From: Synechococcus sp. CBW1108
GTDB lineage: Bacteria > Cyanobacteriota > Cyanobacteriia > PCC-6307 > Cyanobiaceae
Direction: 5' to 3'
Length of the DNA stretch: 64,000 nt
Assembly (NCBI RefSeq): GCF_015840335.1
Contig: NZ_CP060395.1
Location: 2,331,277 to 2,395,276 of the forward strand
A program made the translations under genes and the position numbers. This document shows, piece by piece, positions 1 to 64,000 of this stretch. How positions within the stretch are numbered: the first letter of the stretch is position 1; each line of letters begins with the position of its first letter. The notes under the pieces are model-generated. The model was given only the letters and a program-made list of their open reading frames with translations. It had not been told where the DNA came from and made no database searches.

Positions 1-603
1 CAGCTGGGGCCGCAGCTCCCCCTCCTCCGGGTTGCCCGAGCCGATCAGCACGAAGCGGGCGGGGTGGCGCACACTCACCCCTTCGCGCTCCACCGTGTTC
101 CAGCCTGAGGCGGCTGAATCCAGCAGCACGTCCACCAGGTGGTCGTCGAGCAGGTTCACCTCATCGACGTAGAGCAGGCCGCGGTTGGCCTTGGCCAGCA
201 GGCCGGGTTCAAAGGCGCGAACGCCCTCGCTGAGGGCCTTCTCGATGTCGATGGTGCCGCAGAGGCGATCTTCCGTGGCTCCCAGGGGCAGGTCGACCAT
301 CGGCACCTGGCGGGGCTCCACCGGCAGCGACTCCCCCTGCTCGGCCCGGGCACGCACCTCGGCGCTCTGCAGGTCGGGGTCCACCGGGGAGCTGTTGTAG
401 GGGTCGCCGGCCACAACATCGATTTCGGGCAACAGGTCGGCCAGGGCCCGGATCGTGGTCGATTTACCGGTGCCCCGGTCGCCCATGATCATCACGCCGC
501 CAATGCGCGGATCGATCACGTTGAGCAGCAGGGCCAGCTTCATCTCCTCCTGCCCGACGACCTGGGTGAAGGGGAAGACCCTGCGCTTGCGGACTGGCGT
601 CAC
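1..603 (-). CDS. chlI: Magnesium chelatase ATPase subunit I (3' part outside window)
   Basis: ChlI is the AAA+ motor subunit of magnesium chelatase (ChlI-ChlD-ChlH), which inserts Mg2+ into protoporphyrin IX, the first committed step to chlorophyll. The 201 residues in the window show the family's N-terminal start ([18 protein letters not shown], about residues 15-32), a Walker [10 protein letters not shown] (41-49) and a Walker B strand [10 protein letters not shown]. The protein is normally about 350-360 residues, so the C-terminal part lies beyond position 1. The start is GTG at 603, sharing GTGA with the stop of the upstream DUF3370 gene, so it is probably translationally coupled as the last visible gene of the cytM-trmJ-hydrolase-DUF3370-chlI run. 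Identification is secure; the GTG start is inferred from the overlap and from the position of the conserved N-terminus. Confidence 0.95.
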
Positions 604-2078
604 GGACGAGTGGCTGGAGTTGATTCGGATTGTTTCACAGCTGGCTCCACAGCTGGATTAATTGCTGGATCTGGCACCGGCAACAGGCTGAGCACCTGGG
701 GCGGGGTGGCATCGGCCGGATAGATCAACCGCACCTGCAGCTGGCGGCTGGCCCCTGGCGCCAGGCTGATGGTGCCGAAGGCGGGGCTGGGCTCACCGGC
801 CCGCTGCACCAAATGGAAGCTGCGCCGGCCAAGGGGCCGGCTGCCCGGGCTGGCGCCATCAAGGCCCGTCACCTCCACCGTGCCGCGGAACATCACCGGC
901 CGACTGCCACTTGTGCTGCCATTAGTGCTGCCGCTAGTGCTTTTGAAGCGCAGGCCACCGCTGGCGGCATCGCCCTTGAGCGGTGATTCCAGGGCCAGCT
1001 GCAGGGCCACCGGCTTAGTGGTGTCGTTGCGGAGCGGAATGCTGAGGTCGTATTCGACGCCGTAGTTGCCGTGGGCGGCCCAGGCGGTGCCTGGGTAGAA
1101 GGCCTGCAGCTCGGCGGTCTGCACCTGGCCGCTGCCGAGGCTGCCCCGCTCCAGGCTGCTGATCGGCCAGGAGATCGGCGCCCGGCTCACGCTCAGCCAG
1201 CTCTTGCCCGGATCGGTGATGCGGGTGCGCCAGGTGCTGCCCACCTGCACCCCACTCACCCGCGAGTACACCATCCCCCCCTTGCTGCCCCGCGGGGTGG
1301 GGCTGTGCTCGCGGGGGCTGAGGCCCCCCTCCAGCAGGGCGGCCCAGCTAGAGGCGGCCGGCGGCTCATTGCCCCGGCCGAAGGCCGCCAGGGTGGCCAG
1401 GCTCACTGGGGCCGAGCTCTCCAGCCGCAGCTGCAGGTTGCGGCCGTTGAGCAGGGGGTCCAGACCCCGCACCGGCAGGGGCAACATGATCAGGGTGGTG
1501 GGAGCGCCCGGGGTCAGGGTCCAGCTGGCGGGCAGCTCGGGGCTGCGCTGGCGGGAGAGCAATTCGGTGGCCACGCGGCTGCCGGGGCCAGCCCACACCG
1601 GGGTGGTGCCCTGCACCATCAGGGCGGGCAGGGGCAGGAATGGGGCGCCGGCCTGGCCGGGTTCGATGGCTTGCGATAGGGCGGTGGAGCCGGCCAGCAG
1701 CTTCAGGGTCACGGGCCCGGGGCCGCGGGGCGCCGCCAGCACCGCCAGCCAAAGGGTGGAGTCGAGGCTCTCCGGCTTGCCCGCATACACGTGGTGGCTG
1801 AACAGATCAAAGCGGCCGTTCAAGGCCACATCCAGGTGGGCTGCAGGCACGCCGCGACCAGTGCCGGGGAAAGTGGAAAGCAGGATCCCGGGCTCGCGAA
1901 TCAGCTCGGGATTGTTGTCATTCACCAGCAGCACCCGATCCAGGCCCCCGGGCAGGGGGGCAACGCTCTGGGGACGCAACACGACGGGGGCGGGCTGGGC
2001 CAGGGCGGCGGGGCCAGCCAGGCTGGTTAGCAGCAGCAGGGGCAGCCAGCCGGCCTGGAGCAGGCGAGGACGGTTCAT
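600..2078 (-). CDS. DUF3370-family secreted cyanobacterial protein
   Basis: A 492-residue protein with a clear signal peptide: a basic start, a hydrophobic stretch rich in leucine, and an AQP-type cleavage region near residue 27. It is therefore probably periplasmic or outer-envelope. The N-terminus after cleavage ([24 protein letters not shown] in two adjoining segments) and the overall length match the cyanobacterial DUF3370 family, whose function is unknown. There is a low-complexity Ser/Thr/Gly stretch ([13 protein letters not shown]) around residue 378. The ATG overlaps the stop of the serine hydrolase (ATGA) and its own stop overlaps chlI, so it sits inside a coupled operon. No catalytic motif is visible. 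The family call is by recognition, not by search. Confidence 0.75.
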
Positions 2079-3196
2079 TTGCGGCCCACCAAGGTTTTGG
2101 CCACTTCGCCAGCCATGGCACGGATCAAATCGGTGGAACGGGGGTCGTTGAAAGGGCCCTTCACCATGAACGCAGCCACGGCCCGCTGGCCGGTGGGCAG
2201 TTGGATCAGGGCCGCATCGGAGTAGGCGATGCCGATGTCACCAGTTTTGTTGTAAGTGGTGATCCCGAAGCTCAGCAGCTCGCTGTCGGGGTCCGCGGCG
2301 TCCTTGCCGAGGCCCTGCAGCAGGCCCAAAGGAATCAGGGTGTTGGTGCGGGATTTGCCCATGATTTCGCGAAACAGGTCGCGGGCCCGGGGGCTGAGAC
2401 TTTCGCCGGTGTCCACCAGGGCTATCGCCCTGGCCAGGTCACGGCTGCTGGTGGTGTTGGTGCCGTTGAGGTCGGGCAGCCAGTTGTTCACCGCCGTCGA
2501 GGGCAAGTTCATGGCAATGAAGCGTTCGTTCAAGACGGTTTTGCCGCCCAGCTTTTTGATCAGCAGGTTGGTGGCGCTGTTGTCGCTCACCCGGATCATC
2601 TCCGTGGCCGCCTCAAAGAAGGGAAAGCGCGTACCAACCGGTCGGCTGGCCATCCAGCCGGCGCCGCCGCCCACCAGTTCCTTGGTCAGGGCGAGGGGAT
2701 CGTTCCAGCCCAGCTTGCCGCTGTCGAGGTCTTCGAGGCCCGCCAGCAGGATCGGCGTCTTGATCGAGCTGGCGGCGGGCAGGGGCAGGTCGGGCTGGAG
2801 CTGGGCGTAGCGGCCGTCGTCGAGCACCAGCAGGAAGCCGCTGGCGGTGAGTTCTTTGTGGACTGCGGCCAGTTGGCCCCAGCGCTGGCTCAAGGCTGTC
2901 AGCTCGGTGCGGGGCTCAAATGAGCCCTGGCTGAGCCCCTTGCCGCTTTTGGCCAGCTCTGGCTTGGGTTCGGCGGCATCGCCGGCGCCCTGGGCCAGGC
3001 GGGGCGCCAGCAGCTTGAGGCTGGTGCCGGTGATCACCCCCAGGCCGATGCCCATTACCACCAGACGCAACACCAGGCGCAGGGGTTGGCCCCAGCTGCT
3101 GTTGGGGGGACGGGTTGGCCGGCCGGCGGACACGGAGCCCTGCAAACAAAGTCTTCCGAAGCTAAGGGGTCCGTCCAGGCCTGTCGCCGCGCTCAC
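2075..3196 (-). CDS. Class A beta-lactamase-like serine hydrolase, membrane-anchored
   Basis: A penicilloyl-serine-transferase fold hydrolase. Numbered from the ATG at 3196, the three active-site motifs are SSIK (S143, K146), SDN (204-206) and KTG (317-319). One hydrophobic segment at about residues 41-60 should anchor it in the cytoplasmic membrane with the domain in the periplasm. The omega-loop position equivalent to the deacylating Glu166 of class A beta-lactamases reads WLPDLN (239-244), so that Glu appears to be Leu. That argues against an efficient beta-lactamase and for a peptidoglycan- or peptide-acting enzyme. The ATG at 3196 would overlap trmJ by 35 bases; a GTG at 3133, 28 bases after the trmJ stop, is an equally good start that still keeps the membrane segment. 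Confidence 0.8.
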   Translation of the reverse strand: MSAATGLDGPLSFGRLCLQGSVSAGRPTRPPNSSWGQPLRLVLRLVVMGIGLGVITGTSLKLLAPRLAQGAGDAAEPKPELAKSGKGLSQGSFEPRTELTALSQRWGQLAAVHKELTASGFLLVLDDGRYAQLQPDLPLPAASSIKTPILLAGLEDLDSGKLGWNDPLALTKELVGGGAGWMASRPVGTRFPFFEAATEMIRVSDNSATNLLIKKLGGKTVLNERFIAMNLPSTAVNNWLPDLNGTNTTSSRDLARAIALVDTGESLSPRARDLFREIMGKSRTNTLIPLGLLQGLGKDAADPDSELLSFGITTYNKTGDIGIAYSDAALIQLPTGQRAVAAFMVKGPFNDPRSTDLIRAMAGEVAKTLVGRK

Positions 3197-3902
3197 TGGC
3201 CCAGCGCAGCTGGCGCACCATGCCCCTCACCAGCGCCACCTCCTCGCTGGAGGCCTGGGCCCGCTGTAGCAGCCCCCGCAGCTTGGCCATGCGGGCCTGG
3301 GCGGTGTGGGGATGGAGGAAACCCACCTCGAGCAGGAGGTTTTCGGCGTCGCCGAGCATGGCTTCAATTTCCTGGCGCTGGCATGGTTCGGGCAGGGGCT
3401 GGGCGGAGCTGGGCGGGGCCTGCAGGCCACGCCAGCTGTGCAGCACCATGGCGACGGCGTGGGAGAGGTTGAGTGATGGGTAGGCCGCACCGCTGCCCAG
3501 GGTGAGCAGCCGGCCGGCCTGAAGCAGCTCGTCGTTGCTGAGGCCCCGGTCCTCCCGACCGAAGACCAGGGCAAGGGGCGCGCTCCCCTGCCGCAGCCAG
3601 TGCAGGGCTGGCTCGGGCGTCAGCAGGGGCAGGGGTTCGCCGTCCCGCCGGCCGCTGGTGGCCACCACCCGGCGGCAGTCGGCCAGGGCGGCGGCCAGGC
3701 TGGGGAAGAGGCGGGCCTGCTCGAGCACCCAGGCCCCGTGCACCGCCAGGAGCCGGGCCTCTGCGCCCAAATGGTCGCAGCGGGGGGCCACCAGACGCAG
3801 CTCGGCGACTTCGAAATTGGCGCAGAGCCTGGCGACGCTGCCCACATTCAACGGACCTGCGGGCTCCACCAGCACCACCACGAGTTCGCTCGCTCTGCTC
3901 AC
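3162..3902 (-). CDS. trmJ: SPOUT-family tRNA/rRNA 2'-O-methyltransferase, TrmJ type
   Basis: A 246-residue SpoU/TrmJ-class RNA methyltransferase that would use S-adenosylmethionine to methylate a ribose 2'-OH, in TrmJ at position 32 of several tRNAs. Family motifs are in order: NVGSVARLCANF near residue 21 (motif 1), LVFGREDRGLSNDEL in the middle (motif 2) and SLNLSHAVAMVL (motif 3), which together form the trefoil-knot cofactor site. Start is GTG at 3902, sharing GTGA with the cytM stop. TrmJ is the best subfamily guess from length and motif spacing, but a rRNA-specific relative cannot be excluded from sequence reading alone. Confidence 0.85.
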   Translation of the reverse strand: MSRASELVVVLVEPAGPLNVGSVARLCANFEVAELRLVAPRCDHLGAEARLLAVHGAWVLEQARLFPSLAAALADCRRVVATSGRRDGEPLPLLTPEPALHWLRQGSAPLALVFGREDRGLSNDELLQAGRLLTLGSGAAYPSLNLSHAVAMVLHSWRGLQAPPSSAQPLPEPCQRQEIEAMLGDAENLLLEVGFLHPHTAQARMAKLRGLLQRAQASSEEVALVRGMVRQLRWASERGDRPGRTP

Positions 3903-4315
3903 ACCAGTCCGTTGAGGTAGGCCAGCAGGTCTGCCATGGCCTGGGGTTCGGGCTGGAATCGGGGCATCGGCGGAGTGCGCCCACTGACCACCTGCTGGAT
4001 CAGCTGGCGCGAATTCTTGCGTTCGGCCACGCCGTGCAGGTTGGGCCCCACCAGCCCCTGGCCGGCAATGCCGTGGCAGCCGGCACAGTTGACTCGAAAC
4101 AGCAGGCCGCCGTTTTCAGCCGAACCGCTGAGCCCCAGGGCCTGGCGGGTGTAGGGGTCGGCCTGGGCTGCGGGGAGCACCAGCAACAGGGCCACGATGC
4201 AGGCCGCAGCGGCCATTCCCACCAGGGCAACCACCAGGCCGGGGCGGCCCGGGGCGGCCTGCGTTGGGGCGGCTTCAGATGGCGCTACTTCAAGTGGTAG
4301 GGGAGGGCCAGTCAC
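3899..4315 (-). CDS. cytM: Membrane-anchored c-type cytochrome, cytochrome cM-like
   Basis: A 138-residue monohaem cytochrome c. A Pro/Ala-rich N-terminus leads into one hydrophobic segment (about 26-50, ending PAAQA) that acts as signal or anchor. The haem site is CAGCH (C77, C80, H81) and the likely axial methionine is M117 in PPMPRF. Size, anchor and single haem fit cyanobacterial cytochrome cM, a low-potential cytochrome linked to adjustment of photosynthetic and respiratory electron flow. It is divergent to petG, with 69 bases between the two starts, which supports an electron-transport role. The start is GTG at 4315. Assignment to cM rather than another c6-like cytochrome is by overall likeness. 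Confidence 0.75.
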
Positions 4316-4384
4316 AGTTGGTGCGGAAGGCTCGCGATTGGGGCCATGGGCGTGAAAGAATTGAATAGTTGCAGTAGTGCCTCC
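4316..4384. promoter_or_regulatory. Divergent cytM/petG intergenic region
   Basis: These 69 bases separate two electron-transport genes that point away from each other, so promoters for both should lie here. The stretch is AT-richer than its surroundings (for example GAAAGAATTGAATAGTTGC near the centre), but I could not fix a -10/-35 pair. Confidence 0.35.
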
Positions 4385-4495
4385 ATGATCGAACCCCTGC
4401 TCTGCGGCATTGTGCTCGGTCTGATTCCAGTCACCCTCGCCGGCCTGTTTGTGGCGGCCTGGAACCAGTATCGCCGCGGCACCCTGCTCGACTGA
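4385..4495 (+). CDS. petG: Cytochrome b6f complex subunit 5
   Basis: A 36-residue single-span membrane protein. It begins [12 protein letters not shown] and continues [14 protein letters not shown], then a basic YRRG end, which is the standard PetG sequence pattern. PetG is a small structural subunit needed for assembly and stability of the thylakoid cytochrome b6f complex between the photosystems. The hydrophobic span covers about residues 4-25, with the positive residues on the C-terminal side. It stands alone between cytM (divergent) and rsmD (convergent, 18 bases away). Confidence 0.97.
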
Positions 4496-4513
4496 GATCC
4501 CCCAGCACTGAGC

Positions 4514-5065
4514 CTAGGGCTGGTTGAGCAGCATCAAGCTGGAGCTGCCATAGGTTCTTTGGTCAGCCAGGTGCCAGCCATCAGGGATGGCTGGCATTGT
4601 TTTGGTCGCGCATTCCCACACCAGAGTTCCACCGGGCCTGAGCCAGCTGCCTGCGGCCACCCTTGCGGCGATGGCTTGGTAGAGCTCAGCGGCGTAGGGC
4701 GGATCGGCATAGATCAGATCAAAGCTCTCCTGCCCAGCGGCCGCGAGCCAGCGGCATACCTCGCGGCAGTGCACCTCCCACTGGGCCATCGAGGGGCCCA
4801 GGCCCAGGCCCACCGCATCCAGATTGGCCCTGGCGACGGCGGCGATGCGGCAGTCCTGCTCAATCGCCACGACCCGTAGGGCCCCCCTTTGCAGGGCCTC
4901 GCATGCCATCACGCCGCTGCCGCTACACAGATCCAGCCAGGCACAGCCGGGCAACTCTGCCGCCAGCAGGTTCATCACCGCCAGGCGCACCCGGGAACTG
5001 GTGGGCCTGGCGGTGTTTCCAGGTGGACTCTGCAGACGGCGACCACCGCTCAGCCGCAGGCTCAT
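4514..5065 (-). CDS. rsmD: 16S rRNA m2G966 methyltransferase RsmD
   Basis: A 183-residue SAM-dependent N2-guanine methyltransferase acting on 16S rRNA in the small subunit. It opens with the typical LRLSGGRRLQSPPG segment. Motif I is LDLCSGSG (44-51) and the catalytic motif is DPPY (121-124), preceded by IYA. I chose the ATG at 5065 because it shares ATGA with the hisH stop and because the conserved N-terminus begins there; the frame is open further upstream into hisH but carries no family sequence. It closes the LOG-hisH-rsmD overlapping run. Confidence 0.92.
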   Translation of the reverse strand: MSLRLSGGRRLQSPPGNTARPTSSRVRLAVMNLLAAELPGCAWLDLCSGSGVMACEALQRGALRVVAIEQDCRIAAVARANLDAVGLGLGPSMAQWEVHCREVCRWLAAAGQESFDLIYADPPYAAELYQAIAARVAAGSWLRPGGTLVWECATKTMPAIPDGWHLADQRTYGSSSLMLLNQP

Positions 5066-5685
5066 GGGCGGCCCAGCCAGGCCAGCCAGCGGCGCAGAAT
5101 GGCCTCGCCGTGGGGTCCGGATTTCTCCGGGTGAAACTGGCAGGCGCCAATGGCTCCCTGCCAAACCGCCGCTGTGACGGCGGTGTCGCCGAAGCCCACA
5201 AGGGCGGTGTTGCAGGCCCCATCGCTGGGATCGGCGGCATAGGAGTGCACGAAGTACACCCAGCTCTCGGGGGCGTCGGCGGGCAGCAGGGGGCTGGGGC
5301 TGGAGGGGATCAGCGGCGCCCAGCCCATGTGGGGTATCGGTTGGTCCGGGTGACGCGGCAGGGCCCGCACACGACCCTTGAGCAGGCCCAAGCCGGCAGC
5401 TGTGCCCTCATCGCTGGCCTCAAATAGCAGCTGGAGGCCCAGGCAGATGCCCAGCAGCGGCCGCCCTGCTGCGCACCAGGAGCTGATTGCGGTGGCCAGG
5501 CCCCCCTGGCGCAACCGCTCCATGGCCGGGTCGAAGGCCCCCACCCCCGGCAGCACCAGGGCCGTGCAGCCCTCCATCTCCTCGGCGCCATGCACGGTCT
5601 GAACTGAAGCGCCCAGACGTTCGAAGCCTCGCTGCACCGAGTGCAGGTTGCCCATGCCGTAATCGATCAGGCCAAGGCGACTCAT
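5062..5685 (-). CDS. hisH: Imidazole glycerol phosphate synthase glutaminase subunit
   Basis: HisH hydrolyses glutamine and passes ammonia to HisF, which makes imidazole-glycerol phosphate in histidine biosynthesis and releases AICAR to purine synthesis. The class I glutamine amidotransferase triad is visible: Cys81 in GICLG, and His185 and Glu187 in the HPEKSG motif. The N-terminus IDYGMGNLHSV and the oxyanion-strand segment LPGVGAFDPAM are also typical. Length is 207 residues, normal for the family. The ATG overlaps the upstream LOG gene stop (ATGA). No other his genes are in the window, so the pathway is scattered, as is usual in cyanobacteria. Confidence 0.96.
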   Translation of the reverse strand: MSRLGLIDYGMGNLHSVQRGFERLGASVQTVHGAEEMEGCTALVLPGVGAFDPAMERLRQGGLATAISSWCAAGRPLLGICLGLQLLFEASDEGTAAGLGLLKGRVRALPRHPDQPIPHMGWAPLIPSSPSPLLPADAPESWVYFVHSYAADPSDGACNTALVGFGDTAVTAAVWQGAIGACQFHPEKSGPHGEAILRRWLAWLGRP

Positions 5686-6650
5686 GGTTGGGGGGAGGGT
5701 TTGCGGCGGCCGGGCTGCTCCAATGTCTGGTCGGGCGGCAGGGCCAGGTCGTTGAGCTGTTCGAGCAGTTGATAGAGCCGGCCGATGCGGCGCCGGTCGA
5801 AGTGGAAGTAGAGGCAGGGGCGCAGCAGGCCATGGTCGTCGACGGTTTCGCTGGCCTGGATAACCCCCTGATCCACCAAGTCGTCAAAGCGGTGATTGAG
5901 GTCGTCGAGCTGCTCGCTCTGGAGAGGGGCTTTGAGCAGGAGCTCGATGCGGTCGTCGCCGAGGCGGGCTGAATGGAACAGGCGGTAGAAGTGGCTGATG
6001 CGCTCCACCGCCTCTTCAGCGCTGTGGGCTTCAATCAGCAGATCACCGTCTTCAGGAGAGATCAGCCCCCGGGCGGCGAGCCCCTGGTTGACATCCCGTT
6101 GCCAGCCGCTCCAGAAGGCGTCGCCTGGGGGGGCAAGCAGCACCAGGGGAATCGGCGGGGTGCGGCCTGTCTGGATGAGGGTGAGTGATTCGAATAATTC
6201 ATCCAGGGTGCCGAAACCGCCTGGTAAAACGACGAGGGCATCGCTTTCCCGCAGAAAGAAGAGTTTGCGGGTGAAGAAATAGCGGAAGTGCAGCAGTCGG
6301 CCGCCGCAGCTGCTGACAAAGCGGTTGGGGTGCTGCTCAAAGGGCAGGTCCACATTGAGGCCAATGCTCGCTTCGCAGCCCGCGCCACTGTTGGCGGCTT
6401 CCATGATTCCGCCGCCAGCCCCGGTCATCACCTCGAAACCCGCCTCAACGGCGCTGCGGGCCAGCTGTTCGGCCAGCTCGTAGCAGGCATCACTGGCCAC
6501 GGTGCGGGCTGAGCCGAAGACTGTGATCTTGCGGGTATCCCGGTGGGGCTGGAACACCTCCAGGGCTTCGCTGATGTCAGCGAGGGCCCCACTGACCAGT
6601 CGCCATTCCTGGTAGCCGCGTTCGCGGCTACCGATCTGCAACAACGACAC
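5682..6650 (-). CDS. LOG-family (TIGR00730-like) nucleotide phosphoribohydrolase homologue
   Basis: A 322-residue Rossmann-fold protein with the two LOG/lysine-decarboxylase-like motifs: TGAGGGIMEA (77-86) and PGGFGTLDE (143-151). Plant and bacterial LOG enzymes cleave nucleoside 5'-monophosphates to base and ribose-5-phosphate; the substrate here is unknown. The C-terminal third (about 225-322) extends beyond the usual roughly 190-residue LOG core and has no motif I recognise. The only usable start is GTG at 6650, yet the frame stays open upstream with sensible residues (for example QALTQELENHPQRHLIERSL) up to the trxA stop and beyond, without ATG, GTG or TTG. A CTG start or a lost start codon is possible. 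Confidence 0.8.
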   Translation of the reverse strand: MSLLQIGSRERGYQEWRLVSGALADISEALEVFQPHRDTRKITVFGSARTVASDACYELAEQLARSAVEAGFEVMTGAGGGIMEAANSGAGCEASIGLNVDLPFEQHPNRFVSSCGGRLLHFRYFFTRKLFFLRESDALVVLPGGFGTLDELFESLTLIQTGRTPPIPLVLLAPPGDAFWSGWQRDVNQGLAARGLISPEDGDLLIEAHSAEEAVERISHFYRLFHSARLGDDRIELLLKAPLQSEQLDDLNHRFDDLVDQGVIQASETVDDHGLLRPCLYFHFDRRRIGRLYQLLEQLNDLALPPDQTLEQPGRRKPSPQP

Positions 6651-6742
6651 CAGAGATCGCTCAATGAGGTGCCGTTGGGGGTGGTTTTCGAGTTCCTGGG
6701 TCAGGGCCTGGAGCGGACTCTGACCGAAGCGGGATGGGTCGC

Positions 6743-7066
6743 TCAGAGGTATTTGGAAATAGTGCCCGAGAGGGTGGTTTTGGGAACCGCACCCACGACG
6801 GTGTCTACCTTCTGGCCGCCCTTGAAGATCATCAGAGTCGGGATGCTGCGGATGCCGTACTGGCTGGCGACGTTGGGGTTTTCGTCAGTGTTGAGCTTGA
6901 ACACCTTGATTCTGCCCTCGAATTCGCTGGCGATCTCGTCGACGATCGGCGCCACCATGCGGCAGGGGCCGCACCAGGGTGCCCAGAAATCAATCAGCAC
7001 GGGCAAGTCACTCTTGAGCACATCCTGCTCAAAGGAAGCGTCAGTGACAGCAGCAGAGCTAGACAT
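6743..7066 (-). CDS. trxA: Thioredoxin
   Basis: A 107-residue thioredoxin, the m-type protein that passes electrons from ferredoxin- or NADPH-dependent reductases to disulfides of target enzymes. The redox site is WCGPC (C32, C35), flanked by DFWAP and RMVAP; the cis-proline loop is IPTLMIF and a conserved VVGAVPK follows. The ATG at 7066 gives the usual thioredoxin length; the frame is open further upstream but without family sequence. It lies between guaB3 (upstream, same strand, with a terminator between them) and the LOG gene, so it probably has its own promoter in 7067-7172. Confidence 0.97.
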
Positions 7067-7172
7067 CCTTGCAGGATCAGGGTTCTGCGAATCTAGCAAG
7101 GTTGTTGGCACCCACCCAGCAGCTTTGCAGGCCGTTATCAGGGCTGGATTGGGGTGGGTGAGGGGGGAAGAC

Positions 7173-7194
7173 AAAAAGCCCGGAAGCACCGGGC
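7173..7194 (-). terminator. Rho-independent terminator after guaB3
   Basis: Read on the minus strand this is a GCCCGG/CCGGGC stem with a five-base loop, directly followed by TTTTT. It lies about 60 bases past the guaB3 stop and ahead of the trxA promoter region, so it should end the guaB3 transcript. Confidence 0.8.
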
Positions 7195-7253
7195 CGGAGG
7201 GTGTGAGGAGTGTGTGAGCCGAAGCTCGCACATATTCACGCTAATCCCGCGCC

Positions 7254-8417
7254 CTATTTGCCCATGCCGAGCTGCTGGGCCTTCTGATACACCTTGCCCT
7301 CGGTCAGTAGGGAAGGGGCCACTACCACCTCCACCCCATGCATCTCCTTGAGGGTGCGGGCCCCCAGGGTGCCCATGGAGGTGCGGATGCAGCCCAGCAG
7401 GTTTTGGGTGCCGTCGTCGAGGCAGGCCGGGCCGCGCAGGATTGTCTCTATGCTGCCGGTGGTGCCCACCTTGATGCGGGTGCCGCGGGGGAGCAGGGGG
7501 CTTGGGGTTGCCATGCCCCAGTGAAAGCCTCGCCCGGGGGCTTCACTGGCGCGGGCGATGGGCGAACCGATCATCACGGAGTCGGCGCCGCAGGCAAGAC
7601 ACTTGCAGATGTCGCCACCGGTGACGATGCCTCCATCGGCCACGATCGGCACGTAACGGCCACTCTCGGCCAGGTATTCGTTGCGGGCGGCAGCGCAGTC
7701 GGCCACGGCGGTGGCCTGGGGGATGCCGATGCCCAGCACGCCCCGGCTGGTGCAGGCGGCTCCCGGGCCGATGCCGACCAACACGCCGGCGGCGCCAGCC
7801 CGCATCAGCTTGAGGGCCACGTCGTAGGTCACGCAGTTGCCGATCACCACCGGCACGCCGAAAGTGCGGCAGAGAACCTCCAGATCCAGGCTGGCCTGGC
7901 CTTCGGGGCCGAGGTGTTCGGTACTCACCACCGTGGCCTGGACAAAGAACAGGTCGGCGCCGGCCTCGGCGATCGCCGTGCCGAATTTCAGGGCGGCCAT
8001 CGGGGTGGCGCTGACAGCGGCGATGCCGCCACCCTTCTTGATCTCGGCGATCCGCTGGCGGATCAGGTCTTCGCGCACGGGCTGGCTGTAGAGATCCTGC
8101 ATCAACGGCACGAACTCCTGATTGCCCACCGCCGCAATCCGATCCAGCACGGGATTGGGATCGTCGTAGCGGCACTGCACCCCTTCCAGGTTCAGAACCC
8201 CCAGAGCGCCCTGCCGGCTGAGCTCCAGCGCCATCGCCACATCCACCACGCCATCCATGGCACTGGCGATGATCGGGATCTCCCGAGCGATGCCGCCTAG
8301 ACTCCAGCTGCTATCGGTTGTAGCGGGATCAACTGTGCGACTCCCCGGCACCAGGGCGATCTCGTCGATGCCGTAGGCCCGGCGAACTGTACGGGAGCGA
8401 CCGAGCTGAATATCCAC
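7254..8417 (-). CDS. guaB3: GuaB3 family IMP dehydrogenase-related protein
   Basis: This belongs to the cyanobacterial/actinobacterial GuaB3 group of the IMP dehydrogenase/GMP reductase superfamily, TIM-barrel enzymes that oxidise IMP to XMP with NAD+ in guanine nucleotide synthesis. Visible signatures are RAYGIDEIALVPG at the N-terminus, the active-site cysteine loop GIGPGAACTSR, the glycine-rich ADGGIVTGGDICK, and the flap end GTTGSIE. There is no CBS-domain insertion, which separates GuaB3 from classical GuaB. I chose GTG at 8417 because VDIQLGRSRTVRRAYG matches the usual start; a TTG at 8441 adds eight residues. The C-terminus KAQQLGMGK is typical of cyanobacterial members. Confidence 0.92.
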   Translation of the reverse strand: MDIQLGRSRTVRRAYGIDEIALVPGSRTVDPATTDSSWSLGGIAREIPIIASAMDGVVDVAMALELSRQGALGVLNLEGVQCRYDDPNPVLDRIAAVGNQEFVPLMQDLYSQPVREDLIRQRIAEIKKGGGIAAVSATPMAALKFGTAIAEAGADLFFVQATVVSTEHLGPEGQASLDLEVLCRTFGVPVVIGNCVTYDVALKLMRAGAAGVLVGIGPGAACTSRGVLGIGIPQATAVADCAAARNEYLAESGRYVPIVADGGIVTGGDICKCLACGADSVMIGSPIARASEAPGRGFHWGMATPSPLLPRGTRIKVGTTGSIETILRGPACLDDGTQNLLGCIRTSMGTLGARTLKEMHGVEVVVAPSLLTEGKVYQKAQQLGMGK

Positions 8418-8484
8418 CTGGAGATTACGGGTTCGGGCCAAGCTATCAACCGGCGCGCTACCAATTGCCTGTTTTTGTCAGGGT

Positions 8485-8991
8485 TCAGCCCTGGCCGCGA
8501 AAGGATTTCCAGCGCTTGCTGAGGCCGCCCAGCAGTTGCTCGCGCTCGCTGCTACGCAACAGTTTGGGTACGCCGTAGCGCACCATCCAGACCACACCGG
8601 CCAGTTCCAGCAGGCCGGGAACCAGCGGCAGGCTCTCGATGGCCCCCAGCAGGGCGCCATAGATCCTCAAGACCAGCAGCACGCCCACCAGGGCCGCCAG
8701 CAGGGTGACTGGCTTGCTCGCCTGGGCCCAGAAGCTCTGGAGTTGGCCCTGATTGAGCCATTCGCGCAGCTTCTGCAGCAGTAGCTCCCATTCGCCCCCT
8801 TCGCCGCTGTTGGGTCCATCGTCACCAGGCCCTGCCTGGGCAAGGAGCGGGGCGGCACTGGCTTCCACACTCAAGGTGGTGGCGACGCTCGGTTCTGGAG
8901 CTTGTTCGGGAACTTGTTCGGGGTCTGGGCCCCCATTCCCGTTTTCAGGGGTTGCGTTCACGGGGGCAGGGTTATGGGTGGATTCAGCCAT
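8485..8991 (-). CDS. CAAD-domain membrane protein
   Basis: A 168-residue protein. The first roughly 75 residues are acidic and Pro/Glu-rich without fold signals. The rest resembles the CAAD domain: an amphipathic helix (WELLLQKLREWLN), two hydrophobic helices (about 95-115 and 118-140, with the SLPLVPGLLELAGV turn between them) and a basic amphipathic end (SEREQLLGGLSKRWKS). CAAD was first seen fused to cyanobacterial aminoacyl-tRNA synthetases that it anchors to thylakoids, and it is related to CURT1 thylakoid-curvature proteins. A thylakoid location is therefore likely. It lies 67 bases upstream of guaB3 on the same strand. Confidence 0.75.
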   Translation of the reverse strand: MAESTHNPAPVNATPENGNGGPDPEQVPEQAPEPSVATTLSVEASAAPLLAQAGPGDDGPNSGEGGEWELLLQKLREWLNQGQLQSFWAQASKPVTLLAALVGVLLVLRIYGALLGAIESLPLVPGLLELAGVVWMVRYGVPKLLRSSEREQLLGGLSKRWKSFRGQG

Positions 8992-9028
8992 GGCCCAAGT
9001 TTACGGCCGCTGGGCGTCCCGCCCCCAG

Positions 9029-10240
9029 CTAGGCCTCTATCGGTAGCAGGCTGGCTCGCGAACTCAGCGCTGCGGCGGGCAACCTCAGGGGGAATTCGCC
9101 GCGGCACAGGGCCCCCACCAGGGCCTCTGCAATAGCGGCCGCCAGCCGCGGGCTGTGGGAGGGGGCGCAGGCCACGGGCTGCCCCTTCAAACTGATCTCG
9201 CCGCAGAGCAGCTCGGCATAGGTGACGGAGGCCAGCCTCGGTTTGACCCGGCGGGGCACCGAGAGGTCGAGCACCGGGACCTCCAGCTGCTCAGGACCGG
9301 TGGCCGCCTGAAGCGCCACCCTGGCGTTGACCAGGGGCACTGGTGCCGCGATCGCCACCAGCAGGGCGCTGCCATGGCCTTCAAAAAAACAGGGCCGCAC
9401 CCATTCCGGCCGCAGGTCGTGCAGGTCGACGCTGACCGCGGCGGCGGCCCCGGGGGTGCGGGCATGGCCGCTGGCCTGGCGCTTGCAGCCCGGCTGGTGG
9501 CCGCTGCCCGCCCCAACCACCCAACCCAAGCCACCCCCTACCAGCACCGGTGAGCCCGGCCCCAGCAGGGAGAGCCCGGGCATGGTGAGGCCAATGCTGC
9601 CGGCGCCGCCGCAGTTGTAGAGGGCATTTGCGGCCTTTCCCAGCAGGGTGCCGTAGGGGCTCGGGCAGGGACCTGCGGCTCGGTTCACCGCCACAATCCC
9701 ATTTTCGCTGATAGCCCGGTGCAGCAGCAACCGGCCCGCGCCGATCTGCTCGAGGCTGAGTTCGGTGTGCAGTTCCCTGCGGGGGTGCAGTGGGGTGGCC
9801 TCACCGCTGGCATTGAACGGCAGCGATTGGCCTTCCAGCAGGGACCTGAGCAGCTGGGCGCCGCTCAGGGCGGCCCCCTCCCCCAGGCCGCCGCCGATGG
9901 GTAGCACCAGCTCGCCACTGCCGCAGCCGGTCAGCCCGGGCACGCCCGCCAGGAGGCCGGTGCGCAGGCGGATCGGCGGGTCGGTGGGGCCGAGGCTCAA
10001 GACTAGGCAGCCCTGATCCATGAAGCCCGCATCGGCCGCCACCACCACATCGGTGGCGGCATAGGCCTCGGCCAGGCCCACCTCTCGCACCAGGCTGCGA
10101 TATTCGGCGGCGACCCGCACCCGCAGCTCGCCTTGCTCCTGCCGCTGGCGCAGCTCGCCCTCCTGGCGCGGCGGGCACTGGAGCTGGGATTTCGGCTGGG
10201 ATTGCGGCAGCGATTGGGGTGGGAATGCAGGGGCAGTCAT
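9029..10240 (-). CDS. DUF39-like (homocysteine biosynthesis type) protein
   Basis: A 403-residue protein that looks like a divergent cyanobacterial member of the DUF39/HcyBio family; characterised archaeal and bacterial members help make homocysteine from aspartate semialdehyde. The supporting stretch is in the middle: a GIVAVNRAAG strand, then ALYNCGGAGSIGLTMPGLSLL, then VLVGGGLGWVVGAGSGHQPG, which lines up with the family's NY-S-GSLSPL-ND and RIFLGGGVGYV-GTQH blocks. Several normally conserved residues differ, so the reaction may differ as well. The first 35 residues are Gln/Pro-rich and probably disordered. No C-terminal CBS or ferredoxin domain is present. Confidence 0.6.
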   Translation of the reverse strand: MTAPAFPPQSLPQSQPKSQLQCPPRQEGELRQRQEQGELRVRVAAEYRSLVREVGLAEAYAATDVVVAADAGFMDQGCLVLSLGPTDPPIRLRTGLLAGVPGLTGCGSGELVLPIGGGLGEGAALSGAQLLRSLLEGQSLPFNASGEATPLHPRRELHTELSLEQIGAGRLLLHRAISENGIVAVNRAAGPCPSPYGTLLGKAANALYNCGGAGSIGLTMPGLSLLGPGSPVLVGGGLGWVVGAGSGHQPGCKRQASGHARTPGAAAAVSVDLHDLRPEWVRPCFFEGHGSALLVAIAAPVPLVNARVALQAATGPEQLEVPVLDLSVPRRVKPRLASVTYAELLCGEISLKGQPVACAPSHSPRLAAAIAEALVGALCRGEFPLRLPAAALSSRASLLPIEA

Positions 10241-10300
10241 GGCGCCATTGGGCCGGATCCGGGCAATCCCCCGGAGGTTCGATAAACTTTCTGTTGATCA
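10241..10300. promoter_or_regulatory. Divergent DUF39/gyrA intergenic region
   Basis: Sixty bases between two opposite starts. A -10-like TAAACT lies at 10283-10288 for gyrA, but no -35 at normal spacing was found. A GGAGG at 10273-10277 is too far from the gyrA ATG to be its ribosome site. Confidence 0.3.
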
Positions 10301-12946
10301 ATGCGGTCATCCATGGCGGACCCCAGCGGACCCGGTGCTGACTCACCGGGGGAGTCCGGCGGTAGCGGCAATTCGCGGATCATCCAGACCGATCTGCGCA
10401 ATGAAATGTCGCGCTCCTATTTGGAGTATGCAATGAGTGTGATCGTGGGCCGGGCCCTGCCCGATGCCCGCGATGGTCTCAAGCCGGTGCACCGGCGCAT
10501 TCTCTACGCGATGTACGAGCTGGGCCTAACCAGCGACCGCCCTTACCGCAAGTGCGCCAGGGTGGTGGGTGAAGTGCTCGGCAAATACCACCCCCACGGC
10601 GACACGGCGGTGTACGACGCCCTGGTGCGGATGGCCCAGGACTTCAACATGCGCATGCCCCTGGTTAACGGGCACGGCAACTTCGGCTCGGTGGATGGTG
10701 ATCCCCCGGCCGCCATGCGCTACACCGAATCACGGCTGCAGGCGCTCACCACCGATAGCTTGCTCGATGACATCGAAGCTGAAACTGTCGACTTTGCCGA
10801 CAACTTCGACGGCTCCCAACAGGAGCCCACCGTGCTGCCGGCCCGGATCCCCCAGCTGCTGCTCAATGGCTCCACGGGCATTGCCGTGGGGATGGCGACC
10901 AACATCCCCCCCCACAACCTCACCGAGCTGATCGACGGAACCCTGGCCCTGATTGCCAACCCCGAGCTCGATGATCTGCAGTTGATGGCGATCATCCCGG
11001 GCCCCGACTTCCCAACCGGGGGACAGATCCTGGGCCGCCGTGGCATCCGCGAGACCTACACCACCGGCCGCGGCTCGGTGACGATGCGGGGTGTGGCTTC
11101 GGTGGAAACCCTGGAAGTCAAGGGCCGCCCCGATCGGGATGCGGTAATCATCACCGAGCTGCCGTTCCAAACCAACAAGGCATCCTTGATCGAGCGCATC
11201 GCCGAGCTGGTCAACGACAAGAAGCTCGAGGGGATTGCCGACATTCGCGACGAATCCGACCGCGACGGCATGCGGATCGTGATTGAGCTGCGCCGTGACG
11301 CCTACCCCCAGGTGGTGCTCAACAACCTGTTCAAACTCACGCCGCTACAAAACAACTTTAGCGCCTACATGTTGGCGCTGGTGAAGTCAGAGCCGGTGCT
11401 GCTCACCCTGCGCAAGATGTTGCAGGTGTTTATCGACTTCCGTGTCGAGACGATCGAGCGGCGCACCCGCTATTTGTTGCGCAAGGCGGAGGAACGCGAC
11501 CACATCCTGCTGGGCCTGCTGCTGGCCCTCGACCAGCTCGATCCGATCATCGCCCTGATCCGGGCAGCCTCCGATGCGGCCACGGCCCGGCAGCAGCTCC
11601 AGGAGCGCCACGGCCTCACCGAGATCCAAGCCGACGCCATTCTGCAGATGCAGCTGCGGCGGCTGACGGCCCTGGAGGCCGACAAGATCCGCCTCGAGCA
11701 TGAGGATCTGGTAACCAAGATTGCCGACTACAAGGACATCCTCGGCCGACGTGAACGGGTGCTCACAATCATCACCGAGGAGCTCGCTGCACTGCGCAGC
11801 CGGTATGACTCCCCTCGCCGCACCGAGATCCTCGACCTCGAAGGCGGCCTCGAAGACATCGATCTGATCGCCAACGAACGATCGGTGGTGCTGCTCACGG
11901 AGAACGGCTACCTCAAGCGGATGCCGGTGAGCGAATTTGAAGCCACCAGCCGCGGCACCCGCGGCAAGGCTGGCACCAAGACCCAGGGTGAAGAGGCCGT
12001 GCGGCTATTTATCAGCTGCAACGACCACGACAACCTGCTGCTGTTTTCTGATCGGGGCGTGGTGTACACCGTGCCCGCCTACCGGGTGCCGATCTGCAGC
12101 CGGGCCGCCAAGGGCACGCCGATCGTGCAGATGCTGCCGATCCCCCGCGAGGAGCAGATCACCTCGCTGCTGGCGGTGAGTGAATTTGCTGAAGACGCCG
12201 TGCTGGTGATGCTCACCAGTGGCGGCACGATCAAGCGAACCCGCCTCTCGGCCTTCGCCAACATTCGCTCCAATGGGTTGATTGCCATCGACCTGGTGGA
12301 GAGCGATGCTCTCACCTGGGTGCGGCTGGCCCTGCCCGGCGACAGCATCCTGATCGGATCGCGCAACGGCATGACGATCCACTTCCGGCTCACCGATGAG
12401 GAGCTGCGGCCCCTGGGCCGCACTGCCCGCGGCGTGCGTGCCATGAACCTGCGCCCCGGCGACCAGCTGGTGAGCATGGATGTGCTGCCCGCCGAGCTGG
12501 CCGACCAGGTGGCCAGCGCCGGCGTAGGGGACGATACCCCTGACGACGAGGCTGAAGAGGTGGCCCCCAGCGAGGGTCCCTGGGTGCTAGTGGCTGCCGC
12601 CAGCGGCCTGGGCAAGAGGGTGCCGGTTGATCAATTCCGGCTGCAGAAGCGCGCTGGCATGGGCCTGCGGGCGATCAAGTTTCGCAATAAGGGCGACGTG
12701 CTGGTGGGGCTGAAGGTGCTCGGCGCCGGCGAGGAGCTGCTGCTGGTGAGCGAGAAGGGGGTGATCGTGCGCACTCAGGCCGATGCCATTCCCCAGCAGT
12801 CCCGCGCCGCCACCGGCGTGCGCCTGCAGAAGCTGGATGCCGGCGACCGCCTCACGGAAGTGGTGCTGGTGCCGCCGGCGCCGGAGGAGGAAGAGGCCGC
12901 CCCCACCGAGCCTGGGGAAGCCGTCGTCACCAACACTGAAGAGTGA
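10301..12946 (+). CDS. gyrA: DNA gyrase subunit A
   Basis: An 881-residue type IIA topoisomerase subunit that breaks and rejoins DNA, partnering GyrB. The N-terminal block [20 protein letters not shown], the quinolone-region [11 protein letters not shown] (97-107) and the catalytic Tyr141 in AMRYTE are all present, followed by the coiled coil and a six-bladed C-terminal repeat region ending at about 860. At the place where the GyrA box (QRRGG-[KR]-G) is expected the sequence is TSRGTRG (549-555), so the DNA-wrapping motif is poorly kept. That raises the alternative of a ParC-like role, but overall likeness favours GyrA. ATG at 10301 or 10313; the first roughly 25 residues are Gly/Ser/Pro-rich. 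crtL follows after a small inserted toxin-antitoxin unit. Confidence 0.92.
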
Positions 12947-12951
12947 AAAGC

Positions 12952-12979
12952 GGATACGGCTTTTTACCGTATTATCAAT
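12952..12979 (+). promoter_or_regulatory. Inverted repeat and -10-like box ahead of antitoxin
   Basis: ATACGG and CCGTAT form a perfect six-base inverted repeat around CTTTTTA. The right arm runs into TATTAT, a good -10 box, about 30 bases before the antitoxin GTG. This is where an autoregulating antitoxin would bind. There is no T-tract on the plus strand, so it is a poor gyrA terminator. Confidence 0.45.
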
Positions 12980-13001
12980 TCACCCCGTTGGCTGTGAAGA
13001 C

Positions 13002-13274
13002 GTGGCCGTCGATGAGCGCCTGGATCTCAAGCTCAGCGCTGCAGACAAGCAGCTCTTTGCCCAGGCGGCAGCCATCGAAGGGGTTTCCATGGCTGCTTTT
13101 GTGCGCTTGGCGGCCAAGCAGCGTGCCACCGAAGCCATTGAGCGCGATCAGCAGATCACACTGTCTCAACGGGATTTCAAGGCCTTTCATGCCGCGATAG
13201 CTCAAACGTTTGAGCCGAATGCGGCCCTGCGGGATGCGTTGGAGCAGGCCCGCACATGCGTGAGCCGTGTTTGA
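13002..13274 (+). CDS. DUF1778 (TacA-like) ribbon-helix-helix antitoxin
   Basis: A 90-residue protein starting at GTG 13002. Its N-terminal RLDLKLSAADKQLFAQAA strand-helix and the helix GVSMAAFVRLAAKQRA make a ribbon-helix-helix DNA-binding domain of the DUF1778/TacA type. The Arg/Gln-rich tail would mask the toxin. Such antitoxins neutralise GNAT toxins that acetylate charged tRNAs and, with the toxin, repress their own promoter. Its stop overlaps the start of the downstream GNAT gene by eight bases, the usual coupled arrangement. No ATG is available upstream in frame; the frame continues back into gyrA without a stop. Confidence 0.8.
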   Translation: MAVDERLDLKLSAADKQLFAQAAAIEGVSMAAFVRLAAKQRATEAIERDQQITLSQRDFKAFHAAIAQTFEPNAALRDALEQARTCVSRV

Positions 13275-13747
13275 GGAGCAGCAGCTCGACCCCATCCGTC
13301 ACAACCGCAAGGCGTTCTCTTGTGGTGAGCCTGCCCTCGATCGCTTTCTGAAACAGCAGGCGCACCAAAACGTGCGCCGTGGTGTGAGCCAGACGTTCGT
13401 GCTCGTCCCGCCAGATGCTCCTGCGGAGATTGCGGGTTTCTACACGCTGGCACCGGCGGAGGTCTCGTTGGCCGATCTGCAGCCTGGCGATGCCAAGCCA
13501 CTGCCTCCCTATCCGGTGCCCTGTTTTCGAATCGGGCGCCTGGCCCCGGGATCAGCGCTGGCACGGGCATGATCTCGGCCCCCTGTTGCTGGGCTTGGCC
13601 GTGCAGCGGTGCCTCAACGCCACGCGCTCGGTCGGAGGCTATGCCCTAGTCGTCGATGCCAAGACTCCTGCAGCTGCGGCGTTCTATGCGCACCATGGTT
13701 TTCGTTCTTTTCAGGACACACCACGAAGCCTCTATCTGCCCCTGTGA
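13267..13747 (+). pseudogene. GNAT (TacT-like) toxin, frameshifted
   Basis: Partner of the DUF1778 antitoxin. The first frame (GTG 13267 to TGA 13572) gives the typical N-terminus: HNRKAFSCGEPALDRFLKQQA, then the VPPD-IAGFYTL strand and the PVPCFRIGRLA strand. The protein then continues in the next frame with RDQRWHGHDLGPLLLG, which is the acetyl-CoA-binding segment, and VVDAKTPAAAAFYAHHGF to 13747. Removing one C from the CCCC run at about 13544-13547 restores one 159-residue frame of normal family length. As written the reading frame is broken, so the toxin should be inactive unless this is a sequencing error or a programmed shift. Confidence 0.85.
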
Positions 13748-13753
13748 TGCAGC

Positions 13754-15103
13754 ATGAGCCTTCTCCGTACCGCCTTGATGCCCACTGATGTGATGGTGGT
13801 GGTGCTGGGGGGGGGGCCGGCAGCCCTGTGTATCGCCGCTGCCCTGGCTGAGCAGGGCCTGGCCGTGGCGCTGCTGGCCCCCCACGATGCCCGCGCCCCC
13901 TGGCCGAACACCTACGGCATCTGGGGGGAGGAGGTGGACGACCTCGGCCTGGGCCACCTGCTAGAGCACCGCTGGAGTAACACGCTGAGCTACTTCGGCA
14001 GCGGCGCCGCCGACCCGGCCGACCCAGCCAACCAGGCCACGCAGCACCGGCGCGACTACGGCCTGTTCAACCGCTCGGCCCTGCAGGGGCAATGGCTGGA
14101 GGCCTGTGCCCGCGGCGGCGTGGCCATCCTGCAGGGCCAGGCCACGGGCTTCGAGCTGGAGCCTGACTGTGGAGGCGGGGGAAGTTCTGATGGCGAGAAC
14201 TCTGGATGCTCCATAACCGTGCTGCGCTGCGCTGACGGCAGCCGCCTGCGCACCCGTCTGCTGGTGGATGCCACCGGCCATCAGCCGGTGTTTGTGCAAC
14301 GACCCGATGAAGGCCCCGTGGCCGGTCAGGCGGCCTACGGGATCACGGGCCGCTTTTCGGCGCCACCGGTGGAGCCCGGCCAGTTCGTGCTGATGGACTA
14401 CCGCTGCGATCACCTCAGCGCGGCTGAGCGGGCCGAGCCTCCCACCTTCCTTTATGCCATGGACCTGGGCGAGGGACGCTTCTTTGTGGAGGAGACCTCC
14501 CTGGCCCTGGCGCCACCGGTGCCCTATGCCACGCTCAAGCAGCGCCTCGAGCGGCGGCTGGCCCATCGAGGCGTCGCCGTGCTGGAGGTGGAGCACGAGG
14601 AGTTCTGCCTGTTTCCGATGAACCTGCCTTTACCGGATTTGCAGCAGCCGGTGCTCGGCTTCGGCGGGGCGGCCTCGATGGTCCACCCAGCCTCGGGTTA
14701 CATGGTGGGCTCGCTGCTGCGGCGCGCGCCGGTGGTGGCAGCGGCGGTGGCGGCGCTGCTGCGGGCCGAGCCGCAGGCTGGTTCAGCCCGTCTGGCCCAG
14801 GCGGGCTGGCAGGCGCTCTGGCCCCTTGAGCTGCGCCGAAAGCACGCCCTCTATCAGTTCGGGCTGGAGAAGCTGATGCGCTATTCCGAACCCCAGCTGC
14901 GGGCCCACTTCGCCACCTTCTTCTCCCTGCCCAATCAGCAGTGGTATGGCTTTTTGGCAAACACGGCCACGGTGCCCGAACTGCTGGCGGCGATGGTGCG
15001 CCTGTTTGCTGCGGCGCCCTGGAGCGTGAAGGCCGCTCTGATGGCGCAGCGGGGGCGGGAGTGGGCGCTGGGGATGCGGTTGCTGTGGCCGGCCGGGCTG
15101 TAA
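13754..15103 (+). CDS. crtL: Lycopene beta-cyclase (CrtL type)
   Basis: A 449-residue flavoprotein that cyclises the psi ends of lycopene to beta rings, leading to beta-carotene and zeaxanthin. The N-terminal dinucleotide site is LGGGPAALCIAAALAEQG. It is followed by NTYGIWGEE, the VDATGHQP strand, LMDYR and the C-terminal GFGGAASMVHPASGY block, all standard for plant/cyanobacterial CrtL. A low-complexity CGGGGSSDGENSGC insert lies near residue 137-150. The ATG at 13754 sits six bases after the toxin stop; MPTDVMVVVLGGG (ATG 13778) is a possible alternative start. The convergent GH57 gene ends 20 bases downstream. Confidence 0.95.
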   Translation: MSLLRTALMPTDVMVVVLGGGPAALCIAAALAEQGLAVALLAPHDARAPWPNTYGIWGEEVDDLGLGHLLEHRWSNTLSYFGSGAADPADPANQATQHRRDYGLFNRSALQGQWLEACARGGVAILQGQATGFELEPDCGGGGSSDGENSGCSITVLRCADGSRLRTRLLVDATGHQPVFVQRPDEGPVAGQAAYGITGRFSAPPVEPGQFVLMDYRCDHLSAAERAEPPTFLYAMDLGEGRFFVEETSLALAPPVPYATLKQRLERRLAHRGVAVLEVEHEEFCLFPMNLPLPDLQQPVLGFGGAASMVHPASGYMVGSLLRRAPVVAAAVAALLRAEPQAGSARLAQAGWQALWPLELRRKHALYQFGLEKLMRYSEPQLRAHFATFFSLPNQQWYGFLANTATVPELLAAMVRLFAAAPWSVKAALMAQRGREWALGMRLLWPAGL

Positions 15104-15104
15104 T

Positions 15105-15123
15105 GGGGCGGTGAGTGCGCCCC
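15105..15123. terminator. Hairpin between convergent crtL and GH57 genes
   Basis: GGGGCG and CGCCCC form a perfect stem around a seven-base loop and fill almost exactly the gap between the two convergent stops. There is no T-tract on either side, so it may act as a weak or bidirectional transcription barrier. Confidence 0.45.
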
Positions 15124-16698
<1,575 letters not shown>

Positions 16699-16810
16699 CC
16701 AGCGGTCAAATCACTTTAGGCGCAACCCTCTTTGGCTCTGCCGCGGCCGCAGGGCAGGCGCCCGCCTAGAGTGGGGCTAACTCATAGTCATTCCGCCTAG
16801 AGGCGTAGTT
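16699..16810. promoter_or_regulatory. GH57/leuA divergent region with a repeated 10-mer
   Basis: CCGCCTAGAG occurs twice in the same orientation, at 16762-16771 and 16793-16802. The second copy also forms a small hairpin CGCC-TAGA-GGCG just ahead of the leuA start. A CATAGT -10-like box lies between the copies. This looks like a control region for leuA, but no leader peptide was found. Confidence 0.4.
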
Positions 16811-18450
<1,640 letters not shown>

Positions 18451-18454
<4 letters not shown>

Positions 18455-19323
18455 ACCAGCCCATGCCCGTACCCCCGCCCCCCCGCCAGCCCAGGCACGG
18501 CAACCTGCCGCTGGCGGCAGCCGCCCAGCTGATCCTCCTGTTGCTGGTGGCCCTGGCCATGCTGGTGCCCCTGCTCTGGCTGGTGAGCACCTCGCTCAAG
18601 GGCCCTGCTGAAAACATCTTCACCAGCCCTCCGGCCTTGCTGCCAGCCCAGCCCAGCCTGGAGGCCTACACGCGCCTGTTCGGGGAGAACCCGATCCTCA
18701 CCTACCTGCTCAACAGCACCATCGTCAGCGCCCTGGCCGTGCTGGCAAATCTGCTCTTCTGCTCCCTGGCGGCCTACCCCCTGGCGCGGATGCGCTTCAA
18801 GGGGCGGGGCCTGGTGCTGGCCCTGGTAGTAGCCACGATCCTAATTCCCTTCCAGGTGGTGATGATCCCCCTCTACCTGCTGATGGTGCAGATCGGGCTG
18901 CGCAATACCCTCTGGGCCCTGATCATTCCCCAGGCGGCCACGGCCTTTGGCATTTACATGCTGCGTCAGAGCTTCCTGGGGGTGCCCGTCGAGCTGGAGG
19001 AGGCGGCCCGCTGTGACGGTTGCACGCCCCTGGGGGAGTGGTGGAACGTGATGATTCCGGCGGCCCGGGCCGACCTGATCACCCTGGCGATGTTCGTATT
19101 CATCGGCACCTGGAGCGATTTCCTCTGGCCCCTGGTGATCCTCGATGAACCCGAGCTCTACACCCTGCCCCTGGGCCTGCAACAGCTGGCCAGCAGTTTC
19201 TCCCTCGACTGGCGCCTGGTGGCGGCAGGCTCAGTGATTTCGATCCTGCCGGTGCTGGTGCTGTTCATGGGGCTCCAGCGCTACATCCTGCCGAGTGCCA
19301 GCGGCGATGCGGTGAAGGGCTGA
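18451..19323 (+). CDS. Carbohydrate ABC transporter permease (MalG/GgtD type)
   Basis: A 290-residue inner-membrane permease with about six spans. The cytoplasmic EAA loop that contacts the ATPase reads [21 protein letters not shown] in two joined parts, and the sequence ends in the usual LQRYI-G pattern. It belongs to the CUT1 sugar-importer family; in cyanobacteria close relatives carry glucosylglycerol, trehalose or sucrose (GgtD). No binding protein, partner permease or ATPase is nearby, so the substrate cannot be given. Start is TTG at 18451, overlapping the leuA stop, or ATG at 18463. Confidence 0.85.
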
Positions 19324-19337
19324 CGGGGAGGTAGGGC

Positions 19338-19760
19338 TCAATTGGCCGGTGTGGCCGGCTTGAGCGGCGGCAACGGCGCCAGGGGTGGTTCGTCGCTCAG
19401 GGGGGCGGGAGCGGCTTCGGTGGCCTGGTTGCCGCGCAGCCTGCGCAGCTCCTGAGAGAGGTTGGCGTTGGCGCTGCTCAAGGCATCGATGCGAGCACTG
19501 TTGCGTTCCACCACCTGCAGCCGCTCCACCGTGGTGCGCAGCTGCTGCTCGAGCCCGGCGGTGCGCTCAAGGGCCCTGGCGTTCTCAAGACCTTGCACCT
19601 GCTCCTGAAGCTGGCGAATGGCAGCGCTCTGTTGCCGGGTTTTGCCCACCATCACCACGAACAGCACCAGGAGCATGGCGGTCACTCCGGCCTGGAGCCA
19701 GGGAACCCAGGCCAGGGGTGTGCGATTGGCTGCGGAGTTGTCGGGGGCTGGAGTCATCAA
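19338..19760 (-). CDS. Small membrane protein with coiled coil, function unknown
   Basis: A 140-residue protein. One membrane span (about 24-44, LQAGVTAMLLVLFVVMVG) is followed by a long heptad-rich coiled coil (about 45-112, rich in Gln/Glu/Leu/Arg) and a Pro/Ala-rich tail. This is a single-pass protein with a helical rod, as seen in envelope or cell-division scaffolds, but I do not recognise the family. Convergent with the sugar permease and divergent from the prohibitin gene. Starts MMTPAPDN at 19760. Confidence 0.6.
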   Translation of the reverse strand: MMTPAPDNSAANRTPLAWVPWLQAGVTAMLLVLFVVMVGKTRQQSAAIRQLQEQVQGLENARALERTAGLEQQLRTTVERLQVVERNSARIDALSSANANLSQELRRLRGNQATEAAPAPLSDEPPLAPLPPLKPATPAN

Positions 19761-19879
19761 GGCTGGCAGCTGATTATGGTTCGATCCTGGCGGGCCGGCT
19801 GGCGTTTGTCAGGCATTGGTAGGGGCCTGCCTGGGCAGAACGCCTAGGGTCGGCGGATCCTCAAGGATTCAGTCTTCCG

Positions 19880-20686
19880 ATGCAATCTCCTATGCGCTCA
19901 GGCGCAGACAACGGCTTCGGCGGACTCTGGCAATTGATCTTCGCAGCCATCCTGGGGGGATTGGTGCTGCTTTCGCAGACGGTGTTCATCGTGCCGGCCG
20001 GGAACGTGGCCGTTGTCACAACCCTCGGCAAGGTCACCGGACAACCGCGGCAGCCAGGGGCCAACCTCAAGATTCCCCTGGCCCAGAGCACCTCCCTGTT
20101 TGATGTGCGCACCCAGGTGCGGCCGGAGCAGTTCTCAACCCTCACCAAGGACCTCCAGGTGATCCAGGCCACCGCCACGGTGAAGTACGCCATGAAGGCT
20201 GCTGAGGCGGGCCGCGTCTACGAAACGATCGCCACCGACGATCAACAAATTTATCCGCGGGTGATCCAGCCCTCCCTGCTCAAGGCCCTCAAATCGGTGT
20301 TCTCCCAGTACGAACTGGTGACCATCGCCACGGAGTGGAACTCCATCTCTGAGCTGGTGCAGGAAAAGGTGGCCGACGAGCTGCGCAAATTTGACTACGT
20401 GAGCGTGCAGGGCCTCGACCTAACCGGCCTGCAGATCGCCGAGGAATATCGCGCCGCCATCGAGCAGAAGCAGATCGCCGAGCAGCAGTTGCTGCGGGCC
20501 CAGACCGAAGTGCTGATTGCCGAGCAGGAGGCAAAGCGCTACGAGACCCTGAATTCCAGCCTCGATGACCAGGTGCTCTACAAGCTTTTCCTCGACAAGT
20601 GGGACGGCCAGACCTCGGTAGTTCCGGCCTTGCCTGGCTCACCTGGTGGCGGCACCCCGGTGATCGTCAACTCTCGCCGCCCGTGA
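19880..20686 (+). CDS. Prohibitin/SPFH-domain membrane protein
   Basis: A 268-residue SPFH protein. The N-terminal membrane hairpin (about 15-38) is followed by the PHB domain: IVPAGNVAVVTTLGKV, then FDVRTQV and the long helical coiled region AAIEQKQIAEQQLLRAQTEV. Prohibitins form large rings that organise membrane microdomains and shield FtsH-type proteases. In cyanobacteria a homologue (Phb1) sits in thylakoid or cytoplasmic membrane assemblies. A weak AGCTG/CAGCT hairpin followed by GGCTTTTTG lies just past the stop (20692-20713), inside the end of the convergent Nudix gene, and may terminate this transcript. Confidence 0.88.
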   Translation: MQSPMRSGADNGFGGLWQLIFAAILGGLVLLSQTVFIVPAGNVAVVTTLGKVTGQPRQPGANLKIPLAQSTSLFDVRTQVRPEQFSTLTKDLQVIQATATVKYAMKAAEAGRVYETIATDDQQIYPRVIQPSLLKALKSVFSQYELVTIATEWNSISELVQEKVADELRKFDYVSVQGLDLTGLQIAEEYRAAIEQKQIAEQQLLRAQTEVLIAEQEAKRYETLNSSLDDQVLYKLFLDKWDGQTSVVPALPGSPGGGTPVIVNSRRP

Positions 20687-20699
20687 AAGCGAGCTGGCC

Positions 20700-21170
20700 T
20701 CAGCTGGCTTTTTGCAGATAGGTGCTCAGGTGCTTGGGGAGCGCTCTGGCAAGGGCCTCCTCGGGCTTGAGCCAATGGCAGCTCATGATCTCCAGGCCAT
20801 CGACTATGACCTCTGGCTGGCGGTTCGGATGCCAGGCAAAGATCGTCACCGTGTTCCGACCGCCCGCCGACATTTCGGTGAGTTGCCAGGGATCCTGGAG
20901 CTCCTGCGGCGCCACCTGGATCACCAGTTCCTCCTCCAGCTCCCGTATCGCCGCCTGCAGCGGCGTCTCCCCGGCTTCGATTCCGCCACCGGGCAACGAC
21001 AATTCCCTGCGATAGCTGGTTTCCACCAGCAGCACTCGCCCTTGCCACCAGATGGCCACCAGGGCGCCATGGGTGTGGGGTTTAGCCACCAGCCGATAGG
21101 TTTCGTATAACCCGGCGGCCAGTCGGTAGAGATGCAGCCGGGCAACGGCTCGCTTCAGCAGGGACCGCAT
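20700..21170 (-). CDS. Nudix hydrolase
   Basis: A Nudix-fold hydrolase, cleaving a nucleoside diphosphate linked to some moiety X. The Nudix box reads GGGIEAGET-7-RELEEEL, with all metal-binding Glu residues (GE, RE-EE) kept; the usual EEXG glycine is replaced by Leu. The preceding strand (GALVAIWWQGRVLLVETSY) and a basic N-terminal helix fit the fold. ATG at 21170 (MRSLLKRAVARL, 156 residues) or 21200 are the sensible starts; the open frame reaches 21344 but would then overlap the divergent YdcF-like gene deeply. Substrate is unknown. Confidence 0.85.
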   Translation of the reverse strand: MRSLLKRAVARLHLYRLAAGLYETYRLVAKPHTHGALVAIWWQGRVLLVETSYRRELSLPGGGIEAGETPLQAAIRELEEELVIQVAPQELQDPWQLTEMSAGGRNTVTIFAWHPNRQPEVIVDGLEIMSCHWLKPEEALARALPKHLSTYLQKAS

Positions 21171-21198
21171 GCTCACCGCCGTCGTGCTTTTGTCCTCC

Positions 21199-21927
21199 AT
21201 GCTGCCTTCCGCCGTCGATTGGACCAGCTGCCCAGTGGGGCCGACTGCCTGGTTCTCGCTGAGGGACTCCCTGCTGCAGCTGCTCACCACCCCAGCCCTG
21301 CTGCTGCCTCTGCTGGCGAGCCTGGTTCTGCTGCTCTGTGCCACGGCCCGCCTCGGCTGGGCCTGGCGGGCCCTGCTCCCGGGCCTGGCCGTGCTGCTCG
21401 CTTCCTTGCTCTACAGCCCGCTGACCACCGCGGGGCTCAGCGACTGGCTCGACAGCCAGATGCCGCCGCCCCATCCCCCATCCCCAGGGCCGGCCCTGGC
21501 CGTGCTGGTGGGCCGGGGCCCGGAGATCGCTGCGGCCACCACCGCCCAGGCGGCGCGCCTGCTGCGCCAGGGCCGGGTGCAACAGATATACGTTTCTGGG
21601 GACACGCCGGCCACGGCCCAGCGCCTCCTTGAGCTCGGCGTGCCCCCAGGCCGCATCTCCGGGGACAGCTGCGCCAGCACCACTTGGGAAAACGCCAGCC
21701 TCACCGGCGCCTGGATCCGCCACCAAACCGCGGCCTCCTCCCTGCCGGCAATCGTGCTGATCACCGATCCCTGGCAGCTGCCGCGGGCCAGCCGCGCCTT
21801 TGAGCGCCAGCAGCTAACTGTGTTCCCGCTTGCTGCCGAGCCTGCCCTCCTACCCGCCCAGCGCAACCGACTAGCCCTGCGCGAAAGCGCGGCAACCCTG
21901 CTCTACGGCCTGCAGGGTCGGCTCTGA
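21199..21927 (+). CDS. YdcF/SanA-like DUF218 membrane protein
   Basis: About 242 residues with two N-terminal membrane spans (LLTTPALLLPLLASLVLLLC and RALLPGLAVLLASLLY) and a periplasm-facing or soluble DUF218 domain. The domain landmarks are AVLVGRGPEI at the start, the IYVSGDTP strand, a central ISGDSCASTTWENA (family pattern E-A-TT-EN) and LITDPWQLPRAS. Relatives (ElyC, SanA, YdcF) affect envelope polymer or undecaprenyl-phosphate metabolism. An ATG at 21169 is also possible but would overlap the Nudix start; ATG 21199 leaves a 28-base divergent gap when the Nudix starts at 21170. Confidence 0.82.
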   Translation: MLPSAVDWTSCPVGPTAWFSLRDSLLQLLTTPALLLPLLASLVLLLCATARLGWAWRALLPGLAVLLASLLYSPLTTAGLSDWLDSQMPPPHPPSPGPALAVLVGRGPEIAAATTAQAARLLRQGRVQQIYVSGDTPATAQRLLELGVPPGRISGDSCASTTWENASLTGAWIRHQTAASSLPAIVLITDPWQLPRASRAFERQQLTVFPLAAEPALLPAQRNRLALRESAATLLYGLQGRL

Positions 21928-22055
21928 AATGGGCTCTGAACGCCCCGAACCAAGGGCTTGCTGCAATCCTGCATGCGGGGGGACCTCAAAAGTTTGCATT
22001 GAGGGCTCGCAGAGAAAGAGGGGGCTATAAATCAGTTCCATCACCACGCTTATGC

Positions 22056-23153
22056 ATGCCCCTTCGGCGCGAACTGCCGGCGGTCGCACTTTGCGGCCTC
22101 GCGCTGTTGACGGGCTGCACTCCCTCAACCCCTGAGGCGGCCAGGCCCATTGTGGTCGACACGATCGAGGCTCGCCCCGTCACCTTCCGCCAGGAGGTGG
22201 CCACGATCAGCACCCTTGATGCAGTGGAGGCGGTGCAGCTGGCGGCCCAGGCCGGCGGCCGGATCCAAGAGCTGCGCATTCGTCAGGGGGACCGGGTGCG
22301 GCCTGGCCAGCTGCTGGTGGTGCTCGATCAGGCGCAGCTGCAGGCCGAGGTGATGAGCCTGCGCTCCGAACAGGCTAAGGACAGGCTCAACTATGAGCGG
22401 TTTGCTTTCCTGGCCCGGGTGGGGGCGGCCAGCATCTTGCAGCGCGATGAGCTGCGCCAGGGCTACATCGCCGCTACCGCCAGCCTGCGAGCCCGGGAGG
22501 CAGACCTTGGCTTCCGCGACCTTCGCTCCCCAATCGCTGGGACGGTCGGGGATGTGACGGTCAAGATTGGGGATGTGATCCGGGCCGGCGACCCCTTCAC
22601 CACCGTGATCCGCAACGGCGAGCTCACGGCCCGCATCGACGTGCCAGCCCGGCTGCGCAACCGGGTGCGGCCTGGCCAGACGGTGATCCTGGAGGATCCG
22701 GGCAGCAGCCAGCCCCTGGTGCGCGGTGTTGTCGCATCGATCGATCCCAGTGTCGATGTCGGCAATCAGGTACTGCTGGTGAAGGCCACCTATGACAACA
22801 GGAACGGCAACCTGCGCAATGGCCTGCGGGTACGCACCCGCCTGGTTTTGGCCAGCACCAACCAGTTATCGGTGCCTGTGGGTTCCGTCATCCAGTCCTC
22901 CGGCCAGAGTTATGTGTACCGTCTCGGTACGCTGCAGGAGCTGGAGCGGGATCCGGGCCAGGCGCCCCTGGAGCGGCTGCGGCAGCTGCCGCCGAATAGC
23001 CGTTTCGCCCTGCAGACCCGCGTGCAGCTCGGTTCCCTGCAGGATGCTCGCTACCCGGTGCTGCAGGGCTTGGACGCCAGGGCCCTAGTGATCAGCAGCA
23101 ACCTACTCAGCCTGCGCCATGGCCTGCCGGTGCAGCAGGCCCAGTCGCAGTAA
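22056..23153 (+). CDS. RND efflux periplasmic adaptor lipoprotein
   Basis: A 365-residue membrane fusion protein. The signal peptide ends in the lipobox LLTGC (Cys21 from ATG 22056), so it is lipid-anchored in the periplasm. The biotinyl-lipoyl half motifs are visible as AQAGGRIQELRIRQGDRVRPGQLLVVLD and RDLRSPIAGTVGDVTVKIGD (given here in short overlapping parts), separated by a short helical hairpin. Beta-barrel sequence follows to the end. It would bridge the inner-membrane RND pump encoded 14 bases downstream to an outer-membrane channel. No TolC is adjacent. The open frame extends to 21999, but the signal peptide defines the start. Confidence 0.9.
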   Translation: MPLRRELPAVALCGLALLTGCTPSTPEAARPIVVDTIEARPVTFRQEVATISTLDAVEAVQLAAQAGGRIQELRIRQGDRVRPGQLLVVLDQAQLQAEVMSLRSEQAKDRLNYERFAFLARVGAASILQRDELRQGYIAATASLRAREADLGFRDLRSPIAGTVGDVTVKIGDVIRAGDPFTTVIRNGELTARIDVPARLRNRVRPGQTVILEDPGSSQPLVRGVVASIDPSVDVGNQVLLVKATYDNRNGNLRNGLRVRTRLVLASTNQLSVPVGSVIQSSGQSYVYRLGTLQELERDPGQAPLERLRQLPPNSRFALQTRVQLGSLQDARYPVLQGLDARALVISSNLLSLRHGLPVQQAQSQ

Positions 23154-23167
23154 GGAGAGGAACCCCT

Positions 23168-26100
23168 ATGTCCGCCTCCAACCGTTTCATCCTCAGGCCG
23201 GTGCTCACCACGGTCTGCAGCCTGCTGATCGTGATCGCTGGGCTGATCGCTTTGCCGATCCTGCCGATTGAGAATCTTCCCGATATCGCCCCGCCGACGG
23301 TGCAGGTGAGCGCGCGCTATCAGGGCGCCGATGCGGTGAGTGTGGAAGAGGGCCTCACCGCGGTGCTGGAGCAGCAGATAAACGGGGTTGAAAACATGGA
23401 GTTCATCACCTCCACTAGTGCGGCCGATGGCAGCAGCGCTATCAGCGTCGCCTTCGCTAGTGGCACCGATGGCGCCATCAACCAGGTGAACGTCCAAAAC
23501 CGGGTGGCGCTAGCCACCCCGCAGCTGCCCGCTGAGGTGCGCCAGTCGGGGGTGACTGTGAGTCAGGCCTCCAATTCGATTCTGCTCGTCTACAACCTGG
23601 TCAGCACGGATCCGGCCCGTCCTTACAGCGTCGAGACCCTCAGCGGCAAGCTGGATCAGGGGCTCACCGACCAGGTCCGGCGGGTGCGGGGCGTGGGGGA
23701 GATCACCTATTTCGGCAACCGCCGCCTGGCGATCCGGGTGTGGCTCGATCCCGACCGCCTCACCCAGCAGAAACTCAGTGCCGCCGATGTGGTGGCGGCC
23801 TTGCAGAGCCAGAACCGCCTGGTGCCGGCCGGGCGGATCGGTGGTGCGCCGGCGCCCGCTGGCCAGCCTTTCACATTCTCGGTGCAGCTGCAGGGCCGGT
23901 TGCTGCAAAACGAGGATTTCGAAAACCTGATCCTGCGTAACACCGGCGACGGGGCGCTGGTGCGGCTGCGGGATGTGGGCCGCGTCAGCCTTGGTGGCGA
24001 GAGTTACGACATCAGCGCCACCGATCTGCGCGGGGTGCCCTCGGTGGGCCTGGCCATCTATCAGCTCAGCGGCAGCAATGCCCTGGAGGTATCCAAGGGG
24101 GTCGAGCAGGTGCTTGCGGAGTTCCAGGCGGGCCTGCCGCCCGGGATGAAGCTCGAGAAGATCTACGACGTCACCGATTTCATCAGCGCTTCGATCGAAG
24201 GAGTTAGCAATTCGCTGCGCGATGCGGTGGTGCTGGTGGTGCTGATTCTGTTTCTGTTCTTGCAGGATTGGAAGGCGACGCTGGTGCCAGCGATCGCCAT
24301 TCCAGTGGCGCTGGTGGGCACTTTCGCTTTTGTGAAGGTGTTCGGCTTCAGCCTCAATCAGCTAACCCTGTTCGGTTTGGTGCTGGCCACCGGCCTGGTT
24401 GTGGACGATGCGATCACCGTGATCGAGGGCACAGCGACGCGACGTGCCGAGGGGCTCACTGCCCTGGAGGCCGCCAAGGCGACGATGGCCGAGCTGTTCG
24501 GGGCGGTGCTTGCCACTTCGCTGGTGCTATTTGCCGTGTTTCTGCCGGTGCTGTTTTTCCCTGGCGCCACCGGCACGATCTACCGCCAGTTTGCGGCCAC
24601 GATCTTGTTCGCGATCGCCATTTCCACCTTCAACGCGCTCACCTTCTCGCCGATGCTCTCGGCCCTGCTGCTCTCCCGCCAGGACCAGGAGCCCAGCCGC
24701 CGCACCTATGCCATTGCTGGCGCGCTGCTCGGATTCCTCTACGGCCTGCTGGTCAGCGGTGGTGGGGTGCTGCCGGCGCTGGGAATGCTGATCTTGGCCG
24801 CGCTGCTTGGTTACGGCCTCAGCCAGGTAAGTGGCCGGCCGCTGCTGCTGCCGGTCTGTGGCGCCGGAGCGGTGGCTGGCCTGCTGTTGGCTGGGCTGAG
24901 CAGCCCATTTTTGGCGCTGCTATGCAGTGGTATTGGTGTCAGCGCCGGCTGGTTCACCCCCTGGATCTTCCAGGCTTTCAATGCTTTCTACGGTCGGGCC
25001 GAGCGGGCCTACGACAGTGCCCTCAGCGGCGTGCTGCGCCATAGGGGCACGGTGATGGCGGCCCTACTAGGCGGCATCGTGCTCACTGCGGTGGCCTTCA
25101 ACGCCATTCCTTCCGGCTTCGTGCCGGTGGAGGACCAAGGTTATGCGATCGGCATCGTCCAGGCTCCGGAGGGTAGCTCCGATGCGATCACAAGCTCGAT
25201 CAACCGGCGGGTGGCAGCAATTCTGGCCGAGGAAAAAGCGATCACGGCGGCGGCTGTGTTCAGCGGCGCCAGCCTCAGCGGCAATGCCCCCAACCGCGGC
25301 TTGTTCTTCTTCGGCACCACTAATTGGCAGGAGCGCAGCGCGCCGGATCAGTCGATGGAGGCGATCGTGGCGCGGCTGAACCGACGCTTTGCCAGCCTGC
25401 GGGGGGCCAGGGTGATCGCCATCCAGCCTCCCTCAATTCCCGGCTATGGCAATGCCGGCGGCTTCGAGTTCCAGCTGCTCGATCGCAGCGGCGGCGGCCT
25501 GTCGCTGCCGCAGTTCTTCAACGCCGCCCGCCGGCTGATCCAGAATGCCAATGCCCAGCCTGAGCTGAAGGGGGTGTTCACCCAGTTCAGCCCTGAGGCT
25601 CCCCAGATGGAAATCACCGTGGACCGCGCCCGGTTGGCATCGCTGGGCATCGACTTCGGCCAGGCGATGCAGACGCTCAGCCTCAACTTCGGCGGCGCAT
25701 ACATCAACGACACCTTCCAGGAGGGCCGGGTGCGGCGGGTGTTTGTGCAGGCGGACGCTCCCTACCGCTCTACGCCGCAGCGACTGGAGGATCTCTACGT
25801 ACCCAGCGCCAAGGGGCAGCCAGTGTCGCTGTCGGAGTTCATTGATATCAGCCCCTCCACCGGTCCGGCGGTGATCCCCCATTTCAACCTCTATCGCTCG
25901 ATCAAGGTGGAGGGTGAGGCGGCAGCCGGCCGCAGCTCCGGCCAGGCGATAGTCGCCATCCAGAAGGTGTTCGATCAGCTGGGGGTGAGCGGCATCAGCT
26001 CCGACTGGACTGGCCTGTCGCGGGAGGAGGTGAAGGCCGGGTCGCTGGCGATCGTGATCTTCGCCATGGGAATTCTGGTGGTCTACCTAGTGCTGGCAGG

Positions 26101-26599
26101 TCAGTACGAGAGCCTCAGCGATCCGCTGATCATCCTGATGACGGTGCCCGCCGCCATGCTCGGGGCCCTGCTTTTCCTCAGCCTGAGGGGAGAGGTGCTC
26201 AACATTTATGCCCAAGTGGGTTTGGTGATGCTGATCGGTCTGGCGGCCAAAAATGGGATCCTGATCGTGGATCAGGCCAACCAGCGGCTGGCAGATGGGC
26301 TGCCGGCCTTGGAGGCGGCCCGGGAAGCGTCGCGGGCGAGGCTGCGGCCGATCGTGATGACGGCGATCTCCTCCCTGTTCGGCTTCCTGCCACTGGTACT
26401 CGCCAGCGGCGCTGGTGCCCGCAGCCAGACCTCCCTAGGCACGGTGGTGTTCGGCGGCCTGCTGGCGGCCACGCTGCTCAGTCTGTTTGTGGTGCCCGTC
26501 TTCTACGTGGTGATGAAGAGCTGGCTCGGCGGTGGTCCCGCGTACGGTTCAGCGGGTTTGCCTGAGCCGATAGCTGCTGCGCCGGAGCCCGGTCCATGA
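23168..26599 (+). CDS. RND (HAE1/AcrB-type) efflux pump with a membrane insertion
   Basis: A 1143-residue proton-driven efflux pump of the cytoplasmic membrane. It has the classic N-terminus (RFILRPVLTTVCSLLIVI, LPIENLPDIAPP), the porter-domain loop QASNSILLVYNLVS, and the proton-relay pair Asp413-Asp414 in GLVVDDAITVIEG. C-terminal features include MLIGLAAKNGILIVD and RPIVMTAI. It is about 100 residues longer than AcrB. The extra sequence lies between spans 6 and 7 (about residues 506-606) and is strongly hydrophobic, with three or four possible extra spans. Substrate unknown. It is co-transcribed with the adaptor; its stop overlaps the next ORF (ATGA). Confidence 0.93.
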   Translation: MSASNRFILRPVLTTVCSLLIVIAGLIALPILPIENLPDIAPPTVQVSARYQGADAVSVEEGLTAVLEQQINGVENMEFITSTSAADGSSAISVAFASGTDGAINQVNVQNRVALATPQLPAEVRQSGVTVSQASNSILLVYNLVSTDPARPYSVETLSGKLDQGLTDQVRRVRGVGEITYFGNRRLAIRVWLDPDRLTQQKLSAADVVAALQSQNRLVPAGRIGGAPAPAGQPFTFSVQLQGRLLQNEDFENLILRNTGDGALVRLRDVGRVSLGGESYDISATDLRGVPSVGLAIYQLSGSNALEVSKGVEQVLAEFQAGLPPGMKLEKIYDVTDFISASIEGVSNSLRDAVVLVVLILFLFLQDWKATLVPAIAIPVALVGTFAFVKVFGFSLNQLTLFGLVLATGLVVDDAITVIEGTATRRAEGLTALEAAKATMAELFGAVLATSLVLFAVFLPVLFFPGATGTIYRQFAATILFAIAISTFNALTFSPMLSALLLSRQDQEPSRRTYAIAGALLGFLYGLLVSGGGVLPALGMLILAALLGYGLSQVSGRPLLLPVCGAGAVAGLLLAGLSSPFLALLCSGIGVSAGWFTPWIFQAFNAFYGRAERAYDSALSGVLRHRGTVMAALLGGIVLTAVAFNAIPSGFVPVEDQGYAIGIVQAPEGSSDAITSSINRRVAAILAEEKAITAAAVFSGASLSGNAPNRGLFFFGTTNWQERSAPDQSMEAIVARLNRRFASLRGARVIAIQPPSIPGYGNAGGFEFQLLDRSGGGLSLPQFFNAARRLIQNANAQPELKGVFTQFSPEAPQMEITVDRARLASLGIDFGQAMQTLSLNFGGAYINDTFQEGRVRRVFVQADAPYRSTPQRLEDLYVPSAKGQPVSLSEFIDISPSTGPAVIPHFNLYRSIKVEGEAAAGRSSGQAIVAIQKVFDQLGVSGISSDWTGLSREEVKAGSLAIVIFAMGILVVYLVLAGQYESLSDPLIILMTVPAAMLGALLFLSLRGEVLNIYAQVGLVMLIGLAAKNGILIVDQANQRLADGLPALEAAREASRARLRPIVMTAISSLFGFLPLVLASGAGARSQTSLGTVVFGGLLAATLLSLFVVPVFYVVMKSWLGGGPAYGSAGLPEPIAAAPEPGP

Positions 26600-26898
26600 A
26601 CCGCGGTGCTGGTCGCCGATCGACCAACCGCCGCGTGCTGGCTGCTCTGCTGGCCGGCGCCCTGCTTGGAACGGCGTTGGCACTGCTGCTGCAGGCAACT
26701 ATCGCCCGTACGGCGACGCCCCTGTCCCCGGCGCGTGCCCTCTGGCAGCTTTGGCTGTTGACGTTTGCGGGGGGCCTATCCGGCTTTGCCCTCAGCACGG
26801 TTAGGGAGCTGCAGGCCTCCAACCCGGACCCCGCATACCACCGGCCCCGCCGGCCACCCGAACAGGGCGGTGGCTCACCTTCGGCTCGGGATTCTTAA
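26596..26898 (+). CDS. Small two-span membrane protein in RND operon
   Basis: A 100-residue protein with a basic N-terminus, two hydrophobic spans (about 14-37 and 46-66) and a Pro/Arg-rich polar tail. The ATG overlaps the RND pump stop (ATGA), so it is probably translated with the efflux pair. It could be a small accessory subunit of the pump, but I recognise no family and the link rests on position alone. Confidence 0.55.
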   Translation: MNRGAGRRSTNRRVLAALLAGALLGTALALLLQATIARTATPLSPARALWQLWLLTFAGGLSGFALSTVRELQASNPDPAYHRPRRPPEQGGGSPSARDS

Positions 26899-26912
26899 AA
26901 TCCGAATGAACT

Positions 26913-27629
26913 TCATGGTTTTTGGGAGGAATTGCGTACCTCCTCGGTTTCCTGAATGGTGAGCCTGCTGATCAGCACCCCCATGACAGCAGCTATGTAA
27001 AAAGTTCCCGTAACGGCGATCATCACGCAGATCATGCTTGCTGGCGCTGTCATGGGCACTACATCGCCATAGCCCATGGTGGTAAGACTAACGAAGGCAA
27101 AATAATTCAACTCCGCAAAGTTAAGCCCCCATACCGAGTGATCCAGGCCAACTGCCCCGCTGCCGATGTCAATGCCCCGGAAGCTGCCCGGCTGGATGGT
27201 TTCCAGACCGCACAGCAACAGACCGCTGGCAAGTCCCAGCATCAGATATCCAGCCAGGGCTCCCTGCAGCACGGCCCCATTTATTCTGGATTCCCGCGCC
27301 AGTCGCTGGATCAGCCGAATGGCACTCCAGCCACCGAATATTGTCCATAACAGGATCACTGGGATGCCGGTGTTGCGCATCTCCACGGGAGTCAGGTTCC
27401 ATAACAGCCAGAAAGCTATAGCAGCAATGCCGAGCAGTCTGTAGGGCTTGGAAGGCGCGCCTCCTGTGGCGGACTCCCTGGGTTCTGGACTTAAGCCCTG
27501 AATCAGGACGATTCCCAGAGCCAGATAGCCGAACGAGGCTAGTCGACTCCAGGGCATGGGTAGGCCAAAGCAGATCATCAGGGCGATGCATGAGAGGAGC
27601 AGGCGCCTGTAGGAGTGAGATCGCTGCAT
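26913..27629 (-). CDS. Potassium channel-like protein (pore-loop, Ion_trans_2 type)
   Basis: About 238 residues with four hydrophobic segments in the N-terminal two thirds, then a pore module. The module is an outer helix (LQGALAGYLMLGLASGLLLCG), a pore loop with the selectivity filter TTMGYGDVVP, and an inner helix (MICVMIAVTGTFYIAAVMG). TMGYGD is the hallmark of K+-selective channels. No cytoplasmic RCK/TrkA-N or cyclic-nucleotide domain follows, so gating is unclear. Start ATG 27629 (MQRSHSYRR); an upstream start at 27680 adds 17 polar residues. The 580 bases beyond hold no other gene until tRNA-Lys. Confidence 0.8.
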   Translation of the reverse strand: MQRSHSYRRLLLSCIALMICFGLPMPWSRLASFGYLALGIVLIQGLSPEPRESATGGAPSKPYRLLGIAAIAFWLLWNLTPVEMRNTGIPVILLWTIFGGWSAIRLIQRLARESRINGAVLQGALAGYLMLGLASGLLLCGLETIQPGSFRGIDIGSGAVGLDHSVWGLNFAELNYFAFVSLTTMGYGDVVPMTAPASMICVMIAVTGTFYIAAVMGVLISRLTIQETEEVRNSSQKP

Positions 27630-27680
27630 TGATGTTGCTCCACTGGATTTAATTATTTCACGCTTGGGTCGGAGCCTCAC

Positions 27681-28261
27681 GGCTGCGATTCATCATGCTC
27701 CGCGAGCGCGCAGAGCCCGCTGCAGCTTAGCCGCCCTGCCTGGCCCGTTCTTCTCAAGATTTCGTAACACGATTCCGTAAGTTGAACGGCAGAGTGGTGT
27801 CGCATATGGTTTTCAAGGGGGCGACACCTGTTTAATTGTGTAACCCCAGAGTTTGACTGGAATTGCCGACCCTGCTTGTCAGGCTATTTCTGATTAGCTA
27901 CTTCGCTCGCTGATGCTGAGAGGTTGGCGGCGGCCAATTTAAGATTCTAAATGCAATAATAGCAAGCAGAAGAGAGTATTAATAAGGGCCCGTCTTGGTA
28001 GTGCTGAAAATAGTGATGGTGCGCCGGCTGGAGCCCAGCCAACCCCGCTAAGCGCTGAGCTGGCTGCGCGCCCATGCAACCTGGCTGCTTAGGCGGCTAT
28101 CAGCGGCATTGGCCTGCTGATCGGCACTGCATCGGCGTCTCTCCGTCTCGTCAAATGCTGGCCGATTGGGCCCGCTCGTGCCCCGGCCTGTGGGCCGTTG
28201 GCAATTGATGAGATCCGTTTGCCTCAGAAGGAGCTGAGCCAAAGACCAGCTGAGAAGAGAA
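27681..28261. other. Long intergenic region without a supported gene
   Basis: Base composition is clearly AT-richer than the flanks between about 27770 and 28010 (for example TTAAGATTCTAAATGC and GTATTAATAAGG). I see no recognisable protein, tRNA or hairpin-plus-T-tract. A short inverted repeat GGCTGG/CCAGCC lies at 28027-28040. A minus-strand open frame of 64 codons (28048-28242) resembles nothing known. The region holds the upstream side of the K+ channel gene and the downstream side of tRNA-Lys. Confidence 0.5.
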
Positions 28262-28333
28262 TGGGTCGCCTGAGATTCGAACTCAGGACCAATCGGTTAA
28301 AAGCCGAGTGCTCTACCGCTGAGCTAGCGACCC
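28262..28333 (-). tRNA. trnK: tRNA-Lys (UUU)
   Basis: A 72-base cloverleaf on the minus strand. The acceptor stem is GGGTCGC paired with GCGACCC, the D-arm carries AGCTCAGCGGTAGAGC, the anticodon loop is CTTTTAA (anticodon TTT at 28299-28301), and the T-arm is CTGAG-TTCGAAT-CTCAG. The discriminator is A and CCA is not encoded. It is transcribed away from the gamma-carbonic anhydrase gene. Confidence 0.97.
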
Positions 28334-28431
28334 GCGCCCTCTGGGCACGTATGGAACGTATCACCCAGCGGCCACATCCTCCAAGGGGGCCAGGGCAGCC
28401 GGGAGAATGGCCAAACCTTGTGCCCCAGTCC

Positions 28432-28968
28432 ATGGGATGTCTGACTGGCACCACTCCCTGGCCTGATCCCTGGCCTGAACCCAGGATTGATCCCCTGGCC
28501 TGGGTAGCGGATTCAGCCGTCGTCATTGGCGATGTGAGGCTTGCCGCCGGCGCCAGCCTCTGGCCCACCGCAGTGGCCCGCGGTGATGTCTGCCCGATCC
28601 TGGTGGGCGAGGGCAGCAACGTGCAGGACGGTGCGGTCCTCCATGGCGATCCGGGCCAGCCCGTGACCATCGGAGTTGACGTCACCATTGGCCACCGGGC
28701 GGTGGTGCATGGCGCCACCCTTGAGGACGGCTGTCTGATCGGAATTGGCGCGATCGTGCTCAATGGAGTCACGGTGGGGGCAGGGGCCCTGGTGGCCGCC
28801 GGCTCGGTGGTCACCAGGAATGTGCCCGCCGGTGCCCTGGTGATGGGAGCGCCTGCCCAGGTGAAGCGCCAACTCAGTGCCGAAGCCCAGGCCGGGCAAC
28901 GCCAGCACGCCCGCCACTACCGGCAGTTGGCCATGGCCCACGCCCAGGCCCGCAGGGAAAACGGATGA
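28432..28968 (+). CDS. Gamma-class carbonic anhydrase-like hexapeptide-repeat protein
   Basis: A 178-residue left-handed parallel beta-helix protein with repeated [LIV]-G-x4 turns. Three histidines sit where the gamma-CA zinc ligands belong: one in VLHGDPG and two in [10 protein letters not shown]. Gamma-CAs and related YrdA/PaaY proteins bind Zn or Fe; some hydrate CO2 and others have thioesterase or unknown roles. I chose the ATG at 28432 because the open frame further upstream runs antisense through tRNA-Lys; GTG at 28420 is also possible. The C-terminal helix is Gln/Ala/His-rich, as is usual. Confidence 0.82.
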
Positions 28969-29012
28969 AGACAAATCCGGAATCCAACGGGCATCGGGGG
29001 CGGCACACTAAT

Positions 29013-29018
29013 TAAGAT
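29013..29018 (+). promoter_or_regulatory. -10-like box of psbY
   Basis: TAAGAT lies 27 bases before the psbY ATG within an AT-rich island (CTAATTAAGATC). No clear -35 was found. A short leader would fit a strongly expressed photosystem gene. Confidence 0.35.
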
Positions 29019-29044
29019 CAGAGAATCCTGTTTCCCCACCTTCC

Positions 29045-29167
29045 ATGGACGCTCGGCTGCTGCTGGTTGTCGCTCCGATCCTGCTGGCTGCGAGCTGGGC
29101 CGTCTTCCACATCGGTAGGGCCGCGGTGGGCCAGCTGCAGTTGATGCTTAAGCGCGCCCGCGCCTGA
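29045..29167 (+). CDS. psbY: Photosystem II protein Y
   Basis: A 40-residue single-span protein starting [21 protein letters not shown], given here as its first 21 positions trimmed to the key pattern MD-R-L-V-P-LAA-WA, followed by NI-like HIGRAAV and a basic C-terminus LMLKRARA. This matches PsbY, a small thylakoid subunit at the edge of photosystem II near cytochrome b559. It is not essential for oxygen evolution but stabilises the complex. Seven bases separate it from the first possible start of crtH. Confidence 0.85.
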
Positions 29168-29213
29168 GCCTGGTTTGGGGCTCCTAGGGTCGGATCCCCA
29201 GGCCCTTGCACCG

Positions 29214-30776
29214 GTGAACTCCAGTCCTGCACCCCTTACCGGCGCCAGCTGGGATGTGATTGTGATCGGCGCCGGCATCGGCGGCCTGGTCACAGCCTCC
29301 CAGTTAGCTGCCAAGGGGGCCAAGGTGCTGGTGCTTGAGCGCTACCTGATTCCAGGCGGGTCGGGCGGCAGCTTCAAGCGCGCCGGTTACACGTTTGACG
29401 TGGGCGCCTCGATGATCTTCGGCTTCGGCGAGGAGGGCCATACGAACCTGCTCACCCGCGCCCTGGCCGACGTGGGTCAGCACTGCGACACCATCCCCGA
29501 TCCGGCCCAGCTCGAATACCACCTGCCCGGTGGTCTCAATGTGGCGGTCGACCGCGACTACGGGCGCTTCATCACCGACCTCTCGGACCGTTTCCCCCAC
29601 GAGGCCAAGGGCATCCGCGCCTTCTATGACGCCTGCTGGCAGGTGTTTCGCTGCCTCGACGCGATGCCGCTGCTGTCGCTGGAGGATCCGGCCTATCTGG
29701 CCAAGGTTTTTTTCCGGGCACCGCTGGCCTGCCTGGGGCTGGCCCGCTGGCTGCCGGTGAACGTGGGCGACGTGGCCCGCAGGCATATCAGTGATCCGGC
29801 CCTGCTCAAGTTTATCGATATGGAGTGCTTCTGCTGGAGCGTGATGCCGGCCGATCTCACACCGATGATCAATGCCGGCATGGTGTTCTCCGATCGTCAT
29901 GCCGGCGGCATCAACTACCCCAAAGGTGGCGTGGGCGTGATCGCCGCCAAGCTGGTGGCGGGGCTCGAAAGCCATGGTGGCTCCATTCGCTACCGGGCCC
30001 GGGTCTCCCAGGTGCTGCTGGAAAACGGCCAGGCCGTTGGGGTGCAGCTGGCCAGCGGCGAAACCATCCGCGCCCGCCGCGTGGTTAGCAATGCCACCCG
30101 CTGGGACACCTTCGCGGGCGAGGGTTCCCCAGCTACCACCCTCGTAGATGGGGCCCATACGCCGGCGGCCGAAACCACCTGGCGGCGGCGCTACCGGCCC
30201 TCGCCATCATTTCTCTCCCTGCACCTGGGTATCGATGCTGCCCTTGTGCCCGCTGGCTTCCACTGCCATCACCTGCTGCTTGAGCGCTGGGAGGAGATGG
30301 AGGCTGAGCAGAGGGTGATCTTCGTGTCGATGCCCACCCTGCTGGATCCTGCGCTGGCCCCCCCCGGCCACCACATCCTCCACAGCTTCACCCCCAGCTC
30401 CATGGAGCACTGGCAGGGGCTCAGCCCATCGGCTTACCGGGCCAAGAAACAGGCCGACGCCGATCGGCTGATTGGTCGCCTGGAATCGATCCTGCCGGGA
30501 CTCAGGGGCGCCATTCGCCACCGGGAGGTGGGCACGCCCCGCAGCCACCGCCGCTTTCTGGGGCGCATGGGCGGCAGCTACGGGCCGATCCCGGCGCTAC
30601 GGCTGCCGGGGCTGCTGCCAATGCCCTTCAACCGCACGGGCATCGGCGGCCTCTACGCCGTGGGGGATTCCTGTTTTCCTGGCCAGGGGCTCAATGCGGT
30701 TGCCTTCAGCGGTTTCGCCTGCGCCCATCGGATCGGCGCAGACCTGGGCCTCAATCCCTGGCGCCTGCCGGCCTGA
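29214..30776 (+). CDS. crtH: Carotenoid isomerase / phytoene desaturase family (CrtH)
   Basis: A roughly 520-residue FAD protein of the CrtI/CrtISO family. The N-terminal dinucleotide-binding motif is VIVIGAGIGGLVTASQLAAKG, ending in LVLERYLIPGGSGGS, and the C-terminal family signature is GLYAVGDSCFPGQGLNAVA. The sequence EYHLPGG and the central LTPMINAGMVFSDRHAGGI are typical of cyanobacterial CrtH, which turns poly-cis lycopene to the all-trans form before cyclisation by CrtL. Start: GTG 29214 or TTG 29175. The frame begins just after psbY. Substrate specificity is inferred from family likeness. Confidence 0.9.
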   Translation: MNSSPAPLTGASWDVIVIGAGIGGLVTASQLAAKGAKVLVLERYLIPGGSGGSFKRAGYTFDVGASMIFGFGEEGHTNLLTRALADVGQHCDTIPDPAQLEYHLPGGLNVAVDRDYGRFITDLSDRFPHEAKGIRAFYDACWQVFRCLDAMPLLSLEDPAYLAKVFFRAPLACLGLARWLPVNVGDVARRHISDPALLKFIDMECFCWSVMPADLTPMINAGMVFSDRHAGGINYPKGGVGVIAAKLVAGLESHGGSIRYRARVSQVLLENGQAVGVQLASGETIRARRVVSNATRWDTFAGEGSPATTLVDGAHTPAAETTWRRRYRPSPSFLSLHLGIDAALVPAGFHCHHLLLERWEEMEAEQRVIFVSMPTLLDPALAPPGHHILHSFTPSSMEHWQGLSPSAYRAKKQADADRLIGRLESILPGLRGAIRHREVGTPRSHRRFLGRMGGSYGPIPALRLPGLLPMPFNRTGIGGLYAVGDSCFPGQGLNAVAFSGFACAHRIGADLGLNPWRLPA

Positions 30777-30792
30777 GGGGATGGCCTCGGGC

Positions 30793-31443
30793 TCAATGCA
30801 GCTGGCGGTAGACGGTGCCCAGCCCCCGCAGGATGAATTCAACTCCAATTGCCAGGGTGAACAGACCCATGATCTTGGTGAATATGCTGAGGCCCGCCTC
30901 ACCCGCAAATCGCACAATTCGCGTGCTGAAGCTGAACACCAGATGATTTACCAGTACTAGGGCTGCGATTGCGGCAAGTAAATTCAACTTGGCTGTTGCT
31001 TGATCGGCCAGATTGGCGAAGAGAATCACGGCCGAAAATGTGCCGGCGCCGACCGTCAGCGGGATGGCAATCGGCACCACAGCAGAGGCGTAAAGCTGGG
31101 CATCACTTCCGCAATAGGCCTGGTCTTTGATTTCAATTGCCTTGATATCTAGGGCACTGGGCTGGCGTGATTTCATCATCTCAAGCCCCACGCCGGCGAG
31201 TAGCAGGCCGCCGGCAATCTGAAAGGAACTTATCGAAATCCCGAAGAAATCCAGCACCGCAGTGCCAACCAACATGAACAGCACCAGCATGGCGAGGCAG
31301 GCCCCACTGGTGATCAGGATCATGCGCTTGACCTTGGCGCGAGGCAGGCCGTGGGTTTGGGCCAGGAAGGCACCAATTGCCGAAACGTTATTGCCGATTG
31401 CCAGCAGACCGATCAAGTAGTGCTGAAAGGTGCTCGGTTCCAT
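30793..31443 (-). CDS. MarC-family integral membrane protein
   Basis: A 216-residue protein with six predicted spans and the MarC/UPF0056 pattern: an N-terminal NNVSAIGAFLAQT half, FFGISISSFQIAGGLLL in span 3, VVPIAIPLTVGAGT at the start of the second half, and a final FTKIMGLFTLAIGVEFILRG. MarC proteins look like transporters but have no settled substrate; the old multiple-antibiotic-resistance link is not supported. Its ATG overlaps the gadB stop by one base, so it should be translated with glutamate decarboxylase. Confidence 0.88.
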   Translation of the reverse strand: MEPSTFQHYLIGLLAIGNNVSAIGAFLAQTHGLPRAKVKRMILITSGACLAMLVLFMLVGTAVLDFFGISISSFQIAGGLLLAGVGLEMMKSRQPSALDIKAIEIKDQAYCGSDAQLYASAVVPIAIPLTVGAGTFSAVILFANLADQATAKLNLLAAIAALVLVNHLVFSFSTRIVRFAGEAGLSIFTKIMGLFTLAIGVEFILRGLGTVYRQLH

Positions 31444-32840
31444 CAGTGATGAAAGGCTTGCTCATCCTGATTGGATTCGGGCAGGGGGGCGGACAGGCCA
31501 TCAAACCATTGGACGGCCCGGCGAATGTCATTCAGCAGCTGATCGGCCATGTCCCGGCTGAAGCCGGCCCGCACCACAAACCTCAACACCGCCATCTGGG
31601 TGCAATCGGCGGGCATGGTGTAGGCGGGCACCTGCCAACCACGGGCGCGTAATTTCTCAGACAATTGAAATACGGACCAATTTTCAATCGCCGGATCCAA
31701 TTGCACTGCAAATACCGGTAACTGGCCAAGGGGATGGCTCACCAGCTGGAAGGCTGAAAGCGCGGCTATCGAGTCGGCCAGATAACAGGCGATCGCCTCA
31801 AGAGTTGCCATGCGCTGGCTGTAGCCAGCGTGGCCCAGATGGAGGAAATTGAAATATTGGGCCACTACCTGGGCACCCGGCCTGGAGAAGTTCATGCCAA
31901 TGGTGGGCATCTGGCCGCCGAGATAGTTGACGTTGAAGCGCAGCTCCTCTGGCAGGGCTGCCTGCTCGCGCCACAGAACCCAGCCCACCCCGGGCAGCAC
32001 CCCGCCGTACTTGTGACCGCTGGTATTGATCGACTTCACCCGCGGCAGGCGGAAATCCCAGAGCAGATCGGGCGAGTTGAAGGGTGCCACAAATCCACCG
32101 GAGGCCGCATCCACGTGTATCGGGATGTCCAGACCATCGCGCGCCTCAAGTTCATCCAGGCAGCGCTGAATCTCGGCGATGGGCTCATAGCTGCCATCGA
32201 AGGTGCTGCCCAGAATGCCCACCACGCCGATCGTGTTCCCATCGCAATGGGCCGCAGCCTCCTCGCCGTTGAGCTGGAGCCGCTGGGGCGTGATCGGCAC
32301 CAGACGGGGCTCCACATCGAAATAGGCGCAGAACTTGTCCCAGCAGATCTGGGTGTTTGAGCCCATCACCAGATTGGGGCGCCGGTCATCCAGCCCCGCC
32401 GCCTGCCGCCGCTGGCGCCAGTGCCACTTGAGCACCATGCCACCCAACATGCAGCCCTCACTCGATCCCGTGGTGGAGGTGCCAACGGTCTGGTCGGGAT
32501 TCTCCGCATGCCAGAGGTTCGCCAGGATCCGCAGACAGCGCTCCTCAAGCTCCGCCGTCTGGGGATATTCGTCCTTGTCGATCATGTTCTTTTCAGCGCA
32601 CTCCTGCATCAGCAGCAGTGCTTCGGGCTCAATCCAGGTGCCCACAAAGGTGGCCAGATTGAGCCGTGCGTTGCCATCCAGCATCAGGTGATCGTGCACC
32701 AACTGATAGGCCAGATCGGCCCCCAGGCCCGATTCAGCCAGTTGATCGCGGGGAATCTGGGTTGGCAGATTCAGCTGGGAGAAGCGATGGCCCAGTTCGG
32801 AGTTCAGATCCAAACCCGCTGGACGATTGGGCAGGCTCAC
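31443..32840 (-). CDS. gadB: Glutamate decarboxylase
   Basis: A 465-residue PLP enzyme converting glutamate to GABA and CO2 while consuming a proton. PLP-fold landmarks are TSTTGSSEGCMLG (phosphate and cofactor contacts), GSTFDGSYEP, HVDAASGG (Asp244 contacts the pyridine nitrogen) and the Schiff-base lysine Lys277 in NTSGHKYGG. Length and motifs fit GadA/GadB. In cyanobacteria GABA can feed the GABA shunt that helps close the TCA cycle. No GadC antiporter is adjacent; a MarC-family protein follows with a one-base overlap. Confidence 0.95.
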   Translation of the reverse strand: MSLPNRPAGLDLNSELGHRFSQLNLPTQIPRDQLAESGLGADLAYQLVHDHLMLDGNARLNLATFVGTWIEPEALLLMQECAEKNMIDKDEYPQTAELEERCLRILANLWHAENPDQTVGTSTTGSSEGCMLGGMVLKWHWRQRRQAAGLDDRRPNLVMGSNTQICWDKFCAYFDVEPRLVPITPQRLQLNGEEAAAHCDGNTIGVVGILGSTFDGSYEPIAEIQRCLDELEARDGLDIPIHVDAASGGFVAPFNSPDLLWDFRLPRVKSINTSGHKYGGVLPGVGWVLWREQAALPEELRFNVNYLGGQMPTIGMNFSRPGAQVVAQYFNFLHLGHAGYSQRMATLEAIACYLADSIAALSAFQLVSHPLGQLPVFAVQLDPAIENWSVFQLSEKLRARGWQVPAYTMPADCTQMAVLRFVVRAGFSRDMADQLLNDIRRAVQWFDGLSAPLPESNQDEQAFHH

Positions 32841-32898
32841 CGATCAGGCGTAGGCAGGGGGCAACGCAACCTAGGCCTGGCTGCATAGGCTGGCAGGT

Positions 32899-33183
32899 AT
32901 GCCCGGAATCCCCCCACCCAATTCTGCAGATCTGGCTCGCTACCTAGAGCAGCGCGGTGAGCTCGCCAAGCCTTGGATGCTCCAGTTGCTGCGGCTAACC
33001 AAGCTCAAGGAGGCCAAGGACAGCATGGATCCGGATGCCTACCTGGCCAGCCTGCAGGAGGCCCATGCCGATCTGATGCGACTCGGCGAATTCTGGAAGG
33101 GCCGAGAGCAGGAGGTGTTCACCGGCCAATACCAGCCTGCCGAACTGATCGAACCCCTGCCCGGCTCGCCCGAGGATCGATGA
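32899..33183 (+). CDS. Small conserved-type protein, function unknown
   Basis: A 94-residue, largely helical and charged protein (segments ARYLEQRGELAKPWMLQLLR and LASLQEAHADLMRLGEFWKG) without signal peptide or membrane span. The even codon use and the ATGA overlap with the downstream membrane protein support a real gene. I do not recognise the family. ATG at 32899, divergent from gadB, with 58 bases between. Confidence 0.65.
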   Translation: MPGIPPPNSADLARYLEQRGELAKPWMLQLLRLTKLKEAKDSMDPDAYLASLQEAHADLMRLGEFWKGREQEVFTGQYQPAELIEPLPGSPEDR

Positions 33184-33716
33184 ACTCAGCCCTGGGCCCA
33201 GCAACCCCCGTTAGTTACCCGATGGCACCGCTGATCCGGCTCACCCTGATCGGCCTCTACCTCGCTTTGGTCGCCCCCTTGCCGCTGCTGGCCAGCGGCG
33301 CTGTGCGGGGAGCCCTCTGGCTGGCCCTGCCGCTCGGATTTGTTCTGGTGTTCGCGGCCACCAGCGAGCAGGTTGAGCTCAGCGATGGCGGTATCCGCGT
33401 TGGCCATCCGCTCTGGTGCGCCTGGCTGCTGCGCCGGGGCTGGAACCTGCCCTGGACGGCCATCAGGGCTCTCACGCCGGTGACCACGAGCCAGGGGGGC
33501 CGGGTGTTCTACGTGCGATCAACTGACGGAGCTGCCTACCTGCTGCCCCAGCGGGTTGCTGGCTTCGAGGATTTTCTTGGTCGTTTCTCCGAGGCCACCG
33601 GCCTTGATACCGGCTCGATTGGCCGGATCAGTCCGCCCTGGACCTACCAGCTACTGGCAGTCCTCAGTGGCGCCATGCTCGTGGGGGAATTGGTAGTTGC
33701 CCTGGCGCAAGGTTGA
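33180..33716 (+). CDS. Membrane protein, PH-like domain possible, function unknown
   Basis: A 178-residue protein. Two close spans at about 15-33 and 40-59 (LTLIGLYLALVAPLPLLAS, GALWLALPLGFVLVFAA) are followed by a beta-rich soluble part (QVELSDGGIRVGHP, LPWTAIRALTPV, GGRVFYVRS) and a C-terminal span (LLAVLSGAMLVGELVVAL). The two spans followed by a strand-rich domain with an aromatic W-I/L core resemble bacterial PH-like (bPH) membrane proteins. The ATG overlaps the stop of the upstream 94-residue gene, so they are likely coupled. Confidence 0.6.
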   Translation: MNSALGPATPVSYPMAPLIRLTLIGLYLALVAPLPLLASGAVRGALWLALPLGFVLVFAATSEQVELSDGGIRVGHPLWCAWLLRRGWNLPWTAIRALTPVTTSQGGRVFYVRSTDGAAYLLPQRVAGFEDFLGRFSEATGLDTGSIGRISPPWTYQLLAVLSGAMLVGELVVALAQG

Positions 33717-33744
33717 TAACACCAGGTTGATCACACCAGGCTGA

Positions 33745-34461
33745 TCAGGCGAGGCTATTAAGGGGCTGGCGGGCGGGCTCTTCTTCGGCAGCAGCTGGCT
33801 CTGGCAGGGTTTCGAGGCTGAAGCGATAGCCCTGTTGGCGCATGGTTTCGATGCCGCCCCCCTCGCCCAGGCCGGCCTGCTCGAGTTTGCGCCTGAGGGT
33901 GAGCACCTGGGTGTCCACCGAGCGGGGCCCACCGCTGAACGGAGGCCAGGCCATTCGCAACAGCTCCTGGCGACTGCGCACCACTCCGGGGGGCATCAGC
34001 AGTGCACAAAGCAGGGCAAATTCCCGCGGACTCAACTCCACAGGTTGGTCGCGCAGGGTGACTTGGCGCAGCAGCACATGGACTTCCAAGGGGCCGACGC
34101 AGACCCTCTCCTGCAGGCCGCTGCCACTGCGACGCAGCAGGGTGCGGCAGCGGGCGGCCAGTTCTTCCAGGCCAAAGGGCTTGCGCAATACGTCGTCGGC
34201 ACCCGCATCAAGCAGGGTGACAACCGGCTCAGAGCCGGTGCGGGCCGTGAGCACCATCACGGGACAGCGCAGCTGGGCCGCCAGCCGCAGGGCCGAACTC
34301 TCATCCAGCAGTTCGGCGCTGATCAACAGATCCGGAGACTGGTCTTGACAGACCTCCAGGGCTTCCCGGGCGGTCGCCACGGCCGCAGCCAGGTGGCCAT
34401 CCTGACGCAGGCGCTGGGCCAACACCGTGCGCAGGGTGGCATGGGGATCCACCACAAGCAC
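33745..34461 (-). CDS. OmpR-type response regulator with atypical receiver
   Basis: A 238-residue protein with an N-terminal receiver (1-108) and a C-terminal winged helix (about 115-215; EFALLCALLMPPGVVRSRQELLRM recognition helix region, SVDTQVLTLRRKLE, GYRF). The receiver keeps the switch Thr72 and Lys94 (LRKPF) and the fold. However, the position of the phosphoacceptor Asp reads Ala49 (DLLISAELL), and the acidic pair is only Asp5 (VVDP). It therefore cannot be phosphorylated in the normal way and should act as a constitutive, ligand- or redox-controlled DNA-binding protein. No kinase gene is adjacent. Start GTG 34461. Confidence 0.85.
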   Translation of the reverse strand: MLVVDPHATLRTVLAQRLRQDGHLAAAVATAREALEVCQDQSPDLLISAELLDESSALRLAAQLRCPVMVLTARTGSEPVVTLLDAGADDVLRKPFGLEELAARCRTLLRRSGSGLQERVCVGPLEVHVLLRQVTLRDQPVELSPREFALLCALLMPPGVVRSRQELLRMAWPPFSGGPRSVDTQVLTLRRKLEQAGLGEGGGIETMRQQGYRFSLETLPEPAAAEEEPARQPLNSLA

Positions 34462-34667
34462 CCTCTGGGGCTGATTTCCAGCCTGGGGACCCTGCTGAAT
34501 GGTTGGAACTGGCGGAGTTGGGGAGCTGATGGTGTACGACCTCAGGCACTTCTACGGTAATGGAAGTGGCCGAGGAAGGTGCGAATCAGCTGTGGGGGTG
34601 CCCCAACCAACCCCGCTTCGCACCTGCTGGCCTAGGGGGGCAGAATGGACCTAGGGCTGTTGACCCC

Positions 34668-34934
34668 ATGACCGCGCTCCAGCATCCAGACGCCATCCGC
34701 CACTTCCAATCCCTGTGTGATGCCTGCCAGGATTTGGCCCACCGCTTCCACAGCCCTGCCGAGCTGCGCCTCTATGCAGACGGCTATTTGCATGCCTTGA
34801 GACGCACTGCGGTGCTCGATCCGCTCAGCCAAAGACGACTCGAGGAGCTGATCGACCGCTGGATCATGGATCCTTCCAGCTTTGTCGGGCCGGACGGAGA
34901 CCCCCGCATCCTCTACGAAACGGGGCGTCGCTGA
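34668..34934 (+). CDS. DUF6761-like cyanobacterial protein
   Basis: An 88-residue helical protein. The core pattern AIRHFQSLCDA, LRLYADGYLHALRR and LEELIDRWIMDPSSF matches the small cyanobacterial DUF6761 family (I-RHYQ-L, D-RLY-DGYL-ALR, LEEE-RFL-DPSNFE). Function is unknown. ATG 34668 was chosen because the family sequence begins there; the frame opens back to 34560 without homology. It is convergent with the grx4 gene. Confidence 0.7.
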   Translation: MTALQHPDAIRHFQSLCDACQDLAHRFHSPAELRLYADGYLHALRRTAVLDPLSQRRLEELIDRWIMDPSSFVGPDGDPRILYETGRR

Positions 34935-34941
34935 AGCGGCC

Positions 34942-35265
34942 TCAGCTGGCTAGGGCAACCTCGAGGGTCTCGCGCAGCTCTCCGGAGTTGTACATCTCGA
35001 TCAGGATGTCAGAGCCACCGATGAATTCCCCTTTCACATAAACCTGGGGGATGGTGGGCCACTCGGAAAATTCTTTGATGCCGTTGCGTATCTCCGCATC
35101 GGTGAGGACGTCAAAGGTTTCAAACGGCACCCCAACGGAGTGCAGGATCTGCACCACGTTGTTGGAGAAGCCGCACTGGGGCATCAGCTTGTTGCCTTTC
35201 ATGAACACGAAAACCGGGCTGGTGGCCAGCAGCTCTTCGATGCGTTGGCGGGTAGGGGCGTCCAT
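34942..35265 (-). CDS. grxD: Monothiol glutaredoxin (Grx4/GrxD, CGFS type)
   Basis: A 107-residue glutaredoxin with the CGFS active site (Cys31 in MPQCGFSNN), FMKGN ahead of it, the cis-Pro strand WPTIPQVYVKGEFIGGSDI and a final helix. CGFS glutaredoxins bind a glutathione-coordinated [2Fe-2S] cluster and hand it to Fe-S assembly and iron-sensing proteins rather than acting as strong reductants. The bolA gene directly upstream (four-base gap) is its known partner: Grx4 and BolA form a cluster-bridged heterodimer. The ATG at 35265 fits the family; the frame is open upstream through bolA. Confidence 0.95.
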   Translation of the reverse strand: MDAPTRQRIEELLATSPVFVFMKGNKLMPQCGFSNNVVQILHSVGVPFETFDVLTDAEIRNGIKEFSEWPTIPQVYVKGEFIGGSDILIEMYNSGELRETLEVALAS

Positions 35266-35269
35266 GGAA

Positions 35270-35503
35270 TCAGGCGGGGGTGGATGTTTGCAGGGCCAGG
35301 GCGTGGATTGCTTCGCTGGCCAGTTCTTGGCGCAGGGCGCCGTAGACCAGCTGATGCTGTCTGACACGGGTGAGGCCACTGAAGGCCGAGGAGATCACCG
35401 TGACCTGCAGGTGGTCGCCGCCGCCGGTGAGATCTTCGACCTCCACGGAGGCATCTGGCATGGCCAGGGTGATGGCGGCCTTCACCTGGTCGGGATGCAC
35501 CAT
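35270..35503 (-). CDS. bolA: BolA-family protein
   Basis: A 77-residue BolA-like protein with the class II KH-like fold. The strand [19 protein letters not shown] and the helix [16 protein letters not shown] carry the conserved His and the R-H-LVY pattern used in Fe-S binding with a monothiol glutaredoxin. It lies four bases upstream of grx4 on the same strand, which supports a BolA-Grx iron-sulfur unit. Start ATG/GTG at 35503. Confidence 0.92.
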
Positions 35504-35542
35504 CGAGCAATCAATGCGGCGAAGTTCTGGAATCTAAGGGGC

Positions 35543-36094
35543 TCAGCCGCCCGGTGACGCAGCTGCCCCGGCCGTGTAGGGGCTTGCGGCAAAGCCGATT
35601 TCCACCAGGCTCTGGTAGGCCTTGCGTCCCTCTGGATTGGCCGGCGTCATCACCTTCACCACCTCTACTAATAGGGGCACTGCCACCTCGGGCTGGTTCT
35701 GGCGGCGGAACACCGCGGCCAGCCGCAGGTTGGCCTGGGCCATGGCTTCAAGGGTCTCACGTCCCTTCTGGTCCATCTCTCGGGGGATACGGGCATCGAG
35801 GCCGCGGAATGAACCGCTAAGGTCGCGGTAGAAGCCCAGCAGCCGGCGAGAGGCATCGCGGGCTTGGTCGTAAAACTTGCGAGCCTCCGCCAGATTGCCA
35901 CTGGCAGCGGCGGCATCACCACGGGCCAGCAGGGCCCTGACCCCGTCGAGGCTGAACGGGCTGGCAGATGATTCCAGGGCCCTCTGGGGTTCTTGCTGGG
36001 CATGCACCGCAACTGGGGCCAGGAGGGTGGCCAGGGCCGTCAGGGCCAGGCCCATAACGCAGAAGAGGTGGGTCGATCTCCGCACAGCCAGCAA
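35543..36094 (-). CDS. Secreted helical protein, function unknown
   Basis: A 183-residue protein with a signal peptide (hydrophobic LFCVMGLALTALATLLAPV, cleavage near AVHAQ at about residue 32). The mature part is alpha-helical with Ala-rich repeats such as ALLARGDAAAASGNLAEARKF, which look like one or two TPR-like hairpins, so a periplasmic protein-binding role is possible. Start is TTG 36094 or GTG 36085. It lies 39 bases upstream of bolA on the same strand. Not assigned to a named family. Confidence 0.65.
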   Translation of the reverse strand: MLAVRRSTHLFCVMGLALTALATLLAPVAVHAQQEPQRALESSASPFSLDGVRALLARGDAAAASGNLAEARKFYDQARDASRRLLGFYRDLSGSFRGLDARIPREMDQKGRETLEAMAQANLRLAAVFRRQNQPEVAVPLLVEVVKVMTPANPEGRKAYQSLVEIGFAASPYTAGAAASPGG

Positions 36095-36111
36095 TCACAA
36101 TCGATCCAACT

Positions 36112-36816
36112 CTAGGCGGCGAGTTCAAGGGCTCCGCGGGCCTGGCTTTCGGCCGCCTGCATCGCCTGGGCTAGCTGGGCGGTGCAGGCGATCGCCGCGG
36201 ACCTCCCGCCCGCACCGATCGCCAGGGGGGGGGCGAAGCAGAGCGCTGCCCGCCCACCCCAGCGGGGCGGCGAATGGTCGTAGGCGATGCCCACTGGAAC
36301 GAGCGTTACGGCCACCCCTTGAGCGGCAGCCAATAGGGCCAGCCGGGCCAGGCCCTGGTGCAGGTGTATGGGGGCTTCTTGCCGCTGGATCTGGCCCTCT
36401 GGAAAGACCACCAGTTGCTGGCCACCTGAGAGCAGATCCAAGGGGTAGCGCAGGCTCGCCATGGAGGGCCTGCCCTGATGCACTGGGAAGCAGCCCAGGC
36501 GATGCAGCAACCAGCCCTGCAGCCCTCGCATCTCGTCCACCGTGACCATGAAGCGGCAATCCCGGCCCGTGACACGGCGCCCGGCTGCGTGGGGCAGCAG
36601 CAGGGCATCCCAGCGGGAGCGGTGGGTGGGGGCCAGCAGCACCGGGCCGGAACTGGGCAGGTGCTCCTGGCCCAGCACGAGCACCTGGCTGAAAAACAGT
36701 TTCAGGGCTATGTCCTGGCTGACCACCATCGCCAGGGGGGCCAGCCAGGGATTGATGCCATTGCACAGGCCCCGTTCCCGGGGAGAAACCACTGGGCCCG
36801 ACTGCACCGCCAACAA
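36112..36816 (-). CDS. plsC: 1-acyl-sn-glycerol-3-phosphate acyltransferase-like protein
   Basis: A roughly 234-residue PlsC-domain acyltransferase of phospholipid and glycolipid synthesis, adding the second acyl chain to lysophosphatidate. The catalytic HX4D reads HRSRWD, and the glycerol-3-phosphate site reads FPEGQIQ, with LGCFPVHQG between them as in the family. Membrane contact is likely through the hydrophobic N-terminal third. Starts are uncertain: TTG 36816, with GTG codons shortly after. Cyanobacteria often carry several PlsC paralogues, so exact substrate is open. Confidence 0.88.
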
Positions 36817-36970
36817 CGGAGGAATGGGAATTTTTACGACGCTAGAGGGCCTGGACGCTCACCCGAAGCCGCTGCGGGCAGTTGGAGGGGCGTCCTGCTT
36901 GGCTGGGCGCTGGAGGGCGGGGGTGGCATCCATAGGATCTCGCCGGGCCCTTCCCCAGCCTCTCCCCCCC

Positions 36971-37720
36971 ATGGCCAGCCTCGGCGTCAATATCGACCAC
37001 ATCGCCAACGTGCGCCAGGCCCGCCGCAGCTTGGAGCCCGACCCGGTGAGCTACGCCCTGCTGGCTGAGCTCGGCGGTGCCGATGGCATCACCGTGCACC
37101 TGCGCGAAGACCGCCGTCACATCCAGGACCGCGATGTGGAGCTGCTGCGCCAGACGCTGCGCACTCGCCTCAACCTGGAGATGGCCGCGACGCCTGAGAT
37201 GGAGGCGATCGCCCTGCGGATCGGGCCCGACATGGTCACCCTGGTGCCGGAGAAACGCCAGGAGGTCACCACCGAGGGGGGCCTGGATGTGGCTGGCCAG
37301 CCCGGCCCCCTGGGGGCGATGGTGGAGCGGCTCCAGCACGCCGGTATCGGTGTCAGCCTGTTTGTGGATGCCGAGGCGGTCCAGCTCGAGGCCTGTGCTG
37401 CCAGTGGGGCCCGTTGGGTGGAGCTCCACACCGGCGCCTACGCCGAAGCAGGCTGGGCCGACCAGCCCCGCGAACTTGCCCGGCTCTGCGAGGGCAGCTT
37501 CATCGCCCGCAGCCTGGGCCTGCGGGTCAATGCCGGCCATGGCCTCACCTATCAGAACGTGGAACCAGTGGCGGCGATTGAAGGGATGGAGGAGCTCAAC
37601 ATCGGCCACACCATCGTGGCCCGCGCCCTTGCCGTGGGGCTGGAGCAGGCGGTACGCCAGATGAAGTCCCTGGTTCAGAATCCGCGCCACGATCCCCTGT
37701 TCGGCAGCCGCCAGCCATGA
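36971..37720 (+). CDS. pdxJ: Pyridoxine 5'-phosphate synthase
   Basis: A 249-residue TIM-barrel enzyme that condenses deoxyxylulose 5-phosphate with 3-amino-2-oxopropyl phosphate, the last ring-forming step of the DXP-dependent vitamin B6 pathway. Signatures are [16 protein letters not shown] at the start, [40 protein letters not shown] and [11 protein letters not shown] with GHTIVARA at the end. Full length. ATG 36971; the open frame upstream has no family sequence. Its stop overlaps the ycf54 ATG. Confidence 0.97.
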
Positions 37721-38040
37721 GCACATATCACTTCATCGCCGCCAGCGAACCATTCCTCACCGTCGAGGAGCCCCTCGAGGAGGTGTTGCGGGAGCGCACG
37801 CGCCATTACGGCGAGCAGGGCAAGGCGATCGATTTTTGGCTGGTCAAACGGCCGGCCTTTCTCCAAGCCCCCGAGCTCGAATCCCTGGCCGCCGCCGTGC
37901 CCCGTCCAGCGGCCGCCGTGGTTTCCACGGACGAGAAGTTCATCACGTTTTTAAAGTTGCGGCTGGAATACGTGGTGTGCGGACGCTTCGAAGCTCCCAG
38001 TGCCTCGATCGCCGACCCCCTCGCCGGCGGAGCCAACTAA
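37717..38040 (+). CDS. ycf54: Ycf54, Mg-protoporphyrin monomethyl ester cyclase factor
   Basis: A 107-residue protein of the Ycf54/DUF2488 family. The pattern [52 protein letters not shown] and FEAPS-IADPLA is essentially that of cyanobacterial and chloroplast Ycf54. Ycf54 is required for accumulation and activity of the oxygen-dependent cyclase AcsF/CycI that forms the fifth ring of chlorophyll. Its ATG overlaps the pdxJ stop (ATGA). Its TAA overlaps the stop of the convergent gene in a CTAA tetramer. Confidence 0.93.
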
Positions 38041-38363
38041 AACAGGCCCAGAAAGCGCTTGCGAGGGCCAGGGTCGCCGTCTTTCTCCTGCTGCCCGTCC
38101 TGCTTGTAGCGGGGCTTGTTGTCGCCGATGGTGAGCAGGGCCTCCTTGTTCTTCCACCACACCCAGTCGCGGATCGGGGGGGTGTTGGCCAGCTGCTGAC
38201 GGCTCAATCCCAGGCCCAATCTGGCTGAGGCGTCCAGCAGCACATCCAGCATCTCCTCACCGTTGCGGCAGCGGGCCAGGGCTTCATTCGTGCGCTTGGC
38301 CCCATTGAGGGCCTTGACAAGGGCATTGACCCGCTGAACCACCGACAACGACGCTGGGTTCAT
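38037..38363 (-). CDS. Small protein, possibly Nif11-like, function unknown
   Basis: A 108-residue soluble protein. The N-terminal half is helical (VVQRVNALVKALNGAKRTNEAL, ARLGLGLSRQQL) and recalls the Nif11/nitrile-hydratase-leader-like domains of cyanobacterial peptides, but the match is loose. The tail is Lys/Gly/Asp-rich ending KRFLGLF. There is no GG cleavage motif, so it is not an obvious precursor peptide. ATG at 38363; its TAG overlaps the ycf54 TAA by four bases in the opposite direction. Confidence 0.6.
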   Translation of the reverse strand: MNPASLSVVQRVNALVKALNGAKRTNEALARCRNGEEMLDVLLDASARLGLGLSRQQLANTPPIRDWVWWKNKEALLTIGDNKPRYKQDGQQEKDGDPGPRKRFLGLF

Positions 38364-38464
38364 TGGGCTAGCGGCTCGCTGCTGCGACCGTACCAGCGAT
38401 GGCCGGTGGGGGGGCTGACAAGCGGACGGTCATCGGGCGAGACTGGATCCAACGCGATGGACCG

Positions 38465-39124
38465 ATGACGTCCCCCTCACGGACCTGCCACCACTGGGTG
38501 ATCGGGGACGTCCATGGCTGCGCCGACTCCCTGGAACGACTGGTAGCCCGATTGCCGAGCGGCGATCGCCTCGTCCTTTGCGGGGATGTAATCAACCGCG
38601 GGCCCCAGATTCGCCGCACCATGGAGCTGGCCTGGGGCCTGGTGGAATCGGGCCGGGCCGTGTGGCTCAAGGGCAACCACGAGGCCGACCTGGTGGCCGC
38701 CCTCAACCAGGGCGACTGGTTTGCCCACCGGGCCCTGGCCGGTTCCGACACCTACCGCCAGCTTGGCGATCGTCACTGCCGCATCTGGCAGGAGCGGCTT
38801 GCCCAGTTGCCCTGCACCTACGGCGGCCCGGGTTGGCTCGCCACCCACGCCGGTTTCGATCCCGCCACCTGGCAGGTCGACCTCAGCATCCGCATGGCTT
38901 TCTGGCAGGCCTATGACGGCCGCTTCGGTGAGGTGGTGATCGGCCACACCCCTGGCCCCTACGTGCGGCGCCTCGGCCAGATCGTGATGGTCGACACCGG
39001 CGCCTGCTACGGCGGCGAGCTCTCGGCCTACTGTCCGGAAACCGGCGCCGTCCGTTCCGTTCCTGGCCTGCAGCAGGGCCAGTTCGGCAGCTTCAGCCAG
39101 CAGCTCCAGAGCTGCCTGCCTTGA
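38465..39124 (+). CDS. Metallophosphoesterase (PP1/ApaH-like serine/threonine phosphatase family)
   Basis: A roughly 219-residue calcineurin-like phosphoesterase. All metal-binding blocks are present in order: GDVHGC, GDVINRGP, KGNHE, ATHAGF and IGHTP. The closest families are bacterial PrpA/PrpB-type protein phosphatases and diadenosine tetraphosphatase ApaH; the short length fits the former. ATG 38465 places the first catalytic block 13 residues from the start. recC follows 23 bases after the stop, probably as part of the same transcript. Confidence 0.88.
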   Translation: MTSPSRTCHHWVIGDVHGCADSLERLVARLPSGDRLVLCGDVINRGPQIRRTMELAWGLVESGRAVWLKGNHEADLVAALNQGDWFAHRALAGSDTYRQLGDRHCRIWQERLAQLPCTYGGPGWLATHAGFDPATWQVDLSIRMAFWQAYDGRFGEVVIGHTPGPYVRRLGQIVMVDTGACYGGELSAYCPETGAVRSVPGLQQGQFGSFSQQLQSCLP

Positions 39125-39147
39125 TCCCCCACCGCTGAGCCAAGCCA

Positions 39148-42100
39148 TTGCTCACCGTCTTCCGGGGCAACCGGGCAGAACATCTGGCCGAACTTCTGGC
39201 CGCCCAGCTGCGGCTGAACCCCCCGGGCCCCTTCGACGAGGTGCAGGTGGTTGTGAACACCTGGCCCACCAGCCGCTGGCTCGGCGAGCAACTGGCCCTG
39301 AACCTCGGGGGCATCTCGGCCAACATCCGCTATCCCTTTCCAGGCAGCCAGCTGCGCCGGATCGTCAATGGGCTGCTGGCCGATGCCCCCGGCGACCGGG
39401 ATCCCTGGCGGGCCAACCAGTTGGTGTGGCCGGTGCTGAACCTGCTGCCCGAGCTGATGGAGCAGCCCGAGGGCGCCTCCCTGCGCCACTGGTGGAGCTG
39501 CCGCCAGGGCCGCAGCGGTGAACTCGATCGGGCCCAATGGCAGTTGGCCCGCAGCATCGCCGACGCCCTCGACGATGCGGGCCTTTACCGCCCTGACCTG
39601 CTGGCGGCCTGGTGGGCCGGCGAGGCCAGTGCGCCCGAGCAGGCCTGGCAGCGGTCGCTGCTGTTGCAGCTGCGTGACCTCCTGGGGGTGAAACCCTTCG
39701 GATTGCGGCTGCTTGACGCCATCGCCCTGCTGGAGCAGGGACCGGCGGCAGCAGCGGAGCTGCCCAACCCCCTGCGCCTCTTTGGGCTCAGCAGCCTGGC
39801 GCCGATCCAGGTGCAGCTGCTTCAGGCCCTGAGCCTCCACACCCAGGTGGATCTCTACCTGCTCACGCCCTGCCGCGACCTGTGGCAGCGCTGCACCAGT
39901 CGTCGCCAGCTGCTCAGCGATGCCATCGCACTGCGTCAGCCCCTTGATGGCGAGTGGCTGCTGCAGGCCTCTGGGATGGAGGCCCGTTTCGGGCGCCTGG
40001 GCGGCGAATTTCAGCAGTTGCTCGAGGGCAGCGGCGAAAGCGAGCTGGGCCAGGGGCAGGAGAAGGATCTGTTTGTGGCTCCCGCCGCCGGCCATCACGG
40101 CCCGGGGCCTGCGCCCCTGCTGCATCAGCTGCAGCAACAATTAGTGGATCCGGCTGGCCAACCCCAGCTGCAGCTGGCTGAGGCAGACAGCTCCCTGGAG
40201 TTTCACCGCTGTCCTGGCCCCCTGCGCCAGGTGCAGATCGTGCGCGATCGCATCCTGCAGCTGATGGCCGCAGACCCCACCCTCCAGCCCAGGGACGTGC
40301 TGGTGATGACGCCCCAGGTGGATGCCTTGGCGCCCTTGGTGGCGGCCGTGTTCGGCGATGGCGACGCCACCGGCGTGAGCCTCAACTGGCGTCTCACCGA
40401 CCGTAGCCAGCAGAGTGAGGCCAGCCTCAGCCGCAGCCTGCTGGCGCTGCTGGCGCTGGCCGGAGAACGGCTCACCGCATCGGCCCTGGAAGCCCTGCTG
40501 GAGAGCCCTGCCCTTCAGGCCCACTTCCAGCTCAGTGGGGCTGAGATGGCAGCGCTCCATCCGCTGCTGCAGCGCTGCGGCTTCCGCTGGGGCCTCGATG
40601 CCGAGGAGCGGGGCGGCCTGGCGGGCGGCAGCCTCGCCTGGGCAATTGACCGCTTGCTGCTCGGCCTGGTGCTGCCGGAGGAACCCGGTCTCGCCCCGGC
40701 CGAAACCGCCCCTTTGGCCTGCGGTGAGAGTGTGGAGCTGGTGGGCCGCTGGTTGCACCTGCTCACCCGGCTGCGCCACTGGCTCAAGGAGCTGCGGCGG
40801 CCCCGCCACTGCGATCGCTGGAACAGCTGTCTACGGGCCCTGCTGGTCGACCTGTTTGGGGAGGGCGGGGCCCAGGCCTGGGAGCTGCCCCTGGTGCTGG
40901 CCGCCATCGACGACTGGCAGCAGGCCGCCGCGGGCTGCGATCTGAAGCTGGAGGCGGCGGTGGTGGCCGCCGTGCTCGATGAGAGCCTGGCGGCCGATTC
41001 GGGCCGATTCGGCCACCGCAGCGGCGCCCTCACCATCAGTGCCCTGGAGCCGATGCGGGCGATTCCGCACCGGGTGGTGGTGCTGATGGGGCTCGATGCG
41101 GGCGTCTATCCGCGGCAGCAGCAGCGGCCCGGCTTCCACCTGTTGGAGCAGCAGCGCCGTCTCGGCGACCCCAATCCCGCCGACCAGGACCGCTACGTGC
41201 TGGTGGAGTCCCTGCTCTCGGCCCGGGACCACCTGCTGGTGAGCTGGAACAGCCGGGACCCCCGCAGCGGCGAGGAGCTGCCGCCTGCCACCCCGGTGCG
41301 CCAGTGGCTTGAGTGGCTCCAGGGCCAACTGGCCTGTAAGGGCAGCCGCCTGCTGGTGGACCACCCCGCCAACCCCCTTGACCGGGCCAATTTCCAGCCG
41401 CTGGCTGGGCGGCCGCCGGGCAGCTGTGATCGGCGCCTGCTCCGCGCCCGCCTGTTGCTGGACCAGCCCGCAGGACTTGACCCCCCCCAGCCCCTGGCCG
41501 CCAGCGAGCCCCCAGCTGAGGACCCTCCAGCGGCCGAGACCAGTCGGGGGAGCGATTCCTATGCCGACCTGCGCGACTGGCTGCTCGCCCCCCAGGCCAC
41601 CTGGCTGCAAGCGCTGGGGCTGCGGCCGCGGGAGTGGGCCGAGCGGCTCGATGACCTCGATCCCCTCAGCCTCGATGAACGGGGCCGGGCTGCCCTGCTG
41701 CGCCAGGCCCTCGCCAACCCCAACCCCAACAACATCGCCATCGACCTGGCCGATAGCGCCACCTGGCTGGAGCGGCACCGGGGCCAGGGCCTGTTGCCGC
41801 CCCTGGCGGCCGGTGAGCTTGAGGCCGGTGTGTTGAGCCAACGCTGGCGCAGCCTCCAGGCCAGCCTGGAGGCCCTGGGGCCCGAGCACCGGGACCAGGC
41901 CCAGTGGCAGAGCTGGCATCAGGAGCTGCTGTGGCGAGGTTCCTCCCTGCTGGTGCTGCATACGGCCAAGCCCCGCAGCCGCCACCGGCTGGAGCTGTGG
42001 CTGGCGCTGCTGCTGGCCGCCGCCGCCGACCAGGACCCCAGCGGCGGGGTGGTGGTTGCCCGCGGCGAGCGTGACTTCGGCGTGGCGCTGCGCCTGCTGG

Positions 42101-42411
42101 CGCCGGAGAGGGATTTCGCCCAGCGGGAACTGCAGCGCCTGGAGGCCCTGCGGCAGCAGTGGCGCCATCGCTGCTGGCCGGTGCCGCCTGAGACCGGCTG
42201 GGCCCTGCTCGAGAAGGGGCCGGAGCAGGCCATCCAGACCTGGGAGGGCTCCGGCCAGCGGGGCCCCGGCCAGCTCCGTGGCGAACGCCAGGAACCGGAA
42301 CAGGCCCTCTGTTTCGGCAGCGACCTCAGCGGTGCCAGCCTGCTGGCCAGTGGGGTGGTGGCCGCCCAGGCAGAGGAGCTACTGGCTCCCCTGCGCCAGC
42401 AGCTGCCATGA
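39148..42411 (+). CDS. recC: RecBCD enzyme subunit RecC (exodeoxyribonuclease V gamma)
   Basis: A 1087-residue RecC, the Chi-recognising and scaffold subunit of the RecBCD helicase-nuclease that processes double-strand breaks. The N-terminus LTVFRGNRAEHLAELLAAQL and VVNTWPTSRWLGEQLAL, the helicase-like TPQVDALAPLVAAVFG, and the RVVVLMGLDAGVYPR-Q-PGF block are typical. Helicase motifs are degenerate as expected for RecC. It begins at TTG 39148 and shares ATGA with recB. The order recC-recB-recD, with four-base overlaps throughout, shows a single translationally coupled operon. Confidence 0.95.
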   Translation: MLTVFRGNRAEHLAELLAAQLRLNPPGPFDEVQVVVNTWPTSRWLGEQLALNLGGISANIRYPFPGSQLRRIVNGLLADAPGDRDPWRANQLVWPVLNLLPELMEQPEGASLRHWWSCRQGRSGELDRAQWQLARSIADALDDAGLYRPDLLAAWWAGEASAPEQAWQRSLLLQLRDLLGVKPFGLRLLDAIALLEQGPAAAAELPNPLRLFGLSSLAPIQVQLLQALSLHTQVDLYLLTPCRDLWQRCTSRRQLLSDAIALRQPLDGEWLLQASGMEARFGRLGGEFQQLLEGSGESELGQGQEKDLFVAPAAGHHGPGPAPLLHQLQQQLVDPAGQPQLQLAEADSSLEFHRCPGPLRQVQIVRDRILQLMAADPTLQPRDVLVMTPQVDALAPLVAAVFGDGDATGVSLNWRLTDRSQQSEASLSRSLLALLALAGERLTASALEALLESPALQAHFQLSGAEMAALHPLLQRCGFRWGLDAEERGGLAGGSLAWAIDRLLLGLVLPEEPGLAPAETAPLACGESVELVGRWLHLLTRLRHWLKELRRPRHCDRWNSCLRALLVDLFGEGGAQAWELPLVLAAIDDWQQAAAGCDLKLEAAVVAAVLDESLAADSGRFGHRSGALTISALEPMRAIPHRVVVLMGLDAGVYPRQQQRPGFHLLEQQRRLGDPNPADQDRYVLVESLLSARDHLLVSWNSRDPRSGEELPPATPVRQWLEWLQGQLACKGSRLLVDHPANPLDRANFQPLAGRPPGSCDRRLLRARLLLDQPAGLDPPQPLAASEPPAEDPPAAETSRGSDSYADLRDWLLAPQATWLQALGLRPREWAERLDDLDPLSLDERGRAALLRQALANPNPNNIAIDLADSATWLERHRGQGLLPPLAAGELEAGVLSQRWRSLQASLEALGPEHRDQAQWQSWHQELLWRGSSLLVLHTAKPRSRHRLELWLALLLAAAADQDPSGGVVVARGERDFGVALRLLAPERDFAQRELQRLEALRQQWRHRCWPVPPETGWALLEKGPEQAIQTWEGSGQRGPGQLRGERQEPEQALCFGSDLSGASLLASGVVAAQAEELLAPLRQQLP

Positions 42412-45400
42412 CGACGCTGCCTCCCCTGGCCGAGCAACCCTTTGAGGCCAACGCCTTCCCGCTGGATCCGGGCATCCGCCTGCTCGAGGCCAGTGCCGGC
42501 ACCGGCAAGACCTTCGCCCTGGCCCAACTGGTGCTGCGCTACGTGGCCGAGGCCGAGCTGAGCCTGCGTCAGCTGCTTGTGGTGACCTTCACCGATGCCG
42601 CCGCCGCCGAACTGCGGGACCGCATCGGCCAGCGGTTGCAGTTGGCCCTGGCCTGTCTGGATGATCCGCAGCTGGAGGCCCCCGATCCCACCCTGGCCCA
42701 GTGGCTGGAGCGGCAGCGGCCCCGGGCGGGATCCCTACGGGCCCGGCTGCTGCTCGCCCTCGAGCAGCTCGATGCCGCCGACATCACCACCATCCATGGC
42801 TTCTGCCGCCGCAGCCTGCAGCGCCAGGCCCTGGAGGCTGGCCTGCCCCCTGAGCTCCAGCTCGAAAGCGACAACGGCACCCTGGTGCGCCAGGTGGCCC
42901 ACGACTACTGGCAGCGCCAGGTGTTGCCCTTGAAAAGCACCCTGCTGGCTGGGCTGCAGCAGCGGCTGGGTGGCCCGGAGCGGCTGGAGAGCCTGCTGCG
43001 TCAACTCGATGGCGACCCGGCCCTCCAGCTGGAGCCCCTGCCGCCAGAAATCGATGCTGATGCCCCCCTGCCCCCCCAGCTCGAAGCCCTCTGGGCTGGG
43101 GCCTGGTGTCGCTTTCAGCGGCTCTGGGGCGACCATGGCCGCGCCCTGGAGGCGGCTTTCTGCTGCTCCGCCGGCCAGTGGCGCGCCCTGGGAATTAAAT
43201 CCACCACTCCCTACAGCCCCCGACCGACCAAGGACCGTTGCGCCCTGGTGGACGGCTGGATCGCCGCCCAGCCCAGCGGCGGTGACTATGGGGCTACGGC
43301 CGGCGGCGGCGCCGGGGGGCTGCTACGCGACTACTTCCACCCGGGTGCCTTTCTCAAGCTGGCTCGCGGCATCGAAGGGGAGCGGCCATCCCTGCCGGAG
43401 CGCCCCCTGCTGGAGGCAATCGCCCAGGTGCTGGACGGGCCGGCGGAGGCCCTGCTGCTGCATGCCTGCCACTGGGGCCGGGCCGAGTTGAACAGGCGCC
43501 GTCGCCAGAGTGGCCGGCTCGGTTTCGCCCAGCTGCTGGAGGGCCTCGATCCAGGCGAGCAGGCCAGCACCCCCCTTTTGGAGGTGGTGGGGCAGCGCTA
43601 CGCCGTGGCCCTGGTCGATGAGTTTCAGGACACCGACCCGATCCAGTGGCGAATCCTCTCGCGGGCGTTCCAGCCCGGGCGGCACCGGCTGGTGCTGGTG
43701 GGCGATCCCAAGCAGGCGATCTATCGCTTTCGCGGCGGCGAATTGGCCACCTACCTGCGGGCCCGCCAGGCCGCCATCGCCGGGGGGGGCATCAGCAGCC
43801 TCACCGACAACTACCGCTCCACCGAGGCCCTGATCGCAGGCCTCAACGGGCTGATGCGGCCGGGCCTGCGCCGCAGCGGCCTGCCCGTACCCCCGGTGCA
43901 GGCCAAAGTGACTCGGAGCGGCCTGGTTTTGCCTGAGGGTCAAGCCCCCTTGCAGTTGCTCTGGCTTGGCGGCCAGCGCCGGGCCGGGCAGAAACCGCCA
44001 AGCCGCAGCAGCTTGGAGCGGCAACTGCCCGGCCAAATCGCCAGCTTCATCACGGTCCTGCTCAAGCGGGGCCTCGACGCCAACGCCATCTGCCTGCTGG
44101 TGAGCACCCATCGCCAGGCCGAAGCCCTGCGGGGCGCCCTCGAAAGCTGTGGCATCGCCAGCCGGCTGGTGAGCCAGGGGGATGTGTTTGAAAGTGCCGG
44201 TGCCACTGCCCTGCAACGGTTGCTGGATGCCCTGGCCGAGCCCGGCCGGGCCCAGCGGCTGCGGTTGCTGGCCGCATCGCCCCTGCTGGGCTGGAGTGCG
44301 ACCCAGATTGCCAAAGCCAGTCAGGACGAATGGAGCAGCCTGGCCGCTCGCCTGGCCCAGCTCGCCGCCCAGCTGCCCCGGCGGGGGCTACTCGGCGTGC
44401 TGGCCAGCCTGCTGGAGCAGCGGCAGCTGGCCCGGCTCTCCCTGGGGGGGCGGGTGCTGGCGGATCTGCAGCAGTGCGGCGAGCTGGTAGCGGAGCGGAT
44501 CCACTCAGACCAGCTGGGGGCGGCTGCGGCGGCCGACTGGTTGCGGCGGCTGCGGCTCGATCCCGACCGCTCCGTGCCCGACGCCCACCAGCCCCATAGC
44601 GATGGGGTGGATGCGGCCGTGTCGGTGGTGACCGTGCACCGCAGTAAGGGGCTGGAATATCCGGTGGTGATCTGTCCCTACCTGTGGCAGGCCCCCGGCG
44701 GCAGCCAGGGACCCCAGCGACTCGGGGTGCGCTGGACACCTCCGCAAAGCGGTGATCCCCTGCTGGACCTGCACCTGAACGGTCACTGGGGTACGGGCCA
44801 TGCCGCCAGAGACCAACAGCTGCAGGCCGAACTGCAGGAGCGGGAGCGCCTTGCCTATGTGGCCGCCACCAGGGCCCAGCAGCTGCTCGTGCTGGCCTGG
44901 GGCCCGGCCCAGGGGCAGCAGGGCAACCCCCTCCACCCCTGGCTCTTTGACCAGGACGATCCCCCCTCTGCCCACCAGGATCCCTACGGGGGCCGCAGCG
45001 ATGGCGAGTGGCGAGAGCTGCTGGAGCAGGAGATCGCTCGCCGCCAGCTGCAGCTCACCCTGGTGGATCCCCCCGCCGCCAGCGGCGCCCCCCTCCAGGC
45101 CTGCGCCCCCCTAGCGGCCGAGCCGCTGCAGCGGGGCCCGGTGCCCTTGGCGCCTTTCGACACCACCTGGGGGCGGAGCAGCTACACCAGCTGGACCCAG
45201 GCAAGCCACAGCGCCGCCCCCGACGCCCTCGAAGAGGGCCGGGAAACCGATGCCCTGGCCATGGAGCTCGAAGTCCAGCCCGGAGATGACCCGGGCCCCC
45301 TGGCCTGGACAGAAGACGGCCCTTTGGCCAGCTTCCCCAGGGGCGCCCAGGCCGGGGATTGCCTGCACCGGATCCTCGAGCAGATCGATTTTCGCCAGAG

Positions 45401-46094
45401 CGTGGCCCACCAGAGCGAAGTTTGTGCCAGGGAGCTCCAGCGGGCCGGTATCGCCGCGCTCCATAACGAAGCGGTGCTGCTCGGCCTTGAGCAGCTGCTG
45501 GCCACGCCCTTCGGCGGGGAGCTGGGGGGTTTCCAGCTGGCCCAGCTGGCCCAGGCCGAGCGCCTCAACGAGATGAATTTCGACCTGCCCATCACCCTGG
45601 TGCGGGCCAGCTCCCTGGCGAGTCCATTCGCTGCCCACCCCCAGGGCTGGTTCGGGGGCGCCTACGCCGAGCAGCTGGCCCGGCTGGAGCTGGCCAGCCA
45701 GGGCTTCCTCACCGGCTCGATCGACCTGGTGTTTCGCCATGGCGAGCGCTGGTGGGTGGCCGACTGGAAGAGCAACTGGCTGGGCGAGCGAGATGGCCAG
45801 GGCCAGCCCCTCCACTGCGGTCCACGCCACTACGGCGCCGCCGCCATGGCCGAGTTGATGGCCACCAACCACTACCCCCTGCAGGCCCACCTCTATCTGG
45901 TGGCCCTGCACCGCTACCTGCGCTGGCGTCTGCCGGGATACAGCCCCCAGCTCCACCTCGGCGGCTATGCCTATGTATTTCTGCGCGGGGTTCCCGGTGC
46001 CACCGAGGCGGGGGCGGTGCCGGGAGTGTTTCTGGAGCGCCCGCCCCTGGCGCGGCTGCTGCAGCTAGACCAGAACCTGGGGGGGCCAGCATGA
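42408..46094 (+). CDS. recB: RecBCD enzyme subunit RecB (exodeoxyribonuclease V beta)
   Basis: A 1228-residue 3'-5' SF1 helicase plus nuclease. Walker A is ASAGTGKTFAL (about residues 27-37), motif II region ALVDEFQDTDP, motif III GDPKQAIYRFRGG, motif V VVTVHRSKGLEYPVV and motif VI LAYVAATRAQQ. The C-terminal nuclease domain keeps its catalytic Asp/Lys in GSIDLVF and VADWKSNWLG, so it should be active. The N-terminal ATG overlaps the recC stop and the TGA overlaps recD. Length is normal for the family. Confidence 0.97.
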   Translation: MTTLPPLAEQPFEANAFPLDPGIRLLEASAGTGKTFALAQLVLRYVAEAELSLRQLLVVTFTDAAAAELRDRIGQRLQLALACLDDPQLEAPDPTLAQWLERQRPRAGSLRARLLLALEQLDAADITTIHGFCRRSLQRQALEAGLPPELQLESDNGTLVRQVAHDYWQRQVLPLKSTLLAGLQQRLGGPERLESLLRQLDGDPALQLEPLPPEIDADAPLPPQLEALWAGAWCRFQRLWGDHGRALEAAFCCSAGQWRALGIKSTTPYSPRPTKDRCALVDGWIAAQPSGGDYGATAGGGAGGLLRDYFHPGAFLKLARGIEGERPSLPERPLLEAIAQVLDGPAEALLLHACHWGRAELNRRRRQSGRLGFAQLLEGLDPGEQASTPLLEVVGQRYAVALVDEFQDTDPIQWRILSRAFQPGRHRLVLVGDPKQAIYRFRGGELATYLRARQAAIAGGGISSLTDNYRSTEALIAGLNGLMRPGLRRSGLPVPPVQAKVTRSGLVLPEGQAPLQLLWLGGQRRAGQKPPSRSSLERQLPGQIASFITVLLKRGLDANAICLLVSTHRQAEALRGALESCGIASRLVSQGDVFESAGATALQRLLDALAEPGRAQRLRLLAASPLLGWSATQIAKASQDEWSSLAARLAQLAAQLPRRGLLGVLASLLEQRQLARLSLGGRVLADLQQCGELVAERIHSDQLGAAAAADWLRRLRLDPDRSVPDAHQPHSDGVDAAVSVVTVHRSKGLEYPVVICPYLWQAPGGSQGPQRLGVRWTPPQSGDPLLDLHLNGHWGTGHAARDQQLQAELQERERLAYVAATRAQQLLVLAWGPAQGQQGNPLHPWLFDQDDPPSAHQDPYGGRSDGEWRELLEQEIARRQLQLTLVDPPAASGAPLQACAPLAAEPLQRGPVPLAPFDTTWGRSSYTSWTQASHSAAPDALEEGRETDALAMELEVQPGDDPGPLAWTEDGPLASFPRGAQAGDCLHRILEQIDFRQSVAHQSEVCARELQRAGIAALHNEAVLLGLEQLLATPFGGELGGFQLAQLAQAERLNEMNFDLPITLVRASSLASPFAAHPQGWFGGAYAEQLARLELASQGFLTGSIDLVFRHGERWWVADWKSNWLGERDGQGQPLHCGPRHYGAAAMAELMATNHYPLQAHLYLVALHRYLRWRLPGYSPQLHLGGYAYVFLRGVPGATEAGAVPGVFLERPPLARLLQLDQNLGGPA

Positions 46095-47656
46095 GCAGCT
46101 CGCCCCCAGCCCAGGAGCAACCGCGCTGGCTGCAGGCCCTGGCAGCTGCCCTGGGGGAAGCCCTGCCGCGGCTGCACGGCTGCAAACCCGATCCCCTGGT
46201 GGCCGAACTGATCGGGGCCCTGGCCACGGCCCTGGCCGAGGGCCAGCTGGAGATTGCCGTGCCCAGTGCCCTCCATCAACAGGCCCTGGCCAGATCGCCG
46301 TTGGCCGCCGAGCCCGATGGCCCGCTGGTGATGACGGATGGGCGATTGCAGTGGCGCCGCTGGCAACGCCAGCGGGAAGGGGTGCTGCAGCAGCTGATCG
46401 AGCGGGCCCAGCGGCCCCTGGAGGCCGGTGGCGGGGCAGCTCCCGCAGCCCAACTGGAGGGTCTCGACCCTGATCAGCAACTGGCCGTCAGGGCAGTGCT
46501 GGAGCAGGGCCTCGTGCTACTGGAGGGCGGCCCGGGTACCGGCAAGACGAGCACTGTGGCGCGCATGTTGGTGGCGCTGGTGGCCGAACAGCCGGCCAGT
46601 CGCCTCCAGCTGGCCGCCCCCACCGGCAAGGCCGCTGCCCGGTTGCGCGCCGCCCTGGCGGGCACAGACCTGCATCTCCCCTGCAGCACCCTGCACCGGT
46701 TACTGGAGAGCCGGGGCGATCGCTTCGGCCGCAATCGCCACAACCCCCTGGCCCTCGACCTACTGGTGGTGGATGAGGTGTCGATGGTGGATCTGCCGCT
46801 GATGCAGGCCCTGCTGGATGCCTTGCCAGCCAGCTGCCGGCTGGTGTTGGTGGGCGATGGGGCCCAGCTGCCGCCGGTGGGTCCAGGCTCGGTGCTGCTC
46901 GACCTGCAGGAGCCCGCTCGTCGCCTCGCCCTGGGCAGCGCCGCCATTGAGCTGCGCACTACTTACCGCAACAACGGCCGTATCGCCGCCGTAGCGGCGG
47001 CGCTCCGGGAGGGGGAGCAGCCGCTCGAGCCCCTGCTGGCCCGCATGCTGGACCCGGCGCCAGCCGACTCAAACCTGCAGTGGCTCCAGGCGCCCTCCCA
47101 CTGCTTACCAGCAGCCCTGCTGGAGCGGTTGCGGCGCCACCAGTTGGATCTCGAGCAGCTCTGCCGCCACTGGGCCCCCAATGATTCCTCTGCCACCAGC
47201 TCCCTGCTGGGCGCCCTCGATCGCTGCCTGGTGATGTCTCCGCTGCGCCGCGGTCGCTGGGGGGTCGGGGCCATCCACCAGGCCCTGCTGGGGGAAGCCG
47301 CCACCCGATCGCCCCAGCACTGGCCCCTCGGCACACCGGTGCTCTGCCGCCACAACCTGGTGGACCTTGGCCTGGCCAACGGCGATGTGGGCCTGGTGGT
47401 GGAGCATGGCGGCGAGCGCCGGCTGCTGTTTGCGAACCCGGGCAGCCCCGAGCCCCTCTGGATCCACCCGGCCCAGCTACCGGATGCCGAGCCGGCCCTG
47501 GCCCTCACGGTGCACAAGGCCCAGGGCAGTGAGGCTGAGGAGGTGTGGGTGCTGATGCCCGCCACCGGCCGGCCCCAGCAACGCCTGCTCTACACGGCCC
47601 TCACCAGGGCAAGGCAGCTGGCGATCCTGATCACGCCGGTTACCACCCCCTTTTAA
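46091..47656 (+). CDS. recD: RecBCD enzyme subunit RecD (exodeoxyribonuclease V alpha)
   Basis: A 521-residue 5'-3' SF1B helicase. Walker A is GGPGTGKTST, followed by APTGKAAARLR, the DEAD-like LVVDEVSMVD, LVLVGDGAQLPPVGPG and the C-terminal LTVHKAQGSEAEEVWVL with YTALTRARQL. ATG 46091 overlaps the recB stop (ATGA); the frame is also open upstream inside recB but has no RecD sequence. RecD makes the complex fast and processive and activates the nuclease. Confidence 0.96.
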   Translation: MSSSPPAQEQPRWLQALAAALGEALPRLHGCKPDPLVAELIGALATALAEGQLEIAVPSALHQQALARSPLAAEPDGPLVMTDGRLQWRRWQRQREGVLQQLIERAQRPLEAGGGAAPAAQLEGLDPDQQLAVRAVLEQGLVLLEGGPGTGKTSTVARMLVALVAEQPASRLQLAAPTGKAAARLRAALAGTDLHLPCSTLHRLLESRGDRFGRNRHNPLALDLLVVDEVSMVDLPLMQALLDALPASCRLVLVGDGAQLPPVGPGSVLLDLQEPARRLALGSAAIELRTTYRNNGRIAAVAAALREGEQPLEPLLARMLDPAPADSNLQWLQAPSHCLPAALLERLRRHQLDLEQLCRHWAPNDSSATSSLLGALDRCLVMSPLRRGRWGVGAIHQALLGEAATRSPQHWPLGTPVLCRHNLVDLGLANGDVGLVVEHGGERRLLFANPGSPEPLWIHPAQLPDAEPALALTVHKAQGSEAEEVWVLMPATGRPQQRLLYTALTRARQLAILITPVTTPF

Positions 47657-47685
47657 CAGCCGCCCCGCCCCGCCAAAGTTATTTG

Positions 47686-48051
47686 GTGAGCACAACCGAA
47701 ATCCCTGGCCCAGGTGGAAGGGTCGAGCGCCCCTGGGGTTGGTATGAATCCCTGGCCAGCGGCGAGCACTATCTGGTGAAACGGCTCCTGATTCGCCGCG
47801 GCCAGCGGCTCAGCTTGCAGCGACACCAGCACCGCTGCGAGCACTGGGTCGTAGTGGCAGGCGATGGCCAGCTACAGGTGGCCGATGAACTGATCGCCGC
47901 AGCCGCGGGAACCAGCGTGTTCATCCCCCAGGGGGCCCTGCACCGGGCCAGTGGCGGCCATGGGGATTTGGAGATCGTCGAGGTGCAGCGGGGCGAGTGG
48001 CTCAGCGAAAACGACATCGAAAGGCTGGCCGACGATTTTGGGCGGATCTGA
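47686..48051 (+). CDS. Cupin, mannose-6-phosphate isomerase type II-like
   Basis: A 121-residue single cupin domain similar to the C-terminal isomerase domain of ManC/AlgA (type II phosphomannose isomerase). The pattern RPWGWYESL, HYLVKRLLIRRGQRLSLQRH, QHRCEHWVVVAGDGQL and SVFIPQGALHRAS gives the metal-binding His/Glu set H-H-E...H. Stand-alone versions are common in cyanobacteria and would interconvert mannose-6-P and fructose-6-P for GDP-mannose supply. Start GTG 47686 (or TTG one codon earlier), 29 bases after recD. Confidence 0.85.
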   Translation: MSTTEIPGPGGRVERPWGWYESLASGEHYLVKRLLIRRGQRLSLQRHQHRCEHWVVVAGDGQLQVADELIAAAAGTSVFIPQGALHRASGGHGDLEIVEVQRGEWLSENDIERLADDFGRI

Positions 48052-48320
48052 TCTGCTGGGCGGTCGGGGGACGGCCAGGGGGACGGCGATCGTGATAAAG
48101 TATGAATCTAGCCTTTTTCAAGGGCAGGGCAGTTTTATTAATTTAATTGCGGGCAAGTAACACTGAAAGGTTTGAACAAGTTGGCTAGCCGCGTGCGCGC
48201 CTGCTCGGGATCATCAGCTCAGTAATCGTTGCCTTCGTTGGGTTTCTGCCGGCCTGCGTTCAAGGATTTTCCCAGCCAGAGCTTTCCCAAGCCCTGCTTC
48301 ACCAGGCCCAATTAAATCCA
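48052..48320 (+). promoter_or_regulatory. Leader and promoter region of the DEAD-box helicase
   Basis: This 269-base region is AT-richer than its flanks around 48090-48160, with GATAAAGTATGAATCT as a candidate -10 area. If transcription starts there, the helicase mRNA would have a leader of about 200 bases. Cold-induced RNA-helicase genes commonly have such leaders. I found no reading frame or clear terminator in it. Confidence 0.35.
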
Positions 48321-50093
<1,773 letters not shown>

Positions 50094-50130
50094 GGGCAAG
50101 GTCGGGGCTGCTCCCACCATTCCACCCACC

Positions 50131-50445
50131 ATGCGTCCTCCCCTGCTGCGATTGGCCCCCCTTGGCTTGCTCCTGCTGGGGCTGCTCGCCAGTGGGAGCG
50201 AGAGTCGGGCCACCAGCCTGGCCGAGGTGGTGAAGGCCTTCTGTCTCTCTGCCTATCAGGCCGATCTCAAGCAACAGGGAAAGATCCTCTCGCTGGCCCT
50301 GATCGATCGCACCTGCGACTGTGTGGCCGGAAAGGTCGCCCAGGGAAGTGACGTGGAAGAGGCCAACGAGGCCTGCGGGCGTCCGCCGGACCTGCGCTCG
50401 GTGAGGATGTCCTCACCGCAGCCAGGTCCAGGGCCCATCAACTAA
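50131..50445 (+). CDS. Small secreted protein, function unknown
   Basis: A 104-residue protein with a signal peptide (LLRLAPLGLLLLGLLASGS, cleavage near SRA-TS at about residue 28). The mature part has three cysteines (FCLSAY, TCDCVAG, EACG), suggesting disulfide formation in the periplasm or thylakoid lumen. It is not recognised. ATG 50131, 37 bases after the helicase; its TAA overlaps the convergent small gene by four bases. Confidence 0.55.
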   Translation: MRPPLLRLAPLGLLLLGLLASGSESRATSLAEVVKAFCLSAYQADLKQQGKILSLALIDRTCDCVAGKVAQGSDVEEANEACGRPPDLRSVRMSSPQPGPGPIN

Positions 50446-50642
50446 GCGCAGAGCCTGGTGAGGCTGCCAAGGCCAAGGCTGGAGAGCTCTGCCATGGGTA
50501 GGCGTTCGACGGCGGCAATCAAAGAGCACTGGTTGGCGGCAGTTTCACTGCTAACCAAGCTCTGCAGCAGGTCAAAGCGATCCTGGATTGCCAATTCGCC
50601 ATCTTCGCGCCAGGCGAGGCTCCAGGGGACGGGGGCTTGCAT
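50442..50642 (-). CDS. Small protein of unknown function
   Basis: A 66-residue acidic, helical protein (LAWREDGELAIQDRFDLLQSL, then SSETAANQCSLIAAVERLP) without signal or membrane span. It is convergent with the preceding secreted protein, stop against stop in a CTAA tetramer. Codon use looks genuine and no other frame in this strip is convincing. I cannot name a family. Confidence 0.5.
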   Translation of the reverse strand: MQAPVPWSLAWREDGELAIQDRFDLLQSLVSSETAANQCSLIAAVERLPMAELSSLGLGSLTRLCA

Positions 50643-50899
50643 TTTGGGGCTCCCTCTGAATCAGGATTCGCTGACAATGGAGCACGATCGGGGTCTTGGT
50701 CGGCGGCCTAAATGGTCTCTTCAGAAGCGCTTCATAATTCTCCATGAAGCCTGGCTTCGGCGGGCCTAGTTGAACCGCCAGTAGGTAAAATAGACAAGAT
50801 TCGCAGGCGTTCGGCCACCATCAGGCGTGTCCAGGATCCACTGGCACACCCCGAGAACCGCAGCATCTCCCGAATCAGTTCCAGGAATTTGCTCCGTTA

Positions 50900-51208
50900 A
50901 TGACCATTTACGTTGGCAACCTCTCGTTTCAAGCTGAGCGCGAGGACCTGCTTGATCTCTTCGGCCAGTACGGAGAGGTGCGCCAGTGCAGCCTGCCCCT
51001 CGACCGGGAAACCGGCCGCAAGCGCGGCTTTGCCTTTGTTGAGCTGGCCGATGACGCAGCCGAACAAAATGCCATCGACGATCTCCAGGATGTCGAGTGG
51101 ATGGGCCGCATGATCCGCGTAAATAAAGCCACCCCCAGGGAAGGGGGCGGTGGCGGTAACCGTGGCGGCGGCGGCGGTGGCTATGGCGGCGGCGGTAACC
51201 GCTGGTAA
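50900..51208 (+). CDS. RRM-domain glycine-rich RNA-binding protein
   Basis: A 102-residue protein with one RRM (1-80): RNP2 IYVGNL near the start and RNP1 KRGFAFVEL at about 42-50. A Gly/Arg/Asn-rich tail (about 82-102) follows. Cyanobacterial Rbp proteins of this design bind AU/U-rich RNA, are often cold-induced, and some place photosystem mRNAs at thylakoids. The upstream 250 bases contain a TAAAAT box (50786-50791) that could serve as -10 with a leader of roughly 100 bases. The ABC exporter begins less than 100 bases downstream. Confidence 0.92.
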   Translation: MTIYVGNLSFQAEREDLLDLFGQYGEVRQCSLPLDRETGRKRGFAFVELADDAAEQNAIDDLQDVEWMGRMIRVNKATPREGGGGGNRGGGGGGYGGGGNRW

Positions 51209-51300
51209 GCCCCCTGCTGCCTCTGCCAGCCCTGGGCCGGCTGATCAAAGCCCTGCGGCCCTATCGCTTCCGGCTGGTTCTGGCGACGGGTTGCTCGGTT

Positions 51301-53001
51301 TTGAACAAGCTCTTCGATCTGGCGCCTCCGGTGCTGATCGGTTTGGCGGTGGATGTGGTGGTCCAAAAGGACACCTCCTGGCTGGCCCGCTTTGGCACCA
51401 CCACCGTGCCCAGCCAGTTGGGGCTGCTGGCGGTGCTCTCCTTTGTGATCTGGAGCGCCGAGTCGAGCTTCGAATACCTGCAAGGGCTGCTCTGGCGCAA
51501 CCTGGCCCAGAGGTTGCAGCACCAGCTGCGACTTGAGGCCTACGACCACCTCCAGCAGCTGGAGATGGGCTTTTTTGAGCTGGGCAGCAGTGGCCGGCTG
51601 ATGGCGGTCCTGGGCGACGACATCAACCAACTGGAGCGCTTCCTCGACCATGGCGCCAACGAGATCCTGCAGCTGATCACCACCGTGGTTGTGGTGGGCG
51701 CCGCGATGGTGCTGCTCTCGCCTGACGTTGCCGGGGTGGCGTTCATTCCGATTCCATTGATCTTCTGGGGTTCCCTGCATTTTCAGCGGCGGCTAGCCCC
51801 CCTCTATGCGGCAGTGCGGGCGCAGGCCGCTGACCTGGCCAGCCAGTTGGGCAACAATCTCGGCGGCATGTTGACGATCAAGAGCTATTCGGCCGAGCGC
51901 TGGGAGCTGGCTCGGCTGGAGCGGCTAAGTGAGGCCTATCGCCAGGCCAACCGCCGCGCCATTCGTCTTTCGGCCGCCTTTGTGCCCCTGATCCGTTACG
52001 CCATTTTGTTTGCCTTCATCGCCATTTTGGTGATTGGTGGTCTGCAGGCCTGGCGCGGTGAGATCGCTACGGGCAGCTACGCCTTCCTGGTGTTCATCAC
52101 CCAGCGCCTGCTCTGGCCGATTACCACCTTGGGCCGCACCCTCGACGACTACCAGCGGGCCATGGCCTCCACCAACCGGGTGCTGGACCTGCTCGATACC
52201 CCGATTGCGATCCCCAGCGGCGAGCGGCCCCTGCCCCTGGCCGCGGTGCAAGGGGCGCTGAGCTTTGCGGGGGTGGACTTTGCCTATCGGGACCGGGAAG
52301 GCCTGCTCACCGACTTCTGCCTGGAGGTGCCGGCGGGAAGCACGCTCGGCATCGTCGGGGCCACGGGGTCGGGCAAGAGCACCCTGGTGAAGCTGGTGCT
52401 GAGGCTCTACGAGATCCAGGCAGGCAGGATCTGTCTCGATGGGATCCCAATTCAAGAGCTGCGCCTCGACCACCTGCGCCGCGCCATTGCGCTTGTGAGC
52501 CAGGAGGTGTTTCTGTTCCCTGGGACCGTGGCGGAGAACATCGCCTACGGCAGTTTCGAGGCCCCCCGGGCCGCAATAGTGCGGGCAGCCCAGCTGGCCG
52601 AGGCCGCCGCCTTCATTGATGCCCTGCCCCAGGGCTACGACACCGTGGTGGGGGAGCGGGGCCAGCGCCTCTCCGGCGGGCAGAGGCAGCGCATCGCCCT
52701 GGCTCGAGCCATCCTCAGGAATCCCCCGGTGCTGATCCTTGATGAGGCCACCGCAGCGGTTGACAATGAAACGGAAGCAGCGATCCAGCGCTCCCTCGAG
52801 ACAATCACCGCCGGGCGCACCACCCTGGTGATCGCCCACCGGCTTTCGACTGTGCGTCATGCCGATCGGATTGTGGTGATGGATCGGGGCCGAATCGTTG
52901 AAAGCGGCCGCCATGACCAGCTGATCGGAGCCGACGGGGCCTATGCGAATCTCTGGCGCGTGCAGGCCGGCCTGCGCAGCGGTGAGCCCCTGGGCCCGTA
53001 G
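51301..53001 (+). CDS. ABC exporter, fused membrane and ATPase domains
   Basis: A half-size exporter of at least 566 residues with five to six spans (1-320) and a C-terminal nucleotide-binding domain: Walker A GATGSGKST, Q-loop SQEVFLF, signature LSGGQRQRIALARA, Walker B VLILDEATAAVD and H-loop IAHRLSTV. It should work as a homodimer exporting a lipid, peptide or drug. The only standard start is TTG 51301, but the frame is open from 51199. Its upstream codons (LGRLIKALRPYRFRLVLATG) look like the missing first helix, so translation may begin at a non-standard codon or the start has been lost. Confidence 0.88.
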   Translation: MNKLFDLAPPVLIGLAVDVVVQKDTSWLARFGTTTVPSQLGLLAVLSFVIWSAESSFEYLQGLLWRNLAQRLQHQLRLEAYDHLQQLEMGFFELGSSGRLMAVLGDDINQLERFLDHGANEILQLITTVVVVGAAMVLLSPDVAGVAFIPIPLIFWGSLHFQRRLAPLYAAVRAQAADLASQLGNNLGGMLTIKSYSAERWELARLERLSEAYRQANRRAIRLSAAFVPLIRYAILFAFIAILVIGGLQAWRGEIATGSYAFLVFITQRLLWPITTLGRTLDDYQRAMASTNRVLDLLDTPIAIPSGERPLPLAAVQGALSFAGVDFAYRDREGLLTDFCLEVPAGSTLGIVGATGSGKSTLVKLVLRLYEIQAGRICLDGIPIQELRLDHLRRAIALVSQEVFLFPGTVAENIAYGSFEAPRAAIVRAAQLAEAAAFIDALPQGYDTVVGERGQRLSGGQRQRIALARAILRNPPVLILDEATAAVDNETEAAIQRSLETITAGRTTLVIAHRLSTVRHADRIVVMDRGRIVESGRHDQLIGADGAYANLWRVQAGLRSGEPLGP

Positions 53002-53030
53002 GGCCCTGATCGTGAAATAGCTTTTGGGGG

Positions 53031-53963
53031 ATGAGACCCACCCAGAACCATCGGCCCCGCAGAAGGGGTAGACGCGCTTCCCTGTTGCTGGCGATAGGAA
53101 TTGGGCTGGGCGGTGGCCTGCTGCTGGCCGCGCCGCTCTCCCAGCTGCTCTCCGATGCGGGCTCGGGCCGGAACCCCGCTATCACCAATCCGTTTGCGGC
53201 CTGGAGCGGCATCACCAACCAGGACATCCTGCTGCTCGGCACGGATGTGGGGGGCGGGAACACCGATGTGATCGCCAGCCTGCGCGTCGATGGCGGCATC
53301 ACCCGGATCACCCAGGTGCCCAGGGACACCTACATCGAAGCGGAGGGGTATGGCCCCCACAAGATCAATGCCCTCTACAGCCTCGGGGGGACAGATCTGC
53401 TTAAAGGAGAACTCTCCCGCAAATTGGGACGACCGATCACCCACCACGTGGTGGTGAATTTGTCGGCGATCAGGTCTATGGCCGATGCCCTCGGCGGCAT
53501 CGAGGTGGACGTGCCCAAACGGATGGCCTACAGCGATCACAGCCAGGGGCTCTACATCGATCTGCAACCAGGGCTGCAGACCCTGAAGGGCCGCGACCTA
53601 GAGGGCTTCCTGCGTTTTAGGCATGATGAGATGGGTGATATTGGTCGGCTGGAGCGCCAGCAGCTGGCCCTGCAGGCCCTGTTTCGCAAACTCACCCGAC
53701 CCGAGCATCTGGTGCGGTTACCGGTGCTGCTGGCCGCCGCAGGAAAAAACCTCAAAACCGATCTGGGCCCGATGGAGCTGGGCGGCCTGATCACTGCCAT
53801 GGGCACGACCCAGCTGGAGACCAAGCGGCTGGGTGGTCGCCCCTTCTATCGCAATGACATCAGCTACTGGGACGCCGAGTGGCCCCAGCCCGCTGCAGAG
53901 GACTCCGCCGAGAACGGTGGTCAGAATGGTGGTGAGAATGGTCGCTATCGCTTTCTGTTCTGA
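53031..53963 (+). CDS. LytR-CpsA-Psr (LCP) family protein
   Basis: A 310-residue protein: basic N-terminus, one membrane span (about 17-40), then the LCP domain outside the membrane. Domain signs are DILLLGTDVGGGNTDVI, RITQVPRDTYI with the catalytic Arg/Asp environment, KINALYSLGG, HHVVVNLSAIRSMADALGGIEVDVP and FLRFRHDEMGDIGRLERQQ. LCP enzymes attach undecaprenyl-linked glycopolymers to peptidoglycan; in cyanobacteria they may anchor cell-wall polysaccharide. The tail is an Asn/Gly/Glu repeat. Its end overlaps the convergent MgtC gene by 19 bases. Confidence 0.9.
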   Translation: MRPTQNHRPRRRGRRASLLLAIGIGLGGGLLLAAPLSQLLSDAGSGRNPAITNPFAAWSGITNQDILLLGTDVGGGNTDVIASLRVDGGITRITQVPRDTYIEAEGYGPHKINALYSLGGTDLLKGELSRKLGRPITHHVVVNLSAIRSMADALGGIEVDVPKRMAYSDHSQGLYIDLQPGLQTLKGRDLEGFLRFRHDEMGDIGRLERQQLALQALFRKLTRPEHLVRLPVLLAAAGKNLKTDLGPMELGGLITAMGTTQLETKRLGGRPFYRNDISYWDAEWPQPAAEDSAENGGQNGGENGRYRFLF

Positions 53964-54415
53964 TCGCCATCTTGACCAGGTTCGCCGTTGCTGCGCTGGG
54001 ACAGGGTTATCAGGGCCAGAACCAGGGCCACCCCGGCAAGTAAGGGGGTGGAGGCGGCCACGGTCACCCCGAGGGCAGCAGTAAACCAGATCGAAGCCGC
54101 ACTGGTGAGTCCGCGCACCTCAGGCAGGCCCCTCTTGTCAGCAGCAGGGGGCACCAGGATCTCGCCAGCCCCCAGGAAGCCAATTCCGGTCGCTACCCCC
54201 TGAATCACCCTGCTGCGGGCCTGGGGGTCGTCACCGGCCGCCAGCACCATCAGACAGGCACTGAGGCCCACCAGCACATGCACCCGCAGGCGGTTGGGAT
54301 GGCTGGTATTGCCGTGGTGGGCGCGGTTGATGCCCACGGCCAGGCCGCAAAGCACCGCCAGGCCCAGGCGCAGCAGGATCTGCAGGTCGGGGCTGAGGGC
54401 CGGCAGCCAGCTCAT
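53945..54415 (-). CDS. MgtC/SapB-family membrane protein
   Basis: A 156-residue protein with four spans and the MgtC/SapB N-terminal pattern: LGLAVLCGLAVGINR, a Arg/His loop, VHVLVGLSACLMVLA, VIQGVATGIGFLGAGEI and LTSAASIWFTAALGV. It corresponds to the transmembrane half only and lacks the C-terminal ACT-like domain, which is common in the YhiD subgroup. MgtC relatives influence Mg2+ homeostasis and membrane potential. ATG 54415; divergent from the FUSC genes. Confidence 0.88.
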   Translation of the reverse strand: MSWLPALSPDLQILLRLGLAVLCGLAVGINRAHHGNTSHPNRLRVHVLVGLSACLMVLAAGDDPQARSRVIQGVATGIGFLGAGEILVPPAADKRGLPEVRGLTSAASIWFTAALGVTVAASTPLLAGVALVLALITLSQRSNGEPGQDGDQNRKR

Positions 54416-54480
54416 GGCCGCCCCCTCACGGCAGCCAAGCGCATGGTGGCCGATCCCCATAAGCTCGTCTCAGCTCAGCG

Positions 54481-55449
54481 TTGCCGCAGACAGTGCAAAA
54501 CCAGCTGCTGCGCAACAGCCTGAAGCTCTTTGTAGCCGCGCTCCTCACAGCCGCCATTGCTGTCTGGACCGATCGCGTTCAATTTGCCTGGTACCCACTG
54601 TTTGCAGTGGTGATGGTTGTTGATGATAACGACGACCACACGCTGCAGGCCGCCAGCGGCCGCATCCTGGGCACCTTGGCGGGAGGTCTGATTACCTTCC
54701 TGGTGCACACCATCCTCGGCGGTTGGATCGGGGTGCTGGTGTCGATGCTGGTGATGATTCCTGTACTGCAGCTGTTGGGCTGGCAGAGCGCCCTCAGCAC
54801 GGCCTCACTGGTTGCTGTGATGTTTCTGATGCTTCCAGGCCATACGGCGCTGGGCTGGGACTACGTGTTCAACCGCGCTCTCGACACGGTGGTGGGCTGC
54901 ATCGTGGCAATCCTGGTGGGCCTGCTGTTCTGGCCGCACAACAGCAGCAGCGAACTCAATACCGCCGATGGCCGCCTGCGTCGCTCTCTGCAAAACCAGC
55001 TGCAGGCCTACAGCGACTGGCTGGCCCAACGGCGATCCAGGCCCGAGCCGCTGAATACTGCCCCGCTCACCAACGACCTGCAACGGATGGAACAACTGGT
55101 GGCTCAGGAACGCAGCGGCCCTCGCCATCAGGCCCTCAAACGCAGCGGCTGGGAGCAACGGCTGCGGCTGTGGCAGCTCGCCCACTTTCACTGGATCGCC
55201 TGGGAGCGGCTGATGGCCGGGTTGCCGGAGCAGCAGACCCTGCAGGCCGATCTGCTGCATCGCACGGTGGTGGACCTGCAGCGGCAGCTCAGCGGAGAGC
55301 CCGGACCGACCCCAGGGCGTGAGCCCCAGCGTTGGCAGCAGCTGGCCCAGCAGCTGCAGCTCCCGCTACTGCCGCTGCTGGCCCTCGCGGAGGAGGGGCG
55401 CCCGCTGCCTGCCTGCCTGGGCGGGCTGAACCGAATGGCTCCGCTGTGA
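54481..55449 (+). CDS. Half-size FUSC-type membrane protein, first pair, A
   Basis: A 322-residue protein of the FUSC/aromatic-acid-exporter-like superfamily. The first roughly 155 residues hold about six short spans (KLFVAALLTAAIAVW, YPLFAVVMVV, GTLAGGLITFLVHTIL, VLVSMLVMIPVLQLLG, ALSTASLVAVMFLML, VVGCIVAILVGLLFWP). The conserved VVDDNDDHTLQAASGRILGT is the FUSC strand-turn. The second half is a Gln/Leu/Arg-rich cytoplasmic helical region. Typical FUSC exporters are about 650-720 residues with two such membrane modules; here one module is encoded per gene. TTG start 54481; GTGA overlap with gene B. Confidence 0.8.
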   Translation: MPQTVQNQLLRNSLKLFVAALLTAAIAVWTDRVQFAWYPLFAVVMVVDDNDDHTLQAASGRILGTLAGGLITFLVHTILGGWIGVLVSMLVMIPVLQLLGWQSALSTASLVAVMFLMLPGHTALGWDYVFNRALDTVVGCIVAILVGLLFWPHNSSSELNTADGRLRRSLQNQLQAYSDWLAQRRSRPEPLNTAPLTNDLQRMEQLVAQERSGPRHQALKRSGWEQRLRLWQLAHFHWIAWERLMAGLPEQQTLQADLLHRTVVDLQRQLSGEPGPTPGREPQRWQQLAQQLQLPLLPLLALAEEGRPLPACLGGLNRMAPL

Positions 55450-56513
55450 TCAACCGCAACGGCCTGCGCACCGCCTTCACCGCCGGGCTCGGCAACGCTT
55501 TCGCCAGCTTGTCAGGGGTGGCGGACAGCCAATACGTTTCCCTGGCGGTGTTGGCGGTGTCCACCGGCACCTATGGCGGCGCGCTGGCCCTGGGCAGCCA
55601 GCGCCTGCTGGGCACGGCGCTCGGGTCGGTCCTGCTGCTGATCGGCTACGAGGGTCTACAGGGAATGCCGATGCCCCTGGCGATTGCCATCACCCTGGGC
55701 GCCTTGCGCCTGCTGGGCGGCCTGCTGAAGCTGCAGGTTGGCTACAAGGTGGGCGGCATCGTCATCGTGATGGGCTGGCTCGTGCACGAGGGCGGCCTGG
55801 CCGAATGGATTCCGCTTCGCTTTTTCTGGACCTGTTTCGGCGTGCTGATCGCGTTGCTGGGCCTGCGGCTTTTCTGGCCGGCCCGCGGACTCGACAGCAG
55901 CCTGGGCCAGGTTGCCGGGCTGCTCGTGCAGCTGCAGAGCTGCTTCCGCGACCTGGCGGCGAGAGTGGATCCCGCCAGGGCAGGCCTGGTGGCGGGTCAG
56001 GCGGCCGATCCGGTGGGGATCGGTCGCTACCGGGCCCTGCGCAACCAGCTCGTTGCCATCCGGCGGCAACGGCCAGCGCTGCTGCAAGAGCTGGGCACCC
56101 TGCCGGAGCGCCATCCAGCGACGCTGCTGATGGCGAACTTTGAGGCCACCGCCTCTCGCCTGATCACCCTGGTGGGCGGCCTTGTGCGCGAGTCCCCCAC
56201 CAGCCAAGATCCCCAGCTGGTGGTGCAGTTGCACCGGGCCGAAGCGGAGTTGCTGCAGGCCATGGCTGGCCATCTGGGCCAATGGGAAGGGCAGATCCGT
56301 GGGCGCCGTGGGTTGCCCAAACCACCCGAAACCGAGCTGCAGCTGCCGCCCAGCTGGCAGCAGTTGGGCCAGGAGCTCAACAACCCCACCGCCAACTCGG
56401 CTTCCCTGGAGCGGCTGGAAAGGATTGCCAGCCGGCTGATGCTCTGCCGCCAGGCCGAGCAGGCGATTCGCGATGGCGAAGCAAACTGGGCTGCAATCCT
56501 GGGCAAGGCCTGA
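55446..56513 (+). CDS. Half-size FUSC-type membrane protein, first pair, B
   Basis: A 355-residue partner of the preceding gene, begun at GTG 55446 inside its stop. The membrane module (about 1-140) has spans YVSLAVLAVSTGTYG, LGTALGSVLLLIGY, LAIAITLGALRLLGG, GYKVGGIVIVMGWLVH and FFWTCFGVLIALLGLRLFWP. A long helical cytoplasmic region follows. Together with A it equals one full-length two-module FUSC exporter split into two polypeptides, which probably assemble as a heterodimer. Substrate is unknown; characterised relatives export aromatic acids or small hydrophobic compounds. Confidence 0.8.
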   Translation: MINRNGLRTAFTAGLGNAFASLSGVADSQYVSLAVLAVSTGTYGGALALGSQRLLGTALGSVLLLIGYEGLQGMPMPLAIAITLGALRLLGGLLKLQVGYKVGGIVIVMGWLVHEGGLAEWIPLRFFWTCFGVLIALLGLRLFWPARGLDSSLGQVAGLLVQLQSCFRDLAARVDPARAGLVAGQAADPVGIGRYRALRNQLVAIRRQRPALLQELGTLPERHPATLLMANFEATASRLITLVGGLVRESPTSQDPQLVVQLHRAEAELLQAMAGHLGQWEGQIRGRRGLPKPPETELQLPPSWQQLGQELNNPTANSASLERLERIASRLMLCRQAEQAIRDGEANWAAILGKA

Positions 56514-56672
56514 ACCCCGTCAATTGCCGTCCTCAGCCAGCTGCTGGGTAACCACAAGCAGCTGGACACGCCGAGCCAACCCGCTGCCGCCCCGGAAGCT
56601 GAACACCCCCTAGGGCCGCAAAGCCGCTGTGCAAATCAGACTGCGCCCACCAAGGCGCTGATCTGCATCACC

Positions 56673-58489
56673 GTGGCAATGCGCAACCGCGTTCTGGCCC
56701 TGTTGTGGTTGGGGCTGATCCCGGCCCGGCTGGCCCCGGCTGCGCTGTCCGCCCCACGGCCCGCATCGCTTTCTAGCCAGCCGCGGCAAGCCCAGTCCAC
56801 CGAGCTGATCGAGCGCAGCTGGCAGCGGCTGGATGCGGAGCTGCGGGCCCTGGATCAGTTGCTGCCAGGCGAACCCGAGCCCCCGGTGGGCAACGTGCTC
56901 AGCACCCCGGAGCTGCCCGCCAACCTGATCCGGGCCAACCAACCCGCCAGCGGCCCGATCCAACCTGCCGACGCGGTGGCCGGTCCACCCCTGGATCTGC
57001 CTACCCCCCAGCAACTCCAGGCCGGCGGCGTGGCCAGCCTCAGCCTGGAGAAGGCCTTGGCCATCGCCTTTGCCAACAGTGCCAGCCTCCAGGCCCAGCG
57101 CGATCAGGTGGCCGCCGCCCTGGCCAGCGTCCAGGCAGCGATGGGCACCTACTGGCCCACCATCAGCGCCTTTGCCGCCGGCGGCTACGAGGGCAACCGC
57201 AGCACCACCACCGCGAAAAAGCCCAACGACAATTTGGGTTTTGGCCCCATGTTTTCGCCGAACGGGGTCCTCACCCCCGGACCTGGCGGCACAGCCATCC
57301 CCACGGCCGGCCCCTTCTATGTGCCCAACGGCGGTTCCGTGGCGGCCACCTCCGGGGAATGGGGCGTTGAGGGGGACCTGCAACTCAACTACGCCCTGCT
57401 CGACTTCGCCCGCACGCCCACGGTGAAAGCCGCCCGCGCCAGCCTGGAGCAGCAGCGCAACACCTATGCCAACCAGCTGCGCTCCCTGCAGCTGCAGGTG
57501 AGTGAGGCCTACTACCAGCTCCAGCAGGACGAGCAGCTGGTGCGCGTCTACGACGCCAACCTGCGCAACGATCTGGTGATCCTGCAGGACAGCCTCGACC
57601 TCAAGCAGGCGGGCCTGGTGCCCAGGCTCGATGTGCTGCGGCGCCGGGCCATTCAGGCAGCCGACGAAGAGACCCTTATCCAGGCCCTGGCCGACCGGGC
57701 GGTGGCGCGCCGCAAACTGGCGGTGCTGCTCAACCTGCCCGCCAGCGTGACCCCTAACGCCAGTGACCCGATCGTGGTGCAGCCCCGCTGGCCCCTCGAT
57801 CTGGAGGCCAGCCTGCTGGCGGCCTACCGGGGCAATCCCGAACTGGAGCGATCCTGGCCACCCGCACGGCCCTGGCCCAGCAGAGCCAGGCCACCGCGGC
57901 CGGACTGCTGCCAAAGCTCTCCCTGTTTGCCAGCGGCGGTGGCAGCAGCTCCCAAACCAGCCTCGGCGACTTCACGCTTGCCGGGGGCGGCTGCTGCGGT
58001 TCCACCGCCCTGCCCTTGAGCACCACCAACGGCTGGGACTGGTCGGTGGGTTTGACCTTTACCTGGCTGCTGTTTGATGCCGGCACCACCGCTGGCCAGG
58101 CCCGTGCCCTGACCAAACAGGCGGCGGCCACAGCCCAGCAATATGCCGCCAGTCGCAACGACATCCGCCTGCGGATCGAGCAAGCGTTCTTCAACCACGA
58201 GGCCAGCCTGGCCAAGCTGAGTTCAGCGCGCCGAGGAGTGGCGGCTGCCCTGGAGGCCTTCCGTGACGTGCGTCTGCGCTACCTAACCGGCCTAGACAGC
58301 GAGCTCAATCTCTCCAACACGCAGGACCGTCTGATCAACAGCCTGGTGCGGCGGATCAACGCCACGGTCAACGTGAATATCACTTACGCGAAGTTGCTGA
58401 AGGAACTGCTGCCGATGCCGCGCGATCCCAATCTGCCGATCCAGACCCAGCTTCAGCTCAGCAGCAGTGGCGCCGCCACCCAACCTTGA
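56673..58489 (+). pseudogene. TolC-family outer-membrane efflux protein, frameshifted
   Basis: An outer-membrane channel protein that would give FUSC pumps an exit to the outside. It has a signal peptide (ALLWLGLIPARLAPAALSA), a Pro-rich linker and the repeated OEP pattern LEKALAIAFANSASLQAQRDQ, LNYALLDFARTPTVKAARASL, QVSEAYYQLQQDEQLVRV. The first frame reads to about codon 391 (NPELE at 57835-57849) and then goes out of phase and stops at 58019. The true sequence resumes in another frame as ILATRTALAQQSQ and continues through SLFASGGGSSS and FTWLLFDAGTTAGQARAL to 58489. One lost G (GAGGCGATC becoming GAGCGATC) at about 57847 explains it; repaired length is about 605 residues. Confidence 0.85.
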
Positions 58490-58503
58490 ACGGGCGACAC
58501 CCC

Positions 58504-59529
58504 ATGGCTGCCGCCCTGCCCTCCCTGAGCCCTATTTGGCGCAACAGTCTGCGTATCTGGCTGGCCAGCACCCTGACGATCGGGATCCTGTTTTGGTCAG
58601 GGCGCAACCACCTGCTGGGGCTGGCTCTTGTGATGGCTGTGTTGTTCGTGAATGAGAACGACCTCACCCCCGCCCGCAGCATTGGCCAGCTGGTGGCCGG
58701 CGCCTTGATCGGCATCCTCACGGCCATCGTGCTGCACGAGATATCCACCAGCTGGGTGGTGCTGGGCCTGGCCATCCTGATCACCGGTGTGCTGGTGCGC
58801 AGCATCGGGCTGCTCAAAGGCCTGAGTACGGGGTATCTGAGCTGCTGGGCCGTGGAACTGATGCACCGCGGCAACCAGTTCAACTGGCCGATGATTTTTG
58901 ACCTGGCCTTCGCGGCGGTGGTGGGCATCTTGATGGCGCAGATCGCCACCTGGGCCCTCTGGCCACGCCGCCCCCTTCAACAGCTCCCTGCCCTGGAAGC
59001 CCGGATCGCCAGCCAGCTCGAGGCCCAGATCCTGGCAATGCAGCAGTGGCTAGATAGCGGCGGTGAGCCCCCAGCTGCCCTGCGCTCCCAGGATCTGCTG
59101 CCCAGCATTCAGCTGTTGCAACAGCTTCGCGACCAAAACCAGGGCCGTCCCATGCCCGCCCACACCCAACACCGGCTGTCGCGCTGGGCCCAGGCCGGCA
59201 GCATCTGGCGACAGGTGTTACGCCAGTAGCTGCTGCTGGAGCCCCTGCTACGGCAGCTGGACACCCCCCTGCCGGCAGGCAGCCCCCAGCCCCTGCTCCG
59301 CAGCGCGCTCGCCAGCCTCGCCCGGAACTTGCAAACCCAACCCACCGCCGCTCCAGCGCCAATCCTCTCGAGCCCAGCTCAAGATTGGCTGGAAGAAGCG
59401 GGGCGTCTGGTCGCCCCCCAGCCCCTGCTGCTGGCCATCGGCCAGCAGTGCCATGTGTTGAAACAGCTGCTCCAGAGCCGGGCACTGCTCAGCGCGGGCC
59501 TGGCCCAGCTCTCGGCCTCGAAGGGATGA
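58504..59529 (+). pseudogene. Half-size FUSC-type membrane protein, second pair, A, with in-frame TAG
   Basis: A homologue of the first-pair A gene: spans SLRIWLASTLTIGILFW, LLGLALVMAVLFV, LVAGALIGILTAIVLHE, WVVLGLAILITGVLV and LAFAAVVGILMAQIATWALWP, with the FUSC turn VNENDLTPARSIGQ. A TAG at 59227-59229 (codon 242, after CGC CAG) ends the first part. The same frame then stays open for 99 further sense codons with matching helical, Gln/Leu/Ala-rich sequence (LLLEPLLRQLDTPLPAG ... AQLSASKG) to a TGA that overlaps the next gene's ATG. A CAG-to-TAG change would explain it. The 241-residue N-terminal product keeps the membrane module. Confidence 0.85.
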
Positions 59530-60584
59530 CCAGCCCAGCCCTGCGGGACAACCTGCGCCTCGCTGCCACTGTGACGGTGGTGAACGGCTTCGCCAATCTC
59601 TCCGGCCTGCCCTTTGCGCTCTACGCCTCCCTGGCGGTGCTGAGCGTCACCGTGGGCAACTACGGCAACACCCTCGAACTCGGCCGTCAGCGCCTGGTTG
59701 GCACCGCCATTGGCGCCATGGTGGTGTTCTTCGGCTACCGGGCCTGGGGGCAGCTGCCGCTGGTGGTGGGCCTGCCACTGGCCCTGCTGCTGGCCCGGCT
59801 GATCGCCGGCTCGTTGCGGCTCACCGTGGGTTATGGGGTCTGCTGCTTCGTGGTGGTGATGGGCTGGCTCACCCATGAGCAGCAGCTCGACAGCTGGATC
59901 CCCCTGCGCCTGTTATGGACCGCGTTCGGAATCCTGATGGCCCTCCTCAGCCTGCGTCTGTTCTGGCCGTCCAGAGCCCGGATCCAGCAGCGCGAGGGGC
60001 TGCTGCAGCTGCTGGTGGATCTGGGTCATACCCTGGTGCAGGTGGTGCAGCACCCGCCAACAGCGATTCAATCCCAGGCGCAACGTCGCCGCCAGCTGGG
60101 GCAACAGATCCGCAGCCTGCGCATCAATCTGCAGGGCCTGCGCGTCCAACGCCAGAGCGCCCTGCTGGAACTGGGCACCCTTGCGAGTGCGCATCCAGTG
60201 GCACGGATGTGGGCGCTGCTGGACCAGGCCAGCGAAGCCCTGATCCTGGATCTCGATGAACTGCGGCGTCTACCGAATGCCGACTGGCAGGGCTGGGGTC
60301 TACAGGTCGACTACGACGCAGGCCTGGCTTTTGTGCAGGGTGTGGTCGAGCGTTTGCTGAGCTGGCGACAGCAACTGAGCGATTCAACCCGGTTGCAGCC
60401 ACCGCCGAGCCAACCGCGTTCGACGCTGTCCTTGGAGGCCCTGCAGTCGCCCGAATCCAAGGCTGCCTACGGGCGGCTAAGCCCCGAGCAACTGCAACGG
60501 GTGGCCGCTCAGTTGATGGTGCTCAATCGCATGGATCACACCATGGAGAGCACCGAACGCCAATGGCGAGAGCTTGTGAGTTGA
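59526..60584 (+). CDS. Half-size FUSC-type membrane protein, second pair, B
   Basis: A 352-residue homologue of the first-pair B gene. The membrane module (about 1-140) includes FALYASLAVLSVTVGNYGN, LVGTAIGAMVVFFGYR, LPLALLLARLIAGSLRL, GYGVCCFVVVMGWLTHE and LRLLWTAFGILMALLSLRLFWP, with the same GYxVxxxVxVMGWL core as its paralogue. A helical cytoplasmic half follows. ATG 59526 overlaps the stop of the A gene (ATGA), preserving the A-B arrangement of the first pair. The reading frame is intact. An IS21 element begins roughly 15-20 bases after its stop. Confidence 0.8.
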   Translation: MTSPALRDNLRLAATVTVVNGFANLSGLPFALYASLAVLSVTVGNYGNTLELGRQRLVGTAIGAMVVFFGYRAWGQLPLVVGLPLALLLARLIAGSLRLTVGYGVCCFVVVMGWLTHEQQLDSWIPLRLLWTAFGILMALLSLRLFWPSRARIQQREGLLQLLVDLGHTLVQVVQHPPTAIQSQAQRRRQLGQQIRSLRINLQGLRVQRQSALLELGTLASAHPVARMWALLDQASEALILDLDELRRLPNADWQGWGLQVDYDAGLAFVQGVVERLLSWRQQLSDSTRLQPPPSQPRSTLSLEALQSPESKAAYGRLSPEQLQRVAAQLMVLNRMDHTMESTERQWRELVS

Positions 60585-60604
60585 GGGTTCAGGCGTTCGT
60601 GTCC

Positions 60605-60626
60605 GCCGACAATGAAGTTGGCCGGT
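60605..60626 (+). repeat. IS21 end repeat L1
   Basis: Outer left copy of the element's 22-base repeat: GCCGACAA, four variable bases, GTTGGCCGGT. It is the counterpart of R1 at 63282-63303. Confidence 0.75.
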
Positions 60627-60627
60627 C

Positions 60628-60649
60628 GGCGACAAGCTCGTTGGCCGGT
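60628..60649 (+). repeat. IS21 end repeat L2
   Basis: Inner left copy: GGCGACAA, GCTC, GTTGGCCGGT, one base after L1. Probably a transposase binding site together with L1. Confidence 0.75.
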
Positions 60650-60677
60650 GGGGTGAGTGCTGGAGACCCTGGTGCCG

Positions 60678-62294
60678 ATGCGCAGGGACCAGGTGATGCC
60701 GGCACCACTGACAAGCCACCAACGCAATCTGTTCATGACGAAACGACGAGGCGGCAGCAGCCAGGAGGCTGCTGCCGCGGCGGCGGGCATCTCAGTGCGC
60801 AGTGCTCGCCGGATTGAATGCAATCAGCTGCAGCCGCGGGCGAACCAGCCCCGTGGCCGCACCCGCCCCGATCCGCTGGTAGGGGTATGGGAGGAGGAGC
60901 TGGTGCCGTTGCTGCAGCGCTCACCCGCGCTGACGCCGATCACGCTCCTGGAGCATCTGCAGCAGCAGAAACCTGATGTGGACTGGATTCCGCTACAGCG
61001 CACCCTGCAGCGCCGGGTGCGGGAGTGGAAGGCACTGCACGGCCCGGCGCCGGAGGTGATCTTCCCTTTGAGCTATGAGCCTGGCGAAATTGCCTTCTGT
61101 GACTTCACCCAGCTCAAGGGGGTGGAGGTGACGATCGCCGGCCAGGTGTTCCCCCATCTGCTGTTCCACTACCGCCTGGCCTGGAGCGGCTGGAGCTATG
61201 CGCAGGTGGTCCAGGGCGGCGAGAGTTTTGCAGCCCTCTCCGAGGGTCTGCAGAACGCTCTGGCTGCCTGCGGCGGGGTGCCAGGTGAACTGCGCACCGA
61301 CCGGTTATCAGCAGCGTGCCGTAACCGCAACGGCAGTTTCAGCTCCGACATCACCCGCCGTTATCACGCCCTCTGCAGCCACTACAGCCTGGCCTACAGC
61401 CGCAACAACCTGGGGGTGGCGCATGAGAACGGCCGTGTGGAGAGTCCCCATGGCCATCTCAAGCGGCGGATCGAGCAGGCGTTGCTGCTGCGCGGCAGCA
61501 GTGATTTCGAGACGCTGGCTCAATACCAGGCTTTTCTGGCTGCAGTGCTCGAGCAATACAACCGACCGCGTCTGGTCCGGCTGGAGCAAGAGAAATCGGC
61601 GCTGCGGCCGCTGCCGCGGTTTCGTTTTGCCGACTACGACATTGAACAGCTCACGGTGCGGCGCACCAGCACGATCGAGGTACGCAGAGTCGTGTATTCG
61701 GTGCCGCCGCGGCTGATCGACCAGCGGCTGACGGTGCGGATCTTCCACGACCGGCTGCAGCTGCTTCTGGGCCGGCAGATCGCCTGCGAACTGGAGCGGC
61801 GCCACGGCGGTGTCGAGCGTCATGGGCGGGCGTGGAGCATCGATCTGGAGCACCTGATCGATGCGCTCAGGCGAAAACCCCGGGCATTGCTGCACTGCAG
61901 TTACCAGCGGGAGCTGTTCCCCGATGAGCGCTGGTGGCAGCTGTGGCAGCAGCTGCGCAATGGCGGTGACCGTGACGCCGCCGCCCGATTGATGGTCGAG
62001 GCGCTGTATGTGGGCTGCCGCCTGGCGGGCTACGAGCCAGTGCTGGGTTGGCTCGAGAAGGCCCATCAACGGCAAGGGCTGTCGCTGGCGGCGCTGCAGC
62101 AACGCTTCCGGCTGCCGCCCCATCGCCCCCACCCACCGCAACGCATTCCCCAACACAGCCTGCAGAGCTATGACGACCTCCTTGCCCTCCATCCCGCGGC
62201 CCCAGGCGGCGGAAGCCGCCCTGCCGATCCTGCTGCGACAGCTGCGGTTGGCATGGATCCGCTGCCACTGGCAGAGCATCGCCTCGCAGGCTGA
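60678..62294 (+). CDS. istA: IS21-family transposase IstA
   Basis: A roughly 538-residue DDE transposase. An N-terminal helix-turn-helix (SSQEAAAAAAGISVRSARRIE) precedes the catalytic core: first Asp in AFCDFTQLKG, second Asp in ELRTDRLSAA, Glu in NLGVAHENGRVESPHG. A C-terminal beta-rich domain and the LQSYDDLL end follow. The start is not certain: ATG 60678 includes the LTSHQRNLFM lead-in to the HTH, while ATG 60735 would cut close to it. istB begins inside its last 125 bases, in a different frame. The frame is intact, so the element may be active. Confidence 0.9.
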   Translation: MRRDQVMPAPLTSHQRNLFMTKRRGGSSQEAAAAAAGISVRSARRIECNQLQPRANQPRGRTRPDPLVGVWEEELVPLLQRSPALTPITLLEHLQQQKPDVDWIPLQRTLQRRVREWKALHGPAPEVIFPLSYEPGEIAFCDFTQLKGVEVTIAGQVFPHLLFHYRLAWSGWSYAQVVQGGESFAALSEGLQNALAACGGVPGELRTDRLSAACRNRNGSFSSDITRRYHALCSHYSLAYSRNNLGVAHENGRVESPHGHLKRRIEQALLLRGSSDFETLAQYQAFLAAVLEQYNRPRLVRLEQEKSALRPLPRFRFADYDIEQLTVRRTSTIEVRRVVYSVPPRLIDQRLTVRIFHDRLQLLLGRQIACELERRHGGVERHGRAWSIDLEHLIDALRRKPRALLHCSYQRELFPDERWWQLWQQLRNGGDRDAAARLMVEALYVGCRLAGYEPVLGWLEKAHQRQGLSLAALQQRFRLPPHRPHPPQRIPQHSLQSYDDLLALHPAAPGGGSRPADPAATAAVGMDPLPLAEHRLAG

Positions 62295-62961
62295 GGGCGA
62301 GGGCTGGAGCCCCAGCCAGTTTCTCTATGCCCTCTGTGAGCAGGAGGTGGAGCAGCGCCAGCAGGCCCGCCAGCAACGGTTGCTGCGATCAGCCCAGCTG
62401 CCCTGGAGCAAGGTGCTGGCGGATTACGACCATGGCGGCCGAATCGAGGCGCACCGATGGCAGGAGCTGGAGGCTCTGAGCCGCCAGAGCGATTGGCTGC
62501 AGCGGAGTGAAAACGTGCTCTTGTTCGGCCCCAGCGGTGTGGGCAAAACCCATCTGGCCATCGGCATCGCCCTGGCGCAGATCGGCCTGGATCAGGCCTG
62601 CCGCTTCTATCCCGCCACGAGCCTGGTGCAGGAGCTGCAGAAGGCCCGCGCCGAATACAACCTGCCGGCAGCGCTGGAGCGGCTGGATCGCTACCCGCTG
62701 CTGCTGATCGATGACATTGGCTATGTGCGGCGGGATGAACAGGAGAGCAGCGTGCTGTTTGAGCTGATCTGCCACCGCTACGAGCGCCGATCGCTGCTGA
62801 TCACCGCCAATCAGCCGTTCACCGCCTGGGATGAGATCTTCCCCAGCAGCTCAATGACCGTGGCGGCGGTGGACCGGCTGGTGCACCACTGCCACATCGT
62901 CGAGATCAGCGGCGACAGCCACCGCCGCGCCCAAGCAAGCCGGCGCAGCGGCAGCAAATAG
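62170..62961 (+). CDS. istB: IS21-family helper ATPase IstB
   Basis: A 263-residue AAA+ ATPase related to DnaC/DnaA, which selects target DNA and stimulates IstA. Walker A is FGPSGVGKTHLAIG, Walker B LLLIDDIGYVRRDEQES, sensor-like LLITANQPFTAW and the final VDRLVHHCHIVEI. ATG 62170 lies within istA and overlaps it by 125 bases, more than the usual few. The last 20 residues are Arg/Ser-rich. The protein looks complete. Confidence 0.92.
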   Translation: MTTSLPSIPRPQAAEAALPILLRQLRLAWIRCHWQSIASQAEGEGWSPSQFLYALCEQEVEQRQQARQQRLLRSAQLPWSKVLADYDHGGRIEAHRWQELEALSRQSDWLQRSENVLLFGPSGVGKTHLAIGIALAQIGLDQACRFYPATSLVQELQKARAEYNLPAALERLDRYPLLLIDDIGYVRRDEQESSVLFELICHRYERRSLLITANQPFTAWDEIFPSSSMTVAAVDRLVHHCHIVEISGDSHRRAQASRRSGSK

Positions 62962-63129
62962 CCACAGCAGCCGTAGAGAAGCGGAGAACAGCCCGGGAGA
63001 TTGTCGTCCGGCGACAACCTGGTGCCGATGGTGCCAGACCCCGGCGGGGAGCTCCGCGCTGCCGGCGGACTGTGCGGTCCGCCGGCTCGTGCGCTCCAGG
63101 GCAAGGTTCAGCGGAGGTCTCGGCGCCTA

Positions 63130-63151
63130 ACCGGCCAACGTGGTTGTCGCC
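63130..63151 (-). repeat. IS21 end repeat R2
   Basis: Inner right copy in inverted orientation: read on the minus strand GGCGACAA, CCAC, GTTGGCCGGT. It is separated from R1 by 130 bases, unlike the left pair, which is almost contiguous. Confidence 0.75.
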
Positions 63152-63230
63152 TGGTGCCGATCAGAGGAAGTCAGTGCTGGCAATGGCTCTGAGCGATGGA
63201 TGGCTCAGTATTCGTGTCGCCTCCAGCGCC

Positions 63231-63270
63231 ATTTCCCCCCGGTTGTCGCCGGCGACAACCGGGGGGAAAT
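63231..63270. repeat. Perfect 40-base palindrome
   Basis: The 20 bases ATTTCCCCCCGGTTGTCGCC are followed directly by their exact reverse complement, with no spacer. The centre repeats the GGCGACAA element of the IS end repeats in both orientations. The flanking bases do not extend the symmetry. It would form a very stable hairpin or cruciform between R2 and R1. Confidence 0.9.
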
Positions 63271-63533
63271 CAGTTCCCCTCACCGGCCAACTTGATTGAC
63301 GCCAATCGGCCAAGGGGGTTGACGCGGGACACGTTCGGCCGCGACGACCACCAGCGCTCAACGCGATATAGCAGCACCACCACTAACACCACCAGCCAGA
63401 ACCACAGCTCCGGTGGGTTGGCATTGAACAGGATCAGCAGCAGCACCACCTCGCTCACCAGCCAGGGGAACTCTTGCCGCAGCAGGGGATTGCGGATCCG
63501 GGGAAGGGACGGCGACTTCACAGGGGCGCTCAT
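63270..63533 (-). pseudogene. Small two-span membrane protein, 3' end replaced by IS21
   Basis: An 87-codon frame starting at ATG 63533, which overlaps the stop of the secretion gene (ATGA). After a polar N-terminus come hydrophobic stretches LVSEVVLLLILF and LWFWLVVLVVVLLYRVERWW, typical of a small membrane protein. From about 63308 on, the frame runs through the IS right end and stops at 63270, so the last dozen residues (NPLGRLASIKLAGEGN region) are IS-derived. The natural gene was probably longer. Function unknown; its place next to an NHLM-type secretion gene suggests a bacteriocin-export operon. Confidence 0.6.
63282..63303 (-). repeat. IS21 end repeat R1
   Basis: Outer right copy: read on the minus strand GGCGTCAA, TCAA, GTTGGCCGGT, matching L1 in the last 10 bases and most of the first 12. 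It marks the approximate right end of the element. Confidence 0.75.
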
Positions 63534-64000
63534 GGAACGGTGTTGGGCTGACGCAGGGAAGGCAGGTTCCAGCGCAGATCGATCCAAGGGGTGCGGAAGC
63601 CGCCGGTGAGGGAGCGCAGGCCCGGAATCACGTAGCTGATCGGCGAGCGCCACTCCACGTAGGCATGGGTCGAGACCGTGAGTCCGTCGCGGATCGGGAA
63701 CACGCCACTCCCACCCGAGAGGGTCCAGCGGTAGCCGTCCACGCTGGAGGGATCCCGTTCCAGCTCGATTTCGCTGCGCATCACCGGATCGTTCTGCGTC
63801 AGCGCCTGGGCCAGCTGCGCGTTGCCGGTGGTGGTGGAGATGTCGTCCTGGGTTGCGGGCAGGGTGAGCACCTGCGTCACCTTGCCCACGATGCCGCCGA
63901 AGCGGCCGCGCTGGTTCCACTGCGGCACCACCTCCACCGGCAGCCCCAGGGGCAGGCGGCGGGCATCGGCGGGCGCAAAGTAGGACACCACCCGCAGCGG
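63530..64000 (-). CDS. NHLM bacteriocin system secretion protein (HlyD-like), partial
   Basis: The C-terminal 156 residues of a periplasmic adaptor; the rest lies beyond the right edge and the frame is open at 64000. The sequence YFAPADARRLPLGLPVEVVP, GGIVGKVTQVLTLPAT, DPSSVDGYRWTLSGG and RSPISYVIPGLRSLTG resembles the NHLM/NHLP bacteriocin secretion protein family, HlyD-type adaptors that work with peptidase-containing ABC exporters of nitrile-hydratase-leader peptides. Such adaptors link the inner membrane to an outer-membrane channel. The assignment is by recognition of the C-terminal pattern only. Confidence 0.7.
   Translation of the reverse strand, partial: PLRVVSYFAPADARRLPLGLPVEVVPQWNQRGRFGGIVGKVTQVLTLPATQDDISTTTGNAQLAQALTQNDPVMRSEIELERDPSSVDGYRWTLSGGSGVFPIRDGLTVSTHAYVEWRSPISYVIPGLRSLTGGFRTPWIDLRWNLPSLRQPNTVP

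Follow-up and report, generated by a model that had tools for sequence, protein, structure and literature searches.

A probable loss-of-function frameshift in the TolC-like gene of a FUSC/HlyD/OEP export cluster in Synechococcus sp. CBW1108

The TolC-like outer-membrane factor gene (OEP, PF02321) of a seven-gene FUSC/HlyD/OEP export cluster in Synechococcus sp. CBW1108 is split by a frame break, and we consider this very probably to be a genuine and recent loss-of-function mutation in a cluster that this strain is in the process of losing. Four of the seven cluster genes are damaged in this genome, namely those encoding a channel-like protein, the OEP, the FUSC-like protein B1 and the HlyD-type adaptor, while the FUSC-like genes A1, A2 and B2 are open. 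The exporter has most likely undergone multi-hit decay, of a kind that is ordinary in an IS-rich genome. The DNA analysed, referred to below as the window, is a stretch of 64,000 nucleotides (G000:C1:2331277-2395276) from a genome assembled as one contig of 3,226,220 bases and 98.5% complete; coordinates given without a prefix are window positions unless stated otherwise.

Results

The TolC-like gene as a whole occupies 56673-58489 on the plus strand, as judged from the DNA, the ORF list and Pfam. Its upstream frame (56673..58019) is family-like up to the residues NPELE, the last codon of which ends at 57848, and thereafter encodes unrelated residues before a stop at 58017 (ORF list and translation). 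The family sequence resumes at 57848, one frame over, as AILATRTALAQQSQ and continues to a stop at 58487-58489. The break itself (57834..57860, plus strand) was placed from the DNA, from codon-position GC and by comparison with relatives; the phase of codon-position GC switches between the 300-base intervals 57650-57949 and 57800-58099. Each part by itself matches the Pfam OEP profile: the N-terminal part (56673..57848, plus strand), which holds the first OEP repeat, at 2e-28, and the C-terminal part (57848..58489, plus strand), which holds the second repeat in the other frame, at 4.6e-23. The initial annotation had described a break after NPELE with resumption one frame over, and the DNA, the ORF list and codon-position GC all agree with it; its further claim of a single-base frameshift whose repair gives a 605-residue protein is borne out by the 392 codons of the N-terminal part (56673-57848) and the 213 codons of the C-terminal part (57848-58486), which add up to 605.

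In relatives the two OEP repeats lie in one polypeptide, whereas here they lie in different frames. The junction PELE|A(I/V)LA is found in one frame in the loci of all 21 named relatives, and in a wider table of related loci 26 of 28 read through it in one frame with no stop, a count that includes the Cyanobium usitatum locus (L037) which supplied the OEP query. The two exceptions are L068, where the contig ends before the junction, and L070, which has a stop with no change of frame. The search was designed around the OEP, which is therefore present in every one of the 28 loci; relatives were sampled as one genome per species. Loci L057, L059-L063 and L065 were omitted from the table as, judged by length, they come from the same contigs as named loci already included; L069 (G024), also omitted, is not a duplicate, and in it both OEP halves abut in one frame. 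Given that the frame is split at 57848 here and continuous in relatives, the OEP gene is, in the sequence as given, broken. Its orthologues in close relatives are unbroken in 26 of 28 loci, as is to be expected where a gene has become a pseudogene, and it is best marked as such in the annotation. The initial annotation had held that close relatives with an intact frame would refute the frameshift; relatives are indeed intact, but this reveals an intact ancestor, not a wrong sequence in this strain. As a separate observation, the OEP relative in L070 (genome G033, 765-2555) carries one in-frame TAG.

The arrangement of the cluster is clearest in C. usitatum, where the order is A1-A2 (FUSC-like), the channel-like gene, OEP, B1-B2 (FUSC-like) and, on the opposite strand, the HlyD-type adaptor. 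A1 (54481..55449, plus strand; FUSC_2 2.2e-9 and FUSC 3.2e-9 in Pfam) is 92% identical to its C. usitatum counterpart over 322/322 residues, and B2 (59526..60584, plus strand; FUSC_2 8.9e-9) is 95% identical over 352/352 residues. A2 (55449..56513, plus strand; FUSC_2 2e-7) is free of stops, and the start of its listed ORF at 55332 looks too far upstream. All three exceed the Pfam FUSC_2 cut-off, and a FUSC membrane component is thus encoded here. The assignment of B1 to FUSC is weaker, as neither of its parts matches a Pfam family and the matches of an intact relative fall below the cut-off; A1 is 24-31% identical to the B1 proteins of relatives. The initial annotation had assigned the broken gene to a second exporter set, which would have been left without its outer-membrane partner. 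Loss of the partner stands, but the OEP gene lies between two FUSC-like pairs and is not specific to the second.

Across relatives, the OEP and the adaptor are the steadiest parts of the cluster and the other genes vary. The adaptor was found in 24 of the 28 loci, and the contigs of the other four measure 5-8 kb. B1 was found in 17, of which 14 are unbroken; the gene in L043 is frameshifted in its own right, that in L047 extends past the contig end, and L064 retains a fragment. The frame change in L043 (11788-12509; Synechococcus sp. 8F6) is independent of the stop described below, and B1 therefore seems to decay outside this strain too. Elsewhere, L042 (6657-9105; Synechococcus sp. CS-1331) has an A1/A2 mosaic, in which a diverged FUSC-like pair (~39%) is followed by the usual 3' end of A2 (81%). 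Our literature searches found no account of this FUSC/HlyD/OEP cluster.

The channel-like gene, the product of which is about 285 residues long in the relatives that have it, survives here as a 3' remnant (56487..56639, plus strand), the rest being missing. The remnant matches residues 229-281 of the C. usitatum protein at 55% identity with one stop, and the match overlaps the end of A2. The distance from A2 to the OEP gene is 159 bases here, against approximately 870-930 in the measured relatives with the channel-like gene, and a short gap is also possible in relatives that lack this gene. Loss of the channel-like gene is by itself not unusual, because it was found in 15 of the 28 loci (once with a stop) and is absent from the other 13, some of them short contigs; the remnant shows that the loss happened here. 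The channel-like protein matched nothing in Pfam or NCBIfam; along part of its sequence it shares 29% identity with an Ion_trans_2 protein encoded in this genome.

B1 (58486..59529, plus strand) contains an in-frame TAG at 59227-59229, evident from the ORF list and from comparison with relatives; in all ten relatives displayed, this position is a sense codon. The C-terminal part of the HlyD-type adaptor occupies 63530..64000 on the minus strand (TIGR03794, 183.5 bits in G000), and the gene runs past the end of the window to G000:C1:2396095, so that the lesions in its start codon and anchor lie outside the window. The first codon is altered, although the adaptor begins with ATG in all 19 relatives in which the first residue aligns, and 17 residues are deleted over the hydrophobic anchor, a stretch that is kept in all 24 relatives with an adaptor. 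The best 19-residue hydropathy, which in C. usitatum is 2.0 and is located at the stretch deleted in this strain, is 1.0 here, and this hydropathy suggests that the missing residues formed the membrane anchor. An HlyD-type adaptor is present, with its presumed anchor deleted and its start changed. About 5 kb past the adaptor, at G000:C1:2401012-2403509, an OprB-like porin gene is broken into three pieces, each in a different frame, and about 1.4 kb separates two of the pieces.

An IS21-type element (60600..63000, plus strand; IstB_IS21 3.2e-57 and Mu-transpos_C_2 4.4e-9 in Pfam) has B2 on one side and the adaptor on the other; in C. usitatum these two genes are about 200 bases apart. The istA gene of the element spans 60657-62294 and istB lies inside the listed ORF 62008-62961; a quick scripted search turned up no clear terminal repeat, and the ends given are approximate. 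At least 20 copies, of 96-100% identity, are present in the genome among the 40 of 207 candidates that were scored, and their identity is a sign of a fairly recent burst.

A second FUSC/HlyD/OEP locus lies at L072 5467-12273, equivalent to G000:C1 ~2075466-2082272 (~2.075-2.082 Mb). It holds a FUSC-like gene, which scored 29.4 bits (above the cut-off) in one search and 25.5 (just below) in another, an HlyD-type adaptor and a split OEP gene, the parts of which (L072 ~8034-8632 and ~11434-12273) lie on either side of an insertion element; judged by eye, this element has inverted ends, and an IS1595-type transposase gene also lies inside it. The relative of this OEP gene in G001 is open (492 residues, 82%), and matches occur in five of the 15 other genomes of the genus, one of them partial. 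In all, this genome has three OEP genes, of which only that at 927945-929180 (562 residues open) is unbroken, and four FUSC_2 matches at E up to 0.001, every one within these two loci.

As a measure of how frequently genes are broken in this genome, 572 ORFs of a relative (G004) were compared with 800 kb of it, giving 133 orthologue-like matches (44,464 residues), 126 without a break and seven flagged. Stops that fall within the first 60 residues or 12%, or within the last 15 residues, are ignored by the survey, as are in-frame deletions and matches below 60% identity. Its coverage amounts to a single region, because 124 of the 133 matches come from the 400 kb surrounding the window and nine from a second stretch. 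Among the seven, the present OEP gene and an MscS-like gene were taken, by eye, as real breaks; a glutaredoxin-like frame, in which the stop precedes the matched domain, is a doubtful case, and the four frames with no Pfam match, which by eye look overlong or antisense, are probably not genes. The MscS-like gene (G000:C1:2233372-2233388) shows a frame change and an unmatched stretch relative to G004, and its relative has a Pfam match. A looser pass flagged 14 of 121 comparisons, and the OprB-like gene was flagged in that pass only. Frame breaks and internal stops, the lesions that the survey can see, affect two of six cluster genes (OEP and B1); the chance of this is between 0.003, for a background of 2 per 130, and 0.03, for 6 per 132. 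By itself this is a moderate argument against chance damage.

Codon changes private to this strain were counted as synonymous/nonsynonymous. The damaged genes gave 22/6 (OEP), 1/0 (B1) and 5/2 (adaptor), the open genes 8/2 (A1), 17/0 (A2) and 6/2 (B2), and two neighbouring genes 8/0 (ABC) and 2/0 (LytR). Pooled, OEP, B1 and the adaptor have 8 nonsynonymous and 28 synonymous changes against 4 and 41 in A1, A2, B2 and the two neighbours (P 0.12, no significant nonsynonymous excess in the broken genes; not every gene was compared over the same number of taxa). Genes that have long escaped selection are expected to accumulate more nonsynonymous than synonymous changes. Because private nonsynonymous changes are few, the losses, if real, look recent.

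Discussion

When a frame is interrupted by one base, the possibility of an error in the sequence of an intact gene has to be considered, whether from sequencing or from assembly, and the initial annotation had suggested this, to be recognized from read support for an extra G. One base alone is at issue, and it could be wrong even inside an otherwise decayed cluster; moreover, there is no significant relaxation of selection in the OEP gene, and the small number of nonsynonymous changes, which fits recent loss, would for the point lesions fit errors also. On the other hand, the break does not fall in a homopolymer: two CCC runs are the longest to be found within 15 bases of it. The genome is complete in one contig, and few other breaks came to light in the stretch surveyed. 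The stronger argument comes from the neighbouring genes, which are damaged too: the loss of most of the channel-like gene and the 17-residue deletion in the adaptor are not base-calling errors. The frame break is present in the sequence as given, and error, which we regard as unlikely, accounts poorly for the breaks, deletion and shortening seen in the neighbouring genes. The initial annotation was right about the frameshift and too narrow in treating it as a single lesion, since it overlooked the other lesions of the cluster and the one unbroken OEP gene elsewhere in the genome.

Two further explanations would leave the split gene with a function. That the halves are collinear and each well conserved would suit programmed ribosomal frameshifting, by which both could be fused into one protein; a scan for heptamers alone found no slippery X_XXY_YYZ in the needed phase in 57750-58010, nearly all of the stretch in which the two open frames overlap, and 26 of 28 relatives encode the protein with no shift at all, so that we give this reading very little credence. 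Alternatively, the halves, each of which is recognizable as OEP by itself, might act as two separate proteins with one repeat apiece. The earliest ATG, GTG or TTG in the downstream frame is at 58016 (ORF list), however, and a protein restarted there would miss the first 56 of 213 residues and begin within the repeat, which makes this the least probable explanation of all.

We therefore favour genuine loss of the outer-membrane factor as one step in the decay of the whole exporter. The sequences themselves show the lesions, and the unbroken state in relatives: only a remnant is left of the channel-like gene, the OEP gene is frameshifted, B1 is interrupted by a stop, the adaptor is changed at its start and deprived of its most hydrophobic stretch, and an IS21-type element separates B2 from the adaptor. 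The consequences for function are our interpretation. OEP repeats made apart would not be able to form a channel, an adaptor with no anchor would not be expected to be placed in the periplasm, and a path of adaptor and OEP across the envelope is probably not assembled from this cluster. With a split OEP and an anchorless adaptor, the export system would be dead.

Pseudogenes created by frameshift, nonsense mutation, deletion and IS insertion are usual in IS-rich bacterial genomes. The lesions described here, a frameshift, a stop and deletions, together with the insertion element in the OEP gene of the second locus, do not differ from these in kind. It is possible, although we incline slightly against it, that this lineage has lost FUSC-type outer-membrane export entirely. 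Each of the two loci would then have been deprived of its outer-membrane factor independently, by point and deletion decay in the window and by insertion sequences in the second locus, and one unbroken OEP gene would now serve all export. If true, this would point to a change, of habitat or of culture, after which such an exporter was no longer needed or was penalized. More generally, the present case illustrates that neighbouring genes allow an apparent single-base frameshift to be assessed even where reads are lacking. It also indicates that a FUSC/OEP exporter is dispensable in at least one picocyanobacterial strain, which bears on the question of which exporters such cells need.

In its relatives' full-length form, with two OEP repeats, the outer-membrane factor resembles the TolC family (TIGR01844, 8.7e-32, 110.6 bits), yet it scores below the curated cut-off of 225 bits, and in this genome it is frameshifted between the repeats. 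The cluster as a whole resembles AaeAB/FUSC-type efflux systems in bringing together FUSC-like genes, an HlyD-type adaptor and an OEP, which we presume from their neighbourhood to work jointly; it differs in that the FUSC-like genes come as two pairs, that some relatives add a channel-like gene, and that the cluster is broken here. AaeAB has been listed with an outer-membrane partner marked by a question mark (PMC8277102). By analogy with AaeAB, the exporter may perhaps have handled small aromatic or other amphipathic compounds.

The adaptor also resembles that of NHLP bacteriocin export (TIGR03794), a family described in PMC2887384, the C. usitatum protein scoring 193.4 bits against a curated cut-off of 156.2. 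A role as part of an NHLP peptide exporter nevertheless has little support: TIGR03794 exceeds its cut-off in 13 of 16 genomes of the genus, whereas the peptidase-ABC family TIGR03796 does so in one of 16 (this genome, elsewhere) and TIGR03797 in none of 16. Because these two are rare above their cut-offs while the adaptor family is common, we did not assign the cluster to peptide export. Weaker ABC relatives are present in all 16 genomes, and an unlinked ABC exporter may be the adaptor's partner. A separate NHLP-type peptide export cassette is found in this genome at G000:C1:673287-678251, with TIGR03794 and TIGR03796 above their cut-offs and a TIGR03797-like match below.
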